55,093 nt of DNA from a virus, in the IMG/VR virus record IMGVR_UViG_3300032093_000174, positions 1 to 55,093 of that record, one strand, 5' to 3'. Below the pieces are notes generated by a model. That model ran no database searches. It saw only the letters and a program-made list of their open reading frames with translations, and was not told the DNA's origin. Of this stretch, positions 1-55,093 are shown piece after piece. Positions within the stretch are counted from its first letter, which is position 1, and each line of letters opens with the position of its first letter. Position numbers and translations under genes: made by a program.

Positions 1-141
1 CGCGCTGCTGCTGATCAGGTGGTGCCGGAAGAGCCGCTCTATGGGGGTGATCAGCGTTGGATGTGGGAGCGCGATGCCCGCCAGGCTTGCCGCAAGAAGC
101 TCCTCGCCATCGCCGCCGAGCTGGAGGGTGGCAATGACTGA
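1..141 (+). CDS. Small protein, 5' end cut by window edge
   Basis: Frame 1 is open from the window edge to a TGA at 139-141, giving 46 residues that end in AELEGGND. The same ending (DELEGGND) closes the gene at 705-881, so this is the C-terminus of a related small protein. Its last 8 bases, ATGACTGA, contain the start codon of the next gene, a junction used repeatedly in this block. GAGGG just before the junction probably serves as the ribosome site of the next gene. The function is unknown. Coding potential is supported by the repeated ending and the tight overlap. Confidence 0.6.
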   Translation, partial: RAAADQVVPEEPLYGGDQRWMWERDARQACRKKLLAIAAELEGGND

Positions 142-349
142 GATCACCCTCTACAAGCTTGACGCTGCCTTTGCGCCGCTGAGCAAGTTCGATCATCTTG
201 CCAAGCCTGATGACTTCATCGAAGTGTCGTTATGGCACAACGGTGAAGGCTTCGATGCTCACCTGAGCAGCCATGCTGAACAGACCATCAGGTTTTCGTG
301 GGGTGAGTTCAAGGCCCTGAAGAAACTTATCAAGGAGCTGGACCAATGA
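134..349 (+). CDS. Small acidic phage protein of unknown function
   Basis: The 71-residue product begins MTEITLYKLD and contains many charged and aromatic residues (SLWHNGEGFDAHL, TIRFSWGEFKALKKLIKEL). The ATG at 134 was chosen over an in-frame ATG at 41 because it follows GGAGGGTGG and lies inside the ATGACTGA overlap with the preceding reading frame. The stop overlaps the next start as ATGA. No family with a known function was recognised. It belongs to a run of tiny, translationally coupled genes of the type found in early regions of cyanophages. Confidence 0.65.
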   Translation: MTEITLYKLDAAFAPLSKFDHLAKPDDFIEVSLWHNGEGFDAHLSSHAEQTIRFSWGEFKALKKLIKELDQ

Positions 350-708
350 CCAACCTCTCCCCTGCCGCGCAAATGACTGACCAACACCCGATCACCCCAC
401 CGCCTGAGCTGGTTACCGACTGGTGCGGACAGTTGGCCCGTGAAAACGACTACGGTCCAACATGCGTCTACGACATTGCCACCCAAGCCGCCCGCTGGGG
501 CGCCGACCAGGAGCTGGAGGCGTGCTGTGAGTGGGTGGCTGTGGAGTCGATTGCCGCTGCAACTGAACTCCGCGCCGCTCGCCGCCCCACGCCGAGCTTG
601 AAGGAGCAGGCGCTAACTGCGCTGACGCGGTACACGACTGGCAAAACAATCCTCACCAATGACTCTGTTGACATTATCCGCCGCGCACTGGAGGCGCTAC
701 CTGAATGA
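346..708 (+). CDS. Conserved small phage protein
   Basis: The 120-residue protein contains ATQAARWGADQELEACCEWV, followed by a basic stretch (ELRAARRPTPSLKEQAL) and a C-terminal helix (SVDIIRRALEALPE). This layout is familiar from small cyanophage and cyanobacterial proteins of unknown role. The start at 346 forms an ATGA overlap with the preceding stop. A second start at 373 (MTDQHPI) matches the MTDQ opening of the gene at 705 and could be used instead. The stop overlaps the next gene by four bases. Confidence 0.7.
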   Translation: MTNLSPAAQMTDQHPITPPPELVTDWCGQLARENDYGPTCVYDIATQAARWGADQELEACCEWVAVESIAAATELRAARRPTPSLKEQALTALTRYTTGKTILTNDSVDIIRRALEALPE

Positions 709-881
709 CTGACCAACCGCTTTCCCCCGCCGCCCAGGCGGTGCGTCATGTCGCGATTTGCGCCGGTCCAGAGCTGGAAGGTCGCATCGCCGCCGCCCTG
801 CGAACTGCTGCTGTGTACTGCACACGCGAACGACGCATCTTGCTGACCATCGCTGATGAGCTGGAGGGTGGCAATGACTGA
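705..881 (+). CDS. Small protein with recurring start and end peptides
   Basis: This 58-residue frame starts MTDQPLSPAAQAV and ends DELEGGND. The start resembles that of the neighbouring gene at 346-708 (SPAAQMTDQH). The end is nearly identical to that of the partial gene at the left edge. Start and stop lie in ATGA and ATGACTGA overlaps with its neighbours, which argues that it is translated. It seems assembled from segments shared with other genes of the block. The function is unknown. Confidence 0.6.
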   Translation: MTDQPLSPAAQAVRHVAICAGPELEGRIAAALRTAAVYCTRERRILLTIADELEGGND

Positions 882-933
882 CACTTTTCGTGCGCTGTGC
901 GCTGCCGGTGCCTGCACCCGCCAACACTATTAA
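874..933 (+). pseudogene. Truncated copy of the MTDFRALCA family
   Basis: The ATG at 874 lies in the ATGACTGA overlap with the preceding gene and opens MTDTFRALCAAGACTRQHY before a stop after only 19 residues. The opening matches MTDFRELCAELVEAL (gene at 1227) and DFRALCAKLMDRW (gene at 1815). Its downstream body is missing, so it is read as the broken 5' end of a third family member. Translation is possible but a function is unlikely. Confidence 0.5.
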
Positions 934-952
934 CCAGAACAATCATTAGGCC

Positions 953-1234
953 ATGGAAATCCAAACACTTCGCGGCAACTTTTCTCAATTCAGCAAAGGT
1001 TTGTCAATTCGCGTATTAGACGGAAATGCAACGCTTGATACTTACATTGACCACAAGGAATTGCGAGCTTTTGCTGCCATGCTTGTTGACATTGCCGATG
1101 ACGCACTTTCCAAGATTGGAGAAGAAGCTCAAGATTGCCAATCGAAACTACGCGACTGTTATAATGATCTGCAAAGCGGCGATTGGAAAGCGCCCCTTGT
1201 CGAGCCGGTGCCTGGGGTGGAGGTCAATGACTGA
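953..1234 (+). CDS. Unknown protein, 93 residues, EPVPGVE ending
   Basis: The product begins MEIQTLRGNFSQFSKGLSI and ends LVEPVPGVEVND. The first 80 residues are more AT-rich and carry different codons (TTT, AAT, AAA) from the flanking genes, whereas the last dozen use the GC-rich style of the block. The phrase EPVPGVE recurs at the end of the next gene. A foreign or divergent body therefore seems attached to a shared 3' end. It overlaps the next start through ATGACTGA. The function is unknown. Confidence 0.65.
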   Translation: MEIQTLRGNFSQFSKGLSIRVLDGNATLDTYIDHKELRAFAAMLVDIADDALSKIGEEAQDCQSKLRDCYNDLQSGDWKAPLVEPVPGVEVND

Positions 1235-1709
1235 CTTTCGTGAGCTGTGCGCTGAGCTTGTGGAAGCGCTAAATACAAACGACTACTACGACGAAAGATC
1301 TGATGAAATGGCCTACTCAGGATTACTGAGCCGCGCCCGCGCCGCGCTGGCCAAGCCCGAGCCGCAGGGGCCGACTGATGAGGAGTTGGATGAGCTGTTC
1401 ACCGATATTGATCAAGGTGGTGAAGCACTGAGCTGGCGTACCTACGCCCGCGCTGCCTTAGCCCGCTGGGGCCGCCTCGCCATCGAGCCGGTGCCTAAGC
1501 AGGAGGACGTTCACTACGCCTGGGAACTGCATGATGCCGAGGGTGAGTGGCAGGCTGGTGGATCAGCCAACAGCTTGGAGGATGTTCAACGAGAAGGCAA
1601 TCGCTATCTGCAGACCTACTCACAAGATGGCCCCCACAAGCTGATCATTCAGCAACACCGCGTAACAACTATCGAGCCGGTGCCTGGGGTGGAGGGTGCC
1701 GATGCTTAA
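1227..1709 (+). CDS. MTDFREL-family small protein
   Basis: A 160-residue protein with modules in order: MTDFRELCAELVEAL (1-15), an acidic spacer, LLSRARAALA (about 32-41), PQGPTDEELDELF (about 46-58), YARAALARWG and IEPVP, then a domain starting about residue 91 with HYAWELHDAEGEWQAGG. The ending IEPVPGVEGADA repeats the ending of the preceding gene. The start at 1227 was chosen over 1026 because of the family opening and the 8-base overlap. The modular make-up is typical of cyanophage early genes; the role is unknown. Confidence 0.75.
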   Translation: MTDFRELCAELVEALNTNDYYDERSDEMAYSGLLSRARAALAKPEPQGPTDEELDELFTDIDQGGEALSWRTYARAALARWGRLAIEPVPKQEDVHYAWELHDAEGEWQAGGSANSLEDVQREGNRYLQTYSQDGPHKLIIQQHRVTTIEPVPGVEGADA

Positions 1710-1818
1710 CGCCCTGCTCACCCTCGCCCTACTGCTCGCCCTCGGCGCAGCGGTTGAGCTGTGCATCAAGGCGACCTTCGTGCGCCTGCTGCCGTTGCTG
1801 CTGAGGATGTCCAAGTGA
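1702..1818 (+). CDS. Very small membrane protein
   Basis: A 38-residue frame overlaps the preceding stop and the following GTG start. The product is MLNALLTLALLLALGAAVEL followed by CIKATFVRLLPLLLRMSK: one strong hydrophobic segment (residues 2-18) and a basic, partly hydrophobic tail. It should insert once in the inner membrane. Such small membrane proteins can be holin-like or host-takeover factors, but nothing in the sequence identifies the role. Overlaps at both ends support translation. Confidence 0.55.
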   Translation: MLNALLTLALLLALGAAVELCIKATFVRLLPLLLRMSK

Positions 1819-2045
1819 CCCAAGAGCCTGATTTTCGCGCATTATGCGCCAAACTCATGGACCGATGGACCAAAGGAAAAGACTACTGGTCTGTCCTAGC
1901 TCAAATCCAAAGCGCACTAGCTTATGATCCTCGTAACGACGACGACTACGACTCCTACGAATACGCTACAGAACCTATTCCCTATGACACAACATGGGCG
2001 AAAACAAACCCCCCTGACGATGGAGGAATGGAAGGAACTGTATGA
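1815..2045 (+). CDS. DFRALCAKL-family small protein
   Basis: Read from GTG at 1815, which overlaps the preceding stop (GTGA), the product is 76 residues and opens VTQEPDFRALCAKLMDRWTK, matching the family opening at 1227. It continues with a short AQIQSALAY helix and a very acidic stretch (NDDDYDSYEYATEPIPYD). An upstream in-frame ATG at 1761 lies inside the membrane-protein gene and is less likely. It is the last gene before two terminators. The function is unknown. Confidence 0.65.
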   Translation: MTQEPDFRALCAKLMDRWTKGKDYWSVLAQIQSALAYDPRNDDDYDSYEYATEPIPYDTTWAKTNPPDDGGMEGTV

Positions 2046-2090
2046 ATGGTACGTTTACATTCTGTATCGAAACGCTGTTGATTATTAACC

Positions 2091-2112
2091 AAGGGCCGCA
2101 AGGCCCTTTTTT
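2091..2112 (+). terminator. Rho-independent terminator
   Basis: AAGGGCC (2091-2097), loop GCAA, GGCCCTT (2102-2108), then a run of T. It closes the first small-gene block about 45 nt after the last stop. Confidence 0.8.
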
Positions 2113-2153
2113 CTTGTCTAATCACACCCCGCCTATTGCAAAACAAAAGAAAA

Positions 2154-2177
2154 GAGGAGCTTTCGCTCCTCCTTCTT
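2154..2177. terminator. Second hairpin, possibly bidirectional terminator
   Basis: GAGGAGC (2154-2160), loop TTTC, GCTCCTC (2165-2171), followed by CTTCTTT. On the other strand the same stem is followed by TTTTCTTTTG, so it could stop transcription in both directions. Confidence 0.6.
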
Positions 2178-2226
2178 TACAAGCCTCCGATGAGCTTCTT
2201 TTCTTGGCGCATCTTCAACCAAGAGA

Positions 2227-2439
2227 ATGGAAACCTCACTCGCCCAATGCGCGATGGAGGCCCTTGCGGAATCCTCCTTTCCATTCAAACCCGTCCACCC
2301 TCGCGGCTCAAAGAGGAGGTTGTTACGCCTCAGGACCGACTTGCTTGGAAAGCATAGCACCTTCTGCGTCGAAACAGGCCATTGGCAATGGAAGGGGGAA
2401 ATGTGGTACGGTGAACACTGTCAGGAGGCGACTCCCTGA
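2227..2439 (+). CDS. Possible small basic protein
   Basis: A 70-residue frame begins METSLAQCAMEALAES after AAGAGA and ends in a segment rich in Trp, Cys and His (TFCVETGHWQWKGEMWYGEH), which looks like real protein. An overlapping + frame at 2190-2357 (MSFFSWRIFNQENGN) competes for the same DNA; only one is likely to be used, and the choice rests on the informative C-terminus. It lies between the terminators and the RlpA-like gene. The function is unknown. Confidence 0.4.
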   Translation: METSLAQCAMEALAESSFPFKPVHPRGSKRRLLRLRTDLLGKHSTFCVETGHWQWKGEMWYGEHCQEATP

Positions 2440-2466
2440 CCCTCGCTATTTACTTTCTCTTTACAC

Positions 2467-2826
2467 ATGCTTCGTTTCTTTTCCATCGCTTCCATTGCTC
2501 TCAGCGCCTTGGCGCCCCTTGCAGTGGAGGCTAAATCCTCGTGCGGACTTGCCTCTCACTATGGTCGTGGAGATGGCTTCGCTTGGCGCACAATGGCCAA
2601 CGGCCAGCCCATGAATCCAAACGCTCTAACCACTGCCCATCGCACGCTGCCACTTGGCTCCAGGATCATCGTCACAAATCCGGCCAATGGGAAAAGCGTG
2701 AGGGTGACAGTTACGGACAGAGGTCCGTTCCACGGCGATAGGCGGCTCGATCTCAGCCATGGCGCCTTTAGTCATGTGGCGGAAGCCTCACAAGGTGTTG
2801 CTAGGCTTTGCTTCTCGTTGGCATAA
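2467..2826 (+). CDS. Secreted RlpA-like double-psi beta-barrel protein
   Basis: The 119-residue product has a signal peptide (about residues 1-22, MLRFFSIASIALSALAPLAVEA). A single RlpA-type double-psi barrel follows: ASHYGRGDGFAWRTMANG, then LTTAHRTLPLGSRIIV, then VTVTDRGPFHGDRRLDLSHG. Those are the hallmark segments of the RlpA family, whose cellular members cleave naked peptidoglycan glycan strands. The SPOR domain of bacterial RlpA is absent. In this phage it could act on the host wall during lysis or be a host-derived wall modifier; it is the only wall-active candidate seen apart from tail domains. Terminators on both sides make it a separate unit. Confidence 0.85.
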   Translation: MLRFFSIASIALSALAPLAVEAKSSCGLASHYGRGDGFAWRTMANGQPMNPNALTTAHRTLPLGSRIIVTNPANGKSVRVTVTDRGPFHGDRRLDLSHGAFSHVAEASQGVARLCFSLA

Positions 2827-2848
2827 TTCGCGAGAGCACGGAATCCCG

Positions 2849-2873
2849 AGCGCTTCGTAAGAGGCGCTTTTTT
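2849..2873 (+). terminator. Rho-independent terminator
   Basis: AGCGCT pairs with GGCGCT (one G-T pair), loop TCGTAAGA, then six or more T. It lies directly after the RlpA-like gene. Confidence 0.7.
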
Positions 2874-2958
2874 ATGACACGGCTAGCTTTGTAATAGTTC
2901 TTCACGAACCTTGCGGGATCCGGCTGGTCGTGTAATGTGCTCTCGTTGCCCTGTTCCG

Positions 2959-3156
2959 ATGAACAACCTCCCTTCCATTGTTTCTTTCTTCTCCATTTCC
3001 TGCGGCATGAGTATGCTCACTCTGGCCACATTGGTGCATACGCCCGAGCCGCAAGATAGCCCGGCAATGCTTCGCCAGTGCCTAAACATTCACCCTGAGC
3101 GTTACTGCCGCCTCACTTACGCTCCGTCTACAGTGAAGGCAATGGAAAGTAAGTGA
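2959..3156 (+). CDS. Small protein with hydrophobic N-terminus
   Basis: Read from ATG at 2959 the product has 65 residues. A hydrophobic N-terminal segment (SIVSFFSISCGMSMLTLATL) could be a signal anchor. It is followed by a soluble part with paired cysteines (LRQCLNIHPERYCRLTY). Earlier in-frame starts exist (TTG 2911, ATG 2935), but 2959 places the hydrophobic segment at the N-terminus. The stop overlaps the next start by one base. The function is unknown. Confidence 0.5.
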   Translation: MNNLPSIVSFFSISCGMSMLTLATLVHTPEPQDSPAMLRQCLNIHPERYCRLTYAPSTVKAMESK

Positions 3157-3362
3157 TGTTTGAGCCGGGCGCAATTGTTGATCTCAACGACCACATCTTT
3201 GGCTGGAGAGGACAATATAAAGTGATGCCCAAGAAGACAGAAACCTCCGTGGTCAAGATTAAGAATATGGGGACAAACAGTGAGCAGTTTGTCAGTGCCG
3301 ACAGGCTTCGCAGGAGTCGTTTGTCACAATTCTTCATCAAGAGCCTTGCACCCAAACGATAA
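3156..3362 (+). CDS. Small basic SH3-like protein of unknown function
   Basis: A 68-residue product, MFEPGAIVDLNDHIFGWRG followed by QYKVMPKKTETSVVKIKNMG and a basic tail. The pattern of short strands (GAIVDL, GQYKVM, SVVKIKN, QFVSADRL) suggests a small beta-barrel. The ATG at 3156 overlaps the preceding TGA by one base, indicating coupled translation; a GTG one codon upstream is also possible. No family was recognised. Confidence 0.6.
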   Translation: MFEPGAIVDLNDHIFGWRGQYKVMPKKTETSVVKIKNMGTNSEQFVSADRLRRSRLSQFFIKSLAPKR

Positions 3363-3422
3363 GCAGCGCTGATGGTTCAGGGGCTTGACCGGGGCTCCGT
3401 CCATGGGCATTATGGCTTCAAC

Positions 3423-3436
3423 GAGGCGCGAGCCTC
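3423..3436 (+). promoter_or_regulatory. Conserved 5' leader hairpin, copy 1
   Basis: GAGGC, loop GCGA, GCCTC, preceded by TTCAAC and followed by a pyrimidine-rich spacer (TCATTCCTTTCTTTCC) directly before the ATG at 3453. The same element precedes the genes at 3854, 5297 and 6042, and a compensated version precedes 5577. Confidence 0.7.
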
Positions 3437-3452
3437 TCATTCCTTTCTTTCC

Positions 3453-3758
3453 ATGACCACCTACCTCCTCGGCTACGCAACCAAAACCCCCATCGTGCGC
3501 GGCTTCCTTCGCCACGCTGGTAGCAGCATCGTCAGCGTGGAATTCGTCAAGGCTGACGGCAGCCTCCGCAAGATCCAGTTCAATCCTTGCGACCGCCAGG
3601 AAATCAAAGGCACTGGCAAGCCCTCTACCAATGCTTCCATTGTTCGTTGCCGCGACTTTGCAGTGGCCCGCAAGGATGGGCAGGGCGCTTGGCGCTCCTT
3701 TGACTGCGAGCGTGTGGTCAGCATCACCGCTAAGGGCGAAACGCTGGTGCTGGCCTGA
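3453..3758 (+). CDS. SH3-like barrel protein (DUF2693-like)
   Basis: A 101-residue protein, MTTYLLGYATKTPIVRGFLR onward. The central pattern SIVSVEFVKADGSLRKIQFN...AWRSFDCERVVSITAKGE resembles the small phage proteins annotated as SH3-fold DUF2693, which share a V.VEFVKADGS.R strand pair and a closing W+SF..ERV strand. The start at 3453 follows the leader hairpin and pyrimidine tract; the frame extends upstream only because the leader itself is open. A GGGGCC hairpin follows the stop. Function unknown; family assignment is from memory of the pattern. Confidence 0.65.
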   Translation: MTTYLLGYATKTPIVRGFLRHAGSSIVSVEFVKADGSLRKIQFNPCDRQEIKGTGKPSTNASIVRCRDFAVARKDGQGAWRSFDCERVVSITAKGETLVLA

Positions 3759-3780
3759 TCGTTTGTAAACAATTGTGACG

Positions 3781-3798
3781 GGGGCCAATCCAGGCCCC
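3781..3798 (+). terminator. GGGGCC hairpin after stop
   Basis: GGGGCC (3781-3786), loop AATCCA, GGCCCC (3793-3798), then TCTGTCCTG. The T-run is weak, so it could be a terminator or an RNA-stability hairpin. It is preceded by TTGTGACG, similar to the other cassette ends. Confidence 0.5.
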
Positions 3799-3821
3799 TC
3801 TGTCCTGTATTGTTCTCTCAC

Positions 3822-3835
3822 GAGGCGCGAGCCTC
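3822..3835 (+). promoter_or_regulatory. Conserved 5' leader hairpin, copy 2
   Basis: GAGGC, GCGA, GCCTC, preceded by TATTGTTCTCTCAC and followed by TCCTTTCCTTCCCCTCCC and the ATG at 3854. Confidence 0.7.
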
Positions 3836-3853
3836 TCCTTTCCTTCCCCTCCC

Positions 3854-4114
3854 ATGGCAACCATTCCCACTGTCCACCTCAACGGCACTGGCGCCAGCAC
3901 GCTCCGCGACGAGTATTGGGCCGCTTCCAAGGCGCTTGATGCAGCCGCTGAAGCACTTGCAGCCGCCACTTGCCATGGCCGCGACTTCTACCCTCAAGGC
4001 GCTGGTGCCTACGACCAGGCCCGCCATGAGCGCGACGTTGCTTTTCAAAAGCTTGACGAAGTGACCCGCTACGTGGACGAAATCCTCGGAGGCATCTGCG
4101 ACCAAATGCCCTGA
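3854..4114 (+). CDS. Conserved helical phage protein (HLNGT type)
   Basis: An 86-residue, mostly helical protein. It opens ATIPTVHLNGTGASTLRDEY, then an Ala-rich helix, then CHGRDFYPQGAGAYDQARHE and a C-terminal helix (LDEVTRYVDEILGGI). This combination (HLNGT, then GRD(Y/F)YPQG, then a helix with H/E) is seen in small proteins of many phages and their hosts, with no known function. The start follows leader hairpin copy 2. Confidence 0.75.
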   Translation: MATIPTVHLNGTGASTLRDEYWAASKALDAAAEALAAATCHGRDFYPQGAGAYDQARHERDVAFQKLDEVTRYVDEILGGICDQMP

Positions 4115-4132
4115 AGTGTGAAGCTTTGTAAC

Positions 4133-4152
4133 GGGGCTTGACCTCAGGCCCC
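4133..4152 (+). terminator. GGGGC hairpin after stop
   Basis: GGGGC (4133-4137) pairs with GCCCC (4148-4152). TTTGTAAC precedes it and an AT-rich stretch ending ATTTTCC follows. Confidence 0.45.
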
Positions 4153-4198
4153 AAATGAACTAATTTTCCTTTCGTCAGCCAACTTTCCTCTCAAAGCC

Positions 4199-5200
4199 AT
4201 GAGCCACCAATTCACCTCCGGCGTGTTCTTCAACAACGAGCCCGCCTGGCACAAGCTTGGCACCGTCCTCGACGGCACCCAGCCCGCTCGCGAAGCTTTC
4301 GCCACTGCTAATGCCTCCTGGGAAACCATCAGCACTCCCGTGTTCGATCCCACTGGTGAGCCCATCCCTGGCTACCAGGCCATCACTCGCGGCGACACTG
4401 GCAATGTGCTCTCCATCCAAAGCGAGAGCTATGCCATCGTTCAAAACGAACAGCTCATTCGCGTGGCAGAAGCCCTGCACGAGGATGCAACGATGGATGC
4501 AGTGGTGGTGCTCAACGAAGGGCGCAAGGTTGCATTCACTGCCAAGGTGAACAATTCCGAAGCCGATGTGCTCCCTGGTGACACCATCCACCAATACCTT
4601 GTTGGTTGCACTTCTCACGATGGCACTATTGCCTTCCAGGTGATGTTCAGCCCCATTCGTGTGGTTTGTCAGAACACGCTTTCCTACGCTCTAGGCCGTG
4701 CTGCTGCTGGTGCATCCACCAAGAAGATGCGCATTCGTCATACCAAGAACGCCAACGCTCTCATTGATCACCTTCCCTCGATCATTGACATGCAGCGCCA
4801 GCAGTTCACTGCGGGCATTGATGAACTGAAGGCAATGGCCGCCAAGCCCTGCACTTCCGCTCTGTTCCGTCAGTATTGTGAAAGCGTGTTTGCCGACCAA
4901 CTGGTGGGCATGACCAACGACAAGCGGGGCGACAAGAGCACTGCCCGCTCCAAGAAGCTGGAAGACCTCACTGCCTGGGACAATGTGGCCAACAAATTCC
5001 ATGGGGAAGGCATTGGCTTTGATATTCCTGGCGTGCAAGGCACCATGTGGGGCGCCTATCAAGCCATCACGGAGTATTTCTCGCACGATGCAGGCCGTGC
5101 CGTGGATTCCATTGATGCTGCCCGCCAGCGTCTGGAGAGCCTCTACTGGGGCACTGGTGCTGCCACTATCGCCAAGGCCCACTCCCTGGCTCTGGTTTGA
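4199..5200 (+). CDS. DUF932 / phage-plasmid-like protein
   Basis: A 333-residue protein with the full DUF932 (TIGR03299-type) pattern: W.KLG near the N-terminus (PAWHKLGTVLDG), YAIVQNEQLIRVAEAL, the central SPIRVVCQNTLSYAL and an RHTKNA motif, then a long helical C-terminal half (LTAWDNVANKFHGEGIG, TMWGAYQAITEYFSHD). Family members are common in phages and plasmids of many bacteria; no biochemical function is established. The start lies in a pyrimidine-rich context (CTCTCAAAGCC) without the leader hairpin and without a clear Shine-Dalgarno. A terminator follows. Confidence 0.9.
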   Translation: MSHQFTSGVFFNNEPAWHKLGTVLDGTQPAREAFATANASWETISTPVFDPTGEPIPGYQAITRGDTGNVLSIQSESYAIVQNEQLIRVAEALHEDATMDAVVVLNEGRKVAFTAKVNNSEADVLPGDTIHQYLVGCTSHDGTIAFQVMFSPIRVVCQNTLSYALGRAAAGASTKKMRIRHTKNANALIDHLPSIIDMQRQQFTAGIDELKAMAAKPCTSALFRQYCESVFADQLVGMTNDKRGDKSTARSKKLEDLTAWDNVANKFHGEGIGFDIPGVQGTMWGAYQAITEYFSHDAGRAVDSIDAARQRLESLYWGTGAATIAKAHSLALV

Positions 5201-5224
5201 GCCATAAGCAAAGATCATCAATGG

Positions 5225-5248
5225 AGGGGCTGGTAACGGCCCCTTTTT
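5225..5248 (+). terminator. Rho-independent terminator after DUF932 gene
   Basis: AGGGGC (5225-5230), loop TGGTAACG, GCCCCT (5239-5244), then five T. This is the clearest terminator of the cassette series. Confidence 0.75.
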
Positions 5249-5267
5249 CGCTTATTGTTCTTTCAAT

Positions 5268-5281
5268 GAGGCGCGAGCCTC
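5268..5281 (+). promoter_or_regulatory. Conserved 5' leader hairpin, copy 3
   Basis: GAGGC, GCGA, GCCTC, preceded by TTATTGTTCTTTCAAT and followed by ACCGCCTTTCACTCC and the ATG at 5297. Confidence 0.7.
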
Positions 5282-5296
5282 ACCGCCTTTCACTCC

Positions 5297-5494
5297 ATGG
5301 ACATCTCCGTCAACTACACCTCTCCCTGGGACAAGCGCTACTGGGCCAAAGACTACGCAGATGAGGCCTTGCGTATCCTCGTCTCCTCTGGTCGATGGCC
5401 CGCAGGCTCTCTGGTGGTTGAGCACACCGACCCTGCTAGTCCCACCCATTGGCGCGTGGTGTCCGTCACGGGCATCCAGCAACCGGGCTGGTGA
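5297..5494 (+). CDS. Small unknown phage protein, 65 residues
   Basis: The product begins MDISVNYTSPWDKRYWAKDY and ends THWRVVSVTGIQQPGW. A short N-terminal part with aromatic residues is followed by a strand-rich part (SLVVEHTDPASP, HWRVVSVTG). No family was recognised. The start is set by leader hairpin copy 3 and the pyrimidine tract. It stands alone between two leader-type elements and is probably expressed independently of its neighbours. Confidence 0.65.
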   Translation: MDISVNYTSPWDKRYWAKDYADEALRILVSSGRWPAGSLVVEHTDPASPTHWRVVSVTGIQQPGW

Positions 5495-5547
5495 ATTTGG
5501 CCCAATGGCTTGACGCCTGTCCCGCTTGAGCTTATTGTTCTTTCAAC

Positions 5548-5561
5548 GGGCCGCGAGGCCC
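5548..5561 (+). promoter_or_regulatory. Leader hairpin, copy 4 with compensatory stem
   Basis: GGGCC, GCGA, GGCCC. Compared with the other copies, two stem positions on each side have changed together so pairing is kept, and the GCGA loop is identical. It is preceded by TTATTGTTCTTTCAAC and followed by TCCTCACTTCCAGCC and the ATG at 5577. Confidence 0.75.
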
Positions 5562-5576
5562 TCCTCACTTCCAGCC

Positions 5577-5957
5577 ATGACCCGCATCAATCACACCGTT
5601 GAACAGCTCACCACTGCTGATGCCTACACCGTCTTCAGCGGCCTCAACACCATCCGCATGACCATTACCGTGCCCGATTGGCACGAGCCTTTCCCCAGCC
5701 AGAAGCGCATGGGTGCTGCCAACCCCCGCACGCTGGAAATGACCGGCCTGCTGCACGTAAGCCGCACTTGGTATATCAATGGCCCTGTGATGGATCAGTG
5801 GACCATTTCCACGCTCAACGGCCCCGTGCATGTGCCTGCTGGCACTCGCATTGAGACAGAGGAGCTTCCCGAAGTGTGGGAGGCCAATTCCAAGCCCAGT
5901 AGCCCTGGCAAGAAGGAGTGGTACGCCTATACCAATGGCCGCACTGCCTTTTGTTAA
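5577..5957 (+). CDS. Unknown phage protein, 126 residues
   Basis: The product begins MTRINHTVEQLTTADAYTVF and has alternating strand-like segments (TIRMTITVPDWHEPF, TLEMTGLLHVSRTWYING, WTISTLNGPVHVPAGTRI) and an acidic, flexible tail. It looks like a compact beta-rich protein. The ATG at 5577 follows leader hairpin copy 4; the open frame upstream is only the leader. A GGCCCC hairpin follows the stop. No family or function was recognised. Confidence 0.65.
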   Translation: MTRINHTVEQLTTADAYTVFSGLNTIRMTITVPDWHEPFPSQKRMGAANPRTLEMTGLLHVSRTWYINGPVMDQWTISTLNGPVHVPAGTRIETEELPEVWEANSKPSSPGKKEWYAYTNGRTAFC

Positions 5958-5968
5958 GCATTGTTACG

Positions 5969-5986
5969 GGCCCCTTTCCAGGGGCC
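5969..5986 (+). terminator. GGCCCC hairpin after stop
   Basis: GGCCCC (5969-5974), loop TTTCCA, GGGGCC (5981-5986), then TCTTTCGTT. It is preceded by TTGTTACG, as at the other cassette ends. Confidence 0.5.
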
Positions 5987-6011
5987 TCTTTCGTTCTATT
6001 GTCTGTTCAAC

Positions 6012-6025
6012 GAGGCGCGAGCCTC
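6012..6025 (+). promoter_or_regulatory. Conserved 5' leader hairpin, copy 5
   Basis: GAGGC, GCGA, GCCTC, preceded by TATTGTCTGTTCAAC and followed by TCTCTTCCTTCTTCCC and the ATG at 6042. Confidence 0.7.
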
Positions 6026-6041
6026 TCTCTTCCTTCTTCCC

Positions 6042-6278
6042 ATGACCTCCTCCTTCATCCAAGACCAGCTCATTTCCATGGTTGCTCGCTTCATCTGCGA
6101 AGCCAAGGCTGGCGACATGCTCATGCTTCCTGCCATGGCAGCCCTCCACAAGCGTGAAGATGGCCGTATCTGCATGAGCCGCCGAGGAAGCCTGCCCATG
6201 CCCCTGTGGGAGCCCCTGAGCCACGATATTGTTGCCACCATCGTTCGGTGGAGCAAAGAAGACCTCCAGGCCGCCTGA
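6042..6278 (+). CDS. Small unknown phage protein, 78 residues
   Basis: The product begins MTSSFIQDQLISMVARFICE and contains a methionine-rich helix (KAGDMLMLPAMAALHKRE) and a C-terminal helix (LSHDIVATIVRWSKEDL). It is probably a small helical protein. Its start is set by leader hairpin copy 5. The stop codon sits in the loop of a strong hairpin (6268-6285) that also lies before the next gene. The function is unknown. Confidence 0.6.
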   Translation: MTSSFIQDQLISMVARFICEAKAGDMLMLPAMAALHKREDGRICMSRRGSLPMPLWEPLSHDIVATIVRWSKEDLQAA

Positions 6279-6285
6279 GCGGCCT
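6268..6285 (+). promoter_or_regulatory. Strong hairpin spanning the stop codon
   Basis: AGGCCGC (6268-6274), loop CTGA holding the stop codon, GCGGCCT (6279-6285). A pyrimidine-rich stretch follows (CTCTCCCCTCC), as after the leader hairpins, so this may combine gene end and leader for the gene at 6323. Confidence 0.55.
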
Positions 6286-6322
6286 CTCTCCCCTCCGCAT
6301 CCTCCGCATCCTCCCTAGAACC

Positions 6323-6511
6323 ATGCAAGACACCATCAACATCCTGGCCATCAGCAACAAAGGCCGTAGCCGCATTGGCACCACCATCACCACTGCCATT
6401 GTTGAGCAGAATTTTCACGACAAGCTTTTTATTGTGCTTCCGCAGTTCAATCAATGCCGATGGATTAAAAGGAACAATGATCCTGACTTTCGCATTATCC
6501 CGGAGGATTGA
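6323..6511 (+). CDS. Small unknown phage protein, 62 residues
   Basis: The product begins MQDTINILAISNKGRSRIGT and ends KRNNDPDFRIIPED. Two strand-like segments (TINILAISN, KLFIVLPQ) and a basic stretch are visible. The start follows a tract with a short tandem repeat (CCTCCGCAT twice). No family was recognised. AT content rises here compared with the preceding genes. Confidence 0.55.
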   Translation: MQDTINILAISNKGRSRIGTTITTAIVEQNFHDKLFIVLPQFNQCRWIKRNNDPDFRIIPED

Positions 6512-6550
6512 TTGCTCTCCTAGCAATTACTGTTCCATCGCTTTCCTACC

Positions 6551-6859
6551 ATGCACACCATCCGCAACTACAACAGCAACGGGCCTTACTTTCCCTCCAC
6601 TCAGGGGGTGTATCAAGCAGCCCGTCTCCGCGAATTGATCATGCACGTCAGAGTGTGCATGCAAGATGGAGACTACCAAATTGGTGTGTTTGATGATGAT
6701 GGTCAATGCAAAGGTATTTGGACTGATGAAGCAGAGCCTGAGCCTGATGGTGAAGGAGGCATGGTTCTAGGAAGGCCCGCTTATGTGCTGTATCGCCCTG
6801 GCGACATCCCTGCAGGTTTGTGGAACCTGATGCTCTCCAAGTTCAAGAGGGTTCGATGA
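6551..6859 (+). CDS. Unknown acidic phage protein, 102 residues
   Basis: The product begins MHTIRNYNSNGPYFPSTQGV and includes a helix (ARLRELIMHVRVCM), a strand pair (DYQIGVFDDDGQCKGIW), an acidic linker and a closing RPAYVLYRPGDIPAGLW segment. It looks like a complete small folded protein. The start lies in a pyrimidine-rich context (TTCCATCGCTTTCCTACC). The stop overlaps the next start as ATGA, so the two are probably translated together. The function is unknown. Confidence 0.65.
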   Translation: MHTIRNYNSNGPYFPSTQGVYQAARLRELIMHVRVCMQDGDYQIGVFDDDGQCKGIWTDEAEPEPDGEGGMVLGRPAYVLYRPGDIPAGLWNLMLSKFKRVR

Positions 6860-7011
6860 TTCTCGTAGATTTCTTCTCTGAAGAGGCCTGTAAAGGCACG
6901 GAACTCGTAGAAGGCTGGTATTGGTATGAGGACGATGGGGAAGAAGTGGGAGGGCCGTATAGAGACGAGAAAGCCGCCATTGCGGCGGCTCAATCAGGGC
7001 TTAAATGGTGA
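6856..7011 (+). CDS. Small acidic unknown protein, 51 residues
   Basis: Read from ATG at 6856, which overlaps the preceding stop as ATGA, the product begins MILVDFFSEEACKGTELVEG and ends AAIAAAQSGLKW. The aromatic core (GWYWYEDDGEEVGGPYRDEK) followed by an alanine helix resembles a mini strand-strand-helix unit common in phage proteins. It is the last gene before the repeat region. The function is unknown. Confidence 0.6.
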   Translation: MILVDFFSEEACKGTELVEGWYWYEDDGEEVGGPYRDEKAAIAAAQSGLKW

Positions 7012-7012
7012 G

Positions 7013-7096
7013 GGTCCGGCTGGTTTTGTATTGGATCCGGCTGAAAGTGTATTGGGTCCGGCTAGAGGTGTATTGGGTCCGGGCAAGGGTGTATTA
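7013..7096 (+). repeat. Four tandem 21-bp repeats (iteron-like)
   Basis: Four head-to-tail copies begin at 7013, 7034, 7055 and 7076. Each has the form GGTCCGGCT, five variable bases, then GTGTATTG or a close variant. The 21-bp period equals two helical turns, as in iterons bound by replication initiators. Variable bases inside each unit show the copies are not recent duplications. Confidence 0.8.
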
Positions 7097-7121
7097 GTGC
7101 GTTTGTACTATTTTCCTTGGC

Positions 7122-7140
7122 GAGAATGAGAATCGTTTTC
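7122..7140. promoter_or_regulatory. Fur-box-like site
   Basis: GAGAATGAGAATCGTTTTC matches the classical 19-bp Fur consensus GATAATGATAATCATTATC at 15 of 19 positions by eye. It sits between the 21-bp and 16-bp repeats. A chance match in a repeat-rich region cannot be excluded. Confidence 0.35.
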
Positions 7141-7143
7141 AAT

Positions 7144-7175
7144 AGTACTGGTGTACTGTAGTACTGGTGTACTAC
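7144..7175 (+). repeat. Two tandem 16-bp repeats
   Basis: AGTACTGGTGTACTGT is followed directly by AGTACTGGTGTACTAC. Each unit contains AGTAC and GTACT arms forming a near-palindrome. The 16-bp period is the same as in the next repeat array. Confidence 0.75.
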
Positions 7176-7192
7176 CATGCCGCCATGCGCAT

Positions 7193-7282
7193 AGCAGCAT
7201 ATGCCGGTAGCAGCATATGCCGGTAGCAGCATATGCCGGTAGCAGCATATGCCGGTAGCGACATATGCCGGTAGCGACATAA
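7193..7282 (+). repeat. Five tandem 16-bp repeats plus a partial copy
   Basis: Units begin at 7193, 7209, 7225, 7241 and 7257 with sequence AGCAGCATATGCCGGT; the last full unit and the partial one read AGCGACATA. Each unit contains the palindrome CATATG, extended to GCATATGC in the first four. The array is uninterrupted, so it is not a CRISPR. Confidence 0.85.
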
Positions 7283-7397
7283 TAGTGCAAATGTACCAGC
7301 ATAACCTGAGCCTATGATTCCCGGCCCTAGGATCAGCCAGGCTGATCAGACAAGCCGAGCCTATGGGCCAGCACCCCTCCCATAGCCTGAGCCTATC

Positions 7398-7516
7398 TGA
7401 CAAGCTGAGCTGATCAGACCGCCCCCTCTGACAAGCTGAGCTGATCAGACAAGCTGAGCCTATGGGCCGTGGCCCGCGTGACAAGCTGAGCTGATCAGAC
7501 AAGCTGAGCCTATGGG
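7398..7516 (+). repeat. Longer direct repeats with TGATCA cores
   Basis: TGACAAGCTGAGCTGATCAG starts at 7398, 7429 and 7479. At the last two sites the copy continues with ACAAGCTGAGCCTATGGG, giving a 50-bp spacing. Related pieces (CTGATCAGACAAGC, GAGCCTATGGG) occur from about 7330 to 7550. Each copy holds the palindrome CTGATCAG. Confidence 0.8.
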
Positions 7517-7785
7517 GCAAAGGCCAGTGATCAGCGCTGCTGATCAGGCCGCTAGTCTCACTTGTCTCGTGATAGGCGCGTGCGCGTGTGCGGTTCCAAT
7601 TACGGGGGGCGGCGATCACGGGCAGCAGCAGCAGCAGCCCCTACCATCCCTGCCCCCCTGCAGCCCTGGGCTAGTGGGCCACCTTTGCCACTGGCCCCCT
7701 AGCCTGGCCCTTTGGTTGACCTGCTACGGGGCCAGGCCCTTTAATGGGCTCACTGGCGAGAGCCAGCCCTCCACCCCCAAAGCTC

Positions 7786-9492
7786 ATGACCGCTTCCAAC
7801 CTGCCCAAAGCTGCCCTGGCCATCCTGGCCCTGCCGGGCGTCCAGTCCCTTGAGCGCGAGCCTGACGGCTGGTGCTGCCATCTGCACTACGGCTGGACGA
7901 CTGACGCCCTTAGTGGGGGCGGCACTATCATCGATTCAAACCTGGCCACAATCAGGGCCTACGTGAGGGGGGCCTATGTGATGCCAGCCCCTGCCCCTGC
8001 TGCAGTCCCTGCCCCCCATCCCTGCAGCGCTGAGGCCGTGGCCGACGACCTGCTATGGGCTTTGGATCAGCTTCGCTCAGAGCCTGAGCCTGCCCCTGCC
8101 CGTGGCCCCCTGCTGCCCGGCGAGACTGCCGCCCCTGCAGCCCCTGCCCCTGCAGGCCCTGCCCCTGAGCTGCCTGCCTTTGTCACCTGCCAGCAGCAGC
8201 AGCAGCAGCCGCAGCAGGGGGGCGAGTGGCGCCACCCTGCCCGTGGTGGCCGTGTGGCCTGGGATGAACCGGGAGAGTCTGCTGCAGCCCTGGCAGCCCT
8301 GCCCCCTCTGCCCCCTCTGCCCCCTGCCCCTGCTGCAGCCCCTGCCCCTGCTGCAGCCCCTGCCCGTCAGGCCGTGGCCCCTGGCCCCCTGGCCCGTAGC
8401 GTGGCCCCTGCCCGCTTACCTGCAGACGTGGCAGCTCTGCTGGCCCGATTTGGCCTTACGCTTGAAGGTCTTCTGACCGTGGGGGCCTCAAACGCCAAAC
8501 TCGCAAAGGGGGCGGCCCTGGCCTGGCCCGTGATCCTGCACCATCTGCCAGCAAAGGCCCTGGCTCAGGCCGTGGCAGGCCCTGCCCCTGGCAGCACTGC
8601 CCCCCGTAGTCGCATCCCTGGCCTGCAGGCCCTGGCAGAACGCGAGGGGGTGCTGGCCCTGGCCATGGCCCATAACGGCTGCCCCTGGGCATCTCAGGGC
8701 TGCGCGGCAGGCTGTCTGGCCTGGGCTGGCCATGGCGGCATGTCGGTGACCGTGGCAGCAGCCCGTGCCCGTAGGACTCTGGCGATGCTGGCAGGGGGGC
8801 CCGTCTACACCCGCGCCATCCTTTGGGCTCTGGCCCGTGCTTACCGGCAGGCTCAGGCCAAAGGGCTGCCCCTGGCTTACAGACTGCGCGGTACTGATGA
8901 TCTGCACTGGCATCTGGCCCGCCTCACTATCACCCCTGCAGAGGCTCAGAGCCTGGCCCGTCGCTATGGGTTGCCCGTGGCTCCCGGTGAGGGGATCACG
9001 CTTACTGAGGCCCTGGCCCTGGCCCCTGCTGGCACCATCCGCCCCTACGACTACAGCGCAGCCCCCGTGGATGGCCCTTTCGGCCTCAAGGCTCAAAGGT
9101 CAGCGGGCATCGATACGACCTGCAGCCTCAAGGCTGACCGGCAGGGGGGCGTCGACGTGGCGATACAGGCAGTCGCCGCAGGGTTCCGCGTGGCCGTGCC
9201 CGTGGCCCTGGCAAAGGGCCAGCCCTTGCCCGCCGTGCTGATCCTTGAAACCGGAGCCCAGGCCGTCGACCTGGCCTGTATCGATGGCGACACGTCCGAT
9301 CACCGATGGGCTGACCCGCAAGGGCCAGGCCTGGCAGGGGGCTGTGATGGCGTGGCCGTCATCCTGCGCACAAAGAGCAGCAGGGGCAAAGGGCCAGAGG
9401 CTGATGCATTCTCCCTGCAGCCTGTGATGGGCGTCTGGCAGCCCCTGGCAGGGGGCGGCCGGGCCATGCTCCGGGCTGAACCCTGGGCTTGA
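7786..9492 (+). CDS. Gene-88-like protein with Pro/Ala linker, GC-rich
   Basis: A 568-residue product when read from ATG 7786 (MTASNLPKAALAILALPG). An N-terminal small domain (to about 65) is followed by a Pro/Ala/Gln low-complexity linker (about 65-225). The C-terminal domain has the pattern of phage gene-88/DUF7227-type proteins: cysteines C299, C306 and C310 in CPWASQGCAAGC, then AGHGG, an arginine-rich helix, RLRGTDDLHW (366-375) and YDYS (421-424). These match the family's CP..T..C...C, RLNGTSD and YDYT motifs. No biochemical role is established for the family. Base composition is far richer in GC than the neighbours (codons GCC, CTG, CCC dominate), suggesting recent transfer. The repeats upstream may be its binding sites, which is inference. 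Confidence 0.65.
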   Translation: MTASNLPKAALAILALPGVQSLEREPDGWCCHLHYGWTTDALSGGGTIIDSNLATIRAYVRGAYVMPAPAPAAVPAPHPCSAEAVADDLLWALDQLRSEPEPAPARGPLLPGETAAPAAPAPAGPAPELPAFVTCQQQQQQPQQGGEWRHPARGGRVAWDEPGESAAALAALPPLPPLPPAPAAAPAPAAAPARQAVAPGPLARSVAPARLPADVAALLARFGLTLEGLLTVGASNAKLAKGAALAWPVILHHLPAKALAQAVAGPAPGSTAPRSRIPGLQALAEREGVLALAMAHNGCPWASQGCAAGCLAWAGHGGMSVTVAAARARRTLAMLAGGPVYTRAILWALARAYRQAQAKGLPLAYRLRGTDDLHWHLARLTITPAEAQSLARRYGLPVAPGEGITLTEALALAPAGTIRPYDYSAAPVDGPFGLKAQRSAGIDTTCSLKADRQGGVDVAIQAVAAGFRVAVPVALAKGQPLPAVLILETGAQAVDLACIDGDTSDHRWADPQGPGLAGGCDGVAVILRTKSSRGKGPEADAFSLQPVMGVWQPLAGGGRAMLRAEPWA

Positions 9493-9519
9493 GCCCTGCT
9501 CATAGGCTGGCCCTCGTTT

Positions 9520-9551
9520 GCCCCCCGTTACCATGGCGGGGGGCCTTGTTT
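9520..9551 (+). terminator. Strong GC-rich terminator
   Basis: GCCCCCCG (9520-9527) pairs with CGGGGGGC (9537-9544) around TTACCATGG, followed by CTTGTTT. It ends the GC-rich segment. Confidence 0.75.
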
Positions 9552-9590
9552 CGCTTAATTGGGAGACAATTATCATTAGAAATGCTCAAC

Positions 9591-9606
9591 GATACGATTT
9601 CGTATC
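9591..9606. promoter_or_regulatory. Palindrome GATACGA-TT-TCGTATC
   Basis: A perfect 7+7 inverted repeat around TT. It is followed immediately by ATCAGC-ATC-GCTGAT (9607-9621), a second inverted repeat. Such closely spaced palindromes suit operators or replication-protein sites. Confidence 0.5.
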
Positions 9607-9647
9607 ATCAGCATCGCTGATCAGTTGCAAAACGTTACAGAGAGCAG

Positions 9648-9663
9648 TAGTACGGCCGTACTA
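9648..9663. promoter_or_regulatory. Perfect palindrome TAGTACGGCCGTACTA
   Basis: A 16-bp perfect palindrome without a spacer. No adjacent + strand gene explains it. Confidence 0.5.
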
Positions 9664-9809
9664 TCGCAGGGGGGCGGGGATACCCAAATTAGGAGCGACG
9701 CAATTTTCAATCCATTTTTTTGCCCCCATGTGCCACTTCCCAGTGCGCACTGACCGAACGATCTAGAGCTGAACGATGGGGAGTGAGGTCACCAAGATTG
9801 TTCGTAATC

Positions 9810-9923
9810 TTATGGTTCTTTCAGGATGAGGGCTATGGCAAGGAGGACGAAAGTAAGGAGAATTAGTAGAGCAATGATTACGCTCCAGGAGGGATCAGTT
9901 GGAGAGGCGAGGGGATGAAGCAT
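9810..9923 (-). CDS. Minus-strand micro membrane protein, 37 residues
   Basis: The minus strand from the ATG at 9923 to a TAA at 9810-9812 encodes MLHPLASPTDPSWSVIIALL followed by ILLTFVLLAIALILKEP. A polar N-terminus of about 13 residues is followed by one long hydrophobic segment (about 14-34) and a short KEP tail. The clean hydrophobic pattern is unlikely by chance. It is the only coding candidate in an otherwise empty stretch, and its mRNA leader would carry the hairpin at 9933-9984. A single-span membrane peptide; the function is unknown. Confidence 0.5.
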   Translation of the reverse strand: MLHPLASPTDPSWSVIIALLILLTFVLLAIALILKEP

Positions 9924-9932
9924 GAGTTTATG

Positions 9933-9984
9933 AAGGCCGCTTGCGAGAGGGTAGCTCCCCCAGGAGCGTCATTCATGCGGCCTT
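9933..9984. promoter_or_regulatory. Long-stem RNA-like element
   Basis: AAGGCCGC (9933-9940) pairs with GCGGCCTT (9977-9984). Inside is a second stem GCTCC (9954-9958) with GGAGC (9963-9967). On the minus strand it lies about 10 nt upstream of the start of the micro membrane protein, so it may be its leader; on the + strand it is unattached. Confidence 0.5.
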
Positions 9985-9996
9985 AGTCTTACTATT

Positions 9997-10010
9997 GTCT
10001 CATTTGAGAC
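9997..10010. promoter_or_regulatory. Palindrome GTCTCA-TT-TGAGAC
   Basis: A perfect inverted repeat. Its half GAGACT/AGTCT recurs in the inverted repeat at 10302-10323, about 300 bp away, so the two could be sites for one protein. Confidence 0.45.
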
Positions 10011-10087
10011 TGTTTTAAGACTGGTGATAGCTACGCACAATATGAGCGATCAATAGAAAAGAAGAAAGCGAAAGGAGGTGGTAGGGA

Positions 10088-10135
10088 AGGAGCCCAGGAA
10101 TGTACCGCCTTGGGGGCTCAGCTCGTAGGGCTCCT
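10088..10135 (+). ncRNA. Structured element A (conserved core, closing helix)
   Basis: AGGAGCCC (10088-10095) pairs with GGGCTCCT (10128-10135). The enclosed segment has the core CGCCTTGGGGGCTC, then AGCTCGTA. Element B (10185-10230) has the same core and a different closing helix that also pairs. The orientation is not known; the core hairpin GCC/GGC forms on either strand. Confidence 0.45.
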
Positions 10136-10184
10136 AGCAAAGGCTTCTTAAAAGAAGGGAGTTGAGAGGAGGATGGTGGAGCTG

Positions 10185-10230
10185 AGCCGCTTGTTATCTA
10201 TCGCCTTGGGGGCTCCTGCTCGTAGCGGCT
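10185..10230 (+). ncRNA. Structured element B (second copy)
   Basis: AGCCGC (10185-10190) pairs with GCGGCT (10225-10230). The enclosed segment has the core TCGCCTTGGGGGCTC, then CTGCTCGTA, nearly identical to element A. Between A and B lies the small inverted repeat CTTCTT-AA-AAGAAG (about 10144-10157). Confidence 0.45.
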
Positions 10231-10301
10231 TGCGGAGGCTTATGAACTGCTCGTAATGAAGCTCACAAGCTACGCCTATTGTTATTGTAGAGCCAAATCT
10301 C

Positions 10302-10323
10302 ATGAGTCTTAAATGAGACTCAT
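10302..10323. promoter_or_regulatory. Inverted repeat ATGAGTCT...AGACTCAT
   Basis: ATGAGTCT (10302-10309), spacer TAAATG, AGACTCAT (10316-10323). It shares GAGACT with the palindrome at 9997-10010. It lies about 105 bp upstream of the gene at 10429. Confidence 0.5.
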
Positions 10324-10428
10324 GCTATAGCAAGGAAGTGACAGTTGAGAAAGTGTCTTTTATTGGCAAATCAAGACAAAAGCAAGGAAAATAAGCGCTG
10401 TTAGCATGGCTTTCCCTTCTCCGCAACC

Positions 10429-10668
10429 ATGGGATATAACAACAGTCGCACGGGCTATGCCACAGTCGTCAGCTTTTGGAGAGTGTTCGTCTCTTCAGAA
10501 AGAGCATGGCCTCGCACCATTCGGGACTTGCCTGCCATGGTCAAGCCCCCTAAGGAGCAGTTCTACCGTCCACGAGTGGCAGCGCATAGCGGCCATCAAA
10601 TTGACCTCCTGGATTGGCACTTGTCTTTAGATGAGACGCCACCGGCCTGCTGCTATCCTGATTGGTAG
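10429..10668 (+). CDS. Small unknown phage protein, 79 residues
   Basis: The product begins MGYNNSRTGYATVVSFWRVF and ends LSLDETPPACCYPDW. It is basic in the middle (AWPRTIRDLPAMVKPPKEQF) and has a cysteine pair near the end. The start follows a pyrimidine-rich tract (CTTTCCCTTCTCCGCAACC), the initiation context used by many genes in this window. A frame at 10406 overlaps it, but its translation looks less protein-like. No family was recognised. Confidence 0.45.
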   Translation: MGYNNSRTGYATVVSFWRVFVSSERAWPRTIRDLPAMVKPPKEQFYRPRVAAHSGHQIDLLDWHLSLDETPPACCYPDW

Positions 10669-10681
10669 TTCCTTGTGTCCC

Positions 10682-11044
10682 ATGAGCTTCGCCAGTTCCC
10701 TGCTCTTCTCCATTGCAATGGATGCCTGCAAAGAGGACTTAGACGAAGCGCGAGAGCGTCTTGAAGCGTTTGAGCTATGCAACGACAAGGTGACTGCTGC
10801 TGCGCTTGGCTATCTGCTTGCTAAGCAAGAAGAAAAAAGGAAAGAAGAGCAAGAAGAATGGATTTACGACCGCTTGTGTTCCATCATTGATAGTTGCATG
10901 GAGTGCGATGGCACTTACTACACAGAAAGTGCAGTGGAAGCCATTTTTGAAGTGTTTTACGATTGGCTAATTCACCACACTGAAAAGGACTGCGAAAAAG
11001 AACTTACCAAATTGTTTAAGCCTTATGTTGTGCAAAAGCACTAA
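10682..11044 (+). CDS. Helical unknown protein with charged coiled segment
   Basis: Read from ATG 10682 the product has 120 residues. After a short hydrophobic start (MSFASSLLFSIAMDACKED) comes a helix with many Glu and Lys (LAKQEEKRKEEQEEWIYDRL), then a cysteine-containing helix (SIIDSCMECDGTYY) and an AIEVFYDWL-like C-terminal helix. ATG 10718 (MDACKED) also lies behind a pyrimidine tract and may be the real start. It is probably all-helical; the function is unknown. Confidence 0.6.
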   Translation: MSFASSLLFSIAMDACKEDLDEARERLEAFELCNDKVTAAALGYLLAKQEEKRKEEQEEWIYDRLCSIIDSCMECDGTYYTESAVEAIFEVFYDWLIHHTEKDCEKELTKLFKPYVVQKH

Positions 11045-11106
11045 TTGCTACCATTTTCTTTTCCCATAGCCTTTAGCCTTAAGGAGCTAGTCTCTTTAGG
11101 GCTTTT

Positions 11107-11295
11107 ATGTGGGATGATCTTCCTAGCCCCTTTATGGTGGGAGCCATTAAGGTGTGGCCGGTCCATTCCAGGCCAGATTTTTCTTGGTTCGTAGCTTACG
11201 AAGGTAAGCCGTTCTATTTCAAAACCAAGAGCAGCGCCATGCTCTTCGCCAGGGACAAGCAGTCCATGGAAGACCCAGAGGGGCTGTGCGACTAG
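11107..11295 (+). CDS. Small phage protein, 62 residues
   Basis: The product begins MWDDLPSPFMVGAIKVWPVH and contains a strand-rich core (DFSWFVAYEGKPFYFKTKSS) and a short helix (AMLFARDKQSMEDPEG). The F.V.Y.G.PF.F.T...A..FA pattern is typical of small phage proteins with a sheet followed by a helix. The function is unknown. It is separated from nrdA by a strong terminator. Confidence 0.6.
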   Translation: MWDDLPSPFMVGAIKVWPVHSRPDFSWFVAYEGKPFYFKTKSSAMLFARDKQSMEDPEGLCD

Positions 11296-11370
11296 CGCCA
11301 ATTGTGCAAAGATGTTGTGATTAAAGCTGGCACGATGGAAGTTTGAGCTAGGCTTTTTCCTGTTGTCACC

Positions 11371-11392
11371 AGCCCGCATGAGCGGGCTTTTT
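11371..11392 (+). terminator. Rho-independent terminator upstream of nrdA
   Basis: AGCCCGC (11371-11377), loop ATGA, GCGGGCT (11382-11388), then five T. It ends only 7 nt before the nrdA start, so nrdA is either expressed by read-through or the hairpin acts in its leader. Confidence 0.8.
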
Positions 11393-11398
11393 CGTCTC

Positions 11399-12844
11399 AT
11401 GAAGCTGAAGGAAGGAGCCAAGGCAGACAAGATTGCTCGCACAGGAAGAGTCCAAAGCTGGATGGATGACCCGGAAGGTCGCCTCGCAGTGAGCTGCACG
11501 GTTTTTGTAGTTGAAGATTCAATGGAAGGGGAGGAAGGCATTGAAGCATCTTGGCGCTTTGTTTCCCATGGTCTGCGTAATGGTGCAGGAGTTGCTGTTC
11601 ACTTGTCTAATTTGCGCGGCAAGGGGCATGAAAATGGCAAAGGGCTTGTAGCAAGTGGCCCTGTAAGTTTTGGCAAGATTTATTCCACCCTCAATGAAAT
11701 TCTTCGTCGCGGCGGCGTCTATAAAAACGGGGCTGTAGTATTGCATCTTGATTATGACCATCCTGATGCCCTTGATTTTCTAAAAGCTTCTAGGCAAGAG
11801 CTTCCATGGGTGAAGCGTTGTCTCAACGTAGACGAAAATTTCCTGGAACGTTCTTCCAAGGAGCTGATTGATACTCTCCTTAAGGGCATTGGCACTGGCG
11901 ACATCTGGCTTAACAAGATTCGCTACAACGAAAAAGGCGAGCGCATTCGCGCCAATGTTTGCCTGGAAGTGTATCTCCCCCATCGTGGCACCTGCCTGCT
12001 GCAGCATGTCAACATGGGCGCCTGCTCCATTGAAGACGTGACAGGGGCCTTCGTGGAAGGCATGAAACAGCTTTGTGAGCTTCATGGCAAAACGGGCGTG
12101 GGCGCCACGGGCGAATATCTTCCTTCTGTGATTGATAGGCAAGTGGGGCTTGGCATGCTTGGGCTTGCTAATTTCCTTTCCCTCCATGGCATTTCCTATG
12201 CCGACTTCGGCAAGGCCCTGAAAGCCTTTAATCAAGCAGATCCGCGAGATTGGTATGAAATTATGGACAAGCCAGTGGGCAATGCCGTATTTGCCATTCA
12301 TCAAGGCATTCATAACGCCGCTGAAGTGGCTCGTGAAGCTGGAATGGAACGCGCCTTCTGCATTGCTCCTACAGCCTCTTGCTCCTACCGCTACTTAGAT
12401 TCCAAAGGCTTTACGACAGCCCCTGAAATCGCCCCTCCCATTGCTCGTTTAGTTGATCGGGATAGTGGCACTTTCGGCGTGGAAAGCTTTGACTATGGGG
12501 AAGTGGAAATTGCCGCTGAAGTGGGCTGGGACAATTACAAACTGGTCGCAGATGAGCTGGTACGTTTGTATCAAAATACTGGTCTTTTCCATGGCTATTC
12601 ATATAATTCATGGAGTGACATTGTTATTTACGACGAGGCCTTCTTGAAAGATTGGCTAGAATCTCCTCAGACAAGCCTCTACTATTCGCTGCAAGTTCTC
12701 CCGGACACGCAACGAAAAGATGATGCTTACGCTGCCTTAGACGACGAATTTAAGACCATTTTTGGACTCAGCGATACTGAGCCCTTAGGAGAGACTGTCT
12801 CTTGTGACATAGATGCTGGTTTCTGCGCTGCATGTGCAGAGTGA
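11399..12844 (+). CDS. nrdA: Ribonucleotide reductase large subunit, compact type
   Basis: The enzyme reduces ribonucleotides to deoxyribonucleotides for phage DNA synthesis. At 481 residues it is much shorter than cellular NrdA (about 750) and lacks an ATP-cone. Catalytic elements are visible: first redox Cys C33 (VSCTVF), the N-x-C-x-E active-site motif at 186-190 (NVCLE, thiyl Cys C188), the partner Cys C199 (GTCLL), the phosphate-binding APTASCS segment and the C-terminal redox pair C476/C479 (CAAC). This compact kind is known from cyanophages, where the large subunit was long mistaken for class II; the adjacent small subunit argues for class I. Start ATG 11399 lies just after a terminator; ATG 11363 is less likely because it precedes the hairpin. 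Confidence 0.9.
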   Translation: MKLKEGAKADKIARTGRVQSWMDDPEGRLAVSCTVFVVEDSMEGEEGIEASWRFVSHGLRNGAGVAVHLSNLRGKGHENGKGLVASGPVSFGKIYSTLNEILRRGGVYKNGAVVLHLDYDHPDALDFLKASRQELPWVKRCLNVDENFLERSSKELIDTLLKGIGTGDIWLNKIRYNEKGERIRANVCLEVYLPHRGTCLLQHVNMGACSIEDVTGAFVEGMKQLCELHGKTGVGATGEYLPSVIDRQVGLGMLGLANFLSLHGISYADFGKALKAFNQADPRDWYEIMDKPVGNAVFAIHQGIHNAAEVAREAGMERAFCIAPTASCSYRYLDSKGFTTAPEIAPPIARLVDRDSGTFGVESFDYGEVEIAAEVGWDNYKLVADELVRLYQNTGLFHGYSYNSWSDIVIYDEAFLKDWLESPQTSLYYSLQVLPDTQRKDDAYAALDDEFKTIFGLSDTEPLGETVSCDIDAGFCAACAE

Positions 12845-12871
12845 CCCATCCTTCTCCTCCTTTTGTTGATG

Positions 12872-12889
12872 GGGCCGCTTTGACGGCCC
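12872..12889 (+). promoter_or_regulatory. Hairpin between nrdA and nrdB
   Basis: GGGCCG (12872-12877), loop CTTTGA, CGGCCC (12884-12889), followed by TCTTCTGTCTG and a pyrimidine-rich leader to the ATG at 12932. Its layout resembles the leader elements of the left block, though the loop differs. Confidence 0.5.
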
Positions 12890-12931
12890 TCTTCTGTCTG
12901 TTTTCATTCCTTTCCATCGCGCTTTCTAATA

Positions 12932-13672
12932 ATGACCGTCCTTGAAAAGAGCCCTTATTCAGCAATGATCGCCAAGAAGCGCCCCTGGCAAGCCACGCCA
13001 GTGGACAATTCGCCTGTGAAGGAAGGCGCTGAATCCACGCTTTTCAAGACCATTGCTTTGCGCCACCTTGAGCTGCCCGTGAAGGACTTGCTTGAGCAAG
13101 GCTTACAGAAGGAACTGCCTTCCACTCCTGGCATCATTGAAGCGCTGCGCTCCAACCAGAAGGATGAAGAGCGTCATGATGAAGCGCTGAACTACGTGGC
13201 TGCCGCCTATGGCACTGACGAGAAGGCAGAGCGAGAAGTGCAAAACATCTTGAAGGTGTGGATGGAGCACCCCGCCCATCCAATTCATAAAGTGTCCATT
13301 ATTGAGCGTTCTATCTTCTTCGTTGCCCTGCCGTTCTTCCGCTTCAATGGCAACATCGGCATGCGCACGGTGTCAGCCGACATTAGCCGTGACGAGCAAG
13401 TGCATTGTGGCGTTCATGGTCTGGTGGCCAAGGAACTGGGCGAGACGGAAACAGAAAGCCTTAATAAGCTGCGCATTGCCACTGCTGGCTGGCTGTTTGA
13501 GCACTTGGGCAAGAGCGATGATCAATGGCTCGACAAGGATGCTTGGATGCAGCGCTCTGAGCGCCTGTTCTGGGAAGGAAAGGCTTCTGGCATGGAAGAC
13601 TCCCGCCGTAGCCGTCAAATCGCGTTCTTTGAAAGTTCAAACGTAAATCTGCCGAGCTATGGCGCTGCCTAG
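12932..13672 (+). CDS. nrdB: Ribonucleotide reductase small subunit, no radical Tyr seen
   Basis: The 246-residue ferritin-like protein should supply the radical or metal cofactor to NrdA. Metal ligands can be assigned: E79 and H82 (EERH), E125 (IIERS), E155 and H158 (DEQVH), with E47 as likely sixth ligand. In classical NrdB the radical tyrosine lies four residues after the first ligand His; here that position is L86, and the nearest tyrosine is Y88. The protein is therefore likely to use a tyrosine-independent metal cofactor, as proposed for other cyanophage NrdB. It is shorter than cellular NrdB (about 320-380) and has no recognisable C-terminal FxxDxDF peptide. It lies 87 nt after nrdA in the same direction. 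Confidence 0.85.
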   Translation: MTVLEKSPYSAMIAKKRPWQATPVDNSPVKEGAESTLFKTIALRHLELPVKDLLEQGLQKELPSTPGIIEALRSNQKDEERHDEALNYVAAAYGTDEKAEREVQNILKVWMEHPAHPIHKVSIIERSIFFVALPFFRFNGNIGMRTVSADISRDEQVHCGVHGLVAKELGETETESLNKLRIATAGWLFEHLGKSDDQWLDKDAWMQRSERLFWEGKASGMEDSRRSRQIAFFESSNVNLPSYGAA

Positions 13673-13850
13673 TGCTATAGTCTCAGTTGAAGTCCTGTGT
13701 TTGCAGGCCAGAGAATTGATCGCCTCTGCCGGATTGATTCCCCGGTGCGCCCTCGACCCACATGGCAAGCGCAACGAATCATCAACACCCTCCATGCTTA
13801 GCTCCAGGACGCTGGATGACGCACAAACAGGAGGGTCACTGGGAAGCTGA
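13659..13850 (+). CDS. Possible small protein overlapping the nrdB end
   Basis: A 63-residue frame starts at an ATG inside the last codons of nrdB (MALPSAIVSVEVLCLQAREL) and continues with IASAGLIPRCALDPHGKRNE and a serine-rich tail. The first 40 residues look protein-like, but there is no clear ribosome site and no known family. Called with low confidence. Confidence 0.3.
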   Translation: MALPSAIVSVEVLCLQARELIASAGLIPRCALDPHGKRNESSTPSMLSSRTLDDAQTGGSLGS

Positions 13851-13979
13851 GATAGCGCTAGGTACATAACCTAGAAGAAAGGGGGGCAGTTCCCCTCATT
13901 CCCTTTTGCTACATTGAAGCCCCCGTTTTTCCTGCATTGACTGGCGTGGTACAGTGGTGCGGGTCACTTTTTGAAATCC
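13851..13979 (+). other. Intergenic region with hairpins
   Basis: Contains CTAGGT-ACATA-ACCTAG (13858-13874), then GGGG-GCAGTT-CCCC followed by TCATTCCCTTTTG, which could act as a weak terminator. TTGACT and GGTACAGT occur close together near 13937-13955 but are too close for a standard promoter. Confidence 0.4.
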
Positions 13980-14522
13980 GTGAGTAAAAAGAAGTGTCCC
14001 AAGTGGATTAAGGAATGTTGGGAGACTCACTCCAGCTCAGTGCTAGAGATTGATGTCGCAGTGGACTGGAGCGAACTGGACACTGAATGGAGTCGGTGCT
14101 GGTGCTGTGGCCATGAAACTAACAGGCTTCAAAAATGCCATATCGTCCCAAGTTCGCTTGGCGGCAGCGATTTAGCATCTAATTTTGTTCCATTGTGTTC
14201 CTTGTGCCACGATGAATCGCCTGATGTGAACGATCCACTAGAGATGCTTCAATGGATCAGGCAACAACAAAATCCCTTAAGTGGCCTTGGGCTTGGTCGT
14301 TATTGGCATCTAAATGATTTACTGCTAGAACTGTTCAACGATGCTGCAAAAAATTTTGACCAAGAATTATTCCAGGAGTGCCTAAAAAAAGCTTACAGTC
14401 AAGCGTCTTTTCATTTTTCTCAGTCTGGAGCTGGTATCAAGATGAAAAAAACAACAAGAGAATGGGTTCTTCGCAACGCCGTTACCTCGTACTTTGACAA
14501 GTTGGCAGCTATTGAATTATGA
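13980..14522 (+). CDS. HNH-type endonuclease-like protein
   Basis: A 180-residue protein with a zinc-stabilised beta-beta-alpha nuclease core: C40-W-C-C43, then KCHIVPSSLGGSD (catalytic H54 region), SNFVPLC and LCSLCH (C73, C76, H77). The helical C-terminal half (LFNDAAKNFDQELF...) is not recognised. HNH proteins in phages are often free-standing homing endonucleases or help packaging; this one is far from the terminase genes in gene order, so homing is plausible. No start ATG: GTG 13980 is chosen, TTG 13971 is possible. The stop overlaps the next start as ATGA. Confidence 0.75.
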   Translation: MSKKKCPKWIKECWETHSSSVLEIDVAVDWSELDTEWSRCWCCGHETNRLQKCHIVPSSLGGSDLASNFVPLCSLCHDESPDVNDPLEMLQWIRQQQNPLSGLGLGRYWHLNDLLLELFNDAAKNFDQELFQECLKKAYSQASFHFSQSGAGIKMKKTTREWVLRNAVTSYFDKLAAIEL

Positions 14523-15070
14523 GCGCTTTTGTCACTGCAGACATCCACCTAGATCACGCAAAAATTCTTTCTTTTGACACCCCTGACGGAAGTCCATTGC
14601 GCCCTTATTCCTGCTTGGAAGAAATGCAGCAGGATCTAGAAGAGCGATGGAATGCCAAGGTGCATCAGAAAGATCGCGTGTATGTGCTGGGCGATGTTGC
14701 GTTTTCCAAGACGGGCCTGCGCCTGATGGAGCGGTTCAATGGGAAAAAAGTATTGATTGCTGGCAATCACGACCGACTTCCAGCCAAGCTATATCTTCAA
14801 TATTTTGAAGACATTCGTGGTGCTTATTTTCACCATGGCGACAGCACGATGCTGGGCGGACTAATCTTCACGCACATTCCAGTGCATCCCAAAGGGCTGG
14901 TTGGTCACTATCGCGGTAATGTCCACGGTCACCTTCATGCTCATCTCGTTTTCACAGACGAAGGGCAAGTGGATCGTAGGTATTTCAACGCATGCCTAGA
15001 AAGGAATGATTTCTCACCAATCCCATTAGAGTTGATTAAAGACTTCTTCAAAAGCCGTGAGCGAGCGTAG
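14519..15070 (+). CDS. Calcineurin-like metallophosphoesterase
   Basis: A 183-residue protein with all the di-metal motifs of the family: D8-x-H10 (TADIHLDH), GDVAFS, GNHDR, a central His (FTHIPVHP) and GHLH (NVHGHLHAH). Phage members act on phosphoesters such as cyclic nucleotides, nucleotides or RNA ends; the true substrate cannot be told. The length fits the short MPP class. It overlaps the HNH gene by four bases and the next small gene by 14, so the three are probably cotranscribed. Confidence 0.9.
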   Translation: MSAFVTADIHLDHAKILSFDTPDGSPLRPYSCLEEMQQDLEERWNAKVHQKDRVYVLGDVAFSKTGLRLMERFNGKKVLIAGNHDRLPAKLYLQYFEDIRGAYFHHGDSTMLGGLIFTHIPVHPKGLVGHYRGNVHGHLHAHLVFTDEGQVDRRYFNACLERNDFSPIPLELIKDFFKSRERA

Positions 15071-15269
15071 GACGTTTGACACGCCCATTCGTTGTAAATG
15101 GAACGCGCCCATTCATAATTTGTTGAAAGCCATTGATAATCACACCGAACTATTTCTTCTCCATGGAGACCCTTGGCATGCCGAAAAGGCAGCAGAACTC
15201 AGGGCTTATGTTCACGAACTAAAAACTTGGATCCACAAAGAAGAGCAAAATACCCTCAGCCAGATTTGA
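15057..15269 (+). CDS. Small phage protein, 70 residues
   Basis: It starts at GTG 15057 inside the metallophosphoesterase 3' end. The product begins MSERRTFDTPIRCKWNAPIH and ends ELKTWIHKEEQNTLSQI. The segment ELFLLHGDPWHAEKAAELRA followed by a helix recalls small cyanophage proteins of unknown role. Its last 19 bases overlap, on the opposite strand, the 3' end of the tRNA-Leu gene. Confidence 0.65.
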   Translation: MSERRTFDTPIRCKWNAPIHNLLKAIDNHTELFLLHGDPWHAEKAAELRAYVHELKTWIHKEEQNTLSQI

Positions 15270-15324
15270 ACTGGCACTTGGCAGATTTTAAATCTGCGGC
15301 CTCTTCCGTTTGGGCTATGAGGGC
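15251..15324 (-). tRNA. tRNA-Leu (anticodon UAA), short variable loop
   Basis: Read on the minus strand: acceptor GCCCTCA with TGAGGGT (one G-U), D arm GCC/GGC with GG in the loop, anticodon arm GCAGA/TCTGC with loop TTTAAAA (anticodon TAA), variable loop CAAGT, T arm GCCAG/CTGGC with loop TTCAAAT, discriminator A. All helices pair. CCA is not encoded. The anticodon assigns it to leucine codon UUA, but the 5-nt variable loop is unusual because leucine tRNAs normally have a long variable arm. Confidence 0.9.
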
Positions 15325-15395
15325 GTGAGACAGAACTTATCCCGCATTAGGGAATTAACAGGTGCGGCCTGTAGTTCTGTCAACAAGAACCATGA

Positions 15396-15527
15396 ATGCT
15401 TCAACTCATTCACGGCATCTCCGAAACCAGCATTGACGAGGATACTGGTGCCGTTGGCCAACGGGCTCCTGCAGGAAGCCTCAAAAGTTTAGCAGCGCCA
15501 GCTCCAAAACACAACCGCTCCTTGTGA
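15396..15527 (+). CDS. Possible small protein, 43 residues
   Basis: An ATG at 15396 opens MLQLIHGISETSIDEDTGAV, followed by GQRAPAGSLKSLAAPAPKHN and a stop. A GTGA overlap at 15524 would start a further 25-residue frame (VSTIAYVRALLLAEALQLLF...). Both lie in a gap of about 300 nt between the tRNA and the convergent minus-strand genes. The translation looks plausible, but no family or ribosome site was seen. Confidence 0.3.
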   Translation: MLQLIHGISETSIDEDTGAVGQRAPAGSLKSLAAPAPKHNRSL

Positions 15528-15619
15528 GCACAATTGCTTATGTACGTGCCTTGCTTCTCGCAGAGGCACTACAACTTCTCTTTTCTGACCATGAAGGATA
15601 AACAACAGTCCAACCATGG

Positions 15620-15850
15620 CTAGATGTCATAAAGCTTGCATCGCGGAGAATCGGGGAATAGCGAACATTCCTTGTCCCACCAATCCCCCCTGTCTTTCTC
15701 TCCATTGAGCCAATAATATTGCTGCATGTGGTGAGCGTAGGCCTTTTCGGCCAGTTTGCGATCTTCCATGCTCACGCCAGGCTCTTGCATGGCATAAGCG
15801 GCTTCAATGGCAGCGTGAAACGCCTCTTCAGCAGCCCGAGAAAGAACCAT
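15620..15850 (-). CDS. CP12-tail-like small protein
   Basis: A 76-residue product: helical N-terminal part (AAEEAFHAAIEAAYAMQEPG, LAEKAYAHHMQQYYWLN) and a C-terminal ECSLFPDSPRCKLYDI. The tail matches the CP12 C-terminus exactly in spacing: C62-x3-P66-D67-x3-C71-K-x-Y74-D75. CP12 is the redox switch of the Calvin cycle, whose C-terminal disulfide loop binds GAPDH; full CP12 is about 75 residues. The middle CP12 motif AWD.VEELQAEA.H is not present, so this is either a CP12 tail mimic or an unrelated cysteine-knot ending. Cyanophages are known to carry CP12. Minus strand, near the tRNA. Confidence 0.55.
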   Translation of the reverse strand: MVLSRAAEEAFHAAIEAAYAMQEPGVSMEDRKLAEKAYAHHMQQYYWLNGEKDRGDWWDKECSLFPDSPRCKLYDI

Positions 15851-15874
15851 GGTGGAAACGCAAGTACGGCTAGT

Positions 15875-16063
15875 CTATTCAACGCTTTCTTTCTTTGCAA
15901 GTTGCTCCACCTTTAACTGCTGTTGCAGCTTTTTTAGGCGTGGCAGGAGCGAGGGTTCATAAAAGTGATCTGCTGCTAGCAGTTGAAGAGCAGTTTGCCT
16001 ATCAGCTTCTAACAATGCAACAAGATACGACACCTCCTTCAAAGAAAGATAAAAATGGTTCAT
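15875..16063 (-). CDS. Small helical protein, 62 residues
   Basis: The product begins MNHFYLSLKEVSYLVALLEA and ends QQLKVEQLAKKESVE. It is two amphipathic helices with a short YEPSLLPRLKK link. It lies between the CP12-tail protein and terL on the same strand, 48 nt downstream of the terL stop. In small-terminase position it could be related to packaging, but no HTH is visible and the size is small. The function is unknown. Confidence 0.6.
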   Translation of the reverse strand: MNHFYLSLKEVSYLVALLEADRQTALQLLAADHFYEPSLLPRLKKLQQQLKVEQLAKKESVE

Positions 16064-16111
16064 TTTTCAAAAAAGACGATAATTCTAAATTCCTGAAAAT
16101 TCTAGTGGTGA

Positions 16112-17488
16112 TCAGCGTACCAGACTATTCAGCCAATCAATATCATTATCCTTAGAGGCCTCAAGAATGGCACCAGCCAAGGCAAAAGCGTAGTCGTCTA
16201 CGCCCACTTCTTTGCCACCAGTTACCGCCCATTGCCCACTGCTTCTGTAGATAACACTGAGGTTTTTCAGTTGCTTGACGGCCTTCTCGTGAGGATACAT
16301 TTCAATAAGGCCAGCATTAAAGAGCTCCTTCATTTTGCTAAACGCTTTCATCTTGGTACTAACGGACCAAGCAAGTTCGGCAATGGGGAAGTCCTTAGAC
16401 ATGCTTTGAATGGTGCCAGAACTGTTGAACTGGTCAAGCACGATGCTTTGAAAATCGTAAATGCGATGGTGCTCCCTGATCCATTCTTCTACCTTGGCAA
16501 TATTCACTTCTTTCTTTCCGCCAATATCAAAATCAGGCTCAAAGGCATGAAATTTGTCCACCACTAGGCGCTCACCCTCGTAATGCACGATGCAAGCAGT
16601 GTAATCATCTCGACCCACGCCACCACGAGCAGGGTCAAGGGCTAGTACATATGTTCCCATTAGTTCACGCTGCGGAAACAAAATGCCCCTTTCTTTGTTC
16701 ACTGAAATGTCAACAATCTCCGCTGCCAACAATGCAGAGTTGTTCTTGGCAAACTGAGCACCATATTCCACCCAGAACTTATCAGGGTCGCGCTTTAGCT
16801 CAGCGTCAAGGAACGGACACCCCCATGGCAAATTTGGATTGACTGTCCAAGTGGCCAGGTTTTCCGCTTGCATGAACGGGTAGTCACCAGACGTGGCTTC
16901 GCAATAGTGCTGATAAAACAGACCATCAGTGAGCCATGGTGAAGATAGTTCCAGGATGCGACCGTGCTTACCAAACTGAGCGATGGAGGGAGACAGGGCT
17001 TGGTAAATGGCGCCAGCGCCACGGTTGGCATCGCCTTCAATGGCAAAGCTCAGCTCGTCCATGATCAGCATCACCACGGCTTTACCACGAGAAGCACGAG
17101 CCGATGCGGGGATGGCCTGGAACACGCAATTATTGCTCACTTCAATCTCAGTGGCTGTCTCCCTGGTAATTTCACCCACCAAGGGAGAGTCCATCAATAA
17201 TTGACGGATGTTGTTCAGGGCAAGCTTGGCCTGACTTTGATCGTTTGCAATGGTGAGGATGTAAAACTTTTCTGACTTTCTTACGCGCCTCTTGTATTGA
17301 TCCTCTAGAACGAAGCAGGCATAGAGCGCTGCAATGGAGGCCATGAGCGTCTTGCCACAGCGTCGGCCTAGTGCCCACACAGCGTGCGTCTTGTCTCCAC
17401 CAAAATAAGAATCAAGAATGCGCTTCTGCTCAGGCCACAGCTCCAATTGCAAAACTAGCTTGGCAAATTCACTGCATTTAAGCTTCAT
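16112..17488 (-). CDS. terL: Terminase large subunit
   Basis: The packaging motor ATPase-nuclease cuts the concatemer and pumps DNA into the prohead. At 458 residues it is complete. ATPase motifs: Walker A GRRCGKT (41-47), Walker B LIMDELS with D144-E145. Nuclease motifs: D285 (LALDPARGG), D352 (IVLDQFNSSG) and D431/D432 (VDDYAFAL), the acidic triad of the RNase H fold. Its start overlaps the stop of the upstream minus-strand gene by four bases. It is divergent from the portal gene, an unusual arrangement since terL and portal normally share a strand. The small terminase was not identified. Confidence 0.95.
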   Translation of the reverse strand: MKLKCSEFAKLVLQLELWPEQKRILDSYFGGDKTHAVWALGRRCGKTLMASIAALYACFVLEDQYKRRVRKSEKFYILTIANDQSQAKLALNNIRQLLMDSPLVGEITRETATEIEVSNNCVFQAIPASARASRGKAVVMLIMDELSFAIEGDANRGAGAIYQALSPSIAQFGKHGRILELSSPWLTDGLFYQHYCEATSGDYPFMQAENLATWTVNPNLPWGCPFLDAELKRDPDKFWVEYGAQFAKNNSALLAAEIVDISVNKERGILFPQRELMGTYVLALDPARGGVGRDDYTACIVHYEGERLVVDKFHAFEPDFDIGGKKEVNIAKVEEWIREHHRIYDFQSIVLDQFNSSGTIQSMSKDFPIAELAWSVSTKMKAFSKMKELFNAGLIEMYPHEKAVKQLKNLSVIYRSSGQWAVTGGKEVGVDDYAFALAGAILEASKDNDIDWLNSLVR

Positions 17489-17970
17489 GCAAGTTCATCC
17501 ATGCTGCGCAACTTTTCTTTAGGGAAAAAATATGCAGGGCGTCCACGAGCCGGATCAGCCCAATATTTTCCCTCCATCGCCTCCTCTCCATAGCACCAGC
17601 CATGGATGAGGGTGGTCTTGTTTTCAATCGTAACCAAGACAAACTTCTTTTTCGGGCTTTCGTTTTTTTGGACGATTAAGTCATATTTATGCTTGCTTCT
17701 GGTTTTCACATCAATGCCAGGCAAATCATCGGAACCGCGCTTAGCTTCAGTTTCCTGATAAAGCAAAGGCTTCATGCCCAGATACGAGGCCACTGCCATT
17801 TCCCCTGCAGCGCCCAGCAGGTGAATATCCAGAGCTTTGATTCCTTGCCAGGCCCCACCATTACGCCCGCGCAAGCCTTTGCTTTCATTAAAGCCCTGGC
17901 GCCTCAGTCCTTCCTCCATGGCCAATTGACGTTCTTCATCGGTGAAGACAAATTCAATGGGAGTGGGCAT
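17485..17970 (-). CDS. Putative PD-(D/E)XK-fold protein
   Basis: A 161-residue product from ATG 17970 (MPTPIEFVFTDEERQLAMEE). The pattern GAAGEMAVASYLG (with a conserved Glu on a helix), then RGSDDLPGIDVKTRSKHKYDLIV, fits the restriction-endonuclease-like core E...D..(D/E)xK, with D-V-K as the active-site strand. It ends with a W-rich strand segment (IHGWCYGEEAMEGKYWADPA). Phage proteins of this type are found near terminases; a role in DNA processing is inferred. The frame continues upstream to 18144, but that would overlap the portal gene; 17970 leaves a 66-bp divergent region. Confidence 0.6.
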   Translation of the reverse strand: MPTPIEFVFTDEERQLAMEEGLRRQGFNESKGLRGRNGGAWQGIKALDIHLLGAAGEMAVASYLGMKPLLYQETEAKRGSDDLPGIDVKTRSKHKYDLIVQKNESPKKKFVLVTIENKTTLIHGWCYGEEAMEGKYWADPARGRPAYFFPKEKLRSMDELA

Positions 17971-17985
17971 GATCAAATGGACATC

Positions 17986-18002
17986 GTGGCTACTGTAGCC
18001 AC
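17986..18002. promoter_or_regulatory. Perfect inverted repeat in the terL/portal divergent gap
   Basis: GTGGCTAC (17986-17993), one base, GTAGCCAC (17995-18002). It lies midway between the two divergent starts (17970 minus, 18037 plus). CATAAT at 18023-18028 could be a -10 for the portal operon, without a clear -35. Confidence 0.5.
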
Positions 18003-18036
18003 CAGTTAGCATGGATGCAACACATAATGCGGGAAA

Positions 18037-19866
18037 ATGTCGGAAGAAATCGTCAATCTTGGCCATAACGGCAATGAGAGCCTGCGAGTGGACGGTCTGG
18101 TGAATGCCCTCACAGGCATGGGTACTGGTCGCGACAAAAGCCAATTCACTTCCGCCCAGCCCATCGTCTTTCTCACACAGGAGGAACTAGAAAACCTCTA
18201 TTCCGAGTGGATTCCCAAGCGAATTGTGGACATCGTGGCCGAACAAGCCACCAGAAAAGGTTTCAAGGTGCTGTTTGGTGGAGAAGGTGCTGCTGCTGAA
18301 GAGGTGGCTGGCATTGAGCAAATCATTGAGGATTTGTACATCCTTGAGAACCTCGGCCTTGCTTGTAAAAATGCACGACTTTTTGGTGGCGCAGTTATTC
18401 TTCTGTACATCGACGACGGTCGCCCTGCAAACCAGCCTGTAGATCGACGGAACATCCGCAGTATTGAAGGCATGGAAGTGCTTGATCGCTGGCAGATTGC
18501 TCCAGTGATCAGCGAGGAAAGTCTCTACGACTATTCCAAGGCCACTTACTATCAAATCATTTCTGGCGACCTCATTCGCCAGCCACAACTCACTTACATC
18601 CATAAGGACAGGATTCTGAGGTTTGATGGGGAATGGCTTCCCTACAGGATCAGGCAGCGAAACTATGGGTGGGGAATGAGTAGTCTGCAGAGCGTTTATG
18701 ACAGCTTTCGTTTCTATTCCACTGGCATTAGTTCTGCAGCCACGCTTCTTACTGAATTTGACATCTTTGTGCATAAACTTCGTGGCCTGTCCACGATGCT
18801 TGCTGCTGGCAAAGAAAAGGACGTGCGTGATCGTCTGATTTTGAACGACATGAGCAAGAGCGTGTATCGCGGCTATGCAATTGACGCAGAGAAAGAAGAG
18901 CTGGAATTCATTAGCCGCAACTTTGGCGGCATTGGGGAAATTCTGGAGAAACTGCGCATTGATATTATTGGCGCCTCACAAATCCCCCATACCATTCTTT
19001 TTGGGGAAAGCCCTAGCGGATTGGGCTCCACTGGCCGGAGTGAAGAGCGCGACTTCGCGAAGATGCTGGGCGACTATCAGGCATCTCGGTTCAAGCGTCC
19101 AATCAAGCACCTCATGGAGATGATTCTCTTAAGCAAAGACGGTCCCACTAATGGACAAGTGCCTGATTCATGGCGCATTCATTTCAACGATTTGTTTGAA
19201 CTGAACGAAAGGGAGAAGGCTGACGTGAGGGCTCGCGTGGCGGCAGTAGACGGCCGTTACATCCAACTTGGCGTGCTCCACCCGAAAGAAGTGGCAGAGG
19301 CTCGCTACGGCGGTTCTGAGTGGTCAATGGAACTCACTCTCGACCCATCGCTTCCCCGTGAACTGCCGCAGCCCGGCGGTGAGATGAAAGTGCCTCCTGG
19401 TGGGCGCGACCCAATGAACGAAGAGAATGGCACTCTGCCGATGGACGGAAGTCGAGAAGTGCAGGATTCTGCAGGGCTTTTCTTAGAGCGCGATCTGGAG
19501 AAAGTAAAAGAAGATGCTGAGTTCAAAGACGAAGAACTCCACCAGCAAGCGGTTGCAGCAGCCAAAGCCAAGTTCAAGGTGTGGCCTAGTGCAGTGGCCG
19601 GTGCCTACGTGTCGCGTAAGTACAAGGAACTGTACAAGCGCAAGCATGGTTCAATGGAGGGAGCATTCAAAGGCAAGAAGACCACTGCTACCTACTTCAA
19701 AGAAGATGCCATTGAGCCCGTAAAAGTGGAGGGATTGATTTTGGGCGATTACGAAGAAGCTTCATTCATTTCTCCTGATGACATTGATGCTGCATTGAAT
19801 CAATGGAAGGAAACCGCTCCTGAGCGTTTCAAGGACATCCTGGAGTCGGAGAATGTTGAATCCTGA
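18037..19866 (+). CDS. Portal protein, DUF1073 type, with C-terminal extension
   Basis: The 609-residue portal forms the dodecameric ring through which DNA enters. The DUF1073 pattern is clear: PKRIVDIVAEQATRKGF, NARLFGGAVILLYIDDG, the GWGMSSLQSVYDSFRFY segment, and GASQIPHTILFGESPSGLGS followed by ERDF. After about residue 450 an extra part follows: an acidic linker and AAAKAKFKVWPSAVAGAYVS onward, a KF.VWPSA..A motif found in small phage proteins, here fused to the portal. It is the first gene of the virion operon. Its stop overlaps the next gene. Confidence 0.92.
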   Translation: MSEEIVNLGHNGNESLRVDGLVNALTGMGTGRDKSQFTSAQPIVFLTQEELENLYSEWIPKRIVDIVAEQATRKGFKVLFGGEGAAAEEVAGIEQIIEDLYILENLGLACKNARLFGGAVILLYIDDGRPANQPVDRRNIRSIEGMEVLDRWQIAPVISEESLYDYSKATYYQIISGDLIRQPQLTYIHKDRILRFDGEWLPYRIRQRNYGWGMSSLQSVYDSFRFYSTGISSAATLLTEFDIFVHKLRGLSTMLAAGKEKDVRDRLILNDMSKSVYRGYAIDAEKEELEFISRNFGGIGEILEKLRIDIIGASQIPHTILFGESPSGLGSTGRSEERDFAKMLGDYQASRFKRPIKHLMEMILLSKDGPTNGQVPDSWRIHFNDLFELNEREKADVRARVAAVDGRYIQLGVLHPKEVAEARYGGSEWSMELTLDPSLPRELPQPGGEMKVPPGGRDPMNEENGTLPMDGSREVQDSAGLFLERDLEKVKEDAEFKDEELHQQAVAAAKAKFKVWPSAVAGAYVSRKYKELYKRKHGSMEGAFKGKKTTATYFKEDAIEPVKVEGLILGDYEEASFISPDDIDAALNQWKETAPERFKDILESENVES

Positions 19867-20536
19867 TAATCTTTCCACCTTTAGCAGCGCCGTTCTTTCT
19901 GAAAGGATGGACGGCGAATGGTCTTACGACCCCATTAGCGGACGGTATAGAGGGAAGAACGGCCGCTTCTTGAGCCAAGCGGCAGTGGAGGCTTTAGTAG
20001 ACGGTCGCATCAAAAAGCTCGACAGCCAATTAAAAGACTTCACCAAGCGCTTGATAAACGGCAACATTACTATTGACCAGTGGCAAGGCAGCGTTCGTGA
20101 AGCCCTTAAGCCCGCTCACATTCAAGCCGCAATGGTTGGAGTGGGTGGCAAACAAGCTCTCTCTCAGTCTGACTATGGTCGCATCGGTCAAAGGCTTCGT
20201 TCGGAATACGCTTATCTTCAAAACTTTGCTTCTGATCTTTTGGGTGGCCGCATTTCTGCTCCCATGGCTCTTGCTCGTATCGGCCTATATGCTGAAAGCG
20301 TTCGTGGTTCTTACTGGGAAGGAACCACGATTCGGAGAGAAAAAGAAGGCTACACCTTGATGCGTCGCATCCTTGACGCGCAAGCAGTGCATTGTCAGGA
20401 CTGCATTGGTTACGCCGCTCGTGGCATTGTTCCCCTTGGAGCCGTACCGATGCCAGGCCAGCGGTGTGCATGTCGCTCCCGCTGTAAATGTCGCATTGAG
20501 CATTTGCGCCAGCAGTTTCCTAGTGTCGGCGTGTAA
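19853..20536 (+). CDS. Head morphogenesis / minor head protein (Mu gpF-like)
   Basis: A 227-residue protein whose N-terminal segment (SYDPISGRYRGKNGRFLSQA) and helical middle resemble minor head proteins. The C-terminal cysteine-rich part (HCQDCIGYAARGIVPLG, then PGQRCACRSRCKCRIEH) matches the CxxC...C.C...C ending of Mu gpF / phage head morphogenesis proteins. These proteins line the portal vestibule or are injected. It overlaps the portal 3' end by 14 bases, the common portal-then-gpF order. Confidence 0.8.
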   Translation: MLNPDNLSTFSSAVLSERMDGEWSYDPISGRYRGKNGRFLSQAAVEALVDGRIKKLDSQLKDFTKRLINGNITIDQWQGSVREALKPAHIQAAMVGVGGKQALSQSDYGRIGQRLRSEYAYLQNFASDLLGGRISAPMALARIGLYAESVRGSYWEGTTIRREKEGYTLMRRILDAQAVHCQDCIGYAARGIVPLGAVPMPGQRCACRSRCKCRIEHLRQQFPSVGV

Positions 20537-20572
20537 TTTACGCTTTAGGATCGAGCGAGTTTCTTGCTTGAT

Positions 20573-21793
20573 GTGGCAAAAATCTTGTATTGCGGCGATG
20601 TAGGAGTCCAAACTGGGTTTGGTCGCGTTGCTGAATATCTCATTCCCGCACTGGCGAAAGAGCATGAAGTGCATGCTCTGGCCGTCAATTGGCACGGCGA
20701 CCCCAATGAAATGCAGCAGCATTGCAAGATGTATCCTGCAATGGCCTATGGCTCCGATCCATTCGGTGCCCATCGCATGCGTGGGCTGGTTTCTGAAATC
20801 AAACCAGACGTTGTCTTTGTCGTCAACGACATCTGGGTGGCCATTCAGCTTTTCGATGTGGTCCAGGACTTAAAAGAGGGCATCGGGTTCAAGTGGATCA
20901 CTTACACCCCCATTGACTCCTACGGCTTGTTCCCAGAGCTGTTAGAGCCGCTGATGAAGTGGGACACTCTGATCACTTACACGGAATTTGCCAAGGAAGA
21001 AATTCAGAAGATTGGCTACGACAAGCCTATTCACGTTGTGGGGCACGGCACGGACTTCAGCAAGTTCTTTCCCATTGACAAAATGGAATGCCGCCAAGCC
21101 CTTGGCGTGCCAGAAGATGCTTTCGTGGTGTTCAATGGAAACAGAAACCAGCCACGCAAACGCATTGATCTAACCATCAAAGGCTTTATTGAATTTGCGC
21201 GAAATAAGCCTGATGCCCGTTTATGGCTCAATATGGGACCAAAGGATATGGGCTGGGATATTGTACCTTTATTCAAGCGCGTTGCTAGGGACTACGATTA
21301 CGACGCCACTGGGAAATTAATCCTGACCAGTCCAAACTTCGCCACACAGAATTGTCTTCCGATTGAACAGCTCAATCAGGTGTACAATGCTGTTGACGTG
21401 GGTGTTAATACTTGCCTGGGGGAGGGTTGGGGCCTCGTCAATACAGAGCATGCTGCCACCGGGGTAGCACAAGTGGTTCCAGACCATACAAGTCTGAAAG
21501 AAATTTTCAATGTCACCCGTCGCATCGCAATTGAAAGCTGGGAGACAGACAGGAATTATGGTCTAGAGCGGGGCCAGCCTTCACCTGGGGATCTTGCCTG
21601 CATCCTGAATGCCTACTACGAGGACCGCAAAAGCCTGGAAGACACAGGGAGCTGGTGCTATTCTCGCGTGCGTGAAAAGCAATTCACTTGGCCTTACGTG
21701 CAAAAGCAAATGGTCAAAATTATTGAAGACACTCTAAAAGTGAGGCCCCAATCTACTTTCAAGGGTTTTGGCGCTCCCGCTCGTATCAACTGA
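20573..21793 (+). CDS. Glycosyltransferase, GT4-like (GT-B fold)
   Basis: A 406-residue protein starting VAKILYCGDVGVQTGFGRVA. Features: the N-terminal Gly-rich loop (GDVGVQTGFGR), the domain-joining GNRNQPRKRIDLTIKGF (donor-phosphate-binding Arg/Lys), and the C-terminal LGEGWGLVNTEHAATGVAQV, which is the E-x7-E motif of GT4 enzymes. It should transfer a sugar from a nucleotide donor to a glycan or protein. GTG 20573 is taken as start; TTG 20564 is an alternative. It lies between head genes, in an operon with another glycosyltransferase, a methyltransferase and a HAD protein. Confidence 0.85.
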   Translation: MAKILYCGDVGVQTGFGRVAEYLIPALAKEHEVHALAVNWHGDPNEMQQHCKMYPAMAYGSDPFGAHRMRGLVSEIKPDVVFVVNDIWVAIQLFDVVQDLKEGIGFKWITYTPIDSYGLFPELLEPLMKWDTLITYTEFAKEEIQKIGYDKPIHVVGHGTDFSKFFPIDKMECRQALGVPEDAFVVFNGNRNQPRKRIDLTIKGFIEFARNKPDARLWLNMGPKDMGWDIVPLFKRVARDYDYDATGKLILTSPNFATQNCLPIEQLNQVYNAVDVGVNTCLGEGWGLVNTEHAATGVAQVVPDHTSLKEIFNVTRRIAIESWETDRNYGLERGQPSPGDLACILNAYYEDRKSLEDTGSWCYSRVREKQFTWPYVQKQMVKIIEDTLKVRPQSTFKGFGAPARIN

Positions 21794-21795
21794 TC

Positions 21796-22506
21796 ATGAA
21801 CATCTCTCAGATTTATCTTTCTGACAGCGAAGACCAAAGCCTGTCTCCGTTCCTGGATTATGCGACCACTACGGTCAAAAACGCTTTCCCAAATGACCAT
21901 CACACCATTTACAACAAAGAAAGTCTTCGGCAATTTATTGCTGACAACTACGACCCTGATGTCCTTTGGGCTTACGATTCTCTCCGTCCGTATTCTTACA
22001 AGGCTGACCTTGGTCGCTTTTGTCTTCTTAACAAGTTAGGAGGCTGGTATCTAGATATTGCCGTGAGAATGGTAAATTCAGTGGAGGTGGGGGATCGTAT
22101 TGAATGGTTAGCCTTCCGCGATATTCAACGCTTTAGTTACACCAGTTGGGCGTGCGCCACTACTGTGCTGTATTCCAAGCCGGATAATATTGCACTGATC
22201 ACTGCCATTGAAATGATCGTGAACAATTGTCACGAAAAATATTATGGCATCACGCCACTGTGTCCCACTGGCCCAACGCTTCTAGGGCAGGCTCTGGCTG
22301 CAAACGGAGGCAATCCCAATTTTGTCTATGGCGACTACCTGGAGCTGACTCCTACCCACGAACAAAAGAACCGAGCATTTGTTCTGCCAGACGGAACGAT
22401 CATGGCATGGAGCAAACCATCGGGAGGCGGTGATCTCACGGGGGTAGGCGCCAAGGGTGTAAACAATTACAACGAACTGTGGGCAAGCAGGAAGGTGTAC
22501 GCATGA
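21796..22506 (+). CDS. Glycosyltransferase with DXD-type sugar-binding region
   Basis: A 236-residue protein with the TcdA/Och1-like (PF04488) signature SYKADLGRFCLLNKLGGWYL followed by DIAV. D71 precedes the conserved R; the metal-binding DXD position reads D87-I-A89, so its second aspartate is missing. In enzymes of this fold the second Asp coordinates Mn2+; the change might mean altered metal binding, or another residue takes over. An NNYNELW C-terminus resembles other members. Start 2 nt after the GT4 stop; the stop overlaps the methyltransferase gene. Confidence 0.75.
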   Translation: MNISQIYLSDSEDQSLSPFLDYATTTVKNAFPNDHHTIYNKESLRQFIADNYDPDVLWAYDSLRPYSYKADLGRFCLLNKLGGWYLDIAVRMVNSVEVGDRIEWLAFRDIQRFSYTSWACATTVLYSKPDNIALITAIEMIVNNCHEKYYGITPLCPTGPTLLGQALAANGGNPNFVYGDYLELTPTHEQKNRAFVLPDGTIMAWSKPSGGGDLTGVGAKGVNNYNELWASRKVYA

Positions 22507-23153
22507 ACTTGACTGAACTTGCTAATTTTTACAACAGCGACAAAGGAAATTCTTACAAGTGCGCCCACTTTTATACCCAGCATTACGAGAAAGCGTTTGC
22601 TAAATACAAACAACAGCCTTCGCTTTCTCTCCTGGAAATTGGCTTAAACCGTGACGACTGCAGCGAAGTACCCTCGCTGCGTATTTACCAAAATTATTTT
22701 GGAGAGAAGGCCAGGTTATTTGGCTTTGACATTAGGGAGGAGTTTAAGGCTTTTGAGAAGGAAGGCTTTGAAATCTTCATTGGAGATCAATCTAATCCCG
22801 CTGATTTGGAGCAATGTTGTGCCAATCAATACGACATTATTGTCGATGATGGTAGTCATGCTTCTTCACACCAGCAAATTACACTTCGACACCTGTGGAG
22901 TGCATTAAAGCCTGGTGGCCTTTATGTAATCGAAGATCTGCACTGGCAGCCTTTTGAGGAAAGCTGTAGCAAGACTGTCAGCATCGCTAGGCAATGGATT
23001 GATGGCAAGCTAGAGGGTGGTGAGCACTTACCAGTAGAATGGCTCAACACTTTTGCCCAAGAAGTGGAGAACATTGAATTACTGCCATCTGCTAGTCCAT
23101 TGCATCCTTCTCACCTGACGAAGAACGCCCTTCTCTTTCTCTGGAAAAAATAA
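22503..23153 (+). CDS. SAM-dependent methyltransferase, TylF/CmcI-like
   Basis: A 216-residue class I methyltransferase. The SAM-binding motif I is LSLLEIGLNRDDC (E45, G47), the motif II acidic residue is in FGFDI, and the metal-site-like IIVDDGSHASSHQQ and LKPGGLYVIEDLHW segments fit macrocin O-methyltransferase / cephalosporin hydroxylase-type enzymes, which methylate sugar or other hydroxyls. With the neighbouring glycosyltransferases, O-methylation of a transferred sugar is plausible. ATG 22503 overlaps the preceding stop (ATGA); GTG 22479 is less likely. Confidence 0.8.
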   Translation: MNLTELANFYNSDKGNSYKCAHFYTQHYEKAFAKYKQQPSLSLLEIGLNRDDCSEVPSLRIYQNYFGEKARLFGFDIREEFKAFEKEGFEIFIGDQSNPADLEQCCANQYDIIVDDGSHASSHQQITLRHLWSALKPGGLYVIEDLHWQPFEESCSKTVSIARQWIDGKLEGGEHLPVEWLNTFAQEVENIELLPSASPLHPSHLTKNALLFLWKK

Positions 23154-24445
23154 TGACAACTAGCTGGGACTGTTTTGATACTCTTGTAACGAGAATGCGC
23201 CTAAATCCTCTCACAGTTTTTGACTGGATGGGAGAAAAGTACGGACTGCCTAATTTCACTCACAGGCGAAAAGCGGCGGAAAGCAGATCCCCAGAAATGC
23301 TGTTCTCTATTTATGAAGAACTTGCGAAAGATTATCAGTGGACCGAAGAGCAAAAAGCTTTTTACAAGAAGGCCGAAATCCAGGCAGAGATTGAACAATG
23401 TGTACCCATTGAAGAGAATCTTCGCCAAGTAAAAGACGGTGATTTAATCGTCAGCGATATGTATCTTCCGCGAGAAGTCATTGAGGCAATCTTGCGCAAA
23501 AATGGGCTAAACAAAGCGGTGTCAATCTATGTGAGCACTGGCGGCAAAAGCTCAGGAACCATCTGGAAGCACCTCCCTTCCATTGATCTCCACATAGGAG
23601 ATAATCTGCATTCTGATGTGAATAGCCCTAGCGCTTTCGGAATTGACGCCAAACACTACACAAATTTTGAGCTAAATACTCTGGAGCAATTGGTCGGCGG
23701 CGAATTGGGCCTGCTAATGCGCGTGGTGAGATTGGCCAATCCGTATGAGCCTGGCACCATCTTACATCGCATGTGGTTAGAGCAGTCACAGTTAAATGTG
23801 CCAGCGCTCATCCTTGCATCCGCTTCTCTTCCATCGGATAATCTTGCTTTTGTTCATCGTGATTGCGTACATTTACAGCGCATCCATGAACAGCTTCACG
23901 GGTGCCAAAACGTAGCCTTTCATTGCTCAAGAATTGCAATGGAGAAAAAGGGGGATGCGTGGAATGACTATGTGATTAACACTGCCAAGGGCCGAACTAT
24001 TGTTGATTTACAAGGCACCGGAGGAAGCGTTGGAAGATATTGGGCAGAAGCTTTTTATGAAAGGCCCGAGATTATTTATGTCACTGGGATGATGGCGGTG
24101 GGAAAGGCTTTGGTCACTATTCCCACTGACGTTATTGAAAGGTTTAATTCTTCTCCATTGGGATCACTGGGGATGTTTCCTGAAAGATTTGAGAATGAGT
24201 TTGACAAAGATGTTTTGGAGTGTCAGAAACTAGCCGTTGACAAGGCCATTCAATACATGCCCTATTTTTCCTTGAAACAAGAAAACCTTGGCTTGCTTGC
24301 CCGTTTGGTTTCCTTGATGTATCACTCGCATACTCCTGTGTGGAACAACCATCAAAGCAATCATGCCATTGACAAGGTGGAGCATGATTGGCCCGCTGCG
24401 CGAGCATTGGACGATACAATTGCAATAGGAATGGCATTTGAATGA
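23153..24445 (+). CDS. HAD-like hydrolase domain protein, glycan cluster type
   Basis: A 430-residue protein. The N-terminal part (1-190) is a HAD phosphatase: DCFDT (nucleophile D6, T10), SDMYLP (motif II region), K in GGKSSGTIWKHL, and GDNLHSD (acidic motif IV). The C-terminal half (about 200-430) is not recognised but has HCSRIAMEKKGDAW and VDLQGTGGSVGRYW segments, as in large HAD proteins of polysaccharide loci. A role in sugar-phosphate processing for the glycan cassette is inferred. Its ATG overlaps the preceding stop by one base. Confidence 0.75.
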   Translation: MTTSWDCFDTLVTRMRLNPLTVFDWMGEKYGLPNFTHRRKAAESRSPEMLFSIYEELAKDYQWTEEQKAFYKKAEIQAEIEQCVPIEENLRQVKDGDLIVSDMYLPREVIEAILRKNGLNKAVSIYVSTGGKSSGTIWKHLPSIDLHIGDNLHSDVNSPSAFGIDAKHYTNFELNTLEQLVGGELGLLMRVVRLANPYEPGTILHRMWLEQSQLNVPALILASASLPSDNLAFVHRDCVHLQRIHEQLHGCQNVAFHCSRIAMEKKGDAWNDYVINTAKGRTIVDLQGTGGSVGRYWAEAFYERPEIIYVTGMMAVGKALVTIPTDVIERFNSSPLGSLGMFPERFENEFDKDVLECQKLAVDKAIQYMPYFSLKQENLGLLARLVSLMYHSHTPVWNNHQSNHAIDKVEHDWPAARALDDTIAIGMAFE

Positions 24446-24702
24446 TGACCAAAAAGCAAAAGCAGGCAAAAGTTGCCAAGGTTATGGGGGAATTCAAGGC
24501 TGGCACCTTAAAAGGAAGTGATAAAAAGCCAATTAAGAATTACAAGCAGGCAGTTGCCATTGCTCTCTCTGAAGCTGGCATGAGCATGCCAAAGAAGGAT
24601 GCAAGCGAAGAATACATGCGGGCGTTCATTCGCCAAGTCTTAGAAGAGGAAGAAGCGATGGAAGAAGAGGGAGAAGAGGAGGAAGAAGAGGGAAAGGATT
24701 GA
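24442..24702 (+). CDS. DUF6496-like small basic/acidic protein
   Basis: An 86-residue product whose N-terminal half (KVAKVMGEFKAGTLKGSDKK, then NYKQAVAIALSEAGM) matches the small phage proteins with a KVMHEFK.G.L......V...QAIAIALSEAG pattern (DUF6496-like). The C-terminal half is a polyglutamate run. It may bind DNA or head proteins; the role is not known. ATGATG offers two starts (24442, 24445). It overlaps its neighbours at both ends. Confidence 0.7.
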   Translation: MMTKKQKQAKVAKVMGEFKAGTLKGSDKKPIKNYKQAVAIALSEAGMSMPKKDASEEYMRAFIRQVLEEEEAMEEEGEEEEEEGKD

Positions 24703-25046
24703 GGGGAGATGCCCAGTCATTCTCCCCTCCATCGTCTGTACGATCTGCCGCTCGTCGCGGCCTAGAACTGCGTAAGAAGCACGGTAAAGGCGGTCTTAGT
24801 ACGCAGGAGGCTGGCAAGCAAGGCATTGGAAGTGGGGTGGCAAGAGCTTCTGATTTGGCTGGCGGCGGTGCTGTGAGCTATGCAACGATCAAAAGGATGG
24901 CCGCATTCTTCTCTCGCCACGAAAAGAACAAGAGTGGAGGGGAAGATGATGCTGGTTACATCGCATGGTTGCTATGGGGAGGAAATGCAGGCAAGGCATG
25001 GGCCAATCGCATTATTAAGATGGTTGAAAGCGCTAAAGATCAATGA
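24699..25046 (+). CDS. Conserved small phage head-region protein
   Basis: The 115-residue frame begins at TTG 24699 (TTGA overlap). The pattern PSSVRSAARRGLELRKKHGK..., GIGSGVARASDLAGGG, SYATIKRMAAFFSRHEKN and GYIAWLLWGGNAGKAW is that of a conserved phage protein common near capsid and scaffold genes. It is probably a structural or DNA-binding accessory of the head; no biochemical function is established. The unusual TTG start is supported by overlap on both sides. Confidence 0.75.
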   Translation: MRGDAQSFSPPSSVRSAARRGLELRKKHGKGGLSTQEAGKQGIGSGVARASDLAGGGAVSYATIKRMAAFFSRHEKNKSGGEDDAGYIAWLLWGGNAGKAWANRIIKMVESAKDQ

Positions 25047-25351
25047 GCGAATACGTGCGGGTGATTGAAGAAGAGGAAGATGGTATTGGCGTGATGAAAG
25101 CGCTTGCCATTCTTTCCGCTAACGAGCATCGCAACACCTCACAGTGGCGCCTCGTCGAAGAGCAGCATTTCAAAAATGGACGCCTCGATGAAACTCACAT
25201 TTTTGTCATTAATGCCTATGACAAGCCTGACAAGCATTTTGATCAAGTGAAGATGCTGGTTTTTGAGGCTGAGGCTATTGCAAAGTCTTATGTGATGGAG
25301 GGTATTGAAAGTCAACTTGCAGAACTGTCGGATGAAGAGGACGATGATTAA
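25043..25351 (+). CDS. Unknown acidic protein, 102 residues
   Basis: The product begins MSEYVRVIEEEEDGIGVMKA, contains a two-strand segment (SQWRLVEEQHFKNGRLDE, HIFVINAYDKPD) and ends in a run of acid residues (SDEEDDD). ATGA overlap with the preceding gene. On the opposite strand its last four bases overlap the end of the regulator gene at 25348-25647, so transcription converges here. The function is unknown. Confidence 0.65.
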   Translation: MSEYVRVIEEEEDGIGVMKALAILSANEHRNTSQWRLVEEQHFKNGRLDETHIFVINAYDKPDKHFDQVKMLVFEAEAIAKSYVMEGIESQLAELSDEEDDD

Positions 25352-25647
25352 TCTTCGCTTACTGCGGAGACTACGAATGTGGGGTAGCCAAGAAGATACA
25401 AAATTGAAAGCTGAAAAGCAGAACTAAGCAAGCGTATCTCCGCGCAATCAGGCGAAATAATGCCTCGCTCCATTCGCGAAACGGTGGTTTGGTCGCAATG
25501 AAGGATGGCCGCTATGTCGCATTGTGACATGCCGCTGTTGAGGCGAGCTTCTCTCATTCGCTGTCCAATCACTTGCCTGCTTTCTTGCATGGAAAGTATG
25601 GGAGCCTTTACTTTTGTGGTGATGCGCCGATGCTGAATATGCTGCAT
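25348..25647 (-). CDS. Cro/C1-type HTH regulator, antisense in the virion operon
   Basis: A 99-residue protein with an XRE helix-turn-helix (about residues 25-80): IGQRMREARLNSGMSQCDIA, AILHCDQTTVSRMERG and LLSSAFQLSILYLLG. The HTH is complete (SQ..IA..L....TVSR.ERG). ATG 25647 gives an extra basic N-terminus; ATG 25590 (MQESRQVIG) would give the bare domain. It is the only minus-strand gene inside the virion block. A TTAGG-N8-CCTAA repeat directly upstream suggests self-control. Its targets may include the protease-scaffold promoter; that is inference. Confidence 0.85.
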   Translation of the reverse strand: MQHIQHRRITTKVKAPILSMQESRQVIGQRMREARLNSGMSQCDIAAILHCDQTTVSRMERGIISPDCAEIRLLSSAFQLSILYLLGYPTFVVSAVSED

Positions 25648-25649
25648 TT

Positions 25650-25667
25650 TTAGGCTGTATTTCCTAA
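25650..25667. promoter_or_regulatory. Operator-like repeat TTAGG-N8-CCTAA
   Basis: It lies just upstream of the regulator start and about 42 bp before the protease-scaffold gene on the other strand, so it could serve both. No consensus promoter could be drawn with confidence. Confidence 0.5.
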
Positions 25668-25708
25668 GTTAGTCTATCTCGCGTTTTATTTCTTGATAGA
25701 GTATTGCC

Positions 25709-26899
25709 ATGAGCGACACCTGCTTTCGTTACGATGTAGCGCCGATTGACAAGTACGAAGTGACCCCTGAGGGTTATCTTCGTGCCTGGGCAACCATTGC
25801 GCGTACTGGTGTACAACATTACACCGACGCTGATGGTTCCATTCGTCGCGAATATCGTCCCGAAACCGAAGTGGCGTCTCCTGAAAGCTTGGCCTCATTT
25901 GCGGGCAAAGCAATCACTCTTGAGCACCCGCCAGTCTTATTAGATAGTGCCAATACAAAGGACTATCAAATTGGCTTCAGTGGCACTGAAGTGGTATATG
26001 ACAACGGCTTTGTCCGGGCAGTTATGACCATCACTGATCAGGAAGCCATTGAGCGCATTATGCGTGGTGATGCGAAGGAGGTCAGCGCTGGCTATCGCGT
26101 CAATTATGAAGCGACTCCTGGCGTAACCGACAGTGGTGAGAATTACGATGGCATCCAAACGGAAATCAGCGGAAATCACATTGCTGTTGTTCGCAGAGGT
26201 CGCGCTGGCCCGCAAGTGAAGCTTCATCTAGATCGTCTGGATGCTGCCGATCCTTCTCTATTTACTCCCATTGAGGAACCATCTATGACTGCAAAAGTCA
26301 ATTTTGATGGCGCTGAGTTTGAGGTGACCGAGAGCGTAGCTCTGGCGATCACCAAAGAACGGGAAGACGCCAAAATGTCCTACGAGGACATGAAGAAAAA
26401 GTGCGACGAGCTGCAAGCCGCCGCTGATTCCATGAAGGCCGAAATGGATGCCATGGAAAAAGAAATGAAGGGCAAGTGCGACTCTGCCGAAGGGCGTGCC
26501 GATGCTCTTGCTCAAGAACTGGAAGGCCTTAAGACTGATCTTGAAGCCGCCCAGAAAGTGAATGTGGACGGTCTTGTCGAAGAGCGCATTGCTCTGATTG
26601 ATAAAGCTCGCACTTCGCTTGATTCCGCTTTTGATTTTGCTGGCAAGTCTGCTCGCGAAATCATGGAAGCTTCCATCAAGGCCGTTCGTGGTGATGCTGA
26701 TTTGTCGGAGCGTTCCGACGATTACGTGACTGCCATGTTCGACACGCTGGCCGAATCGCCCCGCGCTGATTCTGCTGCTACGGAAGAACTGCGCAAAGCC
26801 GTTGCTTCCATTGCCTCTCCAGTATCTGCTCCTTCGTCCTACATGGACAAGCTTCAGAATGCTTGGAAATCCCCCCTCTCCGTTTCTAAGGAGCGCTGA
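25709..26899 (+). CDS. Prohead protease-scaffold fusion (DUF2213)
   Basis: A 396-residue protein. Residues 1-180 match DUF2213 (RYDVAPI, TPEGYLRAWATIARTGVQHY, ITLEHPPVLL, then a strand and EVSAGYR), with H73 and S126 as candidate catalytic residues of the maturation protease. A long coiled segment follows (about 200-300: MSYEDMKKKCDELQAAADSM onward), then a charged helical end, as in scaffolding proteins. It would cleave scaffold and prohead proteins during maturation. It directly precedes the decoration-type and capsid genes, the usual order for this phage type. Confidence 0.85.
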   Translation: MSDTCFRYDVAPIDKYEVTPEGYLRAWATIARTGVQHYTDADGSIRREYRPETEVASPESLASFAGKAITLEHPPVLLDSANTKDYQIGFSGTEVVYDNGFVRAVMTITDQEAIERIMRGDAKEVSAGYRVNYEATPGVTDSGENYDGIQTEISGNHIAVVRRGRAGPQVKLHLDRLDAADPSLFTPIEEPSMTAKVNFDGAEFEVTESVALAITKEREDAKMSYEDMKKKCDELQAAADSMKAEMDAMEKEMKGKCDSAEGRADALAQELEGLKTDLEAAQKVNVDGLVEERIALIDKARTSLDSAFDFAGKSAREIMEASIKAVRGDADLSERSDDYVTAMFDTLAESPRADSAATEELRKAVASIASPVSAPSSYMDKLQNAWKSPLSVSKER

Positions 26900-26902
26900 T
26901 CC

Positions 26903-27463
26903 ATGCCTGTAACTTTTTCCGCGTCGGGGTCTCCCTCTGCTGGCGGCGTGCAACAGAGCTACGCTCTTGTTCATGACGCACTGCTGGAAGGACAACTCTC
27001 TGACACCCGCGACAACACGATTAGCACCTGCATCAACGAAACCACCGTTGTGCAGCCTTTTGGTGACCTTCAGGTTTACAACCTTGCTGGTACTGTTGCT
27101 AACTCTGCAACCACCATTTCTGGCGCAACTGGCACCGTTCTTGGCGTCAACGTGCTCACCTACGTTGATGAAACTGCACGGAATGCCGACAATCGCCCTG
27201 GCGTCAAAGTTCGTCAAGCGATGAACGTTGCAAACGAAGGTGCAGTGGCCGTTTACGTGACTGGTGCAGTGAATCCTGCTTCGCCTGTTCGCGTGCTGTA
27301 TGCCGCCAGTGGCACTGGCAAGGCTGGTCAATTCAGTCATGCTTTTGCTTCTGGCCGTACTGTTCGCCTGTCCAACGCTCGCTTCCTCACGTCTACCACC
27401 AGTTCTGGTCTTGCGATCCTGGAGCTGAATGGTCCGAGCTTCACTCTCTCTGCCGATTCTTGA
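26903..27463 (+). CDS. Head structural (decoration or cement-like) protein
   Basis: A 186-residue protein, MPVTFSASGSPSAGGVQQSY onward, beta-rich with many Thr, Ser and Val and short turns (SGTGKAGQFSHAFASGRTVR). Gene order protease-scaffold, this, major capsid protein is where DUF1073/DUF2213 phages carry a structural cement (P22 gp24-like) protein. Assignment is from position and composition; no catalytic motif is present. A ribosome site AGGAGG follows its stop, before the capsid gene. Confidence 0.6.
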   Translation: MPVTFSASGSPSAGGVQQSYALVHDALLEGQLSDTRDNTISTCINETTVVQPFGDLQVYNLAGTVANSATTISGATGTVLGVNVLTYVDETARNADNRPGVKVRQAMNVANEGAVAVYVTGAVNPASPVRVLYAASGTGKAGQFSHAFASGRTVRLSNARFLTSTTSSGLAILELNGPSFTLSADS

Positions 27464-27478
27464 TAGGAGGCCCTACTA

Positions 27479-28393
27479 ATGTCTGATTTTCGCATGGACG
27501 ATGCGGGCCTGTTTCTTGAGCGTCAGCTTGAGTACATTCGCCCCCAGGTATTTGAAATCGCTTATGCCGACATCAAATACCCCACGATTCTGCCTGTAAC
27601 CAGCGAAGCTGGCCCTGGCGCCCAAACCTTCACCTACCGTGTCATGGACTCCACTGGTGAGTTCCGTCTGATTGCGGATGCCGCCGATGATCTGCCCCGT
27701 GCCGACATCAGCCAGGTGGAAAAGAGCATCAACATTCGCTCCTTCGGTGGCTCCTTTGGTTACACCGTTCAGGAACTGCGTGCAGCTCAAATGGCCAACA
27801 TTGCTCTTGAGCAACGTCGCGCCGCTGCTGTGCGTCGTGCCTACGAGGAGAAAGTTGAAAGCGTTGCCATGTTCGGTGAATCCACCGTTAGCCTGGCTGG
27901 CTTCTTCAACAACGCCACTGTTGATGTGATTGCTGCTGACAAGTGGTTTACCACCTCCGGCACCACTGCTCAAGAAATGCTGGAACTGCTGAACTATGGC
28001 GTTAGCGCCATTATCAATGGTTCGCAAATGAAGGAGCAGCCCGACACCATTCTGCTGGCTTACGAGGACTACAACAAAGTGAGCACCACCCGTAACTCCG
28101 ATTCGTCGGACGTGACTGTGCTTGAGTATTTCCTGCGTACCAACCCCTACATCCGTAATGTTGAGCCCATCAACCAACTGACGAAGGGTAAGAACGGTGG
28201 CCGACTGAACACCAGCCGCATGGTGGTGTACAAGCGTGACCCTGAGAAAGTGCAACTGCACATCCCCCAGCCTCTTGAACTGTTCCCGCCCCAACAGCGT
28301 GGTCTGGAGTTCATTGTCCCTGCTCACGCTCGCGTGGGTGGTGTGGCTCTGTACTATCCCAAGAGCATGATCTACGTTCAGGCTTCATCCTGA
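27479..28393 (+). CDS. Major capsid protein (DUF2184 type)
   Basis: A 304-residue protein of the HK97-fold family DUF2184: LEYIRPQVFEIAYADIKYPT, an N-terminal beta part (ITYRVMDSTGE-like), RSFGGSFGYTVQELRAAQMA, an alpha spine with RRAYEEKVESVAMFGES, and a C-terminal PLELFPPQQRGLEFIVPAHA. It carries a strong ribosome site (AGGAGG 8 nt upstream), fitting abundant expression. Its composition is slightly richer in GC third positions than downstream genes, typical of highly expressed capsid genes. No separate cleavage peptide is evident. Confidence 0.88.
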   Translation: MSDFRMDDAGLFLERQLEYIRPQVFEIAYADIKYPTILPVTSEAGPGAQTFTYRVMDSTGEFRLIADAADDLPRADISQVEKSINIRSFGGSFGYTVQELRAAQMANIALEQRRAAAVRRAYEEKVESVAMFGESTVSLAGFFNNATVDVIAADKWFTTSGTTAQEMLELLNYGVSAIINGSQMKEQPDTILLAYEDYNKVSTTRNSDSSDVTVLEYFLRTNPYIRNVEPINQLTKGKNGGRLNTSRMVVYKRDPEKVQLHIPQPLELFPPQQRGLEFIVPAHARVGGVALYYPKSMIYVQASS

Positions 28394-28448
28394 ACCTAGA
28401 CAAGCAAGGGGCGTTAAGCTTTATGACAGTTCTTCTTGAACATTCAAA

Positions 28449-28835
28449 ATGTTAATCGCTTACCGCCCTGAGCTTGAAAATCCGCCGCGTGAAGGTGGTT
28501 TTGGCATTATCACTGATACTGGCCTGATTCAACTGGCTCCTGGTCTTAACCAGGACATCCCGGAGCTTCAATGGAAAACCGCACGACAGAATCAAACCGT
28601 TAAACGGTTGATGACTATCGGCGCTATTGAAGAAGTGAAAGAACAACTCACCGTGGAAACCATTCCTCAGGATGTTCAGACACTGGTCAACATGCCTCTG
28701 GTAGAAGCTTTTCGTATTCTTGAGGTGATTCACGATCTGGATCAACTTGCAGAATGGAAGAAAAGCGAAGGGCGCGTCAGAATTCGTAATGCCATTACCA
28801 AGCGTCAAGAAGCAATCAAGATCGGGAAGGCTTGA
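28449..28835 (+). CDS. Unknown head-completion region protein
   Basis: A 128-residue protein, MLIAYRPELENPPREGGFGI onward. An N-terminal strand segment (GGFGIITDTGLIQLAPG) is followed by helices (QNQTVKRLMTIGAIEEVKEQ, PLVEAFRILEVIHDLDQLAE) and a basic tail. It sits between capsid and connector genes, suggesting a head-tail accessory or chaperone. No family was recognised. Confidence 0.65.
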   Translation: MLIAYRPELENPPREGGFGIITDTGLIQLAPGLNQDIPELQWKTARQNQTVKRLMTIGAIEEVKEQLTVETIPQDVQTLVNMPLVEAFRILEVIHDLDQLAEWKKSEGRVRIRNAITKRQEAIKIGKA

Positions 28836-28837
28836 TC

Positions 28838-29152
28838 ATGACCGTTACTTACGAAAGCTTTCTTACGCGCTTCCCCGAATTCACCCCCCATCCATCGGGA
28901 ATTGTAAACGGGGCCATCACTGAAGCCACTGCCGACGCCTCGGAAGACGTGTTTGGCGATCAAACTGATCGTGCAGTAAAGCATCTAGCGGCACATATTA
29001 TTGCCATTCAACTTGCACAAATGGGCGTTCAAATTGGCGCCACTGAAGGCAAGGTATATGGCAAGGGGCTGGAGGCCACTCAATATGGCCAAGAGTTCAA
29101 ACGAATGCTTGAAACCGTTGCTGGTTCTTTCTCCATTGGCTTTGTCGCATGA
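28838..29152 (+). CDS. Head-tail connector (DUF4054-like)
   Basis: A 104-residue helical protein, TVTYESFLTRFPEFTPHPSG, with DRAVKHLAAHIIAIQLAQMG and a Gly-rich segment (KVYGKGLEATQYGQEFKRML). This fits the small adaptor family with an F...FPEF start, as in gp6-like / DUF4054 head completion proteins that bind under the portal. ATG 28838 is preferred over TTG 28832. Stop overlaps the next start. Confidence 0.7.
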   Translation: MTVTYESFLTRFPEFTPHPSGIVNGAITEATADASEDVFGDQTDRAVKHLAAHIIAIQLAQMGVQIGATEGKVYGKGLEATQYGQEFKRMLETVAGSFSIGFVA

Positions 29153-29538
29153 TTAACGGCCTCTCACCATTAGCTAATGCCACACTTGTGTGGTCGGTGG
29201 CTTCTGGTTATGCCGTTGATAGTGAAACGGGAAATTACATCTCCCTTTCATCAGGTGTGACATACTATGCCAGTTTGAAGCAAAAGCGCAATCCGCAGTA
29301 CGACTATTTGCTTGGTGCTGATAGTACGGCTGTCTACATGGAAGGACGACTGACGGGGCCATTGGCACTGTCTGGCATCACTCCCGGAAGCTCCGCTGTT
29401 GCAACAATCAATGGGAGGGAAGGACGGTTTGAGCTATTGCCAAACGAGCAAATTGCTGATCACTATTGGCAGTTTCTTGGCACGCCAATCAGAGGCATTT
29501 TTAGACTGGTTGGCAAAGGAAGCGTTCAAAACGTTTGA
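29149..29538 (+). CDS. Head closure-like protein
   Basis: A 129-residue protein, MINGLSPLANATLVWSVASG onward, strand-rich (ATLVWSV, YYASLKQKRNPQYD, VYMEGRLTGPLALSG, EGRFELLPNEQI). Gene order after a DUF4054-type connector and before the tail tube points to head closure (stopper). The ATGA overlap with the connector supports coupled translation. Assignment is by position; sequence features are only compatible. Confidence 0.55.
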   Translation: MINGLSPLANATLVWSVASGYAVDSETGNYISLSSGVTYYASLKQKRNPQYDYLLGADSTAVYMEGRLTGPLALSGITPGSSAVATINGREGRFELLPNEQIADHYWQFLGTPIRGIFRLVGKGSVQNV

Positions 29539-29574
29539 CGCTTAACCATTTTCTTTCCCATTGAGGATTTTCTC

Positions 29575-30153
29575 ATGCTCTACCACCCGACTGAACTGGT
29601 TAAGAGCCAAGACGTTATTGTGCGTGTTGGCTCTGTGGCTGGTGTGGCTCGCCCTGTGATCACGCAGAGTGGTGCTACGTTCACTGTGAGCGGTGCTCCC
29701 ACCCTCTTTACCCTGCAAGCAGCCACGACGGCCTCTGTGGCCTTTAACGACGGCAATACCGAGTTCTACCTGCTGGGTGGCGGCGGTTTTGCTGACAGCG
29801 TGATTGTCACCTCTCAGGCCACTGCTTCCATCACTTCTTACTTCCAGAAAGATGTGGATGGCACTGTTTTCATCCCCAACAGCTTTGACGAAGCTTTCCA
29901 AGTGGTTGCCGCTTCTCGCTACGACAAAACCCAGGAAGTGTATGTTGAGATTAATAAGCAACTGGGCGTGAGTGGCACTACGTTCTTCTATGACCGCGTG
30001 GCATTTGTTGCTGCGGTGATGAACTATAACGAAAGCTATCCTGCAGACAATCTGGTTGAATGCAGCTTCGACCTGATTAGCCGTGGTCGCATCGGCATTC
30101 ACCAGAATGCCACCAACACTGGCAGCATCATCCCGACTGCTCCCAATAGCTGA
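29575..30153 (+). CDS. Tail tube-like protein 1
   Basis: A 192-residue beta-rich protein, MLYHPTELVKSQDVIVRVGS onward. Its ending VECSFDLISRGRIGI resembles VECSFDFISAGAFAL of the gene at 42844, and the rest is a sheet-rich fold with short loops (ATTASVAFNDGNTEFYLLGG). Position before the chaperone pair and tape measure is that of the major tail tube protein. A terminator directly after the stop suits a strongly expressed structural gene. Confidence 0.65.
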   Translation: MLYHPTELVKSQDVIVRVGSVAGVARPVITQSGATFTVSGAPTLFTLQAATTASVAFNDGNTEFYLLGGGGFADSVIVTSQATASITSYFQKDVDGTVFIPNSFDEAFQVVAASRYDKTQEVYVEINKQLGVSGTTFFYDRVAFVAAVMNYNESYPADNLVECSFDLISRGRIGIHQNATNTGSIIPTAPNS

Positions 30154-30174
30154 CTTTCCTCCATCGTTTTTGCT

Positions 30175-30201
30175 AGCCTTCCTTTACGGGAAGGCTTTTT
30201 T
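30175..30201 (+). terminator. Terminator after tail tube gene
   Basis: AGCCTTCC (30175-30182), loop TTTACG, GGAAGGCT (30189-30196), then five to six T. It sits just before the GTG start of the next gene, so partial read-through is needed for downstream expression. Confidence 0.85.
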
Positions 30202-30204
30202 ATT

Positions 30205-30612
30205 GTGAATATTGCGCAGCTACGAGACACTATTACAACGCTGTTAAGCGCCAGCCCAAACCTAGTGGGTTCTTATGCGTTGCCCAATGGCACCACAATT
30301 CCTGCCATCTATGTGGTGGGTCAACAAGGTGTGCCTTCAGAGTTTAAGGCAACTGGACTAGAGGTGACAATGCGACAGTTTCCAGAGATTATCCCACGCT
30401 CACCACTGTGTAGCCTCAAAATGAACCAACTATGGGAAGTCATTTTGGTGCAATATACTCCCAGCGAAAACACTTTGCCGGTTGCAATGGACAGGATGGT
30501 TAGACGTTTCCCCGACTCCACGCCAAGATATTTTCCTGGTGATGACGTGGCCTATGAGCGCTGTCGATTTGTCATTCCAGATATGATTTTGCGCCCTCTG
30601 TATGGATCATGA
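30205..30612 (+). CDS. Tail completion-type protein
   Basis: A 135-residue protein with GTG start immediately after the terminator: MNIAQLRDTITTLLSASPNL, SYALPNGTTIPAIYVVGQQG, then RSPLCSLKMNQLWEVILVQY and a PDSTPRYFPGDD loop. The strand-helix layout is compatible with gpU/Gp17-like tail terminators or neck proteins. Location among neck and tail genes supports that, but no family is certain. The stop overlaps the next start by four bases. Confidence 0.5.
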   Translation: MNIAQLRDTITTLLSASPNLVGSYALPNGTTIPAIYVVGQQGVPSEFKATGLEVTMRQFPEIIPRSPLCSLKMNQLWEVILVQYTPSENTLPVAMDRMVRRFPDSTPRYFPGDDVAYERCRFVIPDMILRPLYGS

Positions 30613-31067
30613 GTGCCATTGTTGTTGGAGCACAGGTTATTGGCGGGGAAGGATGGGAGAAAAAACTACGCGCCGCTTTTGAAGCCTGGGCATCAGAAGA
30701 TATTGATGATGCCTATTGGGATGATCAATTCAAGGATGACAAGTGGGTTTATCAAAACGAAACAAGGCGTAAAAATGGAGAAGTGGTGGGCTCTCCTCGT
30801 GACATCTACGATTTAGGCGAGCTCTACGAAAGTGGGAGAGAATCTTTCAGGATCACTCAGGGGTCAATGGATATTACTGCGTCATGGAATTGGGATGCAA
30901 AGAATTCTTCTGGCAGGGCATATGCGTGGTATGTTCACGAAGGGCTTGGTACCAATGTCACTCCCCGCCCATGGACTGACGAATTGCAAGTGCCTAGCAG
31001 ATTTGAGGCCAGCAGTGTTCGCCTTGCATTGAGGCGTAGAATCAAGATTGCTTTCCAGAGCAAGTGA
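30609..31067 (+). CDS. HK97 gp10-like neck/tail completion protein
   Basis: A 152-residue protein, MSAIVVGAQVIGGEGWEKKL onward. The RAYAWYVHEGLGTNVTPRPW segment is the hallmark of the HK97 gp10-like family (A..vhyGt...rPFl), which occupies the neck. Central residues are acidic (EDIDDAYWDDQFKDDKWVYQ). ATGA overlap with the preceding gene; stop overlaps the next GTG start. Confidence 0.7.
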   Translation: MSAIVVGAQVIGGEGWEKKLRAAFEAWASEDIDDAYWDDQFKDDKWVYQNETRRKNGEVVGSPRDIYDLGELYESGRESFRITQGSMDITASWNWDAKNSSGRAYAWYVHEGLGTNVTPRPWTDELQVPSRFEASSVRLALRRRIKIAFQSK

Positions 31068-31327
31068 ATATTGATTATTTGTGGAGCGAGGACCAAACAG
31101 TCCACGCCATTAACTGCCTAATTGAAGGCACAGCCCTAGAAGCTGGTATCTTGTGTCTTGTTGCTTGCGGAGAAACTACCATTAGAATTTCAAACGAAAG
31201 TCACTCTCTCCTTGTTGAAGTGCCGCCTGATTTTCGTTCGGGCCACGAACGAGTGAAGGTGTTCAACGCATTGCTAAACATTCTTGACCATGAGCAAATA
31301 CAGCTTTCTTCTGGAAACCAAGACTGA
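31064..31327 (+). CDS. Small unknown tail-region protein, 87 residues
   Basis: GTG start at 31064 overlaps the preceding stop (GTGA). The product begins MNIDYLWSEDQTVHAINCLI and has the helix-strand layout ALEAGILCLVACGETTIRIS, VEVPPDFRSGHERVKVFNAL. It overlaps the next gene by 38 bases. It may be a tail assembly accessory; no family was recognised. Confidence 0.55.
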   Translation: MNIDYLWSEDQTVHAINCLIEGTALEAGILCLVACGETTIRISNESHSLLVEVPPDFRSGHERVKVFNALLNILDHEQIQLSSGNQD

Positions 31328-31841
31328 GGAGTTCTTTGAGCTTCTTCCAAATATTCGCATGAAGAAATATGGCGGATGGCTAGTGGCGGAAGCCATTGAG
31401 CAAGAGGAAATTAGCAAACTGCAAAGCCAAGCAACGATTCGCGCCGTTCAACTTGCAAAGCGCATCGCCACGGCGAAAGACATTCCCCTTGATGAGGCAT
31501 TCTCTTTGCTGCAAGGCGGTGCTGGCTCTATTACAGAAGCAGAACTACTCGCTGAATACACAGAAGAAACTCTCAGCATGATTACCAGCGGGTCTTCCGT
31601 GGAGAGCACTAACGCTCGCATGGCCACTGCTTTCGTGCGTTCTCGCGGGCAGGGGCTGGTGGATGGCGAATGGCAGGACTTGGCTGATTGGGACTTGGAA
31701 GACACGAAAACTCTGCCCCGTCGAGCCATCGCCAAAGTGGTGGAATTCATCTCCGCTGAGCAAGAAGCAGAAATGAAGGAGGCTGTAGATGGGGCAAAAA
31801 AATCCCAGAAGAGGAATACTCCTCAACAGCAGAACGCCTAG
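31290..31841 (+). CDS. Tail assembly chaperone, short form (gpG-like)
   Basis: The 183-residue zero-frame product begins MSKYSFLLETKTEEFFELLP and is mainly helical and acidic. Near its end the run of seven A (31796-31802) allows a -1 shift, continuing into the frame that holds the gene at 31961. This gpG/gpGT arrangement before the tape measure is the hallmark of siphovirus tail chaperones, which bind the tape measure and recruit tube protein. Start at ATG 31290; the TTG at 31284 is less likely. Confidence 0.8.
   Translation: MSKYSFLLETKTEEFFELLPNIRMKKYGGWLVAEAIEQEEISKLQSQATIRAVQLAKRIATAKDIPLDEAFSLLQGGAGSITEAELLAEYTEETLSMITSGSSVESTNARMATAFVRSRGQGLVDGEWQDLADWDLEDTKTLPRRAIAKVVEFISAEQEAEMKEAVDGAKKSQKRNTPQQQNA
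31796..31802 (+). promoter_or_regulatory. -1 ribosomal frameshift slippery site
   Basis: A AAA AAA read as GCA-AAA-AAA in the zero frame. After slipping back one base the ribosome enters an open frame with no stop until 32269. Confidence 0.8.
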
Positions 31842-32269
31842 AAGCTCAGGCCAGGAAGTTTCTGACTTCTCTCACTCCATGGAATGATCTTTATTTTCGA
31901 CTATCTGCGTCGGATTTTAAGGATGAGCGATGGAGTGCGAGATGTTTTGGGCGTCAACGAGTGAGCGATGTCAAAGCAGCTCTAAAGTTTCTAGAGAAAC
32001 ACGACATCACTAAATACAACATTCAAAGCGTAGCTGTAGCAAAGCTTGGTGCAATGGCTGCAGGGATGATGGGCGGCAAGAAGGTTTCAGTGAAGCCAGA
32101 AAACTTCCTACCGTTTGACGCGACAAAAGTCAAGAAAGATCATGGAGTCACAGACGAAAGCCTTATGGTATTGCAGCGTTTAATGAAGGAGCGCGTGATG
32201 AATGGGCGAGTGATTGCTTTGCTTGCCGAAGAAATCAAAGCCTTTAGTGGACGCAACCAAGGGCAATGA
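31802..32269 (+). CDS. Tail chaperone long-form extension (gpT-like)
   Basis: Through the frameshift, the extension begins IPEEEYSSTAERLEAQARKF and SLTPWNDLYFRLSASDFKDE and runs in frame into SDVKAALKFLEKHDITKYNI. The fusion product would have about 326 residues (171 plus 155). The internal GTG at 31961 could start a separate 102-residue protein, but the continuity of sensible protein sequence across 31803-31961 favours frameshift fusion. The extension normally contacts the tape measure. Confidence 0.8.
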   Translation: MPEEEYSSTAERLEAQARKFLTSLTPWNDLYFRLSASDFKDERWSARCFGRQRVSDVKAALKFLEKHDITKYNIQSVAVAKLGAMAAGMMGGKKVSVKPENFLPFDATKVKKDHGVTDESLMVLQRLMKERVMNGRVIALLAEEIKAFSGRNQGQ

Positions 32270-32302
32270 TTATAGAATTGGTAACATAGAGGGTTTTGTA
32301 AA

Positions 32303-35300
32303 ATGGCGGTTCAAGACGCAGAACTTAAGCTGAAGGTAAGTCTTGACCTAGCTTTTTTTCGGCAGCAATTACTGGGACTAGGACAAGCGGCTGCTGGCAC
32401 TTCAGTGCCTATCCAAGTTAAGTTTGATCGTCGCACCATTCAAAATGAACTAAATACACTTGGGCGCAATATTAGTCAGCGCACATATCGACTAGAGGTT
32501 GCAACCAATATTGAAGCTGAAATTAGAAACGCACAAAAGCTTGCTAAGTTGCTGCGTGAAATGCCAGCAGGTTCAAGAGGTGTCGCGGGTGTAACCAGCA
32601 AAGGATTCGGCCAGAAAGCTTTTTTGGGCGTCTCTCCATCGGAAATCAAACAACTATACAAGGCCGCAGCAGATGCAGGTTTAGTTGCTTTCAGGGAGTC
32701 TATCGCCAATAACAAAAGAGAGATTGCCAAGGAACTTGGATTAGTTGGAAAGGATTCAATTGCTGGGTTAGTAAATGGCCTAAACAGTCAAAATCCCGCA
32801 CTCCGAAAAGCCGCCCAAACTCTTGGTGAAGATTTACTTGCATCTGTCAAGGGTGTTCTTGGCATTGCATCTCCTTCTCGTGAATTCAAAAAAATTGGTG
32901 AAAACGTAGGACAAGGTTTTCAGCAGGGCATGCTGTCCTCTATGGACAAAGCATTTGATGCCGTAGAAGACTTGATGCGAGCACGTATGAGAGTGCTCGA
33001 TACGATTGCTCGTGGAGTTTTTCGTTTTGTGGGAATGGATCCCGTCGCGTTGAGAGCAGAAGCTGCTCAGCGTCGCGCATTGCCTGGCGTTAACTTTCCA
33101 GCAACGGTACCATCCCGCAATATTCCCATCGGACCATCTGGCACTGGAAGAGCTCTTCCCCCCGGCGCCACTCCATCAGCACTGCCCGGCACCGCTTTTG
33201 GCTCTCAACGCTATCTCCCCACCGCCTTAAGTGATGAATTAAAAACAATCTTACGAGGAGCCGCTTTTGCTTTCGTTGATTCCATCAAGCAACAAACGAG
33301 AAGTGTTCGCGTTGGTCTTGCCGCATCACAGCAACCATTGCTAGGTGGAAGCCGCATCGCAGGACTGCTCCCCGCTGGCGTGGGGCGTGTTTCCAATGTG
33401 TATTCAACTGGTGCTATTGGAGGGGAAACACGAGCTGAAATGATGGCTCGTCGCGAACGTGAAGCACGTATGCGTTCAGCCTTGCGTGGAATGGATGTTA
33501 TGGGCGGCGGCGCTGGCCGCCCTGCCGCTCCTTATAGCTATTCGTATAGAGGCGCACGTCCCACAGGTGCCATTATTCCTTACGCAGCGGCGGGAGCATT
33601 GGTGGCGCAACCGGGCGGCCCTCCCAGCGGTCCTCCAGGGGGCGGTGGCGGCCTGAGAGGAATGGTTGGTCAGTTTAGTCGAGCGCTTGGAAACATTCAA
33701 TTACCCGGCGCCGGAATGGTGCGCGAACTGGGCGATGAATTCGGCATGGCAACAAAACAAGTGTTGCTGTTTGGTACTGCCTATAAGGCCCTGGCTTTTG
33801 CCACGTCTTTCCCTGCACAAGTAGGACAAGCAGTTGGCGCACTACAGACTTTCAATAACACGCTCAAGGCAATTTCCCCTACCGCACAAGAGGTGAAGAG
33901 TTCTAACAAATTAATTCTAGATCTGGTTGATAAGTATAACGTGCCATTGCAGTCAGCTCGCGATGGATTTACCAAACTGTATGCTTCAATGCAACCGGCG
34001 GGTTTTAGTGGCGATGAAGTGAGGGCTGTCTTTACTGGCATCAGCAAGGCCGCCGCTGCATTTGGCATGAGCGCGGACAAGGTTGATCGTGTGAACTATG
34101 CCTTTGCTCAGATGGCAAGCAAAGGTCAAGTAATGAGTGAAGAATTGAAGGGACAGTTAGGCGATGTTTTGCCTGGGGCGATGGCAATTTTCGCTGAAGC
34201 TGCTGGATTCAAGGGACCAGATGCCATTCAAAAATTCTCAGCAGCCCTGGAAGAAGGTGCATACAAAGGAAGGGCGATGAAAGTATTGCTGCAGAATGTT
34301 GGCACAATCATGAACAAGGAATTCGGTCCTGGCGCGGAGGGAGCAGCAAGAACATTCCAGGGCGCAATGAATCGTATGCAAAATTCACTTACGCTTCTTT
34401 ATGAAGGCTTTGAACCCATTGCTGTTGGATTCTTGAATGCTGTTGTAATGCCGTTGACGGATGGAATTAAGCAAGTAACAGATGGGCTGAATGCTTTCCT
34501 CACGGGCACCGCCGCTAAAACCACTGGTGGATTTGCTTTCGCGCAACAATTAACGCAACTGAAGCCAGCTTTCGATGGAATTACCGCAAACATCAGAACT
34601 ATTCTTCCATTGTTTTCTCAGTTTGGACAGATTGCACTTGGCGTAGGCAAGGTATTGCTGCAGATTGCAGGAAATCCTTTAGCGGGATATTTGGCGAGAA
34701 TCTATGCCATTGTTTTACCGCTGACAATTGCGTTTAGCGCCATACGAAATGTAATCACAGGTGTTGTCGCTTCTGTCATGAGCATGAACGGGGCCGTGTT
34801 GCTTGGCACTCAGCGACTAGCGACTTTCCGTTCGATCATGCAAGCGACTAACTTGACTGCTTCTCAGGTTGCTACAGGACTTCGCATTGCGACTGCGGCG
34901 TTTATGACGCTAGGTAGCGCGGGAGTTTTGCTGGCTATTGGCGCTCTGATTGAAAGAATGTTTGCCCTGAAAGGGGCGCTAGATAGTATCTCTCAGTCTA
35001 CCATTGCCATGAGGGGAAATATTTCTGGCATGGCAAATGCTGGAATGGTTGGTGGCCTTAAAAATGTCTCCAAGGATCTGCAAAATCAATTGCGCACATA
35101 TGAACAGCTCAAGCCACTTGTTGGCGGGGGCACATTTGGGCCGAAGCGTCAACCAAGTAAGCAAGAAGCGCAAAAAATGCAAGAATTGGGGCTTGGTGGC
35201 TTCCTGGGAACGGACATATTTGGCAAACCCTTTATCAACGATTTTGTAGATGCCTCGCGAATCGTGGAGGCAAGGATCCAGCAACTTCGCTCTAACATTC

Positions 35301-37588
35301 AAAACGTAAACCAAAAGCTTCCGCTTGCCACAAAGATTGCGGAAAGTATGAAGCCGCCCAGTGCTGCCGCCATTGCCCCTATTCCTCCTGGAGAAGGCAC
35401 AGATAAAGAAAAAGAAAAAGCAGCGCAAAAGGCCGCAGAAGATGCTCGCAAGCTTGCCGATGAAAAGCGTCGCTATGAAAGCGAACTGCTCAAGATCAAC
35501 GCAGCCCAAGCCATGGATCTAGACGATGCTGCCTTCGACCATTGGAAAACTTTGCAAGACGAAAAGTTCAACTATCTAGAGGCTGGACAAAATGCGTGGA
35601 TGAAGAACGAGCTAAAGCTACAGCGTGATTTACAGCAGATTGAAATTCAGCGAATTGAAGCCATTCGTAAAGCGCGTCAAGAAACACAGAAGGCCGAAGT
35701 AGAAGCCAATGCCAGGGCAATGGTTGCGCAAGAGCAAGCACCATTCGGCGGCGCTGCCACCTTTGGCGCAACGGGACGCAGTTTCAATGCACCGGGATGG
35801 GTGCATGGCCATTTCCAGAATATGGACAGAGCCTCACTGGTGCAAGATACCACCGACACCGTAATGCGACTGATCTCACAAGGTGTGCCGACAGAGCTTG
35901 GTAGCGGTCAGAAATTTACTAAGGGGATGGGGCGAGATCAAGTGGAGGCATTGGTCAAACGAGGTATTGGTTCGCACAAAAAATATGCAAGCGGAATAGG
36001 CGCCATTGATGTGTTTGTGCCGGAAGGCACGAAGGTGCCCATGCCCCTGTCCGGCGTGGGCAATCTTGGTGGCGCTGCTGGCATTAGCGGAAGACTGTCT
36101 GGAGGCACGCAGTTGATGCACTTGGCTGTTGGTTCGCGTTCTTCTACAGAAGGCAATGCAGCGCGTCAGCGCAAGGAAGTAACAAAAGATCATAATGCAC
36201 AGTTAGCAGTCATTGGGGCTATTAACAAGAAAGAGCTAGAGGCGGCGCAAATCAAGCTTTCCAATGAAGCGGCGCAGCAAAAAGTAAATACGGCCATCAA
36301 AGAATATGTTGCCTCCATTGCCCCCGTAGAACAGCAAAAGCTGGAGAACTCCTTATTGGCCACACGCATCAAACTTATGCGATCTGGCGCTTTTGGGGAA
36401 TCGCTGGACGTTCAAATGCAAATGGCTGAAGCTGAAACCAAGAGAGTTTTGGGGGTGCAACTTGCCACTGCAGCCATTGTAGATAATGAAGCCAAGATAA
36501 AGGCCAACAATGAAGCAGTGAAAATTGGTGCCAAAGGCATCGCGCAAGCCAATGCTGAAAACGAAGTGTATGCTCGTGGGATCGCCACCAATACGCAAAA
36601 AATTGGCGAACTAAATCAGGCTACGCAGGATTACATTCCCACCCTTCAAGAGAAGTTGCGTCTCGCGCAGCAAGCGGCAGAAGTGGAACTTCAAGGTGCA
36701 ATTCAACAAGCCACGCCACTTGGCGGACGCGGACTTTCGCTGGGTTTTATTGGAGAATCAGGCGAGCAGGCCGCTTCCGCCTTTGACCGTGCCATTGGGG
36801 CGGGAAAAACTCAAGAGCAAGCAAAAGCCGATGCACAATACTTTGGTGAGCTTCAGAATAAACTCACGCTTCTTGAAGCACGCAACAATGCCATTAAAAG
36901 TTCCATCATGGGTATTGGCGATGCTTTTGCTACTGCAATGACAACAGGCGTGGCAAGCTTGATTGATGGCACCGCCAGCGCCCAGGAAGTATTTTCTAAT
37001 TTCCTGAAGAGCATTGGACAGGCTCTGACCCAGGCTGCTGCTCAAATGATCGCCACTTACATTGCTATTGGCATTGCTCGTATCTTTGCTGGCATGAGCG
37101 GCGGCGGTGGTCTTGAAGCAAGAACTCCTTCTGGCAATGCGGCGTTTATGGATAGAGTGAGCAAGCTGGATTTGGCGGGTAGTGCCTACGCAAACGGTGG
37201 AATAGCTTTTGGCGGCTTCCGGGCGTTTGCCAATGGTGGCGTGGTCAATGGCCCCACTCTTGGCTTGGTAGGCGAAGGCAAGTACAACGAAGCTATTGTT
37301 CCATTGCCTGATGGCAAGAGCATTCCCGTGATGATGCGCGGTGGGCAGCCAAGCTCTCGCGACCTCATCGGCGGATCCATGAGCCAAGCGATGGCGCCTG
37401 TTCTCAGCATGAGCTTTGAAAGTACCACTATCAATGGAGTGGAATATGTGAGCAGGGATCAGTTGGAGCAAGCTATGATGGATACACGCAAGGCCGCCGC
37501 AAGAGAAGGCGCCGCTCGTGGCGCTACTTTGGCTATTGACAAGCTTCAACAAAGCCCTAGCACTCGCAGGCGCATTGGACTGTCGTAA
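32303..37588 (+). CDS. Tape measure protein with embedded M23-like segment
   Basis: 1761 residues, fixing tail length; by the usual ratio of about 1.5 angstrom per residue the tail would be of order 260 nm (inference). Long helical stretches, with the tape measure motif MASKGQVMSEELKGQLGDVL followed by PGAMAIFAEAAG (about 615-645) typical of the TMP_3 family. Residues about 1165-1275 form a distinct Gly-rich segment: WVHGHFQNMD, SHKKYASGIGAIDVFVPEGT, PLSGVG and LMHLAVG, a pattern like the H...D...H.H of M23 peptidases. Hydrophobic helices lie at about 780-900 (IYAIVLPLTIAFSAIRNVIT). The start lies after a TTATAGAAT stretch. Confidence 0.92.
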   Translation: MAVQDAELKLKVSLDLAFFRQQLLGLGQAAAGTSVPIQVKFDRRTIQNELNTLGRNISQRTYRLEVATNIEAEIRNAQKLAKLLREMPAGSRGVAGVTSKGFGQKAFLGVSPSEIKQLYKAAADAGLVAFRESIANNKREIAKELGLVGKDSIAGLVNGLNSQNPALRKAAQTLGEDLLASVKGVLGIASPSREFKKIGENVGQGFQQGMLSSMDKAFDAVEDLMRARMRVLDTIARGVFRFVGMDPVALRAEAAQRRALPGVNFPATVPSRNIPIGPSGTGRALPPGATPSALPGTAFGSQRYLPTALSDELKTILRGAAFAFVDSIKQQTRSVRVGLAASQQPLLGGSRIAGLLPAGVGRVSNVYSTGAIGGETRAEMMARREREARMRSALRGMDVMGGGAGRPAAPYSYSYRGARPTGAIIPYAAAGALVAQPGGPPSGPPGGGGGLRGMVGQFSRALGNIQLPGAGMVRELGDEFGMATKQVLLFGTAYKALAFATSFPAQVGQAVGALQTFNNTLKAISPTAQEVKSSNKLILDLVDKYNVPLQSARDGFTKLYASMQPAGFSGDEVRAVFTGISKAAAAFGMSADKVDRVNYAFAQMASKGQVMSEELKGQLGDVLPGAMAIFAEAAGFKGPDAIQKFSAALEEGAYKGRAMKVLLQNVGTIMNKEFGPGAEGAARTFQGAMNRMQNSLTLLYEGFEPIAVGFLNAVVMPLTDGIKQVTDGLNAFLTGTAAKTTGGFAFAQQLTQLKPAFDGITANIRTILPLFSQFGQIALGVGKVLLQIAGNPLAGYLARIYAIVLPLTIAFSAIRNVITGVVASVMSMNGAVLLGTQRLATFRSIMQATNLTASQVATGLRIATAAFMTLGSAGVLLAIGALIERMFALKGALDSISQSTIAMRGNISGMANAGMVGGLKNVSKDLQNQLRTYEQLKPLVGGGTFGPKRQPSKQEAQKMQELGLGGFLGTDIFGKPFINDFVDASRIVEARIQQLRSNIQNVNQKLPLATKIAESMKPPSAAAIAPIPPGEGTDKEKEKAAQKAAEDARKLADEKRRYESELLKINAAQAMDLDDAAFDHWKTLQDEKFNYLEAGQNAWMKNELKLQRDLQQIEIQRIEAIRKARQETQKAEVEANARAMVAQEQAPFGGAATFGATGRSFNAPGWVHGHFQNMDRASLVQDTTDTVMRLISQGVPTELGSGQKFTKGMGRDQVEALVKRGIGSHKKYASGIGAIDVFVPEGTKVPMPLSGVGNLGGAAGISGRLSGGTQLMHLAVGSRSSTEGNAARQRKEVTKDHNAQLAVIGAINKKELEAAQIKLSNEAAQQKVNTAIKEYVASIAPVEQQKLENSLLATRIKLMRSGAFGESLDVQMQMAEAETKRVLGVQLATAAIVDNEAKIKANNEAVKIGAKGIAQANAENEVYARGIATNTQKIGELNQATQDYIPTLQEKLRLAQQAAEVELQGAIQQATPLGGRGLSLGFIGESGEQAASAFDRAIGAGKTQEQAKADAQYFGELQNKLTLLEARNNAIKSSIMGIGDAFATAMTTGVASLIDGTASAQEVFSNFLKSIGQALTQAAAQMIATYIAIGIARIFAGMSGGGGLEARTPSGNAAFMDRVSKLDLAGSAYANGGIAFGGFRAFANGGVVNGPTLGLVGEGKYNEAIVPLPDGKSIPVMMRGGQPSSRDLIGGSMSQAMAPVLSMSFESTTINGVEYVSRDQLEQAMMDTRKAAAREGAARGATLAIDKLQQSPSTRRRIGLS

Positions 37589-37590
37589 TC

Positions 37591-37974
37591 ATGGCTACCT
37601 TCCCTGCAATCAGGCCCACGCGACGCTCCTTCACCTTCGGGGAATACCCCGTGAAGGCTTATCGCGCATTATCCGGCAAGGTGGTACGCAGAAGCTTTGG
37701 CAGCAAGCCTTATGGTCATTTGCTTGAGCTTATGTTTGAAGGCATTGACGATAACGTGGTGAATCAGTTGTTTGATCATTACAACATCCAGCAAGGCGTT
37801 ACGATTGGTTTCACGCTGCCTGATGAAGTGTTTTCTGGTATTTCTTCTGAACTGAGAGGCAAACTACAGGCGCCTTCTTCTATTGAATGGACTTACGCGG
37901 AAACGCCCACGGTGGAAAGCATTTACAGCGGGCGTAGCAATGTGACCATCAAGCTAACTGGAGAGTTTGCTTAA
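37591..37974 (+). CDS. Minor tail protein, gpM position
   Basis: A 127-residue beta-rich protein, MATFPAIRPTRRSFTFGEYP onward. Strand pattern (SFGSKPYGHLLELMFEGIDD, GVTIGFTLPDEVFSG) and a closing NVTIKLTGEF fit a distal-tail or minor tail protein. It directly follows the tape measure and precedes proteins in gpL and gpK positions. No family beyond position was recognised. Confidence 0.6.
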   Translation: MATFPAIRPTRRSFTFGEYPVKAYRALSGKVVRRSFGSKPYGHLLELMFEGIDDNVVNQLFDHYNIQQGVTIGFTLPDEVFSGISSELRGKLQAPSSIEWTYAETPTVESIYSGRSNVTIKLTGEFA

Positions 37975-38489
37975 TGGAAGCCATCCGCATTGTCCAATAT
38001 TTTGCCTTGCGTACTTATGCCAGCTCGTTCAACTGGCAACAAGCTGATGACTCCAACTTCAACAAAGATAGGGTGTACAACCACTACTATCAAAACTTCT
38101 TTGTTGGCGCAACGAGGGAATGGAACGGTCAACAATATGCCTTTGCGCCATTTCGGGCAGAAGGCACCATGTCATCCTTGGGAGGCGACAATCCCCTAGT
38201 GCAAGTATTGTTTCCCAACGTGGAAGTAGCCATTCGCTTTGTTGAACAGGGTAACGGCAACAGGCTTAGCCGTCTTACGCTTTCTACTGTTTGGCTCAAT
38301 GCTGCACTCAATCAGATTAAGGCATACGAAGAGCGCTATGTAGGAGTGGGCGCTAGCTTTTCTGACACCACCATTGAACTTCGCTTTAGAAGTGCCATGG
38401 ACAGCGTAGGGGCTCAATTCCCCGCTCGCAAACTGAGCCGCAGCAACGTAGGCATACTACCATTGAGCGCAGACATCTCTCTTCGCTAA
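37974..38489 (+). CDS. Minor tail protein, gpL position
   Basis: A 171-residue protein, MEAIRIVQYFALRTYASSFN onward, with strand-rich segments (YAFAPFRAEGTMSSLGGDNP, VEVAIRFVEQGNGNRLSRLT) and a basic end. The position between tape measure and tail-hub gene fits gpL/DUF1833-like tail-tip proteins. ATGG overlap with the preceding stop. Confidence 0.6.
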   Translation: MEAIRIVQYFALRTYASSFNWQQADDSNFNKDRVYNHYYQNFFVGATREWNGQQYAFAPFRAEGTMSSLGGDNPLVQVLFPNVEVAIRFVEQGNGNRLSRLTLSTVWLNAALNQIKAYEERYVGVGASFSDTTIELRFRSAMDSVGAQFPARKLSRSNVGILPLSADISLR

Positions 38490-38884
38490 TGGCTATCAAC
38501 TATTCCGACCTCATCGGCTTGAGGCATAAATATGCAGCTTCTCCTGAAGACGGTGAAGGCTGCACTGATTGCTGGTTGTTGTGCGTGGAAGTGAGAAATC
38601 GTCTTGGCTTAAGAGATTTGCGCGAGGTGTTTCCTTTTGTTTACAACGACTACAAAGAAGAAGAACTCACCATTCGTCGTATCTTGCGCTGGTTGCTTAC
38701 TTATGGAGAGGTGTTGACAGAGCCGCGTCCCGGTGCATTGTTCTATCTTCCTGGCGCCAATTCGCTTCTTGCCATGGCAGTCGTAGCTGATGATGGCAAC
38801 TGCCTTTTTCTTGGCCAGAGTAAGATGGTGGTTGCAGCACCATTGGCAATGGTGCGACCAAAGAAATTTTTCTGGGCAGAATAA
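38489..38884 (+). CDS. NlpC/P60-like tail protein, gpK position, short
   Basis: A 131-residue protein with the start of an NlpC/P60 domain: MAINYSDLIGLRHKYAASPE then GCTDCWLLCVEVRNRLGLRD (Cys and Trp as in DC.GL). The following strands (RPGALFYLPGANSLLAMAVV, CLFLGQSK) are right for the fold, but the catalytic His that follows in enzymes (HVG) is not seen. It is probably a degenerate structural version. The stop overlaps the next start. Confidence 0.6.
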   Translation: MAINYSDLIGLRHKYAASPEDGEGCTDCWLLCVEVRNRLGLRDLREVFPFVYNDYKEEELTIRRILRWLLTYGEVLTEPRPGALFYLPGANSLLAMAVVADDGNCLFLGQSKMVVAAPLAMVRPKKFFWAE

Positions 38885-41800
38885 TGAGCGACAATCAAAG
38901 AAGGCTTCTTCCTTACGAGCATCAGCTAGTAGAGGCTCTTGGTATTACGAAAGAAGACTATCTTGATTTTGTTGCACAACAACACGTTTATAGGGATGTG
39001 AAGGAAGGAACTGTTTTAGATGTCAGAAACTGGGAAGTTGTCGCCATTGTCTTGACGGTTATTGGCGTATTGTTTCAAGTGGCGGCAGTGCTGTTTGCTC
39101 CCAAGCCACAGACCCCAACGATAGCAGGACAAGGCTCGCAATCACGAGACGATATTTTTGCTCCGCGTTTTGGCTTCAATAGTGCTCAGCAGCTCGCTGC
39201 CTATGGCGAACCCATTCCCCTTGTCTACACCAACACTGCGACAAATCCTGCAGGAGGCGTGCGCGTTGCCTCCAATCTTGTGTGGTCAGCAGTGCAGAGC
39301 TATGGAAGCAGTCAGTTTGTTCAGCTTATGTTTGTCATTGGTGCAGGGGGAATGCGCACTGTTGATCTTGCTAAAAGTGCGTTTGGACAGGTGCCGTTGC
39401 GTGATTTAGTAGCACAAAGTTACTGGGCCTATTTCAACCCCAACGCCACTGGATCTCTTCAAAATAATCATTTACTGCCGCCTCTTGCAGGCCCTCAAAT
39501 TTCCGATCCATCGTTCGCTGGAAGTACCCAAGATAATCCCTATCGCATTAGAGATGGAATAAATGGCGACAAGCTGGATGGCTTTAGTCATGCCTATTCA
39601 CCTTCTGCATCAGCCACGTTTGGTATTTATGGCGTAGTGCCTATCAATGTGGAATATTCAGTGAGGGATCCAGAAGGCAATCTTCGCTGGGACTTCAACC
39701 GCATTTTTTCTCGCCCTGCATGGAATCCAATCACACGCGATGTCAAGGTTGGAGATCAGCGTGTTGTTTGGCTTGAGCAGTGGTCTGGCCCTCGTGAAGG
39801 GCACTTTCCTGAAGCCACTGATCAAGTTAACAATTTACGCCAAACTTTGGCCAATGTGTTTGATGCCGGAAGTTTATTCAAGCTTGGTTCTGCTGAATAT
39901 CGCATTCTTTCTATCAATAAAAATGATATTTTCAATGACAGCATGGTGGTAGTGCTTGAATGCACAAAGGCAGGAGCTCTTCCCCTGGTGGACTATAACA
40001 GTACGGCCGAGCAAGATTTGAATCCCGCCGATTTTTTCGTAAAAGCTTTAGTGCGTATTGAAAAAGCATCTTACGAAACAGTGTCCGCTTGCCGGATAGT
40101 TGACTTTTCAATCAAGGCCAAAGTGTTTAAGCGCATTTCAGGAAGGCAGCAATCATACGGAAGCAACCAGCAACAAGGCTATGCAAGTTCAGACAATGGC
40201 CTCAAACGGCGTTCTGCAATGTTTATTGTTCATTTCAAACGCACCACCGAAGCAAACTATCGCACCATTACTGGCATCTTTGTTGTGGCGAGAGCTGCGG
40301 ACATTGAAAATTTTGTCTATTTTCGTTTCGATTCTCAGAGTGAAGCCTCTAACTGGCAATTTGTTTTTGAGCCGGTCGCTGATGCGCCTACTGAGTTTGA
40401 CACCCGTCCCGAATTGCTAGATGAGTATAACAATCGCGTGTGTTATTTCCTGGAGAACTCAGGGGCAGTTGTGCGATTTCCAGCCCAGCGGAATAGCCTT
40501 GGGGGCAGCTTGGAAGCGTTTGAATACAGAGGAACGGTCTATGTGTCTACCAATAAGGGATGGCCTGCGCCTGATCGGGGCAACAATCCACTTGGCACCA
40601 CTGAATGGGCGATATTTGCAAATCAATCAGACACGCAGTTGCAACATTCCTTTGACAATGGCCCGGAGTTTTCATTGGCAGCAATCACAGAGCAAATTGT
40701 CGAGCCATTCTCTTCTTTTTCGTCGCTCTACCAAGGGCTGTCTTTGTTCGGCTTCAATATGTACTCAGGCAAGACCATTCAAGACTTGCGCTCGTTTACG
40801 TTGTTCGTAGACCAAGGTAGAGAATGTCGCACTCTTAGCACCACTTCCCCTGGCTCTATTTCTCCATTTCCCAATGAATGTCCATGCAATGCCCCGGACA
40901 TTTTCTTGGACACGATTCTGGATACTACTGATGGTATTGGCCAGTTCGCTAGTTTGCATTCCGTAGATGTAGAGCAACTAGCTTTTAGTAAGCGCTTTTG
41001 CCAAGCTAATCAACTATTCATGGATGGCGTAATTGCAGAACCCACAGCATGGCGTGAATTCTGGGCTGTTAATGCTGGCTTCAGCTTACTGGAGCTTGCC
41101 AAGATTGGCGGCAAAGATACGCTAATTCCTGCGGTGCCTTATGATAAGAACAATGGGCAGATCAACGGCACCATTATCGTCTCGGCATTGTTCAATCAAG
41201 GAAATATTCTTGAAGATAGCTACAAGGAAGAATTTATTGACTATGGCAACGGCACGCAGGATGTAGTGCTAACTGGCATCTATCGCACATCAGAATCAGG
41301 TAGCGCCTTTGCCAAGAATTCAAGTGTGGAGGTTCAACTGGCCGACACTGTTGAAGGTGTGGCGTTGCGGGAGACTGTCGATATGTCTCGTTTTGTCACC
41401 ACTAAGGAACAGGCCGTTAAAGTGCTGAAATATTTATGCAATGTTCGTCGTCATTCCCGCCGCGCCATTGAATTCAAGACCTTCCCTACGGATAGTCCAG
41501 TGTTTCCCGGCGCCTATATCTATGTGGAGTTAGCGCAAAATCAATGGCAAAACATCTACTCAGGTATTATCGAGGACGATGGGCTTTTGAATTTGCCGCT
41601 GGTAGACAGCTTGCCCGATGACGACTATTCCATGATCATTTACTGGCCCAACTCTTCATCTACTTTCCCTGGTAATTTGGAAATAGCTGATGGCTTCTTG
41701 ACAGTGAGAGTGCGCAACGGAAGGGCCGTGAGACTGGAAAATGGCACAGAATGGAGCATTGCACAATGGAAAGGCTATTTATTTGTGCTCGGTAAGTCTG

Positions 41801-41967
41801 TACGCAATAAGCGCATTTTTCGCGTGACGGAGGTATCAATGGATGAAGAAGGGGAGACGACAGTTAAGGGCGTGGAACATGCCGATCAAAACGGCTCTTC
41901 CCTGATTGCACGAGGCATTGCGCAATATGTGCCAGGATTGTTCATGATTGACGGTCGCCCGGAATAA
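38884..41967 (+). CDS. Tail hub / gpJ-like host-attachment protein
   Basis: 1027 residues. A short N-terminal domain and a hydrophobic segment (about 52-72, VVAIVLTVIGVLFQVAAVLF) are followed by a repetitive beta-rich body: FGFNSAQQLAAYGEPIPLVY, MFVIGAGGMRTVDLA, then FN-type repeats and a C-terminal segment (AVKVLKYLCNVRRHSRRAIE, GAYIYVELAQNQWQNIYSG). The layout with AYGEPIPLVYG matches the tail-tip protein J / fibronectin-like baseplate hub found in many siphoviruses. It probably binds the receptor. Confidence 0.8.
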   Translation: MSDNQRRLLPYEHQLVEALGITKEDYLDFVAQQHVYRDVKEGTVLDVRNWEVVAIVLTVIGVLFQVAAVLFAPKPQTPTIAGQGSQSRDDIFAPRFGFNSAQQLAAYGEPIPLVYTNTATNPAGGVRVASNLVWSAVQSYGSSQFVQLMFVIGAGGMRTVDLAKSAFGQVPLRDLVAQSYWAYFNPNATGSLQNNHLLPPLAGPQISDPSFAGSTQDNPYRIRDGINGDKLDGFSHAYSPSASATFGIYGVVPINVEYSVRDPEGNLRWDFNRIFSRPAWNPITRDVKVGDQRVVWLEQWSGPREGHFPEATDQVNNLRQTLANVFDAGSLFKLGSAEYRILSINKNDIFNDSMVVVLECTKAGALPLVDYNSTAEQDLNPADFFVKALVRIEKASYETVSACRIVDFSIKAKVFKRISGRQQSYGSNQQQGYASSDNGLKRRSAMFIVHFKRTTEANYRTITGIFVVARAADIENFVYFRFDSQSEASNWQFVFEPVADAPTEFDTRPELLDEYNNRVCYFLENSGAVVRFPAQRNSLGGSLEAFEYRGTVYVSTNKGWPAPDRGNNPLGTTEWAIFANQSDTQLQHSFDNGPEFSLAAITEQIVEPFSSFSSLYQGLSLFGFNMYSGKTIQDLRSFTLFVDQGRECRTLSTTSPGSISPFPNECPCNAPDIFLDTILDTTDGIGQFASLHSVDVEQLAFSKRFCQANQLFMDGVIAEPTAWREFWAVNAGFSLLELAKIGGKDTLIPAVPYDKNNGQINGTIIVSALFNQGNILEDSYKEEFIDYGNGTQDVVLTGIYRTSESGSAFAKNSSVEVQLADTVEGVALRETVDMSRFVTTKEQAVKVLKYLCNVRRHSRRAIEFKTFPTDSPVFPGAYIYVELAQNQWQNIYSGIIEDDGLLNLPLVDSLPDDDYSMIIYWPNSSSTFPGNLEIADGFLTVRVRNGRAVRLENGTEWSIAQWKGYLFVLGKSVRNKRIFRVTEVSMDEEGETTVKGVEHADQNGSSLIARGIAQYVPGLFMIDGRPE

Positions 41968-42017
41968 CAACAGGCTATTAGAATGGCCTTATACTAAAAG
42001 AAAAGTGCTCACTGGCG

Positions 42018-42821
42018 ATGGCTATTTATACGGGCAATGATGGCACCATGTTTTTGGCCCCAACAGGCGGCACTGGCCTCGTGGGGGTATTTACCGTACC
42101 AGTGTGGTCTACAGGGGGTCGGTTGCCCATCAATATTGGAGAGATTTTTAACGTGGCCACGTTCCAGGGGAGCGGCAGAGGAGCGCAAGTAAGAGCTATT
42201 GACTTCATTCCTGCAGGCTCGGCCGATGGCACCATTTGCCGTTTCGAGGTGGTAGTAGGCGGCACTGGCTATGCAGTTGGCAATCAATTGGCATGGGCAA
42301 GAACATGGCAGCCCAATTTGTGGATACAAACCACGCCAACCATTGTCACGGAGAGTAATACTGCTGTCGTTGAAAACATTCTCGACACTACTGAAGATCC
42401 ATATCGAGTGGCCAAGATTCGCGGTTGGACATTAAACAGTAATTCTGAAGTGGTTGAAACCACAAGCCTTGGAGACACCACCAAAACATACGCCCCATCG
42501 ATTACATCCAATGACGGCACGGCAACGCTATTGTTTTACGAGCAGGATAGTGGTTTTGAACAGTTTGGAGACATTTATGAATACATTGATATTTTGTTTC
42601 CCACTACCACGCCTCGTGAAGTGCGTGTGAACCTGCTGATCAGCAAAGGAACGTTCACCAGGGACGGCGGTGATTATTGGAAGACCAATTTTGCCTTTAA
42701 TGCTTTTATTACTAGCGCAAGTATTGGTGTGTCTTATGGGGAAGTTGTAACTGTTGAAACTAACTTCACAGTGAATGGTCCGTTGAGAGATCGGCCATGG
42801 AAGGGCGGACAGGTTTATTGA
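42018..42821 (+). CDS. Tail tube-like protein 2
   Basis: 267 residues, MAIYTGNDGTMFLAPTGGTG onward. The C-terminal part contains SNSEVVETTSLGDTTKTYAP and GTATLLFYEQDS, which matches the DSTEITSLGERFKNFA and GTVDCLFSFKN segments of the next gene. Both resemble tail tube proteins. The region upstream has TATACT (41990-41995) without a clear -35. Extra tube-like genes in the tip-fibre region suggest a decorated or second tube, but that is inference. Confidence 0.65.
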   Translation: MAIYTGNDGTMFLAPTGGTGLVGVFTVPVWSTGGRLPINIGEIFNVATFQGSGRGAQVRAIDFIPAGSADGTICRFEVVVGGTGYAVGNQLAWARTWQPNLWIQTTPTIVTESNTAVVENILDTTEDPYRVAKIRGWTLNSNSEVVETTSLGDTTKTYAPSITSNDGTATLLFYEQDSGFEQFGDIYEYIDILFPTTTPREVRVNLLISKGTFTRDGGDYWKTNFAFNAFITSASIGVSYGEVVTVETNFTVNGPLRDRPWKGGQVY

Positions 42822-42843
42822 TGCCTTTAGTGATTGACAAGGC

Positions 42844-43776
42844 ATGACTGTATTCGCGGGACACTATGGGCAAGTCGAGCTTAAGCGCGTAGGTGGTGGA
42901 GGCTCGATTAATGCGCGAATTAGTCCTGCCAATTTACTGGTCAGTAGAAAGCGCATCAACATTGGCGATCCAGATGGCATTGACTTGCCTAATGGAACCA
43001 TCACTACAGGTGACCGCATTAGACTCACCACTAGCGATTCTCGCGGCCTGCCACTGAGGCTCTACACAAACGCCGCAAATACCACTTACATAGACAACCC
43101 TGGCGCTGGCGTTCTTCCCATTGAATTTTTTGCCAATGTGGATGCCATGGGCGCCATTCGCATGTATCGCAGCTTTAGCGATGCCATTAATAATCCCGGC
43201 GTGCGCTTCTTGGCAGTACCACTATCCGTTAGTGCATTAGCAGCGCCTTGGCAAGTTGATATGTCCATTGTTGAAGGTGGTTTTCATAAGCTAGGGCAAG
43301 TAAAGGGTTTCACGTTTTCTACTGACAGAGACTCCACTGAAATCACCTCCCTGGGTGAACGCTTCAAAAACTTTGCGCAATCTGGCATCTCCGGCAGTGG
43401 CACTGTTGACTGCTTGTTTAGTTTCAAAAACTTAAACGACGAAGAAATCCCACTTGCATTATGCGAACTTGTACAAAAGATAGAAGCAGGGGCAAAATTT
43501 GCTGGCAAGTTTTACTTGCTTGAACCACGAGTGCAGCAAATTCCTGGCTATGCAACAAATGAAGGCGTATGGTATGAAGTAAATGGTATTATGACAAGAG
43601 CTGGTATTACAGTGCAATCAGATCAGATTGTGGAATGCAGTTTTGATTTTATCAGTGCCGGTGCATTTGCCCTGAAGAGTGGAGTAACACCAGTCGAAAT
43701 AACAACTGAGGCTGACGTTAGAATTGGCACTGATGCCGATTTGACAGAGCTTGGGCTCTTAGTGGAAGCAAACTAA
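42844..43776 (+). CDS. Tail tube-like protein 3
   Basis: 310 residues, MTVFAGHYGQVELKRVGGGG onward; beta-rich. It shares TEITSLGERFKNFA with the previous gene and VECSFDFISAGAFAL with the tail tube candidate at 29575. Its C-terminal DVRIGTDADLTELGLLVEAN is a short acidic end. Family and role are unproven. Confidence 0.65.
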   Translation: MTVFAGHYGQVELKRVGGGGSINARISPANLLVSRKRINIGDPDGIDLPNGTITTGDRIRLTTSDSRGLPLRLYTNAANTTYIDNPGAGVLPIEFFANVDAMGAIRMYRSFSDAINNPGVRFLAVPLSVSALAAPWQVDMSIVEGGFHKLGQVKGFTFSTDRDSTEITSLGERFKNFAQSGISGSGTVDCLFSFKNLNDEEIPLALCELVQKIEAGAKFAGKFYLLEPRVQQIPGYATNEGVWYEVNGIMTRAGITVQSDQIVECSFDFISAGAFALKSGVTPVEITTEADVRIGTDADLTELGLLVEAN

Positions 43777-43778
43777 CC

Positions 43779-46661
43779 ATGACAGTCCGTATTTCTGAGC
43801 TAAATGAACTTTCTGGCGATTTAGCTCAGGGAGATTTGCTGCCTATCGTTGACTTAAGTGGCGGTGAAACCAAGAAGATTCAAGCTGGTAATTTCATTGC
43901 TATTGGCATCAGCGGGGCGCCGTCATCGTTCATTGATCTCGCCAAGCTTAATCAATCATCTACGACTAAACTTGCCGCAAATGCGCTGGCCACGACTGGC
44001 GTGGGTTCTGGCACTTATGGCAATGCCTCCACAGTTCCACAATTCACGGTCAATTCTCAAGGCCTTGTCACTTTCGCTTCTGGCGTGCCCATTGTTATTG
44101 CGGCAAGTGGCGTTACTGGTCTTGCTCCCGTGGCGACCAGTGGCACTTATGCAAGCTTAACTGGGCTTCCTGCACTCGGCAGTATTGCTTCGCAAAGTGC
44201 TGGCAACGTAGCCATCAGCGGCGGCACAATTAGTGGCGCGACGATCAGTGTCAATGGCGTAACGATTAGTGGCGGCACTATTGTTGCCATTACTGACCTG
44301 GCTATTGCCGATGGTGGCACTGGAGCGTCTACAGCATCTGACGCCCGAACAAACCTTGGCCTTGTCATTGGTACCAACGTCCAAGCATATAGTTCTGTTC
44401 TCTCTGGCGTTGCTGGGCAGTTTACGGCAGCCGATCAAATTGTTTATGCCTCTGCATCGGGCGTAGTCGCTTCTACTCCCTTCACTGCATTTGGTCGTTC
44501 CATTGTTTCTGGATCTACCGCCAACAGTGTACGCTCTACGCTTGGCCTTGGCTCGATAGCCATCCAAGAGGCTAACAATGTTGCCATTTTGGGGGGCGCT
44601 ATTTCTGGGGTGACGCTAACCACTGGCAACGCGACCATTAGCGGCGGTACTATTAGCGGAATCACTGACTTGGCGGTAGCAGATGGCGGCACAGGCGCCT
44701 CCACTGCTTTGCAAGCAAGGGCAAATCTTGGTCTAGCTATTGGCACTAATGTTCAGGCCTATAGCAGTGTCCTGTCTGGAGTGGCCAGTCGGTTTACTGC
44801 GGCGGACGAGGTCATTTATGCCTCTGCGTCAGGCGTGATTGCTTCTGCTCCGTTCACTTCGTTAGGACGCTCTATTGTTTCTGGCTCTACTGCTAGTGAC
44901 GTTAGAGGTACGCTGGGCCTTGGCTCAATGGCGGTGCAAAATGCAGGCCTTGTAACAATTAGTGGTGGCACCATTAATGGCATCACTGATTTAGCGGTGA
45001 CTGATGGTGGCACGGGCGCCTCCACGGCTTCTGGCGCACGCTCTAATCTTGGCCTTGTCATTGGCACCAATGTGCAGGCTTACGACGCTGGCCTTGCCTC
45101 CATCGCTGGACTCACCACTTCTGTTGGACAATTCCTCTACACTACCGCCTCTGACACCTATACGACAGGCGCAATCACTGATTTCACAAGAACATTTCTT
45201 GCAAGCGGTACGAATGGTGCAACATCACGATCATATTTGGGAGTGGGCGCGGTAGGTGCCTTAGAAGTGGTCACTTCTAGCTTTATTGCCACCGGAGCCG
45301 TTGGCAGTGGAGCCCTGGCAGACAGTGGCGTCACTTCAGTGAAAATTGCTTCTGGCAATGTCATCACTACCTCCATAGCCGACTCTGCCGTCACCACAGC
45401 CAAAATCAATAACGATGCCATTACAGCGGCGAAGGTGGCTGATAATTCCGTAACCATTGTTGGCGCTAACCCTCCAATCAGCATTGGCAGTTTTATCGGT
45501 CAGCAATACGTTGATTCCGTTACCAATTTTGAATATACATGGAATGGGAGTGCCTGGCAGCGGTTAGCAGGCATTGCTTCAATTGCTTTTTCTGATAGTA
45601 CACCACTGTCGTTTACTGCCACCTACCCTGACGCATTTTCGGCAACAATTACCACCTCGCTGGATAATCAAACCGCCAATACTATTTTTGCTGGCCCATC
45701 GTCTGGCTCTGCTTCTGCTCCTTCATTTAGAGCTCTTGCTTCCACTGATCTGCCCATCGCCACTTCCAGCACAAGAGGGGGAGTGCTCCCTGGCGCTGGT
45801 TTGTCCGTGGCCGCCAATGGTGCATTAAATCATAGCAATTCAACAGTGGCTGGCACTTACGCGGGGCCAGTAACAATTGATGCACAGGGGCATATTGTTT
45901 CAGCGCTTGCCAACCTTCAGGCCTCAAACATTCCTAATTTGGATGCAAGCAAGATCACCACTGGCACATTTACCAGCGCATTTCTTGCTCCCAACAGTGT
46001 TACTGCTTCTCAGCTTGCAGATTATGGTATTGCACAAGTAAGCGAAAGCGCCCCCGCTCCTGAATTCGCTGGGCAATGGTGGATCAATCCAAATGATCGC
46101 TCTGCTTTTATTTGGGTGGGGGAAGTCACTCCTGTGCCGAATGGTTATTGGCTCAACTTGGGCTATGGCTCTCCCACGCAAATCAACTTGCGTTTTGGTG
46201 GCACCTATAACGCTTCTGGCAATACAGTGGCCAGCATCAACAACTATGGCATTGAAGCGGGATTAACTGTTGGTCAAGGGCTATCCGCACCTAACACAGC
46301 AAACAATGGTGTCTATCTAATTGTCACGGCAAGTGGAGTGGGTTCTGCACCTGCGCCTGCAGACAATCTTGCCATAGGTAACTGGGTGCTATCTCAGGGC
46401 ATTGGCGCCACTTGGACCAAGGTTAATTTAAGCAGCGCAGTGGCTGGAGTTGGCGATCAAGACGTTCTCGTGAACGGCGCGGCGCTTGTCCCAACGGCAT
46501 CTGGTGTGGCCAGTCAAGAAGATCTTAATGCAGTTTTGTGGGCGCGGGCTCAAATTGCCAATACTTCTACTGCTGGCATTGTGCGTGCATCTTCTGAAAT
46601 CGTCGTGGCATCTGGCACGGGCATTATGACCATTGGAACAGTTGATGACGGTTCTTATTAA
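43779..46661 (+). CDS. Repetitive tail fibre
   Basis: 960 residues rich in Gly, Ser, Thr, Ala and Val. N-terminal MTVRISELNELSGDLAQGDL is a short attachment-like segment. A unit of about 130 residues recurs about three times between 160 and 430, carrying DGGTGASTA, NLGLVIGTNVQAYSSVLSGV, FTAADQIVYASASGV and SIVSGSTANSVRSTLGLGSI. The C-terminal part (SESAPAPEFAGQWWINPNDR) suggests a binding tip. Repeats of this sort make trimeric fibres. It starts 2 nt after the preceding stop. Confidence 0.8.
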   Translation: MTVRISELNELSGDLAQGDLLPIVDLSGGETKKIQAGNFIAIGISGAPSSFIDLAKLNQSSTTKLAANALATTGVGSGTYGNASTVPQFTVNSQGLVTFASGVPIVIAASGVTGLAPVATSGTYASLTGLPALGSIASQSAGNVAISGGTISGATISVNGVTISGGTIVAITDLAIADGGTGASTASDARTNLGLVIGTNVQAYSSVLSGVAGQFTAADQIVYASASGVVASTPFTAFGRSIVSGSTANSVRSTLGLGSIAIQEANNVAILGGAISGVTLTTGNATISGGTISGITDLAVADGGTGASTALQARANLGLAIGTNVQAYSSVLSGVASRFTAADEVIYASASGVIASAPFTSLGRSIVSGSTASDVRGTLGLGSMAVQNAGLVTISGGTINGITDLAVTDGGTGASTASGARSNLGLVIGTNVQAYDAGLASIAGLTTSVGQFLYTTASDTYTTGAITDFTRTFLASGTNGATSRSYLGVGAVGALEVVTSSFIATGAVGSGALADSGVTSVKIASGNVITTSIADSAVTTAKINNDAITAAKVADNSVTIVGANPPISIGSFIGQQYVDSVTNFEYTWNGSAWQRLAGIASIAFSDSTPLSFTATYPDAFSATITTSLDNQTANTIFAGPSSGSASAPSFRALASTDLPIATSSTRGGVLPGAGLSVAANGALNHSNSTVAGTYAGPVTIDAQGHIVSALANLQASNIPNLDASKITTGTFTSAFLAPNSVTASQLADYGIAQVSESAPAPEFAGQWWINPNDRSAFIWVGEVTPVPNGYWLNLGYGSPTQINLRFGGTYNASGNTVASINNYGIEAGLTVGQGLSAPNTANNGVYLIVTASGVGSAPAPADNLAIGNWVLSQGIGATWTKVNLSSAVAGVGDQDVLVNGAALVPTASGVASQEDLNAVLWARAQIANTSTAGIVRASSEIVVASGTGIMTIGTVDDGSY

Positions 46662-46683
46662 GGAGCGATGAAGAGGATTAGAC

Positions 46684-46857
46684 ATGCCCTACCAATCGCC
46701 CAGGCTTGTTTACGCGGGCAAAGAAATTCCGCCATACGGAAATCCAGGGCAAGTCGTGGTCAAAACGGCGAGCGCCTTTTATTACACGACATGGGATAGC
46801 CTGGATCGCATTTTGAACGACACAAATGGGGTGATTGACGAAGGCGAATACGACTAG
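46684..46857 (+). CDS. Small protein between fibre genes, 57 residues
   Basis: A short frame below usual length cut-offs: MPYQSPRLVYAGKEIPPYGN, then PGQVVVKTASAFYYTTWDSL and an acidic end DEGEYD. GAAGAGGATTAGAC precedes the ATG, a good ribosome site. The composition is protein-like. It could be a fibre chaperone or structural accessory; the role is unknown. Confidence 0.65.
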   Translation: MPYQSPRLVYAGKEIPPYGNPGQVVVKTASAFYYTTWDSLDRILNDTNGVIDEGEYD

Positions 46858-46920
46858 CCTTTAGAATGCAGCAAGTTAATCGCTCCTCTTGATGAGCTGA
46901 GCACTCGGAACTTTTTCTCC

Positions 46921-49900
46921 ATGGCATCCACTCTCAAGCATCTTCGTTCTTCTACGACCGATAAGCGCCCCACTGCCTCTGGGTTGGCGGAAGGACAGTT
47001 GGCTCTTAATACTGCTTCAGGCACGCCTGCATTGTTCTTCAAGGACAATGGAGGGGGCGTAGTGAAGGTTGGTCCGGCGCATGTGGGCGGCACTGCGCCC
47101 AACGCTTCTCCTGCTGGCAGTGCTGGTAACAGCATGGGAGAACTATGGGTGGATAATGGTACGACAATCAATGGTCTGAAGTATTACGACGGTTCTGTTT
47201 TCGTCAATCTCACCCCGTCTGGTAGTACCACTGTTCCAGGGCTGGTTGAGCTTGCTACTAATGCAGAAACACAAGCTGGCACTGACACTGTTCGCGCCGT
47301 GACGCCTTCGGGCTTGCAAAGCAAGATTAGCGACAGTATAAGCACTACCAGCTCGACCACCATCGCCTCTGCTACTGCCGTAAAAACGGCTTATGACTTA
47401 GCCAACGCAGCATTGCCCCGAAGTGGAGGATCAGTTACTGGCGAGCTTTTGATTGCACCGTCTGGAAGCCTTGTTTTTGAAGGTAGTACAAACGACGGCT
47501 TTGAAACCACACTGGCAGTAACCGATCCCACGGCAGATAGGATTATCACGCTGCCCAATACGACTGGCACGGTCATTACTACTGGCGACACGGGAACTGT
47601 TACCAGCACAATGATTGTCGATGGCACAATTGTCAACGCCGACATCAATGCTTCTGCCGCCATCGTTGACACTAAGCTTGCCACAATTGCTACCGCAGGA
47701 AAGGTAAGCAATAGTGCTACTACTGCCACCAGCGCCAATACGGCCAGTGCCATTGTTGCCCGCGACGGAAGCGGCAACTTTACGGCCAATGTCATCACTG
47801 CTTCGCTGACTGGTAACGTAACGGGCAATGTAACTGGCAATCTTACTGGCACTGCTAGCGCCATTGCTGATGATACTGTCACCTCTGCGAAGATTGTTGA
47901 TGGTGCTATTGTCAATGCCGATGTTAATGCTTCTGCGGCCATTGCTGGCACAAAGATCAGCCCTAACTTTGGCAGTCAGAACATTGTCACGACTGGCACC
48001 GCCACTGCTTCCGGCTTTATTCCCACTGGTTCTAGCGTGCCAACAAATGGCATGTATTTGCCAGCGGCAAACCAATTAGGCTTCTCAACCAATGGCACGG
48101 GGCGGTTGTTCGTCGATGCGAGCGGCAGGGTGGGAATTGGAACAAGTACCCCAGTTTCTCCGTTGACAATTATTGGTGCTGTTGATGGCGTATCATTCGG
48201 AACGAATACAACAAGTTTGGCGAGTAGCACTGCCAACGGTGTATTTTCTCCCACTGGCAACCAGCTTGGCTTTACAACTAATGCAACTGAGCGGGTGCGG
48301 ATTGACACAGGTGGCCGTTTGTTGGTTGGGACGAGTGTTGCCTATTCAATTCTTGGTTTTCAAGCGGGCACGCAACTTGCAGCACAAGATGGGACAGTTT
48401 TATGTATTAGAAACACCGAAAACAATGCAGGTACTGAATTAAACTGCGCCAAATCCCGTGGAACAGTAGGTGCTGCAGCAACTGTGGTGTCTGGTGACAC
48501 TATTGCCATTCAGCGTTTTGCCGCGTTTGAAGGGACGTCTTATGTAGAAGCTGCCCGTGTAGCAGCGCAAGTTGACGGCACCCCTGGCACCAATGACATG
48601 CCCGGTCGTTTGGTGTTCAGTACTACTGCTGATGGAGGAAGTACCGTAAGTGAGCGGATGCGTATTGATTCCAGCGGGAGGGTTGGGATTGGCGCTACTA
48701 GCCCAACCGAATTACTGCAGGTGGGCGGCAACATTTTTGCAAACGGTGGATTTGTTCGGACGGCTGGTGCAGGTGGAGCCGCAATTACTACGCGGGGATT
48801 TCGTCAAACAATCGATGGCACCGAATACTTGGCCATCTATCACGACAACACCGGTGCCGTATTTAACGTAAACGGCTCCGAACGCGCCCGCATCGACTCC
48901 TCCGGCAGGCTGCTGGTGGGGGCAAGTAGTGCGCGTAGCAATTACTACGGCTCCGTGACGCCAGGGGGAATTCAACTTGAAACTGGAACTCAGTCTCTTT
49001 TTCAAAACTCCAATAACGCCATTGGCTCTGCGTTCTATTTAGGCAAGTCTCGTGGGGCAACGGTTAACAGCAACACGGTGGTTCAGGCTGGTGATCAGCT
49101 TGGCGCTGTAATTTTCTTTGGCGCTGATGGAACAAATGTCTGGCCTGGTGCTCAGATTACCGCAGAAGTAGACGGCACCCCTGGCGCCAACGACATGCCA
49201 GGCCGCCTGGTATTCAGCACCACAGCCGATGGTGCTGCCAGTCCTACGGAGCGGATGCGGATTGACAACGCCGGGAACACCACATGGAATGGTGTTGGCC
49301 TTAAGCTAACTACAGGCAGGAACATTTCTGCGACTGTAGATAACAGCAGTATCAATATACTTGGCGGAGATATCACAACTAATCCAGGTGCAAACATTGA
49401 ACTCTATGGGGGCACCCACGTTTCATTTGCCAACACAATGATCCTGGATGCCAATGAGCATCGCTTCCGCACCGCAAACGGAGTCACTGAGCGGATGCGA
49501 ATTGATTCCAGCGGCAACGTAGGCATCGGAGGCGTCCCTGGCTCTTATCGCCTAGATGTTTTGGGGAGTGGTGGACAGAGAATCTTGAATCAAGGAGGAG
49601 GATCATTTCTTGAAATTGGCCAGGGAACTACAACTAATCAACCTGCTTACATTGATCTTATTGGCGATACAACTTACGCAGATTTTGGTTTCAGAATTAT
49701 TCGTAACGGTGGTGGGGCAAACGCAAACACTGAGTTTGTGCATCGTGGAACAGGCGACTTAAGACTTTACACTCAAGACGCTGCGCCCATTACGTTCTAT
49801 ACCGCTAACGCAGAACGCGCCCGCATCGACACCTCAGGCAGGCTGCTGGTGGGGACGAGTGCAAGCATCACTGCTGTTAGCTTCCCTTCTCTTGTTCAAT

Positions 49901-50541
49901 CAAACTCTTTTTACTCATATCAATCTTCGTTGTTTTCCGCCGATGCAAACGGTTCAAATACATTTTTCTTAAAATCAAGAAACGCGACAACAGGATCTCA
50001 CACCGTCGTCCAAGCTAACGATGTGTTTGGACAGATTAATTTTGCAGGCTCTGATGGCGCAAATTTTGTTTCAGGCGCAAATATTGCCGCAGCAGTAGAC
50101 GGCACCCCCGGCACCAACGACATGCCAGGCCGCCTGGTGTTCAGCACCACTGCTGACGGCGCTGCATCGCCTACTGAGCAACTCCGCATCTCCAACGGCG
50201 GCACCGTCATCTACAACCAGCCTGCACCGGCAGCCGTAGACGTTACCGCCACGCTGACCGTTGCCAACCTCACCGCCAAGATCATCACCTCATCCACTGC
50301 TGCGGCTGTCACAATGACACTGCCCACTGGCACACTGATGGATGGCGGTTTCAGCGGCCTCTACAACAACATGGCCTTTGAGTGGAGCGTCATCAACACA
50401 GGCGCCACAAACGCTGTGACAGTCCAGGGCGGCACCGGTCACACCCTAGTAGGCTCCGGTACTGTTGCTGCCAACAACTCACAGCGCTTCCTTTCCCGCA
50501 GAACGGCAGCGACCACATGGGTCACCTACCGTTTGACCTAA
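46921..50541 (+). CDS. Large repetitive tail fibre
   Basis: 1206 residues with many repeats. The N-terminus (MASTLKHLRSSTTDKRPTAS) and an N-terminal beta repeat region are followed by about four copies of VDGTPGTNDMPGRLVFSTTA and repeated ERMRIDSSGNVGIG / ARIDSSGRLLVGASS segments, a common phage fibre motif. The C-terminal 90 residues (TATLTVANLTAKIITSSTAA) are a beta tip ending GHTLVGSGTVAANNSQRFLS. No intramolecular chaperone (peptidase_S74) was recognised. It probably contacts the host surface. Confidence 0.8.
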   Translation: MASTLKHLRSSTTDKRPTASGLAEGQLALNTASGTPALFFKDNGGGVVKVGPAHVGGTAPNASPAGSAGNSMGELWVDNGTTINGLKYYDGSVFVNLTPSGSTTVPGLVELATNAETQAGTDTVRAVTPSGLQSKISDSISTTSSTTIASATAVKTAYDLANAALPRSGGSVTGELLIAPSGSLVFEGSTNDGFETTLAVTDPTADRIITLPNTTGTVITTGDTGTVTSTMIVDGTIVNADINASAAIVDTKLATIATAGKVSNSATTATSANTASAIVARDGSGNFTANVITASLTGNVTGNVTGNLTGTASAIADDTVTSAKIVDGAIVNADVNASAAIAGTKISPNFGSQNIVTTGTATASGFIPTGSSVPTNGMYLPAANQLGFSTNGTGRLFVDASGRVGIGTSTPVSPLTIIGAVDGVSFGTNTTSLASSTANGVFSPTGNQLGFTTNATERVRIDTGGRLLVGTSVAYSILGFQAGTQLAAQDGTVLCIRNTENNAGTELNCAKSRGTVGAAATVVSGDTIAIQRFAAFEGTSYVEAARVAAQVDGTPGTNDMPGRLVFSTTADGGSTVSERMRIDSSGRVGIGATSPTELLQVGGNIFANGGFVRTAGAGGAAITTRGFRQTIDGTEYLAIYHDNTGAVFNVNGSERARIDSSGRLLVGASSARSNYYGSVTPGGIQLETGTQSLFQNSNNAIGSAFYLGKSRGATVNSNTVVQAGDQLGAVIFFGADGTNVWPGAQITAEVDGTPGANDMPGRLVFSTTADGAASPTERMRIDNAGNTTWNGVGLKLTTGRNISATVDNSSINILGGDITTNPGANIELYGGTHVSFANTMILDANEHRFRTANGVTERMRIDSSGNVGIGGVPGSYRLDVLGSGGQRILNQGGGSFLEIGQGTTTNQPAYIDLIGDTTYADFGFRIIRNGGGANANTEFVHRGTGDLRLYTQDAAPITFYTANAERARIDTSGRLLVGTSASITAVSFPSLVQSNSFYSYQSSLFSADANGSNTFFLKSRNATTGSHTVVQANDVFGQINFAGSDGANFVSGANIAAAVDGTPGTNDMPGRLVFSTTADGAASPTEQLRISNGGTVIYNQPAPAAVDVTATLTVANLTAKIITSSTAAAVTMTLPTGTLMDGGFSGLYNNMAFEWSVINTGATNAVTVQGGTGHTLVGSGTVAANNSQRFLSRRTAATTWVTYRLT

Positions 50542-50581
50542 CCCTGCCAACAGAGATCCCTTTTGAATAACCACCGCCACA

Positions 50582-50695
50582 TTGAGTGGCGCATCGCTGC
50601 TTAAATGCCAAGCCTCTAATGGCCAAGTGTTCACGTCCCACTGCATTGCAGACGCCAGCGACGACACCTATCGGGCCGGTAGTCCTATGCTCTAA
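50582..50695 (+). CDS. Possible 37-residue protein with TTG start
   Basis: A frame beginning TTGAGTGGC gives MSGASLLKCQASNGQVFTSH, then CIADASDDTYRAGSPML. The residue make-up is protein-like and unlike the shadow frames, but no ribosome site or family was seen. It lies between the fibre and the next gene. Confidence 0.3.
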   Translation: MSGASLLKCQASNGQVFTSHCIADASDDTYRAGSPML

Positions 50696-50729
50696 CCTGT
50701 CCTAGACTATGTCCTTCCATTGTCCCACT

Positions 50730-51035
50730 ATGACTTCTTTCTCTTGGAACGTGGCCAATCTTGAGCGCCACACTGCTGACGGCTTGGTTTTCACCGTCCA
50801 CTACACCATTGACGCCAACGACGGCACCTATTCTTCGGGGGCCTATGGAAGCATTGGCCTTGAGCCCCCCACAGGCACCCCCATTCCCTATGCTGAACTC
50901 TCTTCGGAGATTGTCGTGGAATGGGTGAAGGATAGTCTTGGCGCTGATAAAGTGGCTGAAATCGAAGCCGCTTTGCAAGCTCAGCTTGACGAGCAACATC
51001 AGCCCAGCCGCGCTTCAGGTGTGCCATGGCAGTGA
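50730..51035 (+). CDS. DUF7936-like small phage protein
   Basis: 101 residues from ATG 50730: MTSFSWNVANLERHTADGLV, FTVHYTIDANDGTYSSGAYG, SIGLEPPTGTPIPYAELSSE, then a helix (VVEWVKDSLGADKVAEIEAA). This WxV..L.R....G.V..vH...... ...G.y.as.yGs..l pattern is common in marine phage small proteins. Function unknown. ATG 50709 is a less likely start. It overlaps the next gene. Confidence 0.75.
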   Translation: MTSFSWNVANLERHTADGLVFTVHYTIDANDGTYSSGAYGSIGLEPPTGTPIPYAELSSEIVVEWVKDSLGADKVAEIEAALQAQLDEQHQPSRASGVPWQ

Positions 51036-51166
51036 AAAGCAAGCAAGGCGCCGCTCGCGTTGAGCACGAGCCCAATCCCCCCAAGACCACTTCCATTGGG
51101 CAGGGTCAACATTCGCGCCCTCGTCGCAAAGGGAAAAAACCCATGAGAGGGCAAGGCAAAGGCTGA
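51026..51166 (+). CDS. Small basic protein, 46 residues
   Basis: Too short for common cut-offs but convincing: MAVKSKQGAARVEHEPNPPK, then TTSIGQGQHSRPRRKGKKPM and RGQGKG. The PNPPKTTSIGQG(x)HSRPR...RGQG pattern is found in small phage proteins. It overlaps the preceding gene and is followed by a strong terminator. Basic and unstructured, perhaps DNA-bound. Confidence 0.65.
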   Translation: MAVKSKQGAARVEHEPNPPKTTSIGQGQHSRPRRKGKKPMRGQGKG

Positions 51167-51182
51167 TTGACGGTCCACCACG

Positions 51183-51214
51183 AGGAGGCTACCATTCTGG
51201 GGCCTCCTTTTTTT
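51183..51214 (+). terminator. Rho-independent terminator
   Basis: AGGAGGC (51183-51189) pairs with GCCTCCT (51202-51208), loop TACCATTCTGGG, then at least six T. Confidence 0.8.
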
Positions 51215-51219
51215 ATGCC

Positions 51220-51471
51220 ATGCCTTTCGTCAACACCATTTCCTTCGCCCATCGCTTTTCTGATGACAAAGCGATGGAAGGATATTGTTCCTACAAAGAA
51301 GTTAACCACACCTATAGCGGAGATGGCGCCCAGGCGGTTTCACGAGCCTTCTTTCAATTTATGATGGCCTGTGGCTACCTTCCCCATAGCGTCATTGAAG
51401 CAATGCAAAATATTAGCAGCGAGTACAAAAGAACCTGCGGCTACAATAAGGAAAAGACAATGGAAGAATAA
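51220..51471 (+). CDS. Unknown phage protein, 83 residues
   Basis: MPFVNTISFAHRFSDDKAME, then a helical segment (AQAVSRAFFQFMMACGYLPH, SVIEAMQNISSEYKRTCG). It starts almost directly after the terminator, so it needs its own promoter or read-through. The stop overlaps the next start. Function unknown. Confidence 0.6.
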   Translation: MPFVNTISFAHRFSDDKAMEGYCSYKEVNHTYSGDGAQAVSRAFFQFMMACGYLPHSVIEAMQNISSEYKRTCGYNKEKTMEE

Positions 51472-52688
51472 TGGGGCAAGTAATTGCTGGCGGCGAACAG
51501 TTTGAAACTCACATAGAAGCTGATCATAGGGGCCGCGTGCTACAAAGCGGCCCTGACAGCGGAATGGTTGATGCCTTTGGTCGCCAGCGCGTAAGCGATC
51601 CCTATACGCTATTTGATAGCACGCTGCGCTATGACAAGCGACCAGACCAATGGTTTGAAGTTGTTTCTGGAGGTGGTAGCTCGACATTTTTGCCAAATGA
51701 ATGTAGCGTTGCAATGACAGTTGCTACGGCTTCTGGAAGCACTGTGCTTCGCCGTACTAAACAAAACTTTCCTTATCAGGCAGGCAAAAGCCTGATGATT
51801 ATGCAGAGTTTCGTTGGCGCTACTCTTGCTGATGGCGTCACTCAAGAAGTTGGCTTTTTTGATAACAATAACGGCGTTTTTGTAAGGGCTAGCGGCACTA
51901 CTATTCAGTTCGTAGTAAGAAGTTTTGCTACTGGAGCGGTAGTTGAAAATGTGGTTAACCAAAGCGATTGGAACATTGATACGTTGCCATCTTTGAACTT
52001 TGCCAAAGCTCAAATTTTCACTGCCGATTTTGAATGGTTACGTGTGCGTTGCGGGTTTGTTATTGATGGTGAAGTGACGTATTGCCATGAATTTCAACAT
52101 TCCAATTCCATTGATTCTGTCTATATGCAGACAGCAATCTTGCCATTGTCCTATCGCATTCACAATAGCATTGCACAGGCTTCTGGCCGCACTTTTAAGC
52201 AGATTTGTTGCAGCGTTTTAAGTGAAGGGGGTTATGAACCAGATGGGGCAATTTATTCTATTAATCATGATTTAGCAGCAGTTCCTAACGCGACTGGGGA
52301 GCGTGTTACTGCTGGCATTCGCATGGCAAGTGGTCGTACTGGCAACGTCATTCTTCCTGTGCGGATTTCTACGACCACTGCTTCCAGCGATGTGGTGCTA
52401 TGGCGTTTGCGCTTAAATCCAACGGTGTCTGGTGTTACTTGGGCGCCAGCGGACAATGGAAGGGGGAACGTCGAGACTACTACCAGCGCGACATCGGTGT
52501 CTGGTGGCACTGTGATTGACTCTGGATTTGTTTCACAGGGATCAGCCAATAACTATGCAGTGGCAGAAGCCATTCGTCTTGCCTTGGGGCAGAATGCGTC
52601 TGGCGTGAGCGACACTTTAATTTTGACAGTAGATAGCAATGTTAGTGCTAAAGCCCTTGGGATGATTGGATGGGTTGAAGTGGCGTAA
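51471..52688 (+). CDS. Virion structural protein (DAFGRxRVSDPxTLFD type)
   Basis: 405 residues, beginning MGQVIAGGEQFETHIEADHR. DAFGRQRVSDPYTLFDSTLR is a widespread motif of marine phage virion proteins. It has many beta strands with Ser/Thr-rich loops. It probably forms part of the tail or a fibre attachment. It shares no sequence with the repeat fibres. ATG at 51471 overlaps the preceding stop by one base. Confidence 0.75.
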   Translation: MGQVIAGGEQFETHIEADHRGRVLQSGPDSGMVDAFGRQRVSDPYTLFDSTLRYDKRPDQWFEVVSGGGSSTFLPNECSVAMTVATASGSTVLRRTKQNFPYQAGKSLMIMQSFVGATLADGVTQEVGFFDNNNGVFVRASGTTIQFVVRSFATGAVVENVVNQSDWNIDTLPSLNFAKAQIFTADFEWLRVRCGFVIDGEVTYCHEFQHSNSIDSVYMQTAILPLSYRIHNSIAQASGRTFKQICCSVLSEGGYEPDGAIYSINHDLAAVPNATGERVTAGIRMASGRTGNVILPVRISTTTASSDVVLWRLRLNPTVSGVTWAPADNGRGNVETTTSATSVSGGTVIDSGFVSQGSANNYAVAEAIRLALGQNASGVSDTLILTVDSNVSAKALGMIGWVEVA

Positions 52689-52744
52689 GCTAGAGCTGTA
52701 ACAAGGCAATAGTTGTAGACTGTTTTAATGATGCTAGGTAAAAT

Positions 52745-53086
52745 GTGGATCCAGCACGTTACGACATAACTATTCACCAAGGCGCCACTTTTCAAATGGC
52801 CCTGCAATACAAGGACAGTGTTGGCACGCCAGTCAATATGAATGGTTATACCTTGGAGGCTGAGCTATGGAATCGCACTGGCACTGCAAAACTTGCCAAT
52901 TTTGACACTCCATGGACCGTTCAATCCAGTGGCATGTTTAATTTACGGCTTGACAGCACTGTCACGTCTGGCATTACAGAACAAGGACAATACGATTTAA
53001 TGATTACGGAGCCGGGGGGCGATAAATACTACTTACTGCAAGGCACTGCTTATATTGATCTGGGGCTGACTGGGCGAGGGTTGTGA
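52745..53086 (+). CDS. Small beta-sandwich-like virion protein, 113 residues
   Basis: It reads [20 protein letters not shown], then [20 protein letters not shown] and [20 protein letters not shown], a beta-strand pattern seen in fibre-linked phage proteins (D.t..qG.tf...l.y.d..g.pv.l.gyt...q.r). Non-ATG (GTG) start. The last bases overlap the start of the collagen-like fibre (TGATG). It probably links the fibre to the particle or caps it. Confidence 0.65.
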
Positions 53087-54924
53087 TGACTGGCAACATT
53101 ACTGTCACGCAAGACAACACGCAACTTGTTATTACAGAAGAGAGCGGCAACGAAGTGGTGGTTCTTGCCGCCAGTTCTCCCTCCATTGCTCTGAGTGGAA
53201 ACGGACCACAGGGCGCAATTGGCGCCACAGGCGCATCTGGCGTGATTGGTGCCACTGGCGCAACAGGCGCTGGTGTGACTGGCGCAACTGGCGTGCAGGG
53301 TGCCACTGGCATTCAAGGAGCCACGGGCGTTACTGGCGCTAGTGGTCCGGTGGGTGCCACTGGAGTGGTGGGCGTTACGGGCGCCACGGGAGCGCAAGGT
53401 GCCACTGGTGTGGGTATCACAGGAGCAACTGGCGTAGTGGGCGTTACAGGCGCCACGGGAGCAACTGGCATTCAAGGGGCCACGGGCCCGGTGGGTATTA
53501 CTGGGGCCACGGGTGCTACCGGCGTGATTGGCGTTAGTGGCGCTACCGGGCCAATTGGCGCCACTGGCGTGATTGGTCCTACTGGTGTGTCAGGCCCCAC
53601 TGGAGCGACCGGCGCTTTGGGTGCTACTGGCGTTCAAGGGGTGACAGGTGCCACGGGAGTAGTGGGCGTGTCTGGTGCCACTGGCCCGGCAGGAATCACA
53701 GGGGCAACTGGCGCAATTGGCGTGTCAGGGGCGACGGGCGCCACTGGAGCGACGGGCGTTACTGGCGCCACGGGCGTTGGTATCACTGGTGCTACTGGTG
53801 CTACTGGCGTTGCTGGCGTGAGTGCTGCAGGTCGCATTTGGTATTTCCGTCAAGCCAATTCCGACATTAGCGGCTACGAATCGTTACAGCCAGACAGGCC
53901 TGATTCAGATCCACAAGATGACATGACTGCCGTGGTGGTTAATACCAGCGGTCAAGTGATCATTGAAGAATTTGCCACTGATGCTGGCGATCCAGGCATC
54001 ACTGAAATTCCCTCTGGCGAGTATGAGTTTCGTTTCTGGAGTTACGTTAGTAGCGCGAGTGGGAGCACCAATCTTGTCTTCAAAGTTTACAAGCGCAACA
54101 CTGGTGGCACTGAAACTCTCCTGTTTGAACTTGATAGCCCCGAGATCGACGCCACAAGTAGCAACTATTACACAGCGCTAAGGGTTCTTGTCAGTCCTCT
54201 CACCATCTCCGATACTGATCGAATTGTTGTAAAAGTTTATGCTGAAACCACTCACACTAGCAATGTCACTGCTCATTTCCTGCATTCAGGCATAACCCCT
54301 AGCAGCATTCGCACTGCCATTGCTCAAGGCTATATCGGCCCGCAAGGGGCGACTGGCGCCACTGGCGTGATTGGTCCCACTGGTGCATCTGGCGTGGTTG
54401 GCGTGAGTGGTGCTACTGGTGCCATTGGCGTGAGTGGTGCTACGGGAGTTATTGGTGTAAGTGGTGCAACAGGGGCCACTGGTGTGCAGGGCGCCACTGG
54501 CGTGATTGGCATTACAGGCGCCACTGGAGTGCAGGGTCCAACGGGTGCCACTGGGGTGGAGGGAGTTACGGGCGCTACTGGGGCTACTGGCGTTATTGGA
54601 GTATCTGGAGCCACTGGGGTGCAGGGGGCGACTGGCGTGGTTGGCGTTACCGGGGCTACTGGTGTGACTGGCGCCACTGGTGTGACTGGCGCCACTGGAG
54701 TGCAAGGTGCCACGGGGGTAGTGGGCGTATCAGGGGCCACTGGTGCGACGGGAGTTGCTGGGGTGACTGGAGCCACTGGGGTGCAGGGGGCGACGGGGCC
54801 AATTGGCATCACGGGCGCCACTGGGGTGGTAGGCGTATCGGGGGCAACAGGGGCTACAGGCCCTGCAAGCGCAACAAGCTACGGCGCCATTCTTGCTATT
54901 CATTACGGCGCAGCAGTGCCCTAA
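53086..54924 (+). CDS. Collagen-like tail fibre
   Basis: 612 residues. N-terminal domain (1-50), then a collagen-like block of G-A-T-G-V/I-x triplets (about 50-245), an intervening globular segment (about 246-420, [20 protein letters not shown] onward), and a second collagen block to near the end. Gly every third residue with Thr/Ala/Val is the phage collagen type, which makes a trimeric shaft. The repeats at DNA level (GGCGCCACTGG and variants) are degenerate. It probably binds the host or extends from the tip. Confidence 0.85.
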
Positions 54925-54942
54925 CATTCACTTTTATCCGCC

Positions 54943-55093
54943 ATGCCCGCTAACACTTCGCCCATTTGGACGTTAACCCCAAACGTCAGTCATGCCGACA
55001 TCTTGACTACAGCCGTAAACCTGAATACCACGGCCCCTGGTACAGTAGGGACCAACTGTTTCGTAGCATTTACATCTGGCGTAAACGGCTCTT
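54943..55093 (+). CDS. Partial gene at the right edge
   Basis: Open from ATG 54943 to the window edge: MPANTSPIWTLTPNVSHADI, then LTTAVNLNTTAPGTVGTNCF and VAFTSGVNGS. It looks like the start of a virion protein, with strand-like Thr-rich sequence and a pyrimidine-rich upstream tract (CTTTTATCCGCC). No family was recognised from the 50 residues seen. Confidence 0.5.
   Translation, partial: MPANTSPIWTLTPNVSHADILTTAVNLNTTAPGTVGTNCFVAFTSGVNGS

Follow-up and report, generated by a model that had tools for sequence, protein, structure and literature searches.

Leader hairpins in the window

We analysed a window of 55,093 nt, an entire contig, which is from an S-CBS4-like cyanosiphovirus; its nearest isolate is Synechococcus phage S-CBS4, with a portal identity of 68.5%. 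The genes, candidate promoters and hairpins that concern us here are as follows.

2420–2440, + strand: possible seventh copy, a GCGA-capped hairpin with one bulged base, 5′ of the RlpA-like gene
2467–2826: RlpA-like gene
3385–3413, + strand: putative copy 1 promoter, TTGACC (3385–3390), 17 nt, CATTAT (3408–3413), from sequence and family statistics
3423–3436, + strand: copy 1 leader hairpin, GAGGC-GCGA-GCCTC, 16 nt 5′ of ATG 3453
3453–3758: copy 1 gene, 101 aa
3781–3798, + strand: GC-rich inverted repeat GGGGCC-AATCCA-GGCCCC 3′ of the copy 1 gene, read from the sequence; terminator-like, without a strong T run
3808–3813, + strand: copy 2 −10 box TATTGT, no good −35
3822–3835, + strand: copy 2 leader hairpin, GAGGC-GCGA-GCCTC, 18 nt 5′ of ATG 3854
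3854–4114: copy 2 gene, 86 aa
4138–4166, + strand: putative promoter of the DUF932 gene, TTGACC-N17-TAATTT
4199–5200: DUF932 gene
5223–5246, + strand: terminator-like hairpin 3′ of the DUF932 gene
5253–5258, + strand: copy 3 −10 box TATTGT
5267–5282, + strand: copy 3 leader hairpin, TGAGGC-GCGA-GCCTCA, with one extra T-A pair
5268–5281, + strand: 5-bp stem of copy 3, 15 nt 5′ of ATG 5297
5297–5494: copy 3 gene, 65 aa
5510–5538, + strand: putative copy 4 promoter, TTGACG, 17 nt, TATTGT
5548–5561, + strand: copy 4 leader hairpin, GGGCC-GCGA-GGCCC, 15 nt 5′ of ATG 5577
5577–5957: copy 4 gene, 126 aa
5968–5987, + strand: terminator-like hairpin 3′ of the copy 4 gene
5997–6002, + strand: copy 5 −10 box TATTGT
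6012–6025, + strand: copy 5 leader hairpin, GAGGC-GCGA-GCCTC, 16 nt 5′ of ATG 6042
6042–6278: copy 5 gene, 78 aa
7716–7745, + strand: likely copy 6 promoter, TTGACC, 18 nt, TTTAAT, read from the sequence; locus L044 has the same layout, also 5′ of a GP88-like gene
7753–7766, + strand: copy 6 hairpin, CTGGC-GAGA-GCCAG, 19 nt 5′ of ATG 7786
7786–9492: GP88-like gene

The initial annotation had described five hairpins, four of one sequence and one (5548–5561) with both stem arms changed, and all five are real. To these must be added the sixth copy at 7753–7766 and the bulged candidate at 2420–2440, the latter left out of the statistics. Four exact matches to the GAGGC form are present in the window, all on the + strand, and a motif search allowing three mismatches found 3 sites, compared with 0 in 100 shuffles; the hairpins are not chance occurrences. 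The spacer between hairpin and ATG is C/T-rich and devoid of a Shine-Dalgarno sequence, as annotated, and its lengths are 16, 18, 15, 15 and 16 nt. The upstream sequence taken to be common to all copies, TATTGTTCTTTCAAC, is not present in copy 1, which has CATTATGGCTTCAAC instead. Moreover, TATTGTTCTTTCAAC is better read as a promoter −10 region (TATTGT) than as part of the leader, which would place the hairpin at the extreme 5′ end of the message, a position that is key to its proposed function.

Terminator-like hairpins precede copies 3 and 5, a weaker repeat precedes copy 2, and none was seen before copies 1 and 4. The DUF932 gene at 4199, inside the same interval, has a similar promoter that is followed by no GNRA hairpin. 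Some mechanically called open reading frames traverse hairpins (for example, 3372–3758).

Conservation of the structure and its phasing

Among related phages, we found about 120 leader elements of the same kind at about 43 loci, upstream of some 40 gene families. Additional copies with compensatory stems before phage genes were what the initial annotation had looked to for support, and its proposal of a shared leader RNA element 5′ of unrelated genes is strongly supported by covariation across these relatives. All five stem pairs covary, with both sides changing; 98.5% of paired cells are complementary, versus 75.5% in shuffled data, and orthologous genes carry differing stems, each of them compensated. 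When the inner pairs were left free in the search, both were complementary in 24 of the 26 promoter-linked matches that had an ORF start. The single mispairs comprise 41 G-U against 5 A-C, so selection acts on the transcribed RNA strand rather than on a palindrome in the DNA. Single 60-nt leaders gave modest folding z-scores (−0.5 to −2.5), which were excluded from the evidence.

The curated set holds at least 19 distinct stems, and the loop is almost always GCGA or GAGA: tetraloops located up to 45 nt upstream of ORFs in the relatives are GCGA in 45 cases and GAGA in 19, the next most frequent accounting for 8. A few relatives have non-GNRA hairpins at the equivalent place before DUF932 and other genes, and so position and stem seem to outweigh the loop. 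The stem sequence varies freely, and what is kept is the structure, the loop type and the position. Conservation of the hairpin as coding sequence was considered and rejected, as it does not lie inside a conserved coding frame: relatives start at the post-hairpin ATG and their spacers vary by single bases. Since its shape is evolutionarily kept while its letters change, the hairpin is a real RNA element, common to many small early genes in a virus group that infects Synechococcus-like cyanobacteria.

The element is phased with respect to both promoter and start codon. Its stem starts 6–12 nt downstream of a sigma-70-like −10 box, and the distance from stem end to ATG is mostly 15–18 nt, with no Shine-Dalgarno sequence. 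A good −35/−10 pair accompanies 26 of 56 non-redundant elements (1.8 in shuffles), and a good fraction of copies have TTGAC at −35 spacing. Promoters picked blind to the hairpins were followed by a hairpin at the expected place in 11 of 46 cases, compared with 0.7 in shuffles. In the window alone, promoter matches do not exceed chance, and the −35 boxes of copies 2, 3 and 5 are poor. The −10 spacing predicts a stem no more than about 5 nt from the mRNA 5′ end; that is, the stem should begin within a few nucleotides of it.

In a comparison of the window with locus L023, homology ends at the ATG 3′ of copy 3 and resumes just 5′ of hairpin 5, with unrelated genes in between. The promoter–hairpin unit thus appears to behave as a swappable cassette, this being the one clear case and others being suggestive.

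In Rfam 15, tRNA was the sole match to the window at the gathering score, with no leader-family match. A literature search with thin coverage of subscription papers returned no description of the element, which is weak evidence of absence. In a search for host copies over 257 Gb of sequence, the pattern TTTCAACGNGNCGCGAGNC, which covers one upstream motif and stem type with 16 fixed bases, gave 93 matches scattered across unrelated phyla; we estimated that about 120 would arise by chance, and there is therefore no sign of a host copy. When the GAG-type scan was opened to any GNRA loop, most of the matches listed were mixed or due to chance.

A candidate 5′-terminal hairpin and its alternatives

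We infer that the hairpin probably protects short early messages or aids their translation. The reading that we prefer, with about even confidence, is that it forms a 5′-terminal, cap-like stem-loop on single-gene early transcripts of S-CBS4-like cyanosiphoviruses, acting against decay and forming a cassette with its promoter. Each small early gene would be its own unit, with a terminator-like hairpin closing the preceding gene in several cases, and host RNA polymerase would read its sigma-70-like promoter. Transcription would start about 0–5 nt 5′ of the stem, giving a message that begins with a 5–7 bp GNRA hairpin followed by 15–18 nt of open C/U-rich leader and the ATG. By burying the 5′ end, the hairpin would slow the enzymes that attack there, namely RNase E acting through its 5′ sensor and the cyanobacterial 5′–3′ exonuclease RNase J, while the open leader would be just long enough for ribosome binding without a Shine-Dalgarno sequence. 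The same promoter–hairpin unit would serve as a gene-exchange junction between related phages. It is known that 5′ hairpins stabilise bacterial mRNAs (PMC3997798) and that cyanobacteria possess both RNase E and RNase J (PMC10989914). One point against the cap-like reading is that cyanobacteria have no close homologue of RppH, the best-known example of an enzyme that 5′ hairpins block (PMC10989914). Others are the preference for GCGA and GAGA, which exceeds what a pure stability role needs, though GNRA loops are stable by themselves, and the presence of some early genes that share this promoter type and have no hairpin.

The initial annotation had offered translation enhancement, protein binding and RNA processing as functions; the former two stay as rivals to mRNA protection. 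As a translation element, the hairpin would bound the pyrimidine-rich, SD-less site on its upstream side, or serve as a standby structure, and would keep that site open near the 5′ end, raising initiation and barely affecting decay. The tight 15–18 nt between stem and ATG, the unstructured C/U-rich leader and the lack of a Shine-Dalgarno sequence are consistent with this, but it leaves the equally tight −10 box spacing unexplained; furthermore, hairpin-less genes of the same phages and promoter type have similarly long open leaders, so a ribosome site can form without the hairpin. We consider this role possible, if unlikely. Retention of the GCGA/GAGA loop on freely changing stems, before so many gene families, would suit a phage or host protein that reads the GNRA-capped hairpin and co-controls early messages through translation, decay or RNA polymerase modification. 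However, we found no candidate reader, GNRA loops are common for stability alone, and in some relatives the loop at the equivalent place is CCGA, CTTC or larger; a protein-binding site therefore seems improbable. Its broadest form, a phage-wide RNA regulon in which all early single-gene mRNAs would carry a 5′ hairpin with a GNRA cap for recognition by a dedicated protein or a host factor, is likewise doubtful; if true, the phage would stabilise, translate or shut off its early messages together during host RNA degradation. As for RNA processing, we rejected an RNase III site as unlikely, a stem of 5 bp being short for that enzyme. The initial annotation as a whole is thus partly supported.

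An effect on RNA polymerase just past initiation, by an attenuator, a terminator or a boxB-like antitermination signal, is very unlikely. Three copies pass a loose terminator scan, but the GC-rich stems are not followed by an unbroken U run: the tails are C-interrupted, and many are not U-rich (ACCGCC, GCCCATT, CCAATTGCC). Lambda boxB also is a 5-bp stem with a GNRA-like loop, but here the loop has four nucleotides instead of five, and too few transcribed nucleotides are predicted 5′ of the stem to accommodate a boxA. Although every copy lies close to a promoter, an inverted repeat acting in the DNA, either as an operator or as a phage N4-type hairpin promoter, is scarcely credible. The many distinct stems and the excess of G-U over A-C mispairs largely refute the palindrome or operator, which we rejected. 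An N4 hairpin promoter has a 3-nt loop and a very large virion polymerase; here the loop is 4 nt, the window has no very large polymerase gene and its longest ORF (1761 aa) is the tape measure, and we rejected this candidate as well.

Little is known of how picocyanobacterial siphoviruses control their early genes. The element gives them a defined and widespread leader from which the promoters and start codons of numerous small, unannotated genes can be predicted. With it, one can test how phage mRNAs survive longer than host mRNA when infection raises RNase E, and for gene expression in cyanobacteria it is a candidate 5′ stabiliser whose sequence is flexible. Cultured S-CBS4 has at least six copies (stems at record positions 63662, 65500, 66677, 67138, 67590 and 68729, that at 66677 starting two bases further 5′ if extra pairs are included), so no new isolate is needed to study it.

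Comparison with known systems

Lambda boxB, in the nut sites, resembles the element in being part of an early phage leader and in combining a 5-bp stem with a GNRA-type loop. Unlike boxB with its boxA and 5-nt loop, the present element has a 4-nt loop, a predicted 0–5 or so transcribed nt before the stem and no boxA, and it occurs once per gene with the ATG right after. The manA, wcaG and PhotoRC-II RNAs are cyanophage leaders of metabolic, exopolysaccharide and photosynthesis genes in T4-like and marine phages (PMC2864571); unlike these, our window matches nothing in Rfam other than tRNA. In cluster K mycobacteriophages, the SAS is a fixed, non-palindromic 13-bp sequence 3–7 bp from the start codon, and the ESAS are 17-bp imperfect inverted repeats of conserved sequence (PMC3203893). 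These too are short repeats, some inverted, before the start codons of many non-structural genes, but the stem of the phage element varies with compensation, and the leaders read lack GGGATAGGAGCCC, the SAS sequence, within a few bp of the start codon.

Promoter early stem-loops (PeSLs) of T4-type phages (Arbiol 2010 and Comeau 2014, via PMC4503421) are, as outlined there, likewise repeated intergenic units of early promoter and stem-loop between small early genes, with a link to gene shuffling, for which the L023 comparison gives one clear case here. In its title, Comeau 2014 describes PeSLs as composite promoter-terminator motifs (PMC4503421), and from that title we take their stem-loop to be a terminator; by contrast, the element described here, which belongs to cyanosiphoviruses and not to T4-type phages, would add a hairpin downstream of the promoter, within the new transcript. 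The ompA and papA mRNAs carry 5′-terminal stabilising stem-loops (Emory, Bouvet and Belasco 1992, as cited in PMC3997798). Stabilisation is known in that class and would be the predicted role of the phage element, which differs in standing before dozens of unrelated genes; its GNRA loop is near-fixed, and so are its distances from promoter and ATG. What the phage element shares with the ompA and papA stem-loops is that pairing matters more than sequence and that a short single-stranded ribosome site follows; its hairpin is predicted to lie, as theirs does, at or near the 5′ end.

Hairpin copies in the window

By its portal protein, the virus is closest to Synechococcus phage S-CBS4 (68.5% identity, 99% of the length covered), the second-closest isolate reaching 35%, and the order of ribonucleotide reductase, terminase, portal, head protease and tape measure genes is the same in both. 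The hairpins occupy a zone of small, mostly unknown genes at ~2.4–7.8 kb, upstream of the reductase and structural genes.

1–55,093: the window, an IMG/VR viral record of 55,093 bases
3423–3436: copy 1, gene start 3453
3822–3835: copy 2, gene start 3854
5268–5281: copy 3, gene start 5297
5548–5561: copy 4, gene start 5577
6012–6025: copy 5, gene start 6042
7753–7766: copy 6, start 7786 (GP88-like gene)

The five hairpins of the initial annotation are all present as described, except that the upstream motif of copy 1 has diverged; their number rises to six with the copy before the GP88-like gene, which has another stem and a GAGA loop. A covariance model recovers the five (E 2.5e-5 to 4e-4) and gives 0.06 for the copy at 7753, the training set having included all six. 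The sole further match below 0.5 in the window, at 2090–2109, is an intrinsic terminator (AGGGCC-GCAA-GGCCCT and a T run) whose GCAA-capped stem-loop is similar to the leader hairpin. A GCGA-capped hairpin with one bulged base at 2420–2440, upstream of the gene at 2467 (an RlpA-like lytic transglycosylase), is perhaps a seventh copy. The DUF932 gene at 4199 has the promoter type of the hairpin genes but lacks a hairpin.

Between the early genes, 7012–7547 is dense in repeats (21-nt GGGTCCGGCT...GTATT; 16-nt ATGCCGGTAGCAGCAT; TGACAAGCTGAGCTGATCAG) and is possibly a replication origin or a binding region for a partner protein. A tRNA-Leu(UAA) gene lies at 15251–15324 on the minus strand.

Pairing and selection among relatives

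About 36 relatives were gathered by viral-contig scans and by using the DUF932 protein as a query. Nearly all hairpins picked by the upstream motif only, with pairing not required, do fold. The reported covariation extends to all five pairs, each varying on both sides among 39 distinct sequences; 98.5% of cells are paired, against 75.5% with shuffled partners and at most 55% with a slid register, in a set gathered with pairing in mind. Two other tests are fairer and weigh more. When scans fixed only TTGAC, the -10 box, GGG, GCGA and CCC, both unconstrained inner pairs were complementary in 24 of 26 matches with a downstream ORF start, several of which are orthologues and not all independent. 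Among elements with a single non-Watson–Crick pair, G-U occurred 41 times and A-C 5 times; as G-U on one DNA strand is A-C on the other, selection therefore acts on the transcribed strand. By these sequence patterns, the hairpin is an RNA structure under selection.

Further copies with compensatory stems, anticipated before other phage genes, were found: 122 elements at 43 loci, with stems differing between orthologues. The proteins behind them cluster into 42 families, a minority of which are probably chance matches. Compensated stems occur in the family of the 6042 gene (GAGGC, GAGCC, GGGCA, GGCCG, GGGCG) and in that of S-CBS4 gp090 (GGGAC, GAGGC, GGAAC). S-CBS4 carries six elements, other stems included; its repeated form, GGCCG-GCGA-CGGTC after TATATT or TATAGT, stands upstream of three genes.

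In the S-CBS4 record, promoter-hairpin cassettes at ~65500 and ~67138 (L050:30505, L050:32138) lead into plus-strand ORFs of ~131 and ~125 aa that are absent from the annotation, where minus-strand gp095 and gp100 are given; these two annotations may be wrong. Three contigs (L158:3304, L171:8927, L181:5547) have a TTGAC promoter with a TATACT -10 box, then GGGCA-GCGA-TGCCC, an A/C-rich leader and a 54-aa ORF, and may be another phage group using the same design.

Position between putative promoter and start codon

The upstream motif, earlier taken as part of the leader, is better read as a -10 box, with TTGAC at -35 spacing in many copies: 17 nt upstream in copies 1 and 4, S-CBS4 and many relatives. 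Among 56 non-redundant elements for which no promoter had been required beforehand, 26 scored at least 8 of 12 for a correctly spaced -35/-10 pair that ended 6–12 nt short of the stem; shuffles gave 1.8. Conversely, 11 of 46 promoters had a tetraloop stem at the expected place (0.7 in shuffles), a few with non-GNRA loops. Promoter calls within the window alone are not above chance, and -35 boxes are poor in copies 2, 3 and 5; it is the family as a whole that supports the putative promoter assignment.

Transcription from sigma-70 promoters starts 6–8 nt after the -10 box, and the stem is therefore predicted to begin at about +1 to +6 of the transcript. From stem to ATG, most copies have 15–18 C/U-rich nt without a Shine–Dalgarno sequence. 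Given this tight spacing on both sides, the element would occupy the gap from the predicted transcription start to the ribosome site. Hairpins with non-GNRA or larger loops (e.g. GCAAGA-CCGA-TCTTGC) follow the same promoter position before the DUF932 gene and one other gene (L034:5930, L035:1913, L042:5923, L034:2559, L040:2311).

Terminator-like hairpins upstream of copies 3 and 5 close the preceding gene; upstream of copy 2 is a weaker, GC-rich repeat. Homology of ~94% to a related locus, L023, ends at the start codon (ATG) that follows copy 3 and returns just upstream of hairpin 5, the genes between being unrelated.

Proposed function and known systems

The most economical reading is that a 5′-terminal stem-loop would guard the message. 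A 5′ hairpin stabilises mRNA and impedes E. coli RppH; in B. subtilis, whose RNase J works from the 5′ end, such a hairpin stabilises long downstream regions (PMC3997798). Both RNase E and RNase J occur in cyanobacteria, which lack a close homologue of RppH (PMC10989914). RNase E rises in Prochlorococcus during phage infection, and protective antisense RNA covers phage transcripts (PMC9692554); a built-in hairpin may be another answer to this rise. The strongest rival to message protection is a role in translation, and the most interesting is a protein that reads the loop.

No Rfam family matched the element, and the literature searched contained no description of it. Every component is already known in principle; what appears to be new is a recurrent, GNRA-capped, covarying leader across one phage group. 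As PMC4503421 describes them, the PeSL (promoter early stem-loop) cassettes of T4-type phages resemble these promoter-hairpin units, the leader hairpin being an extra part here.
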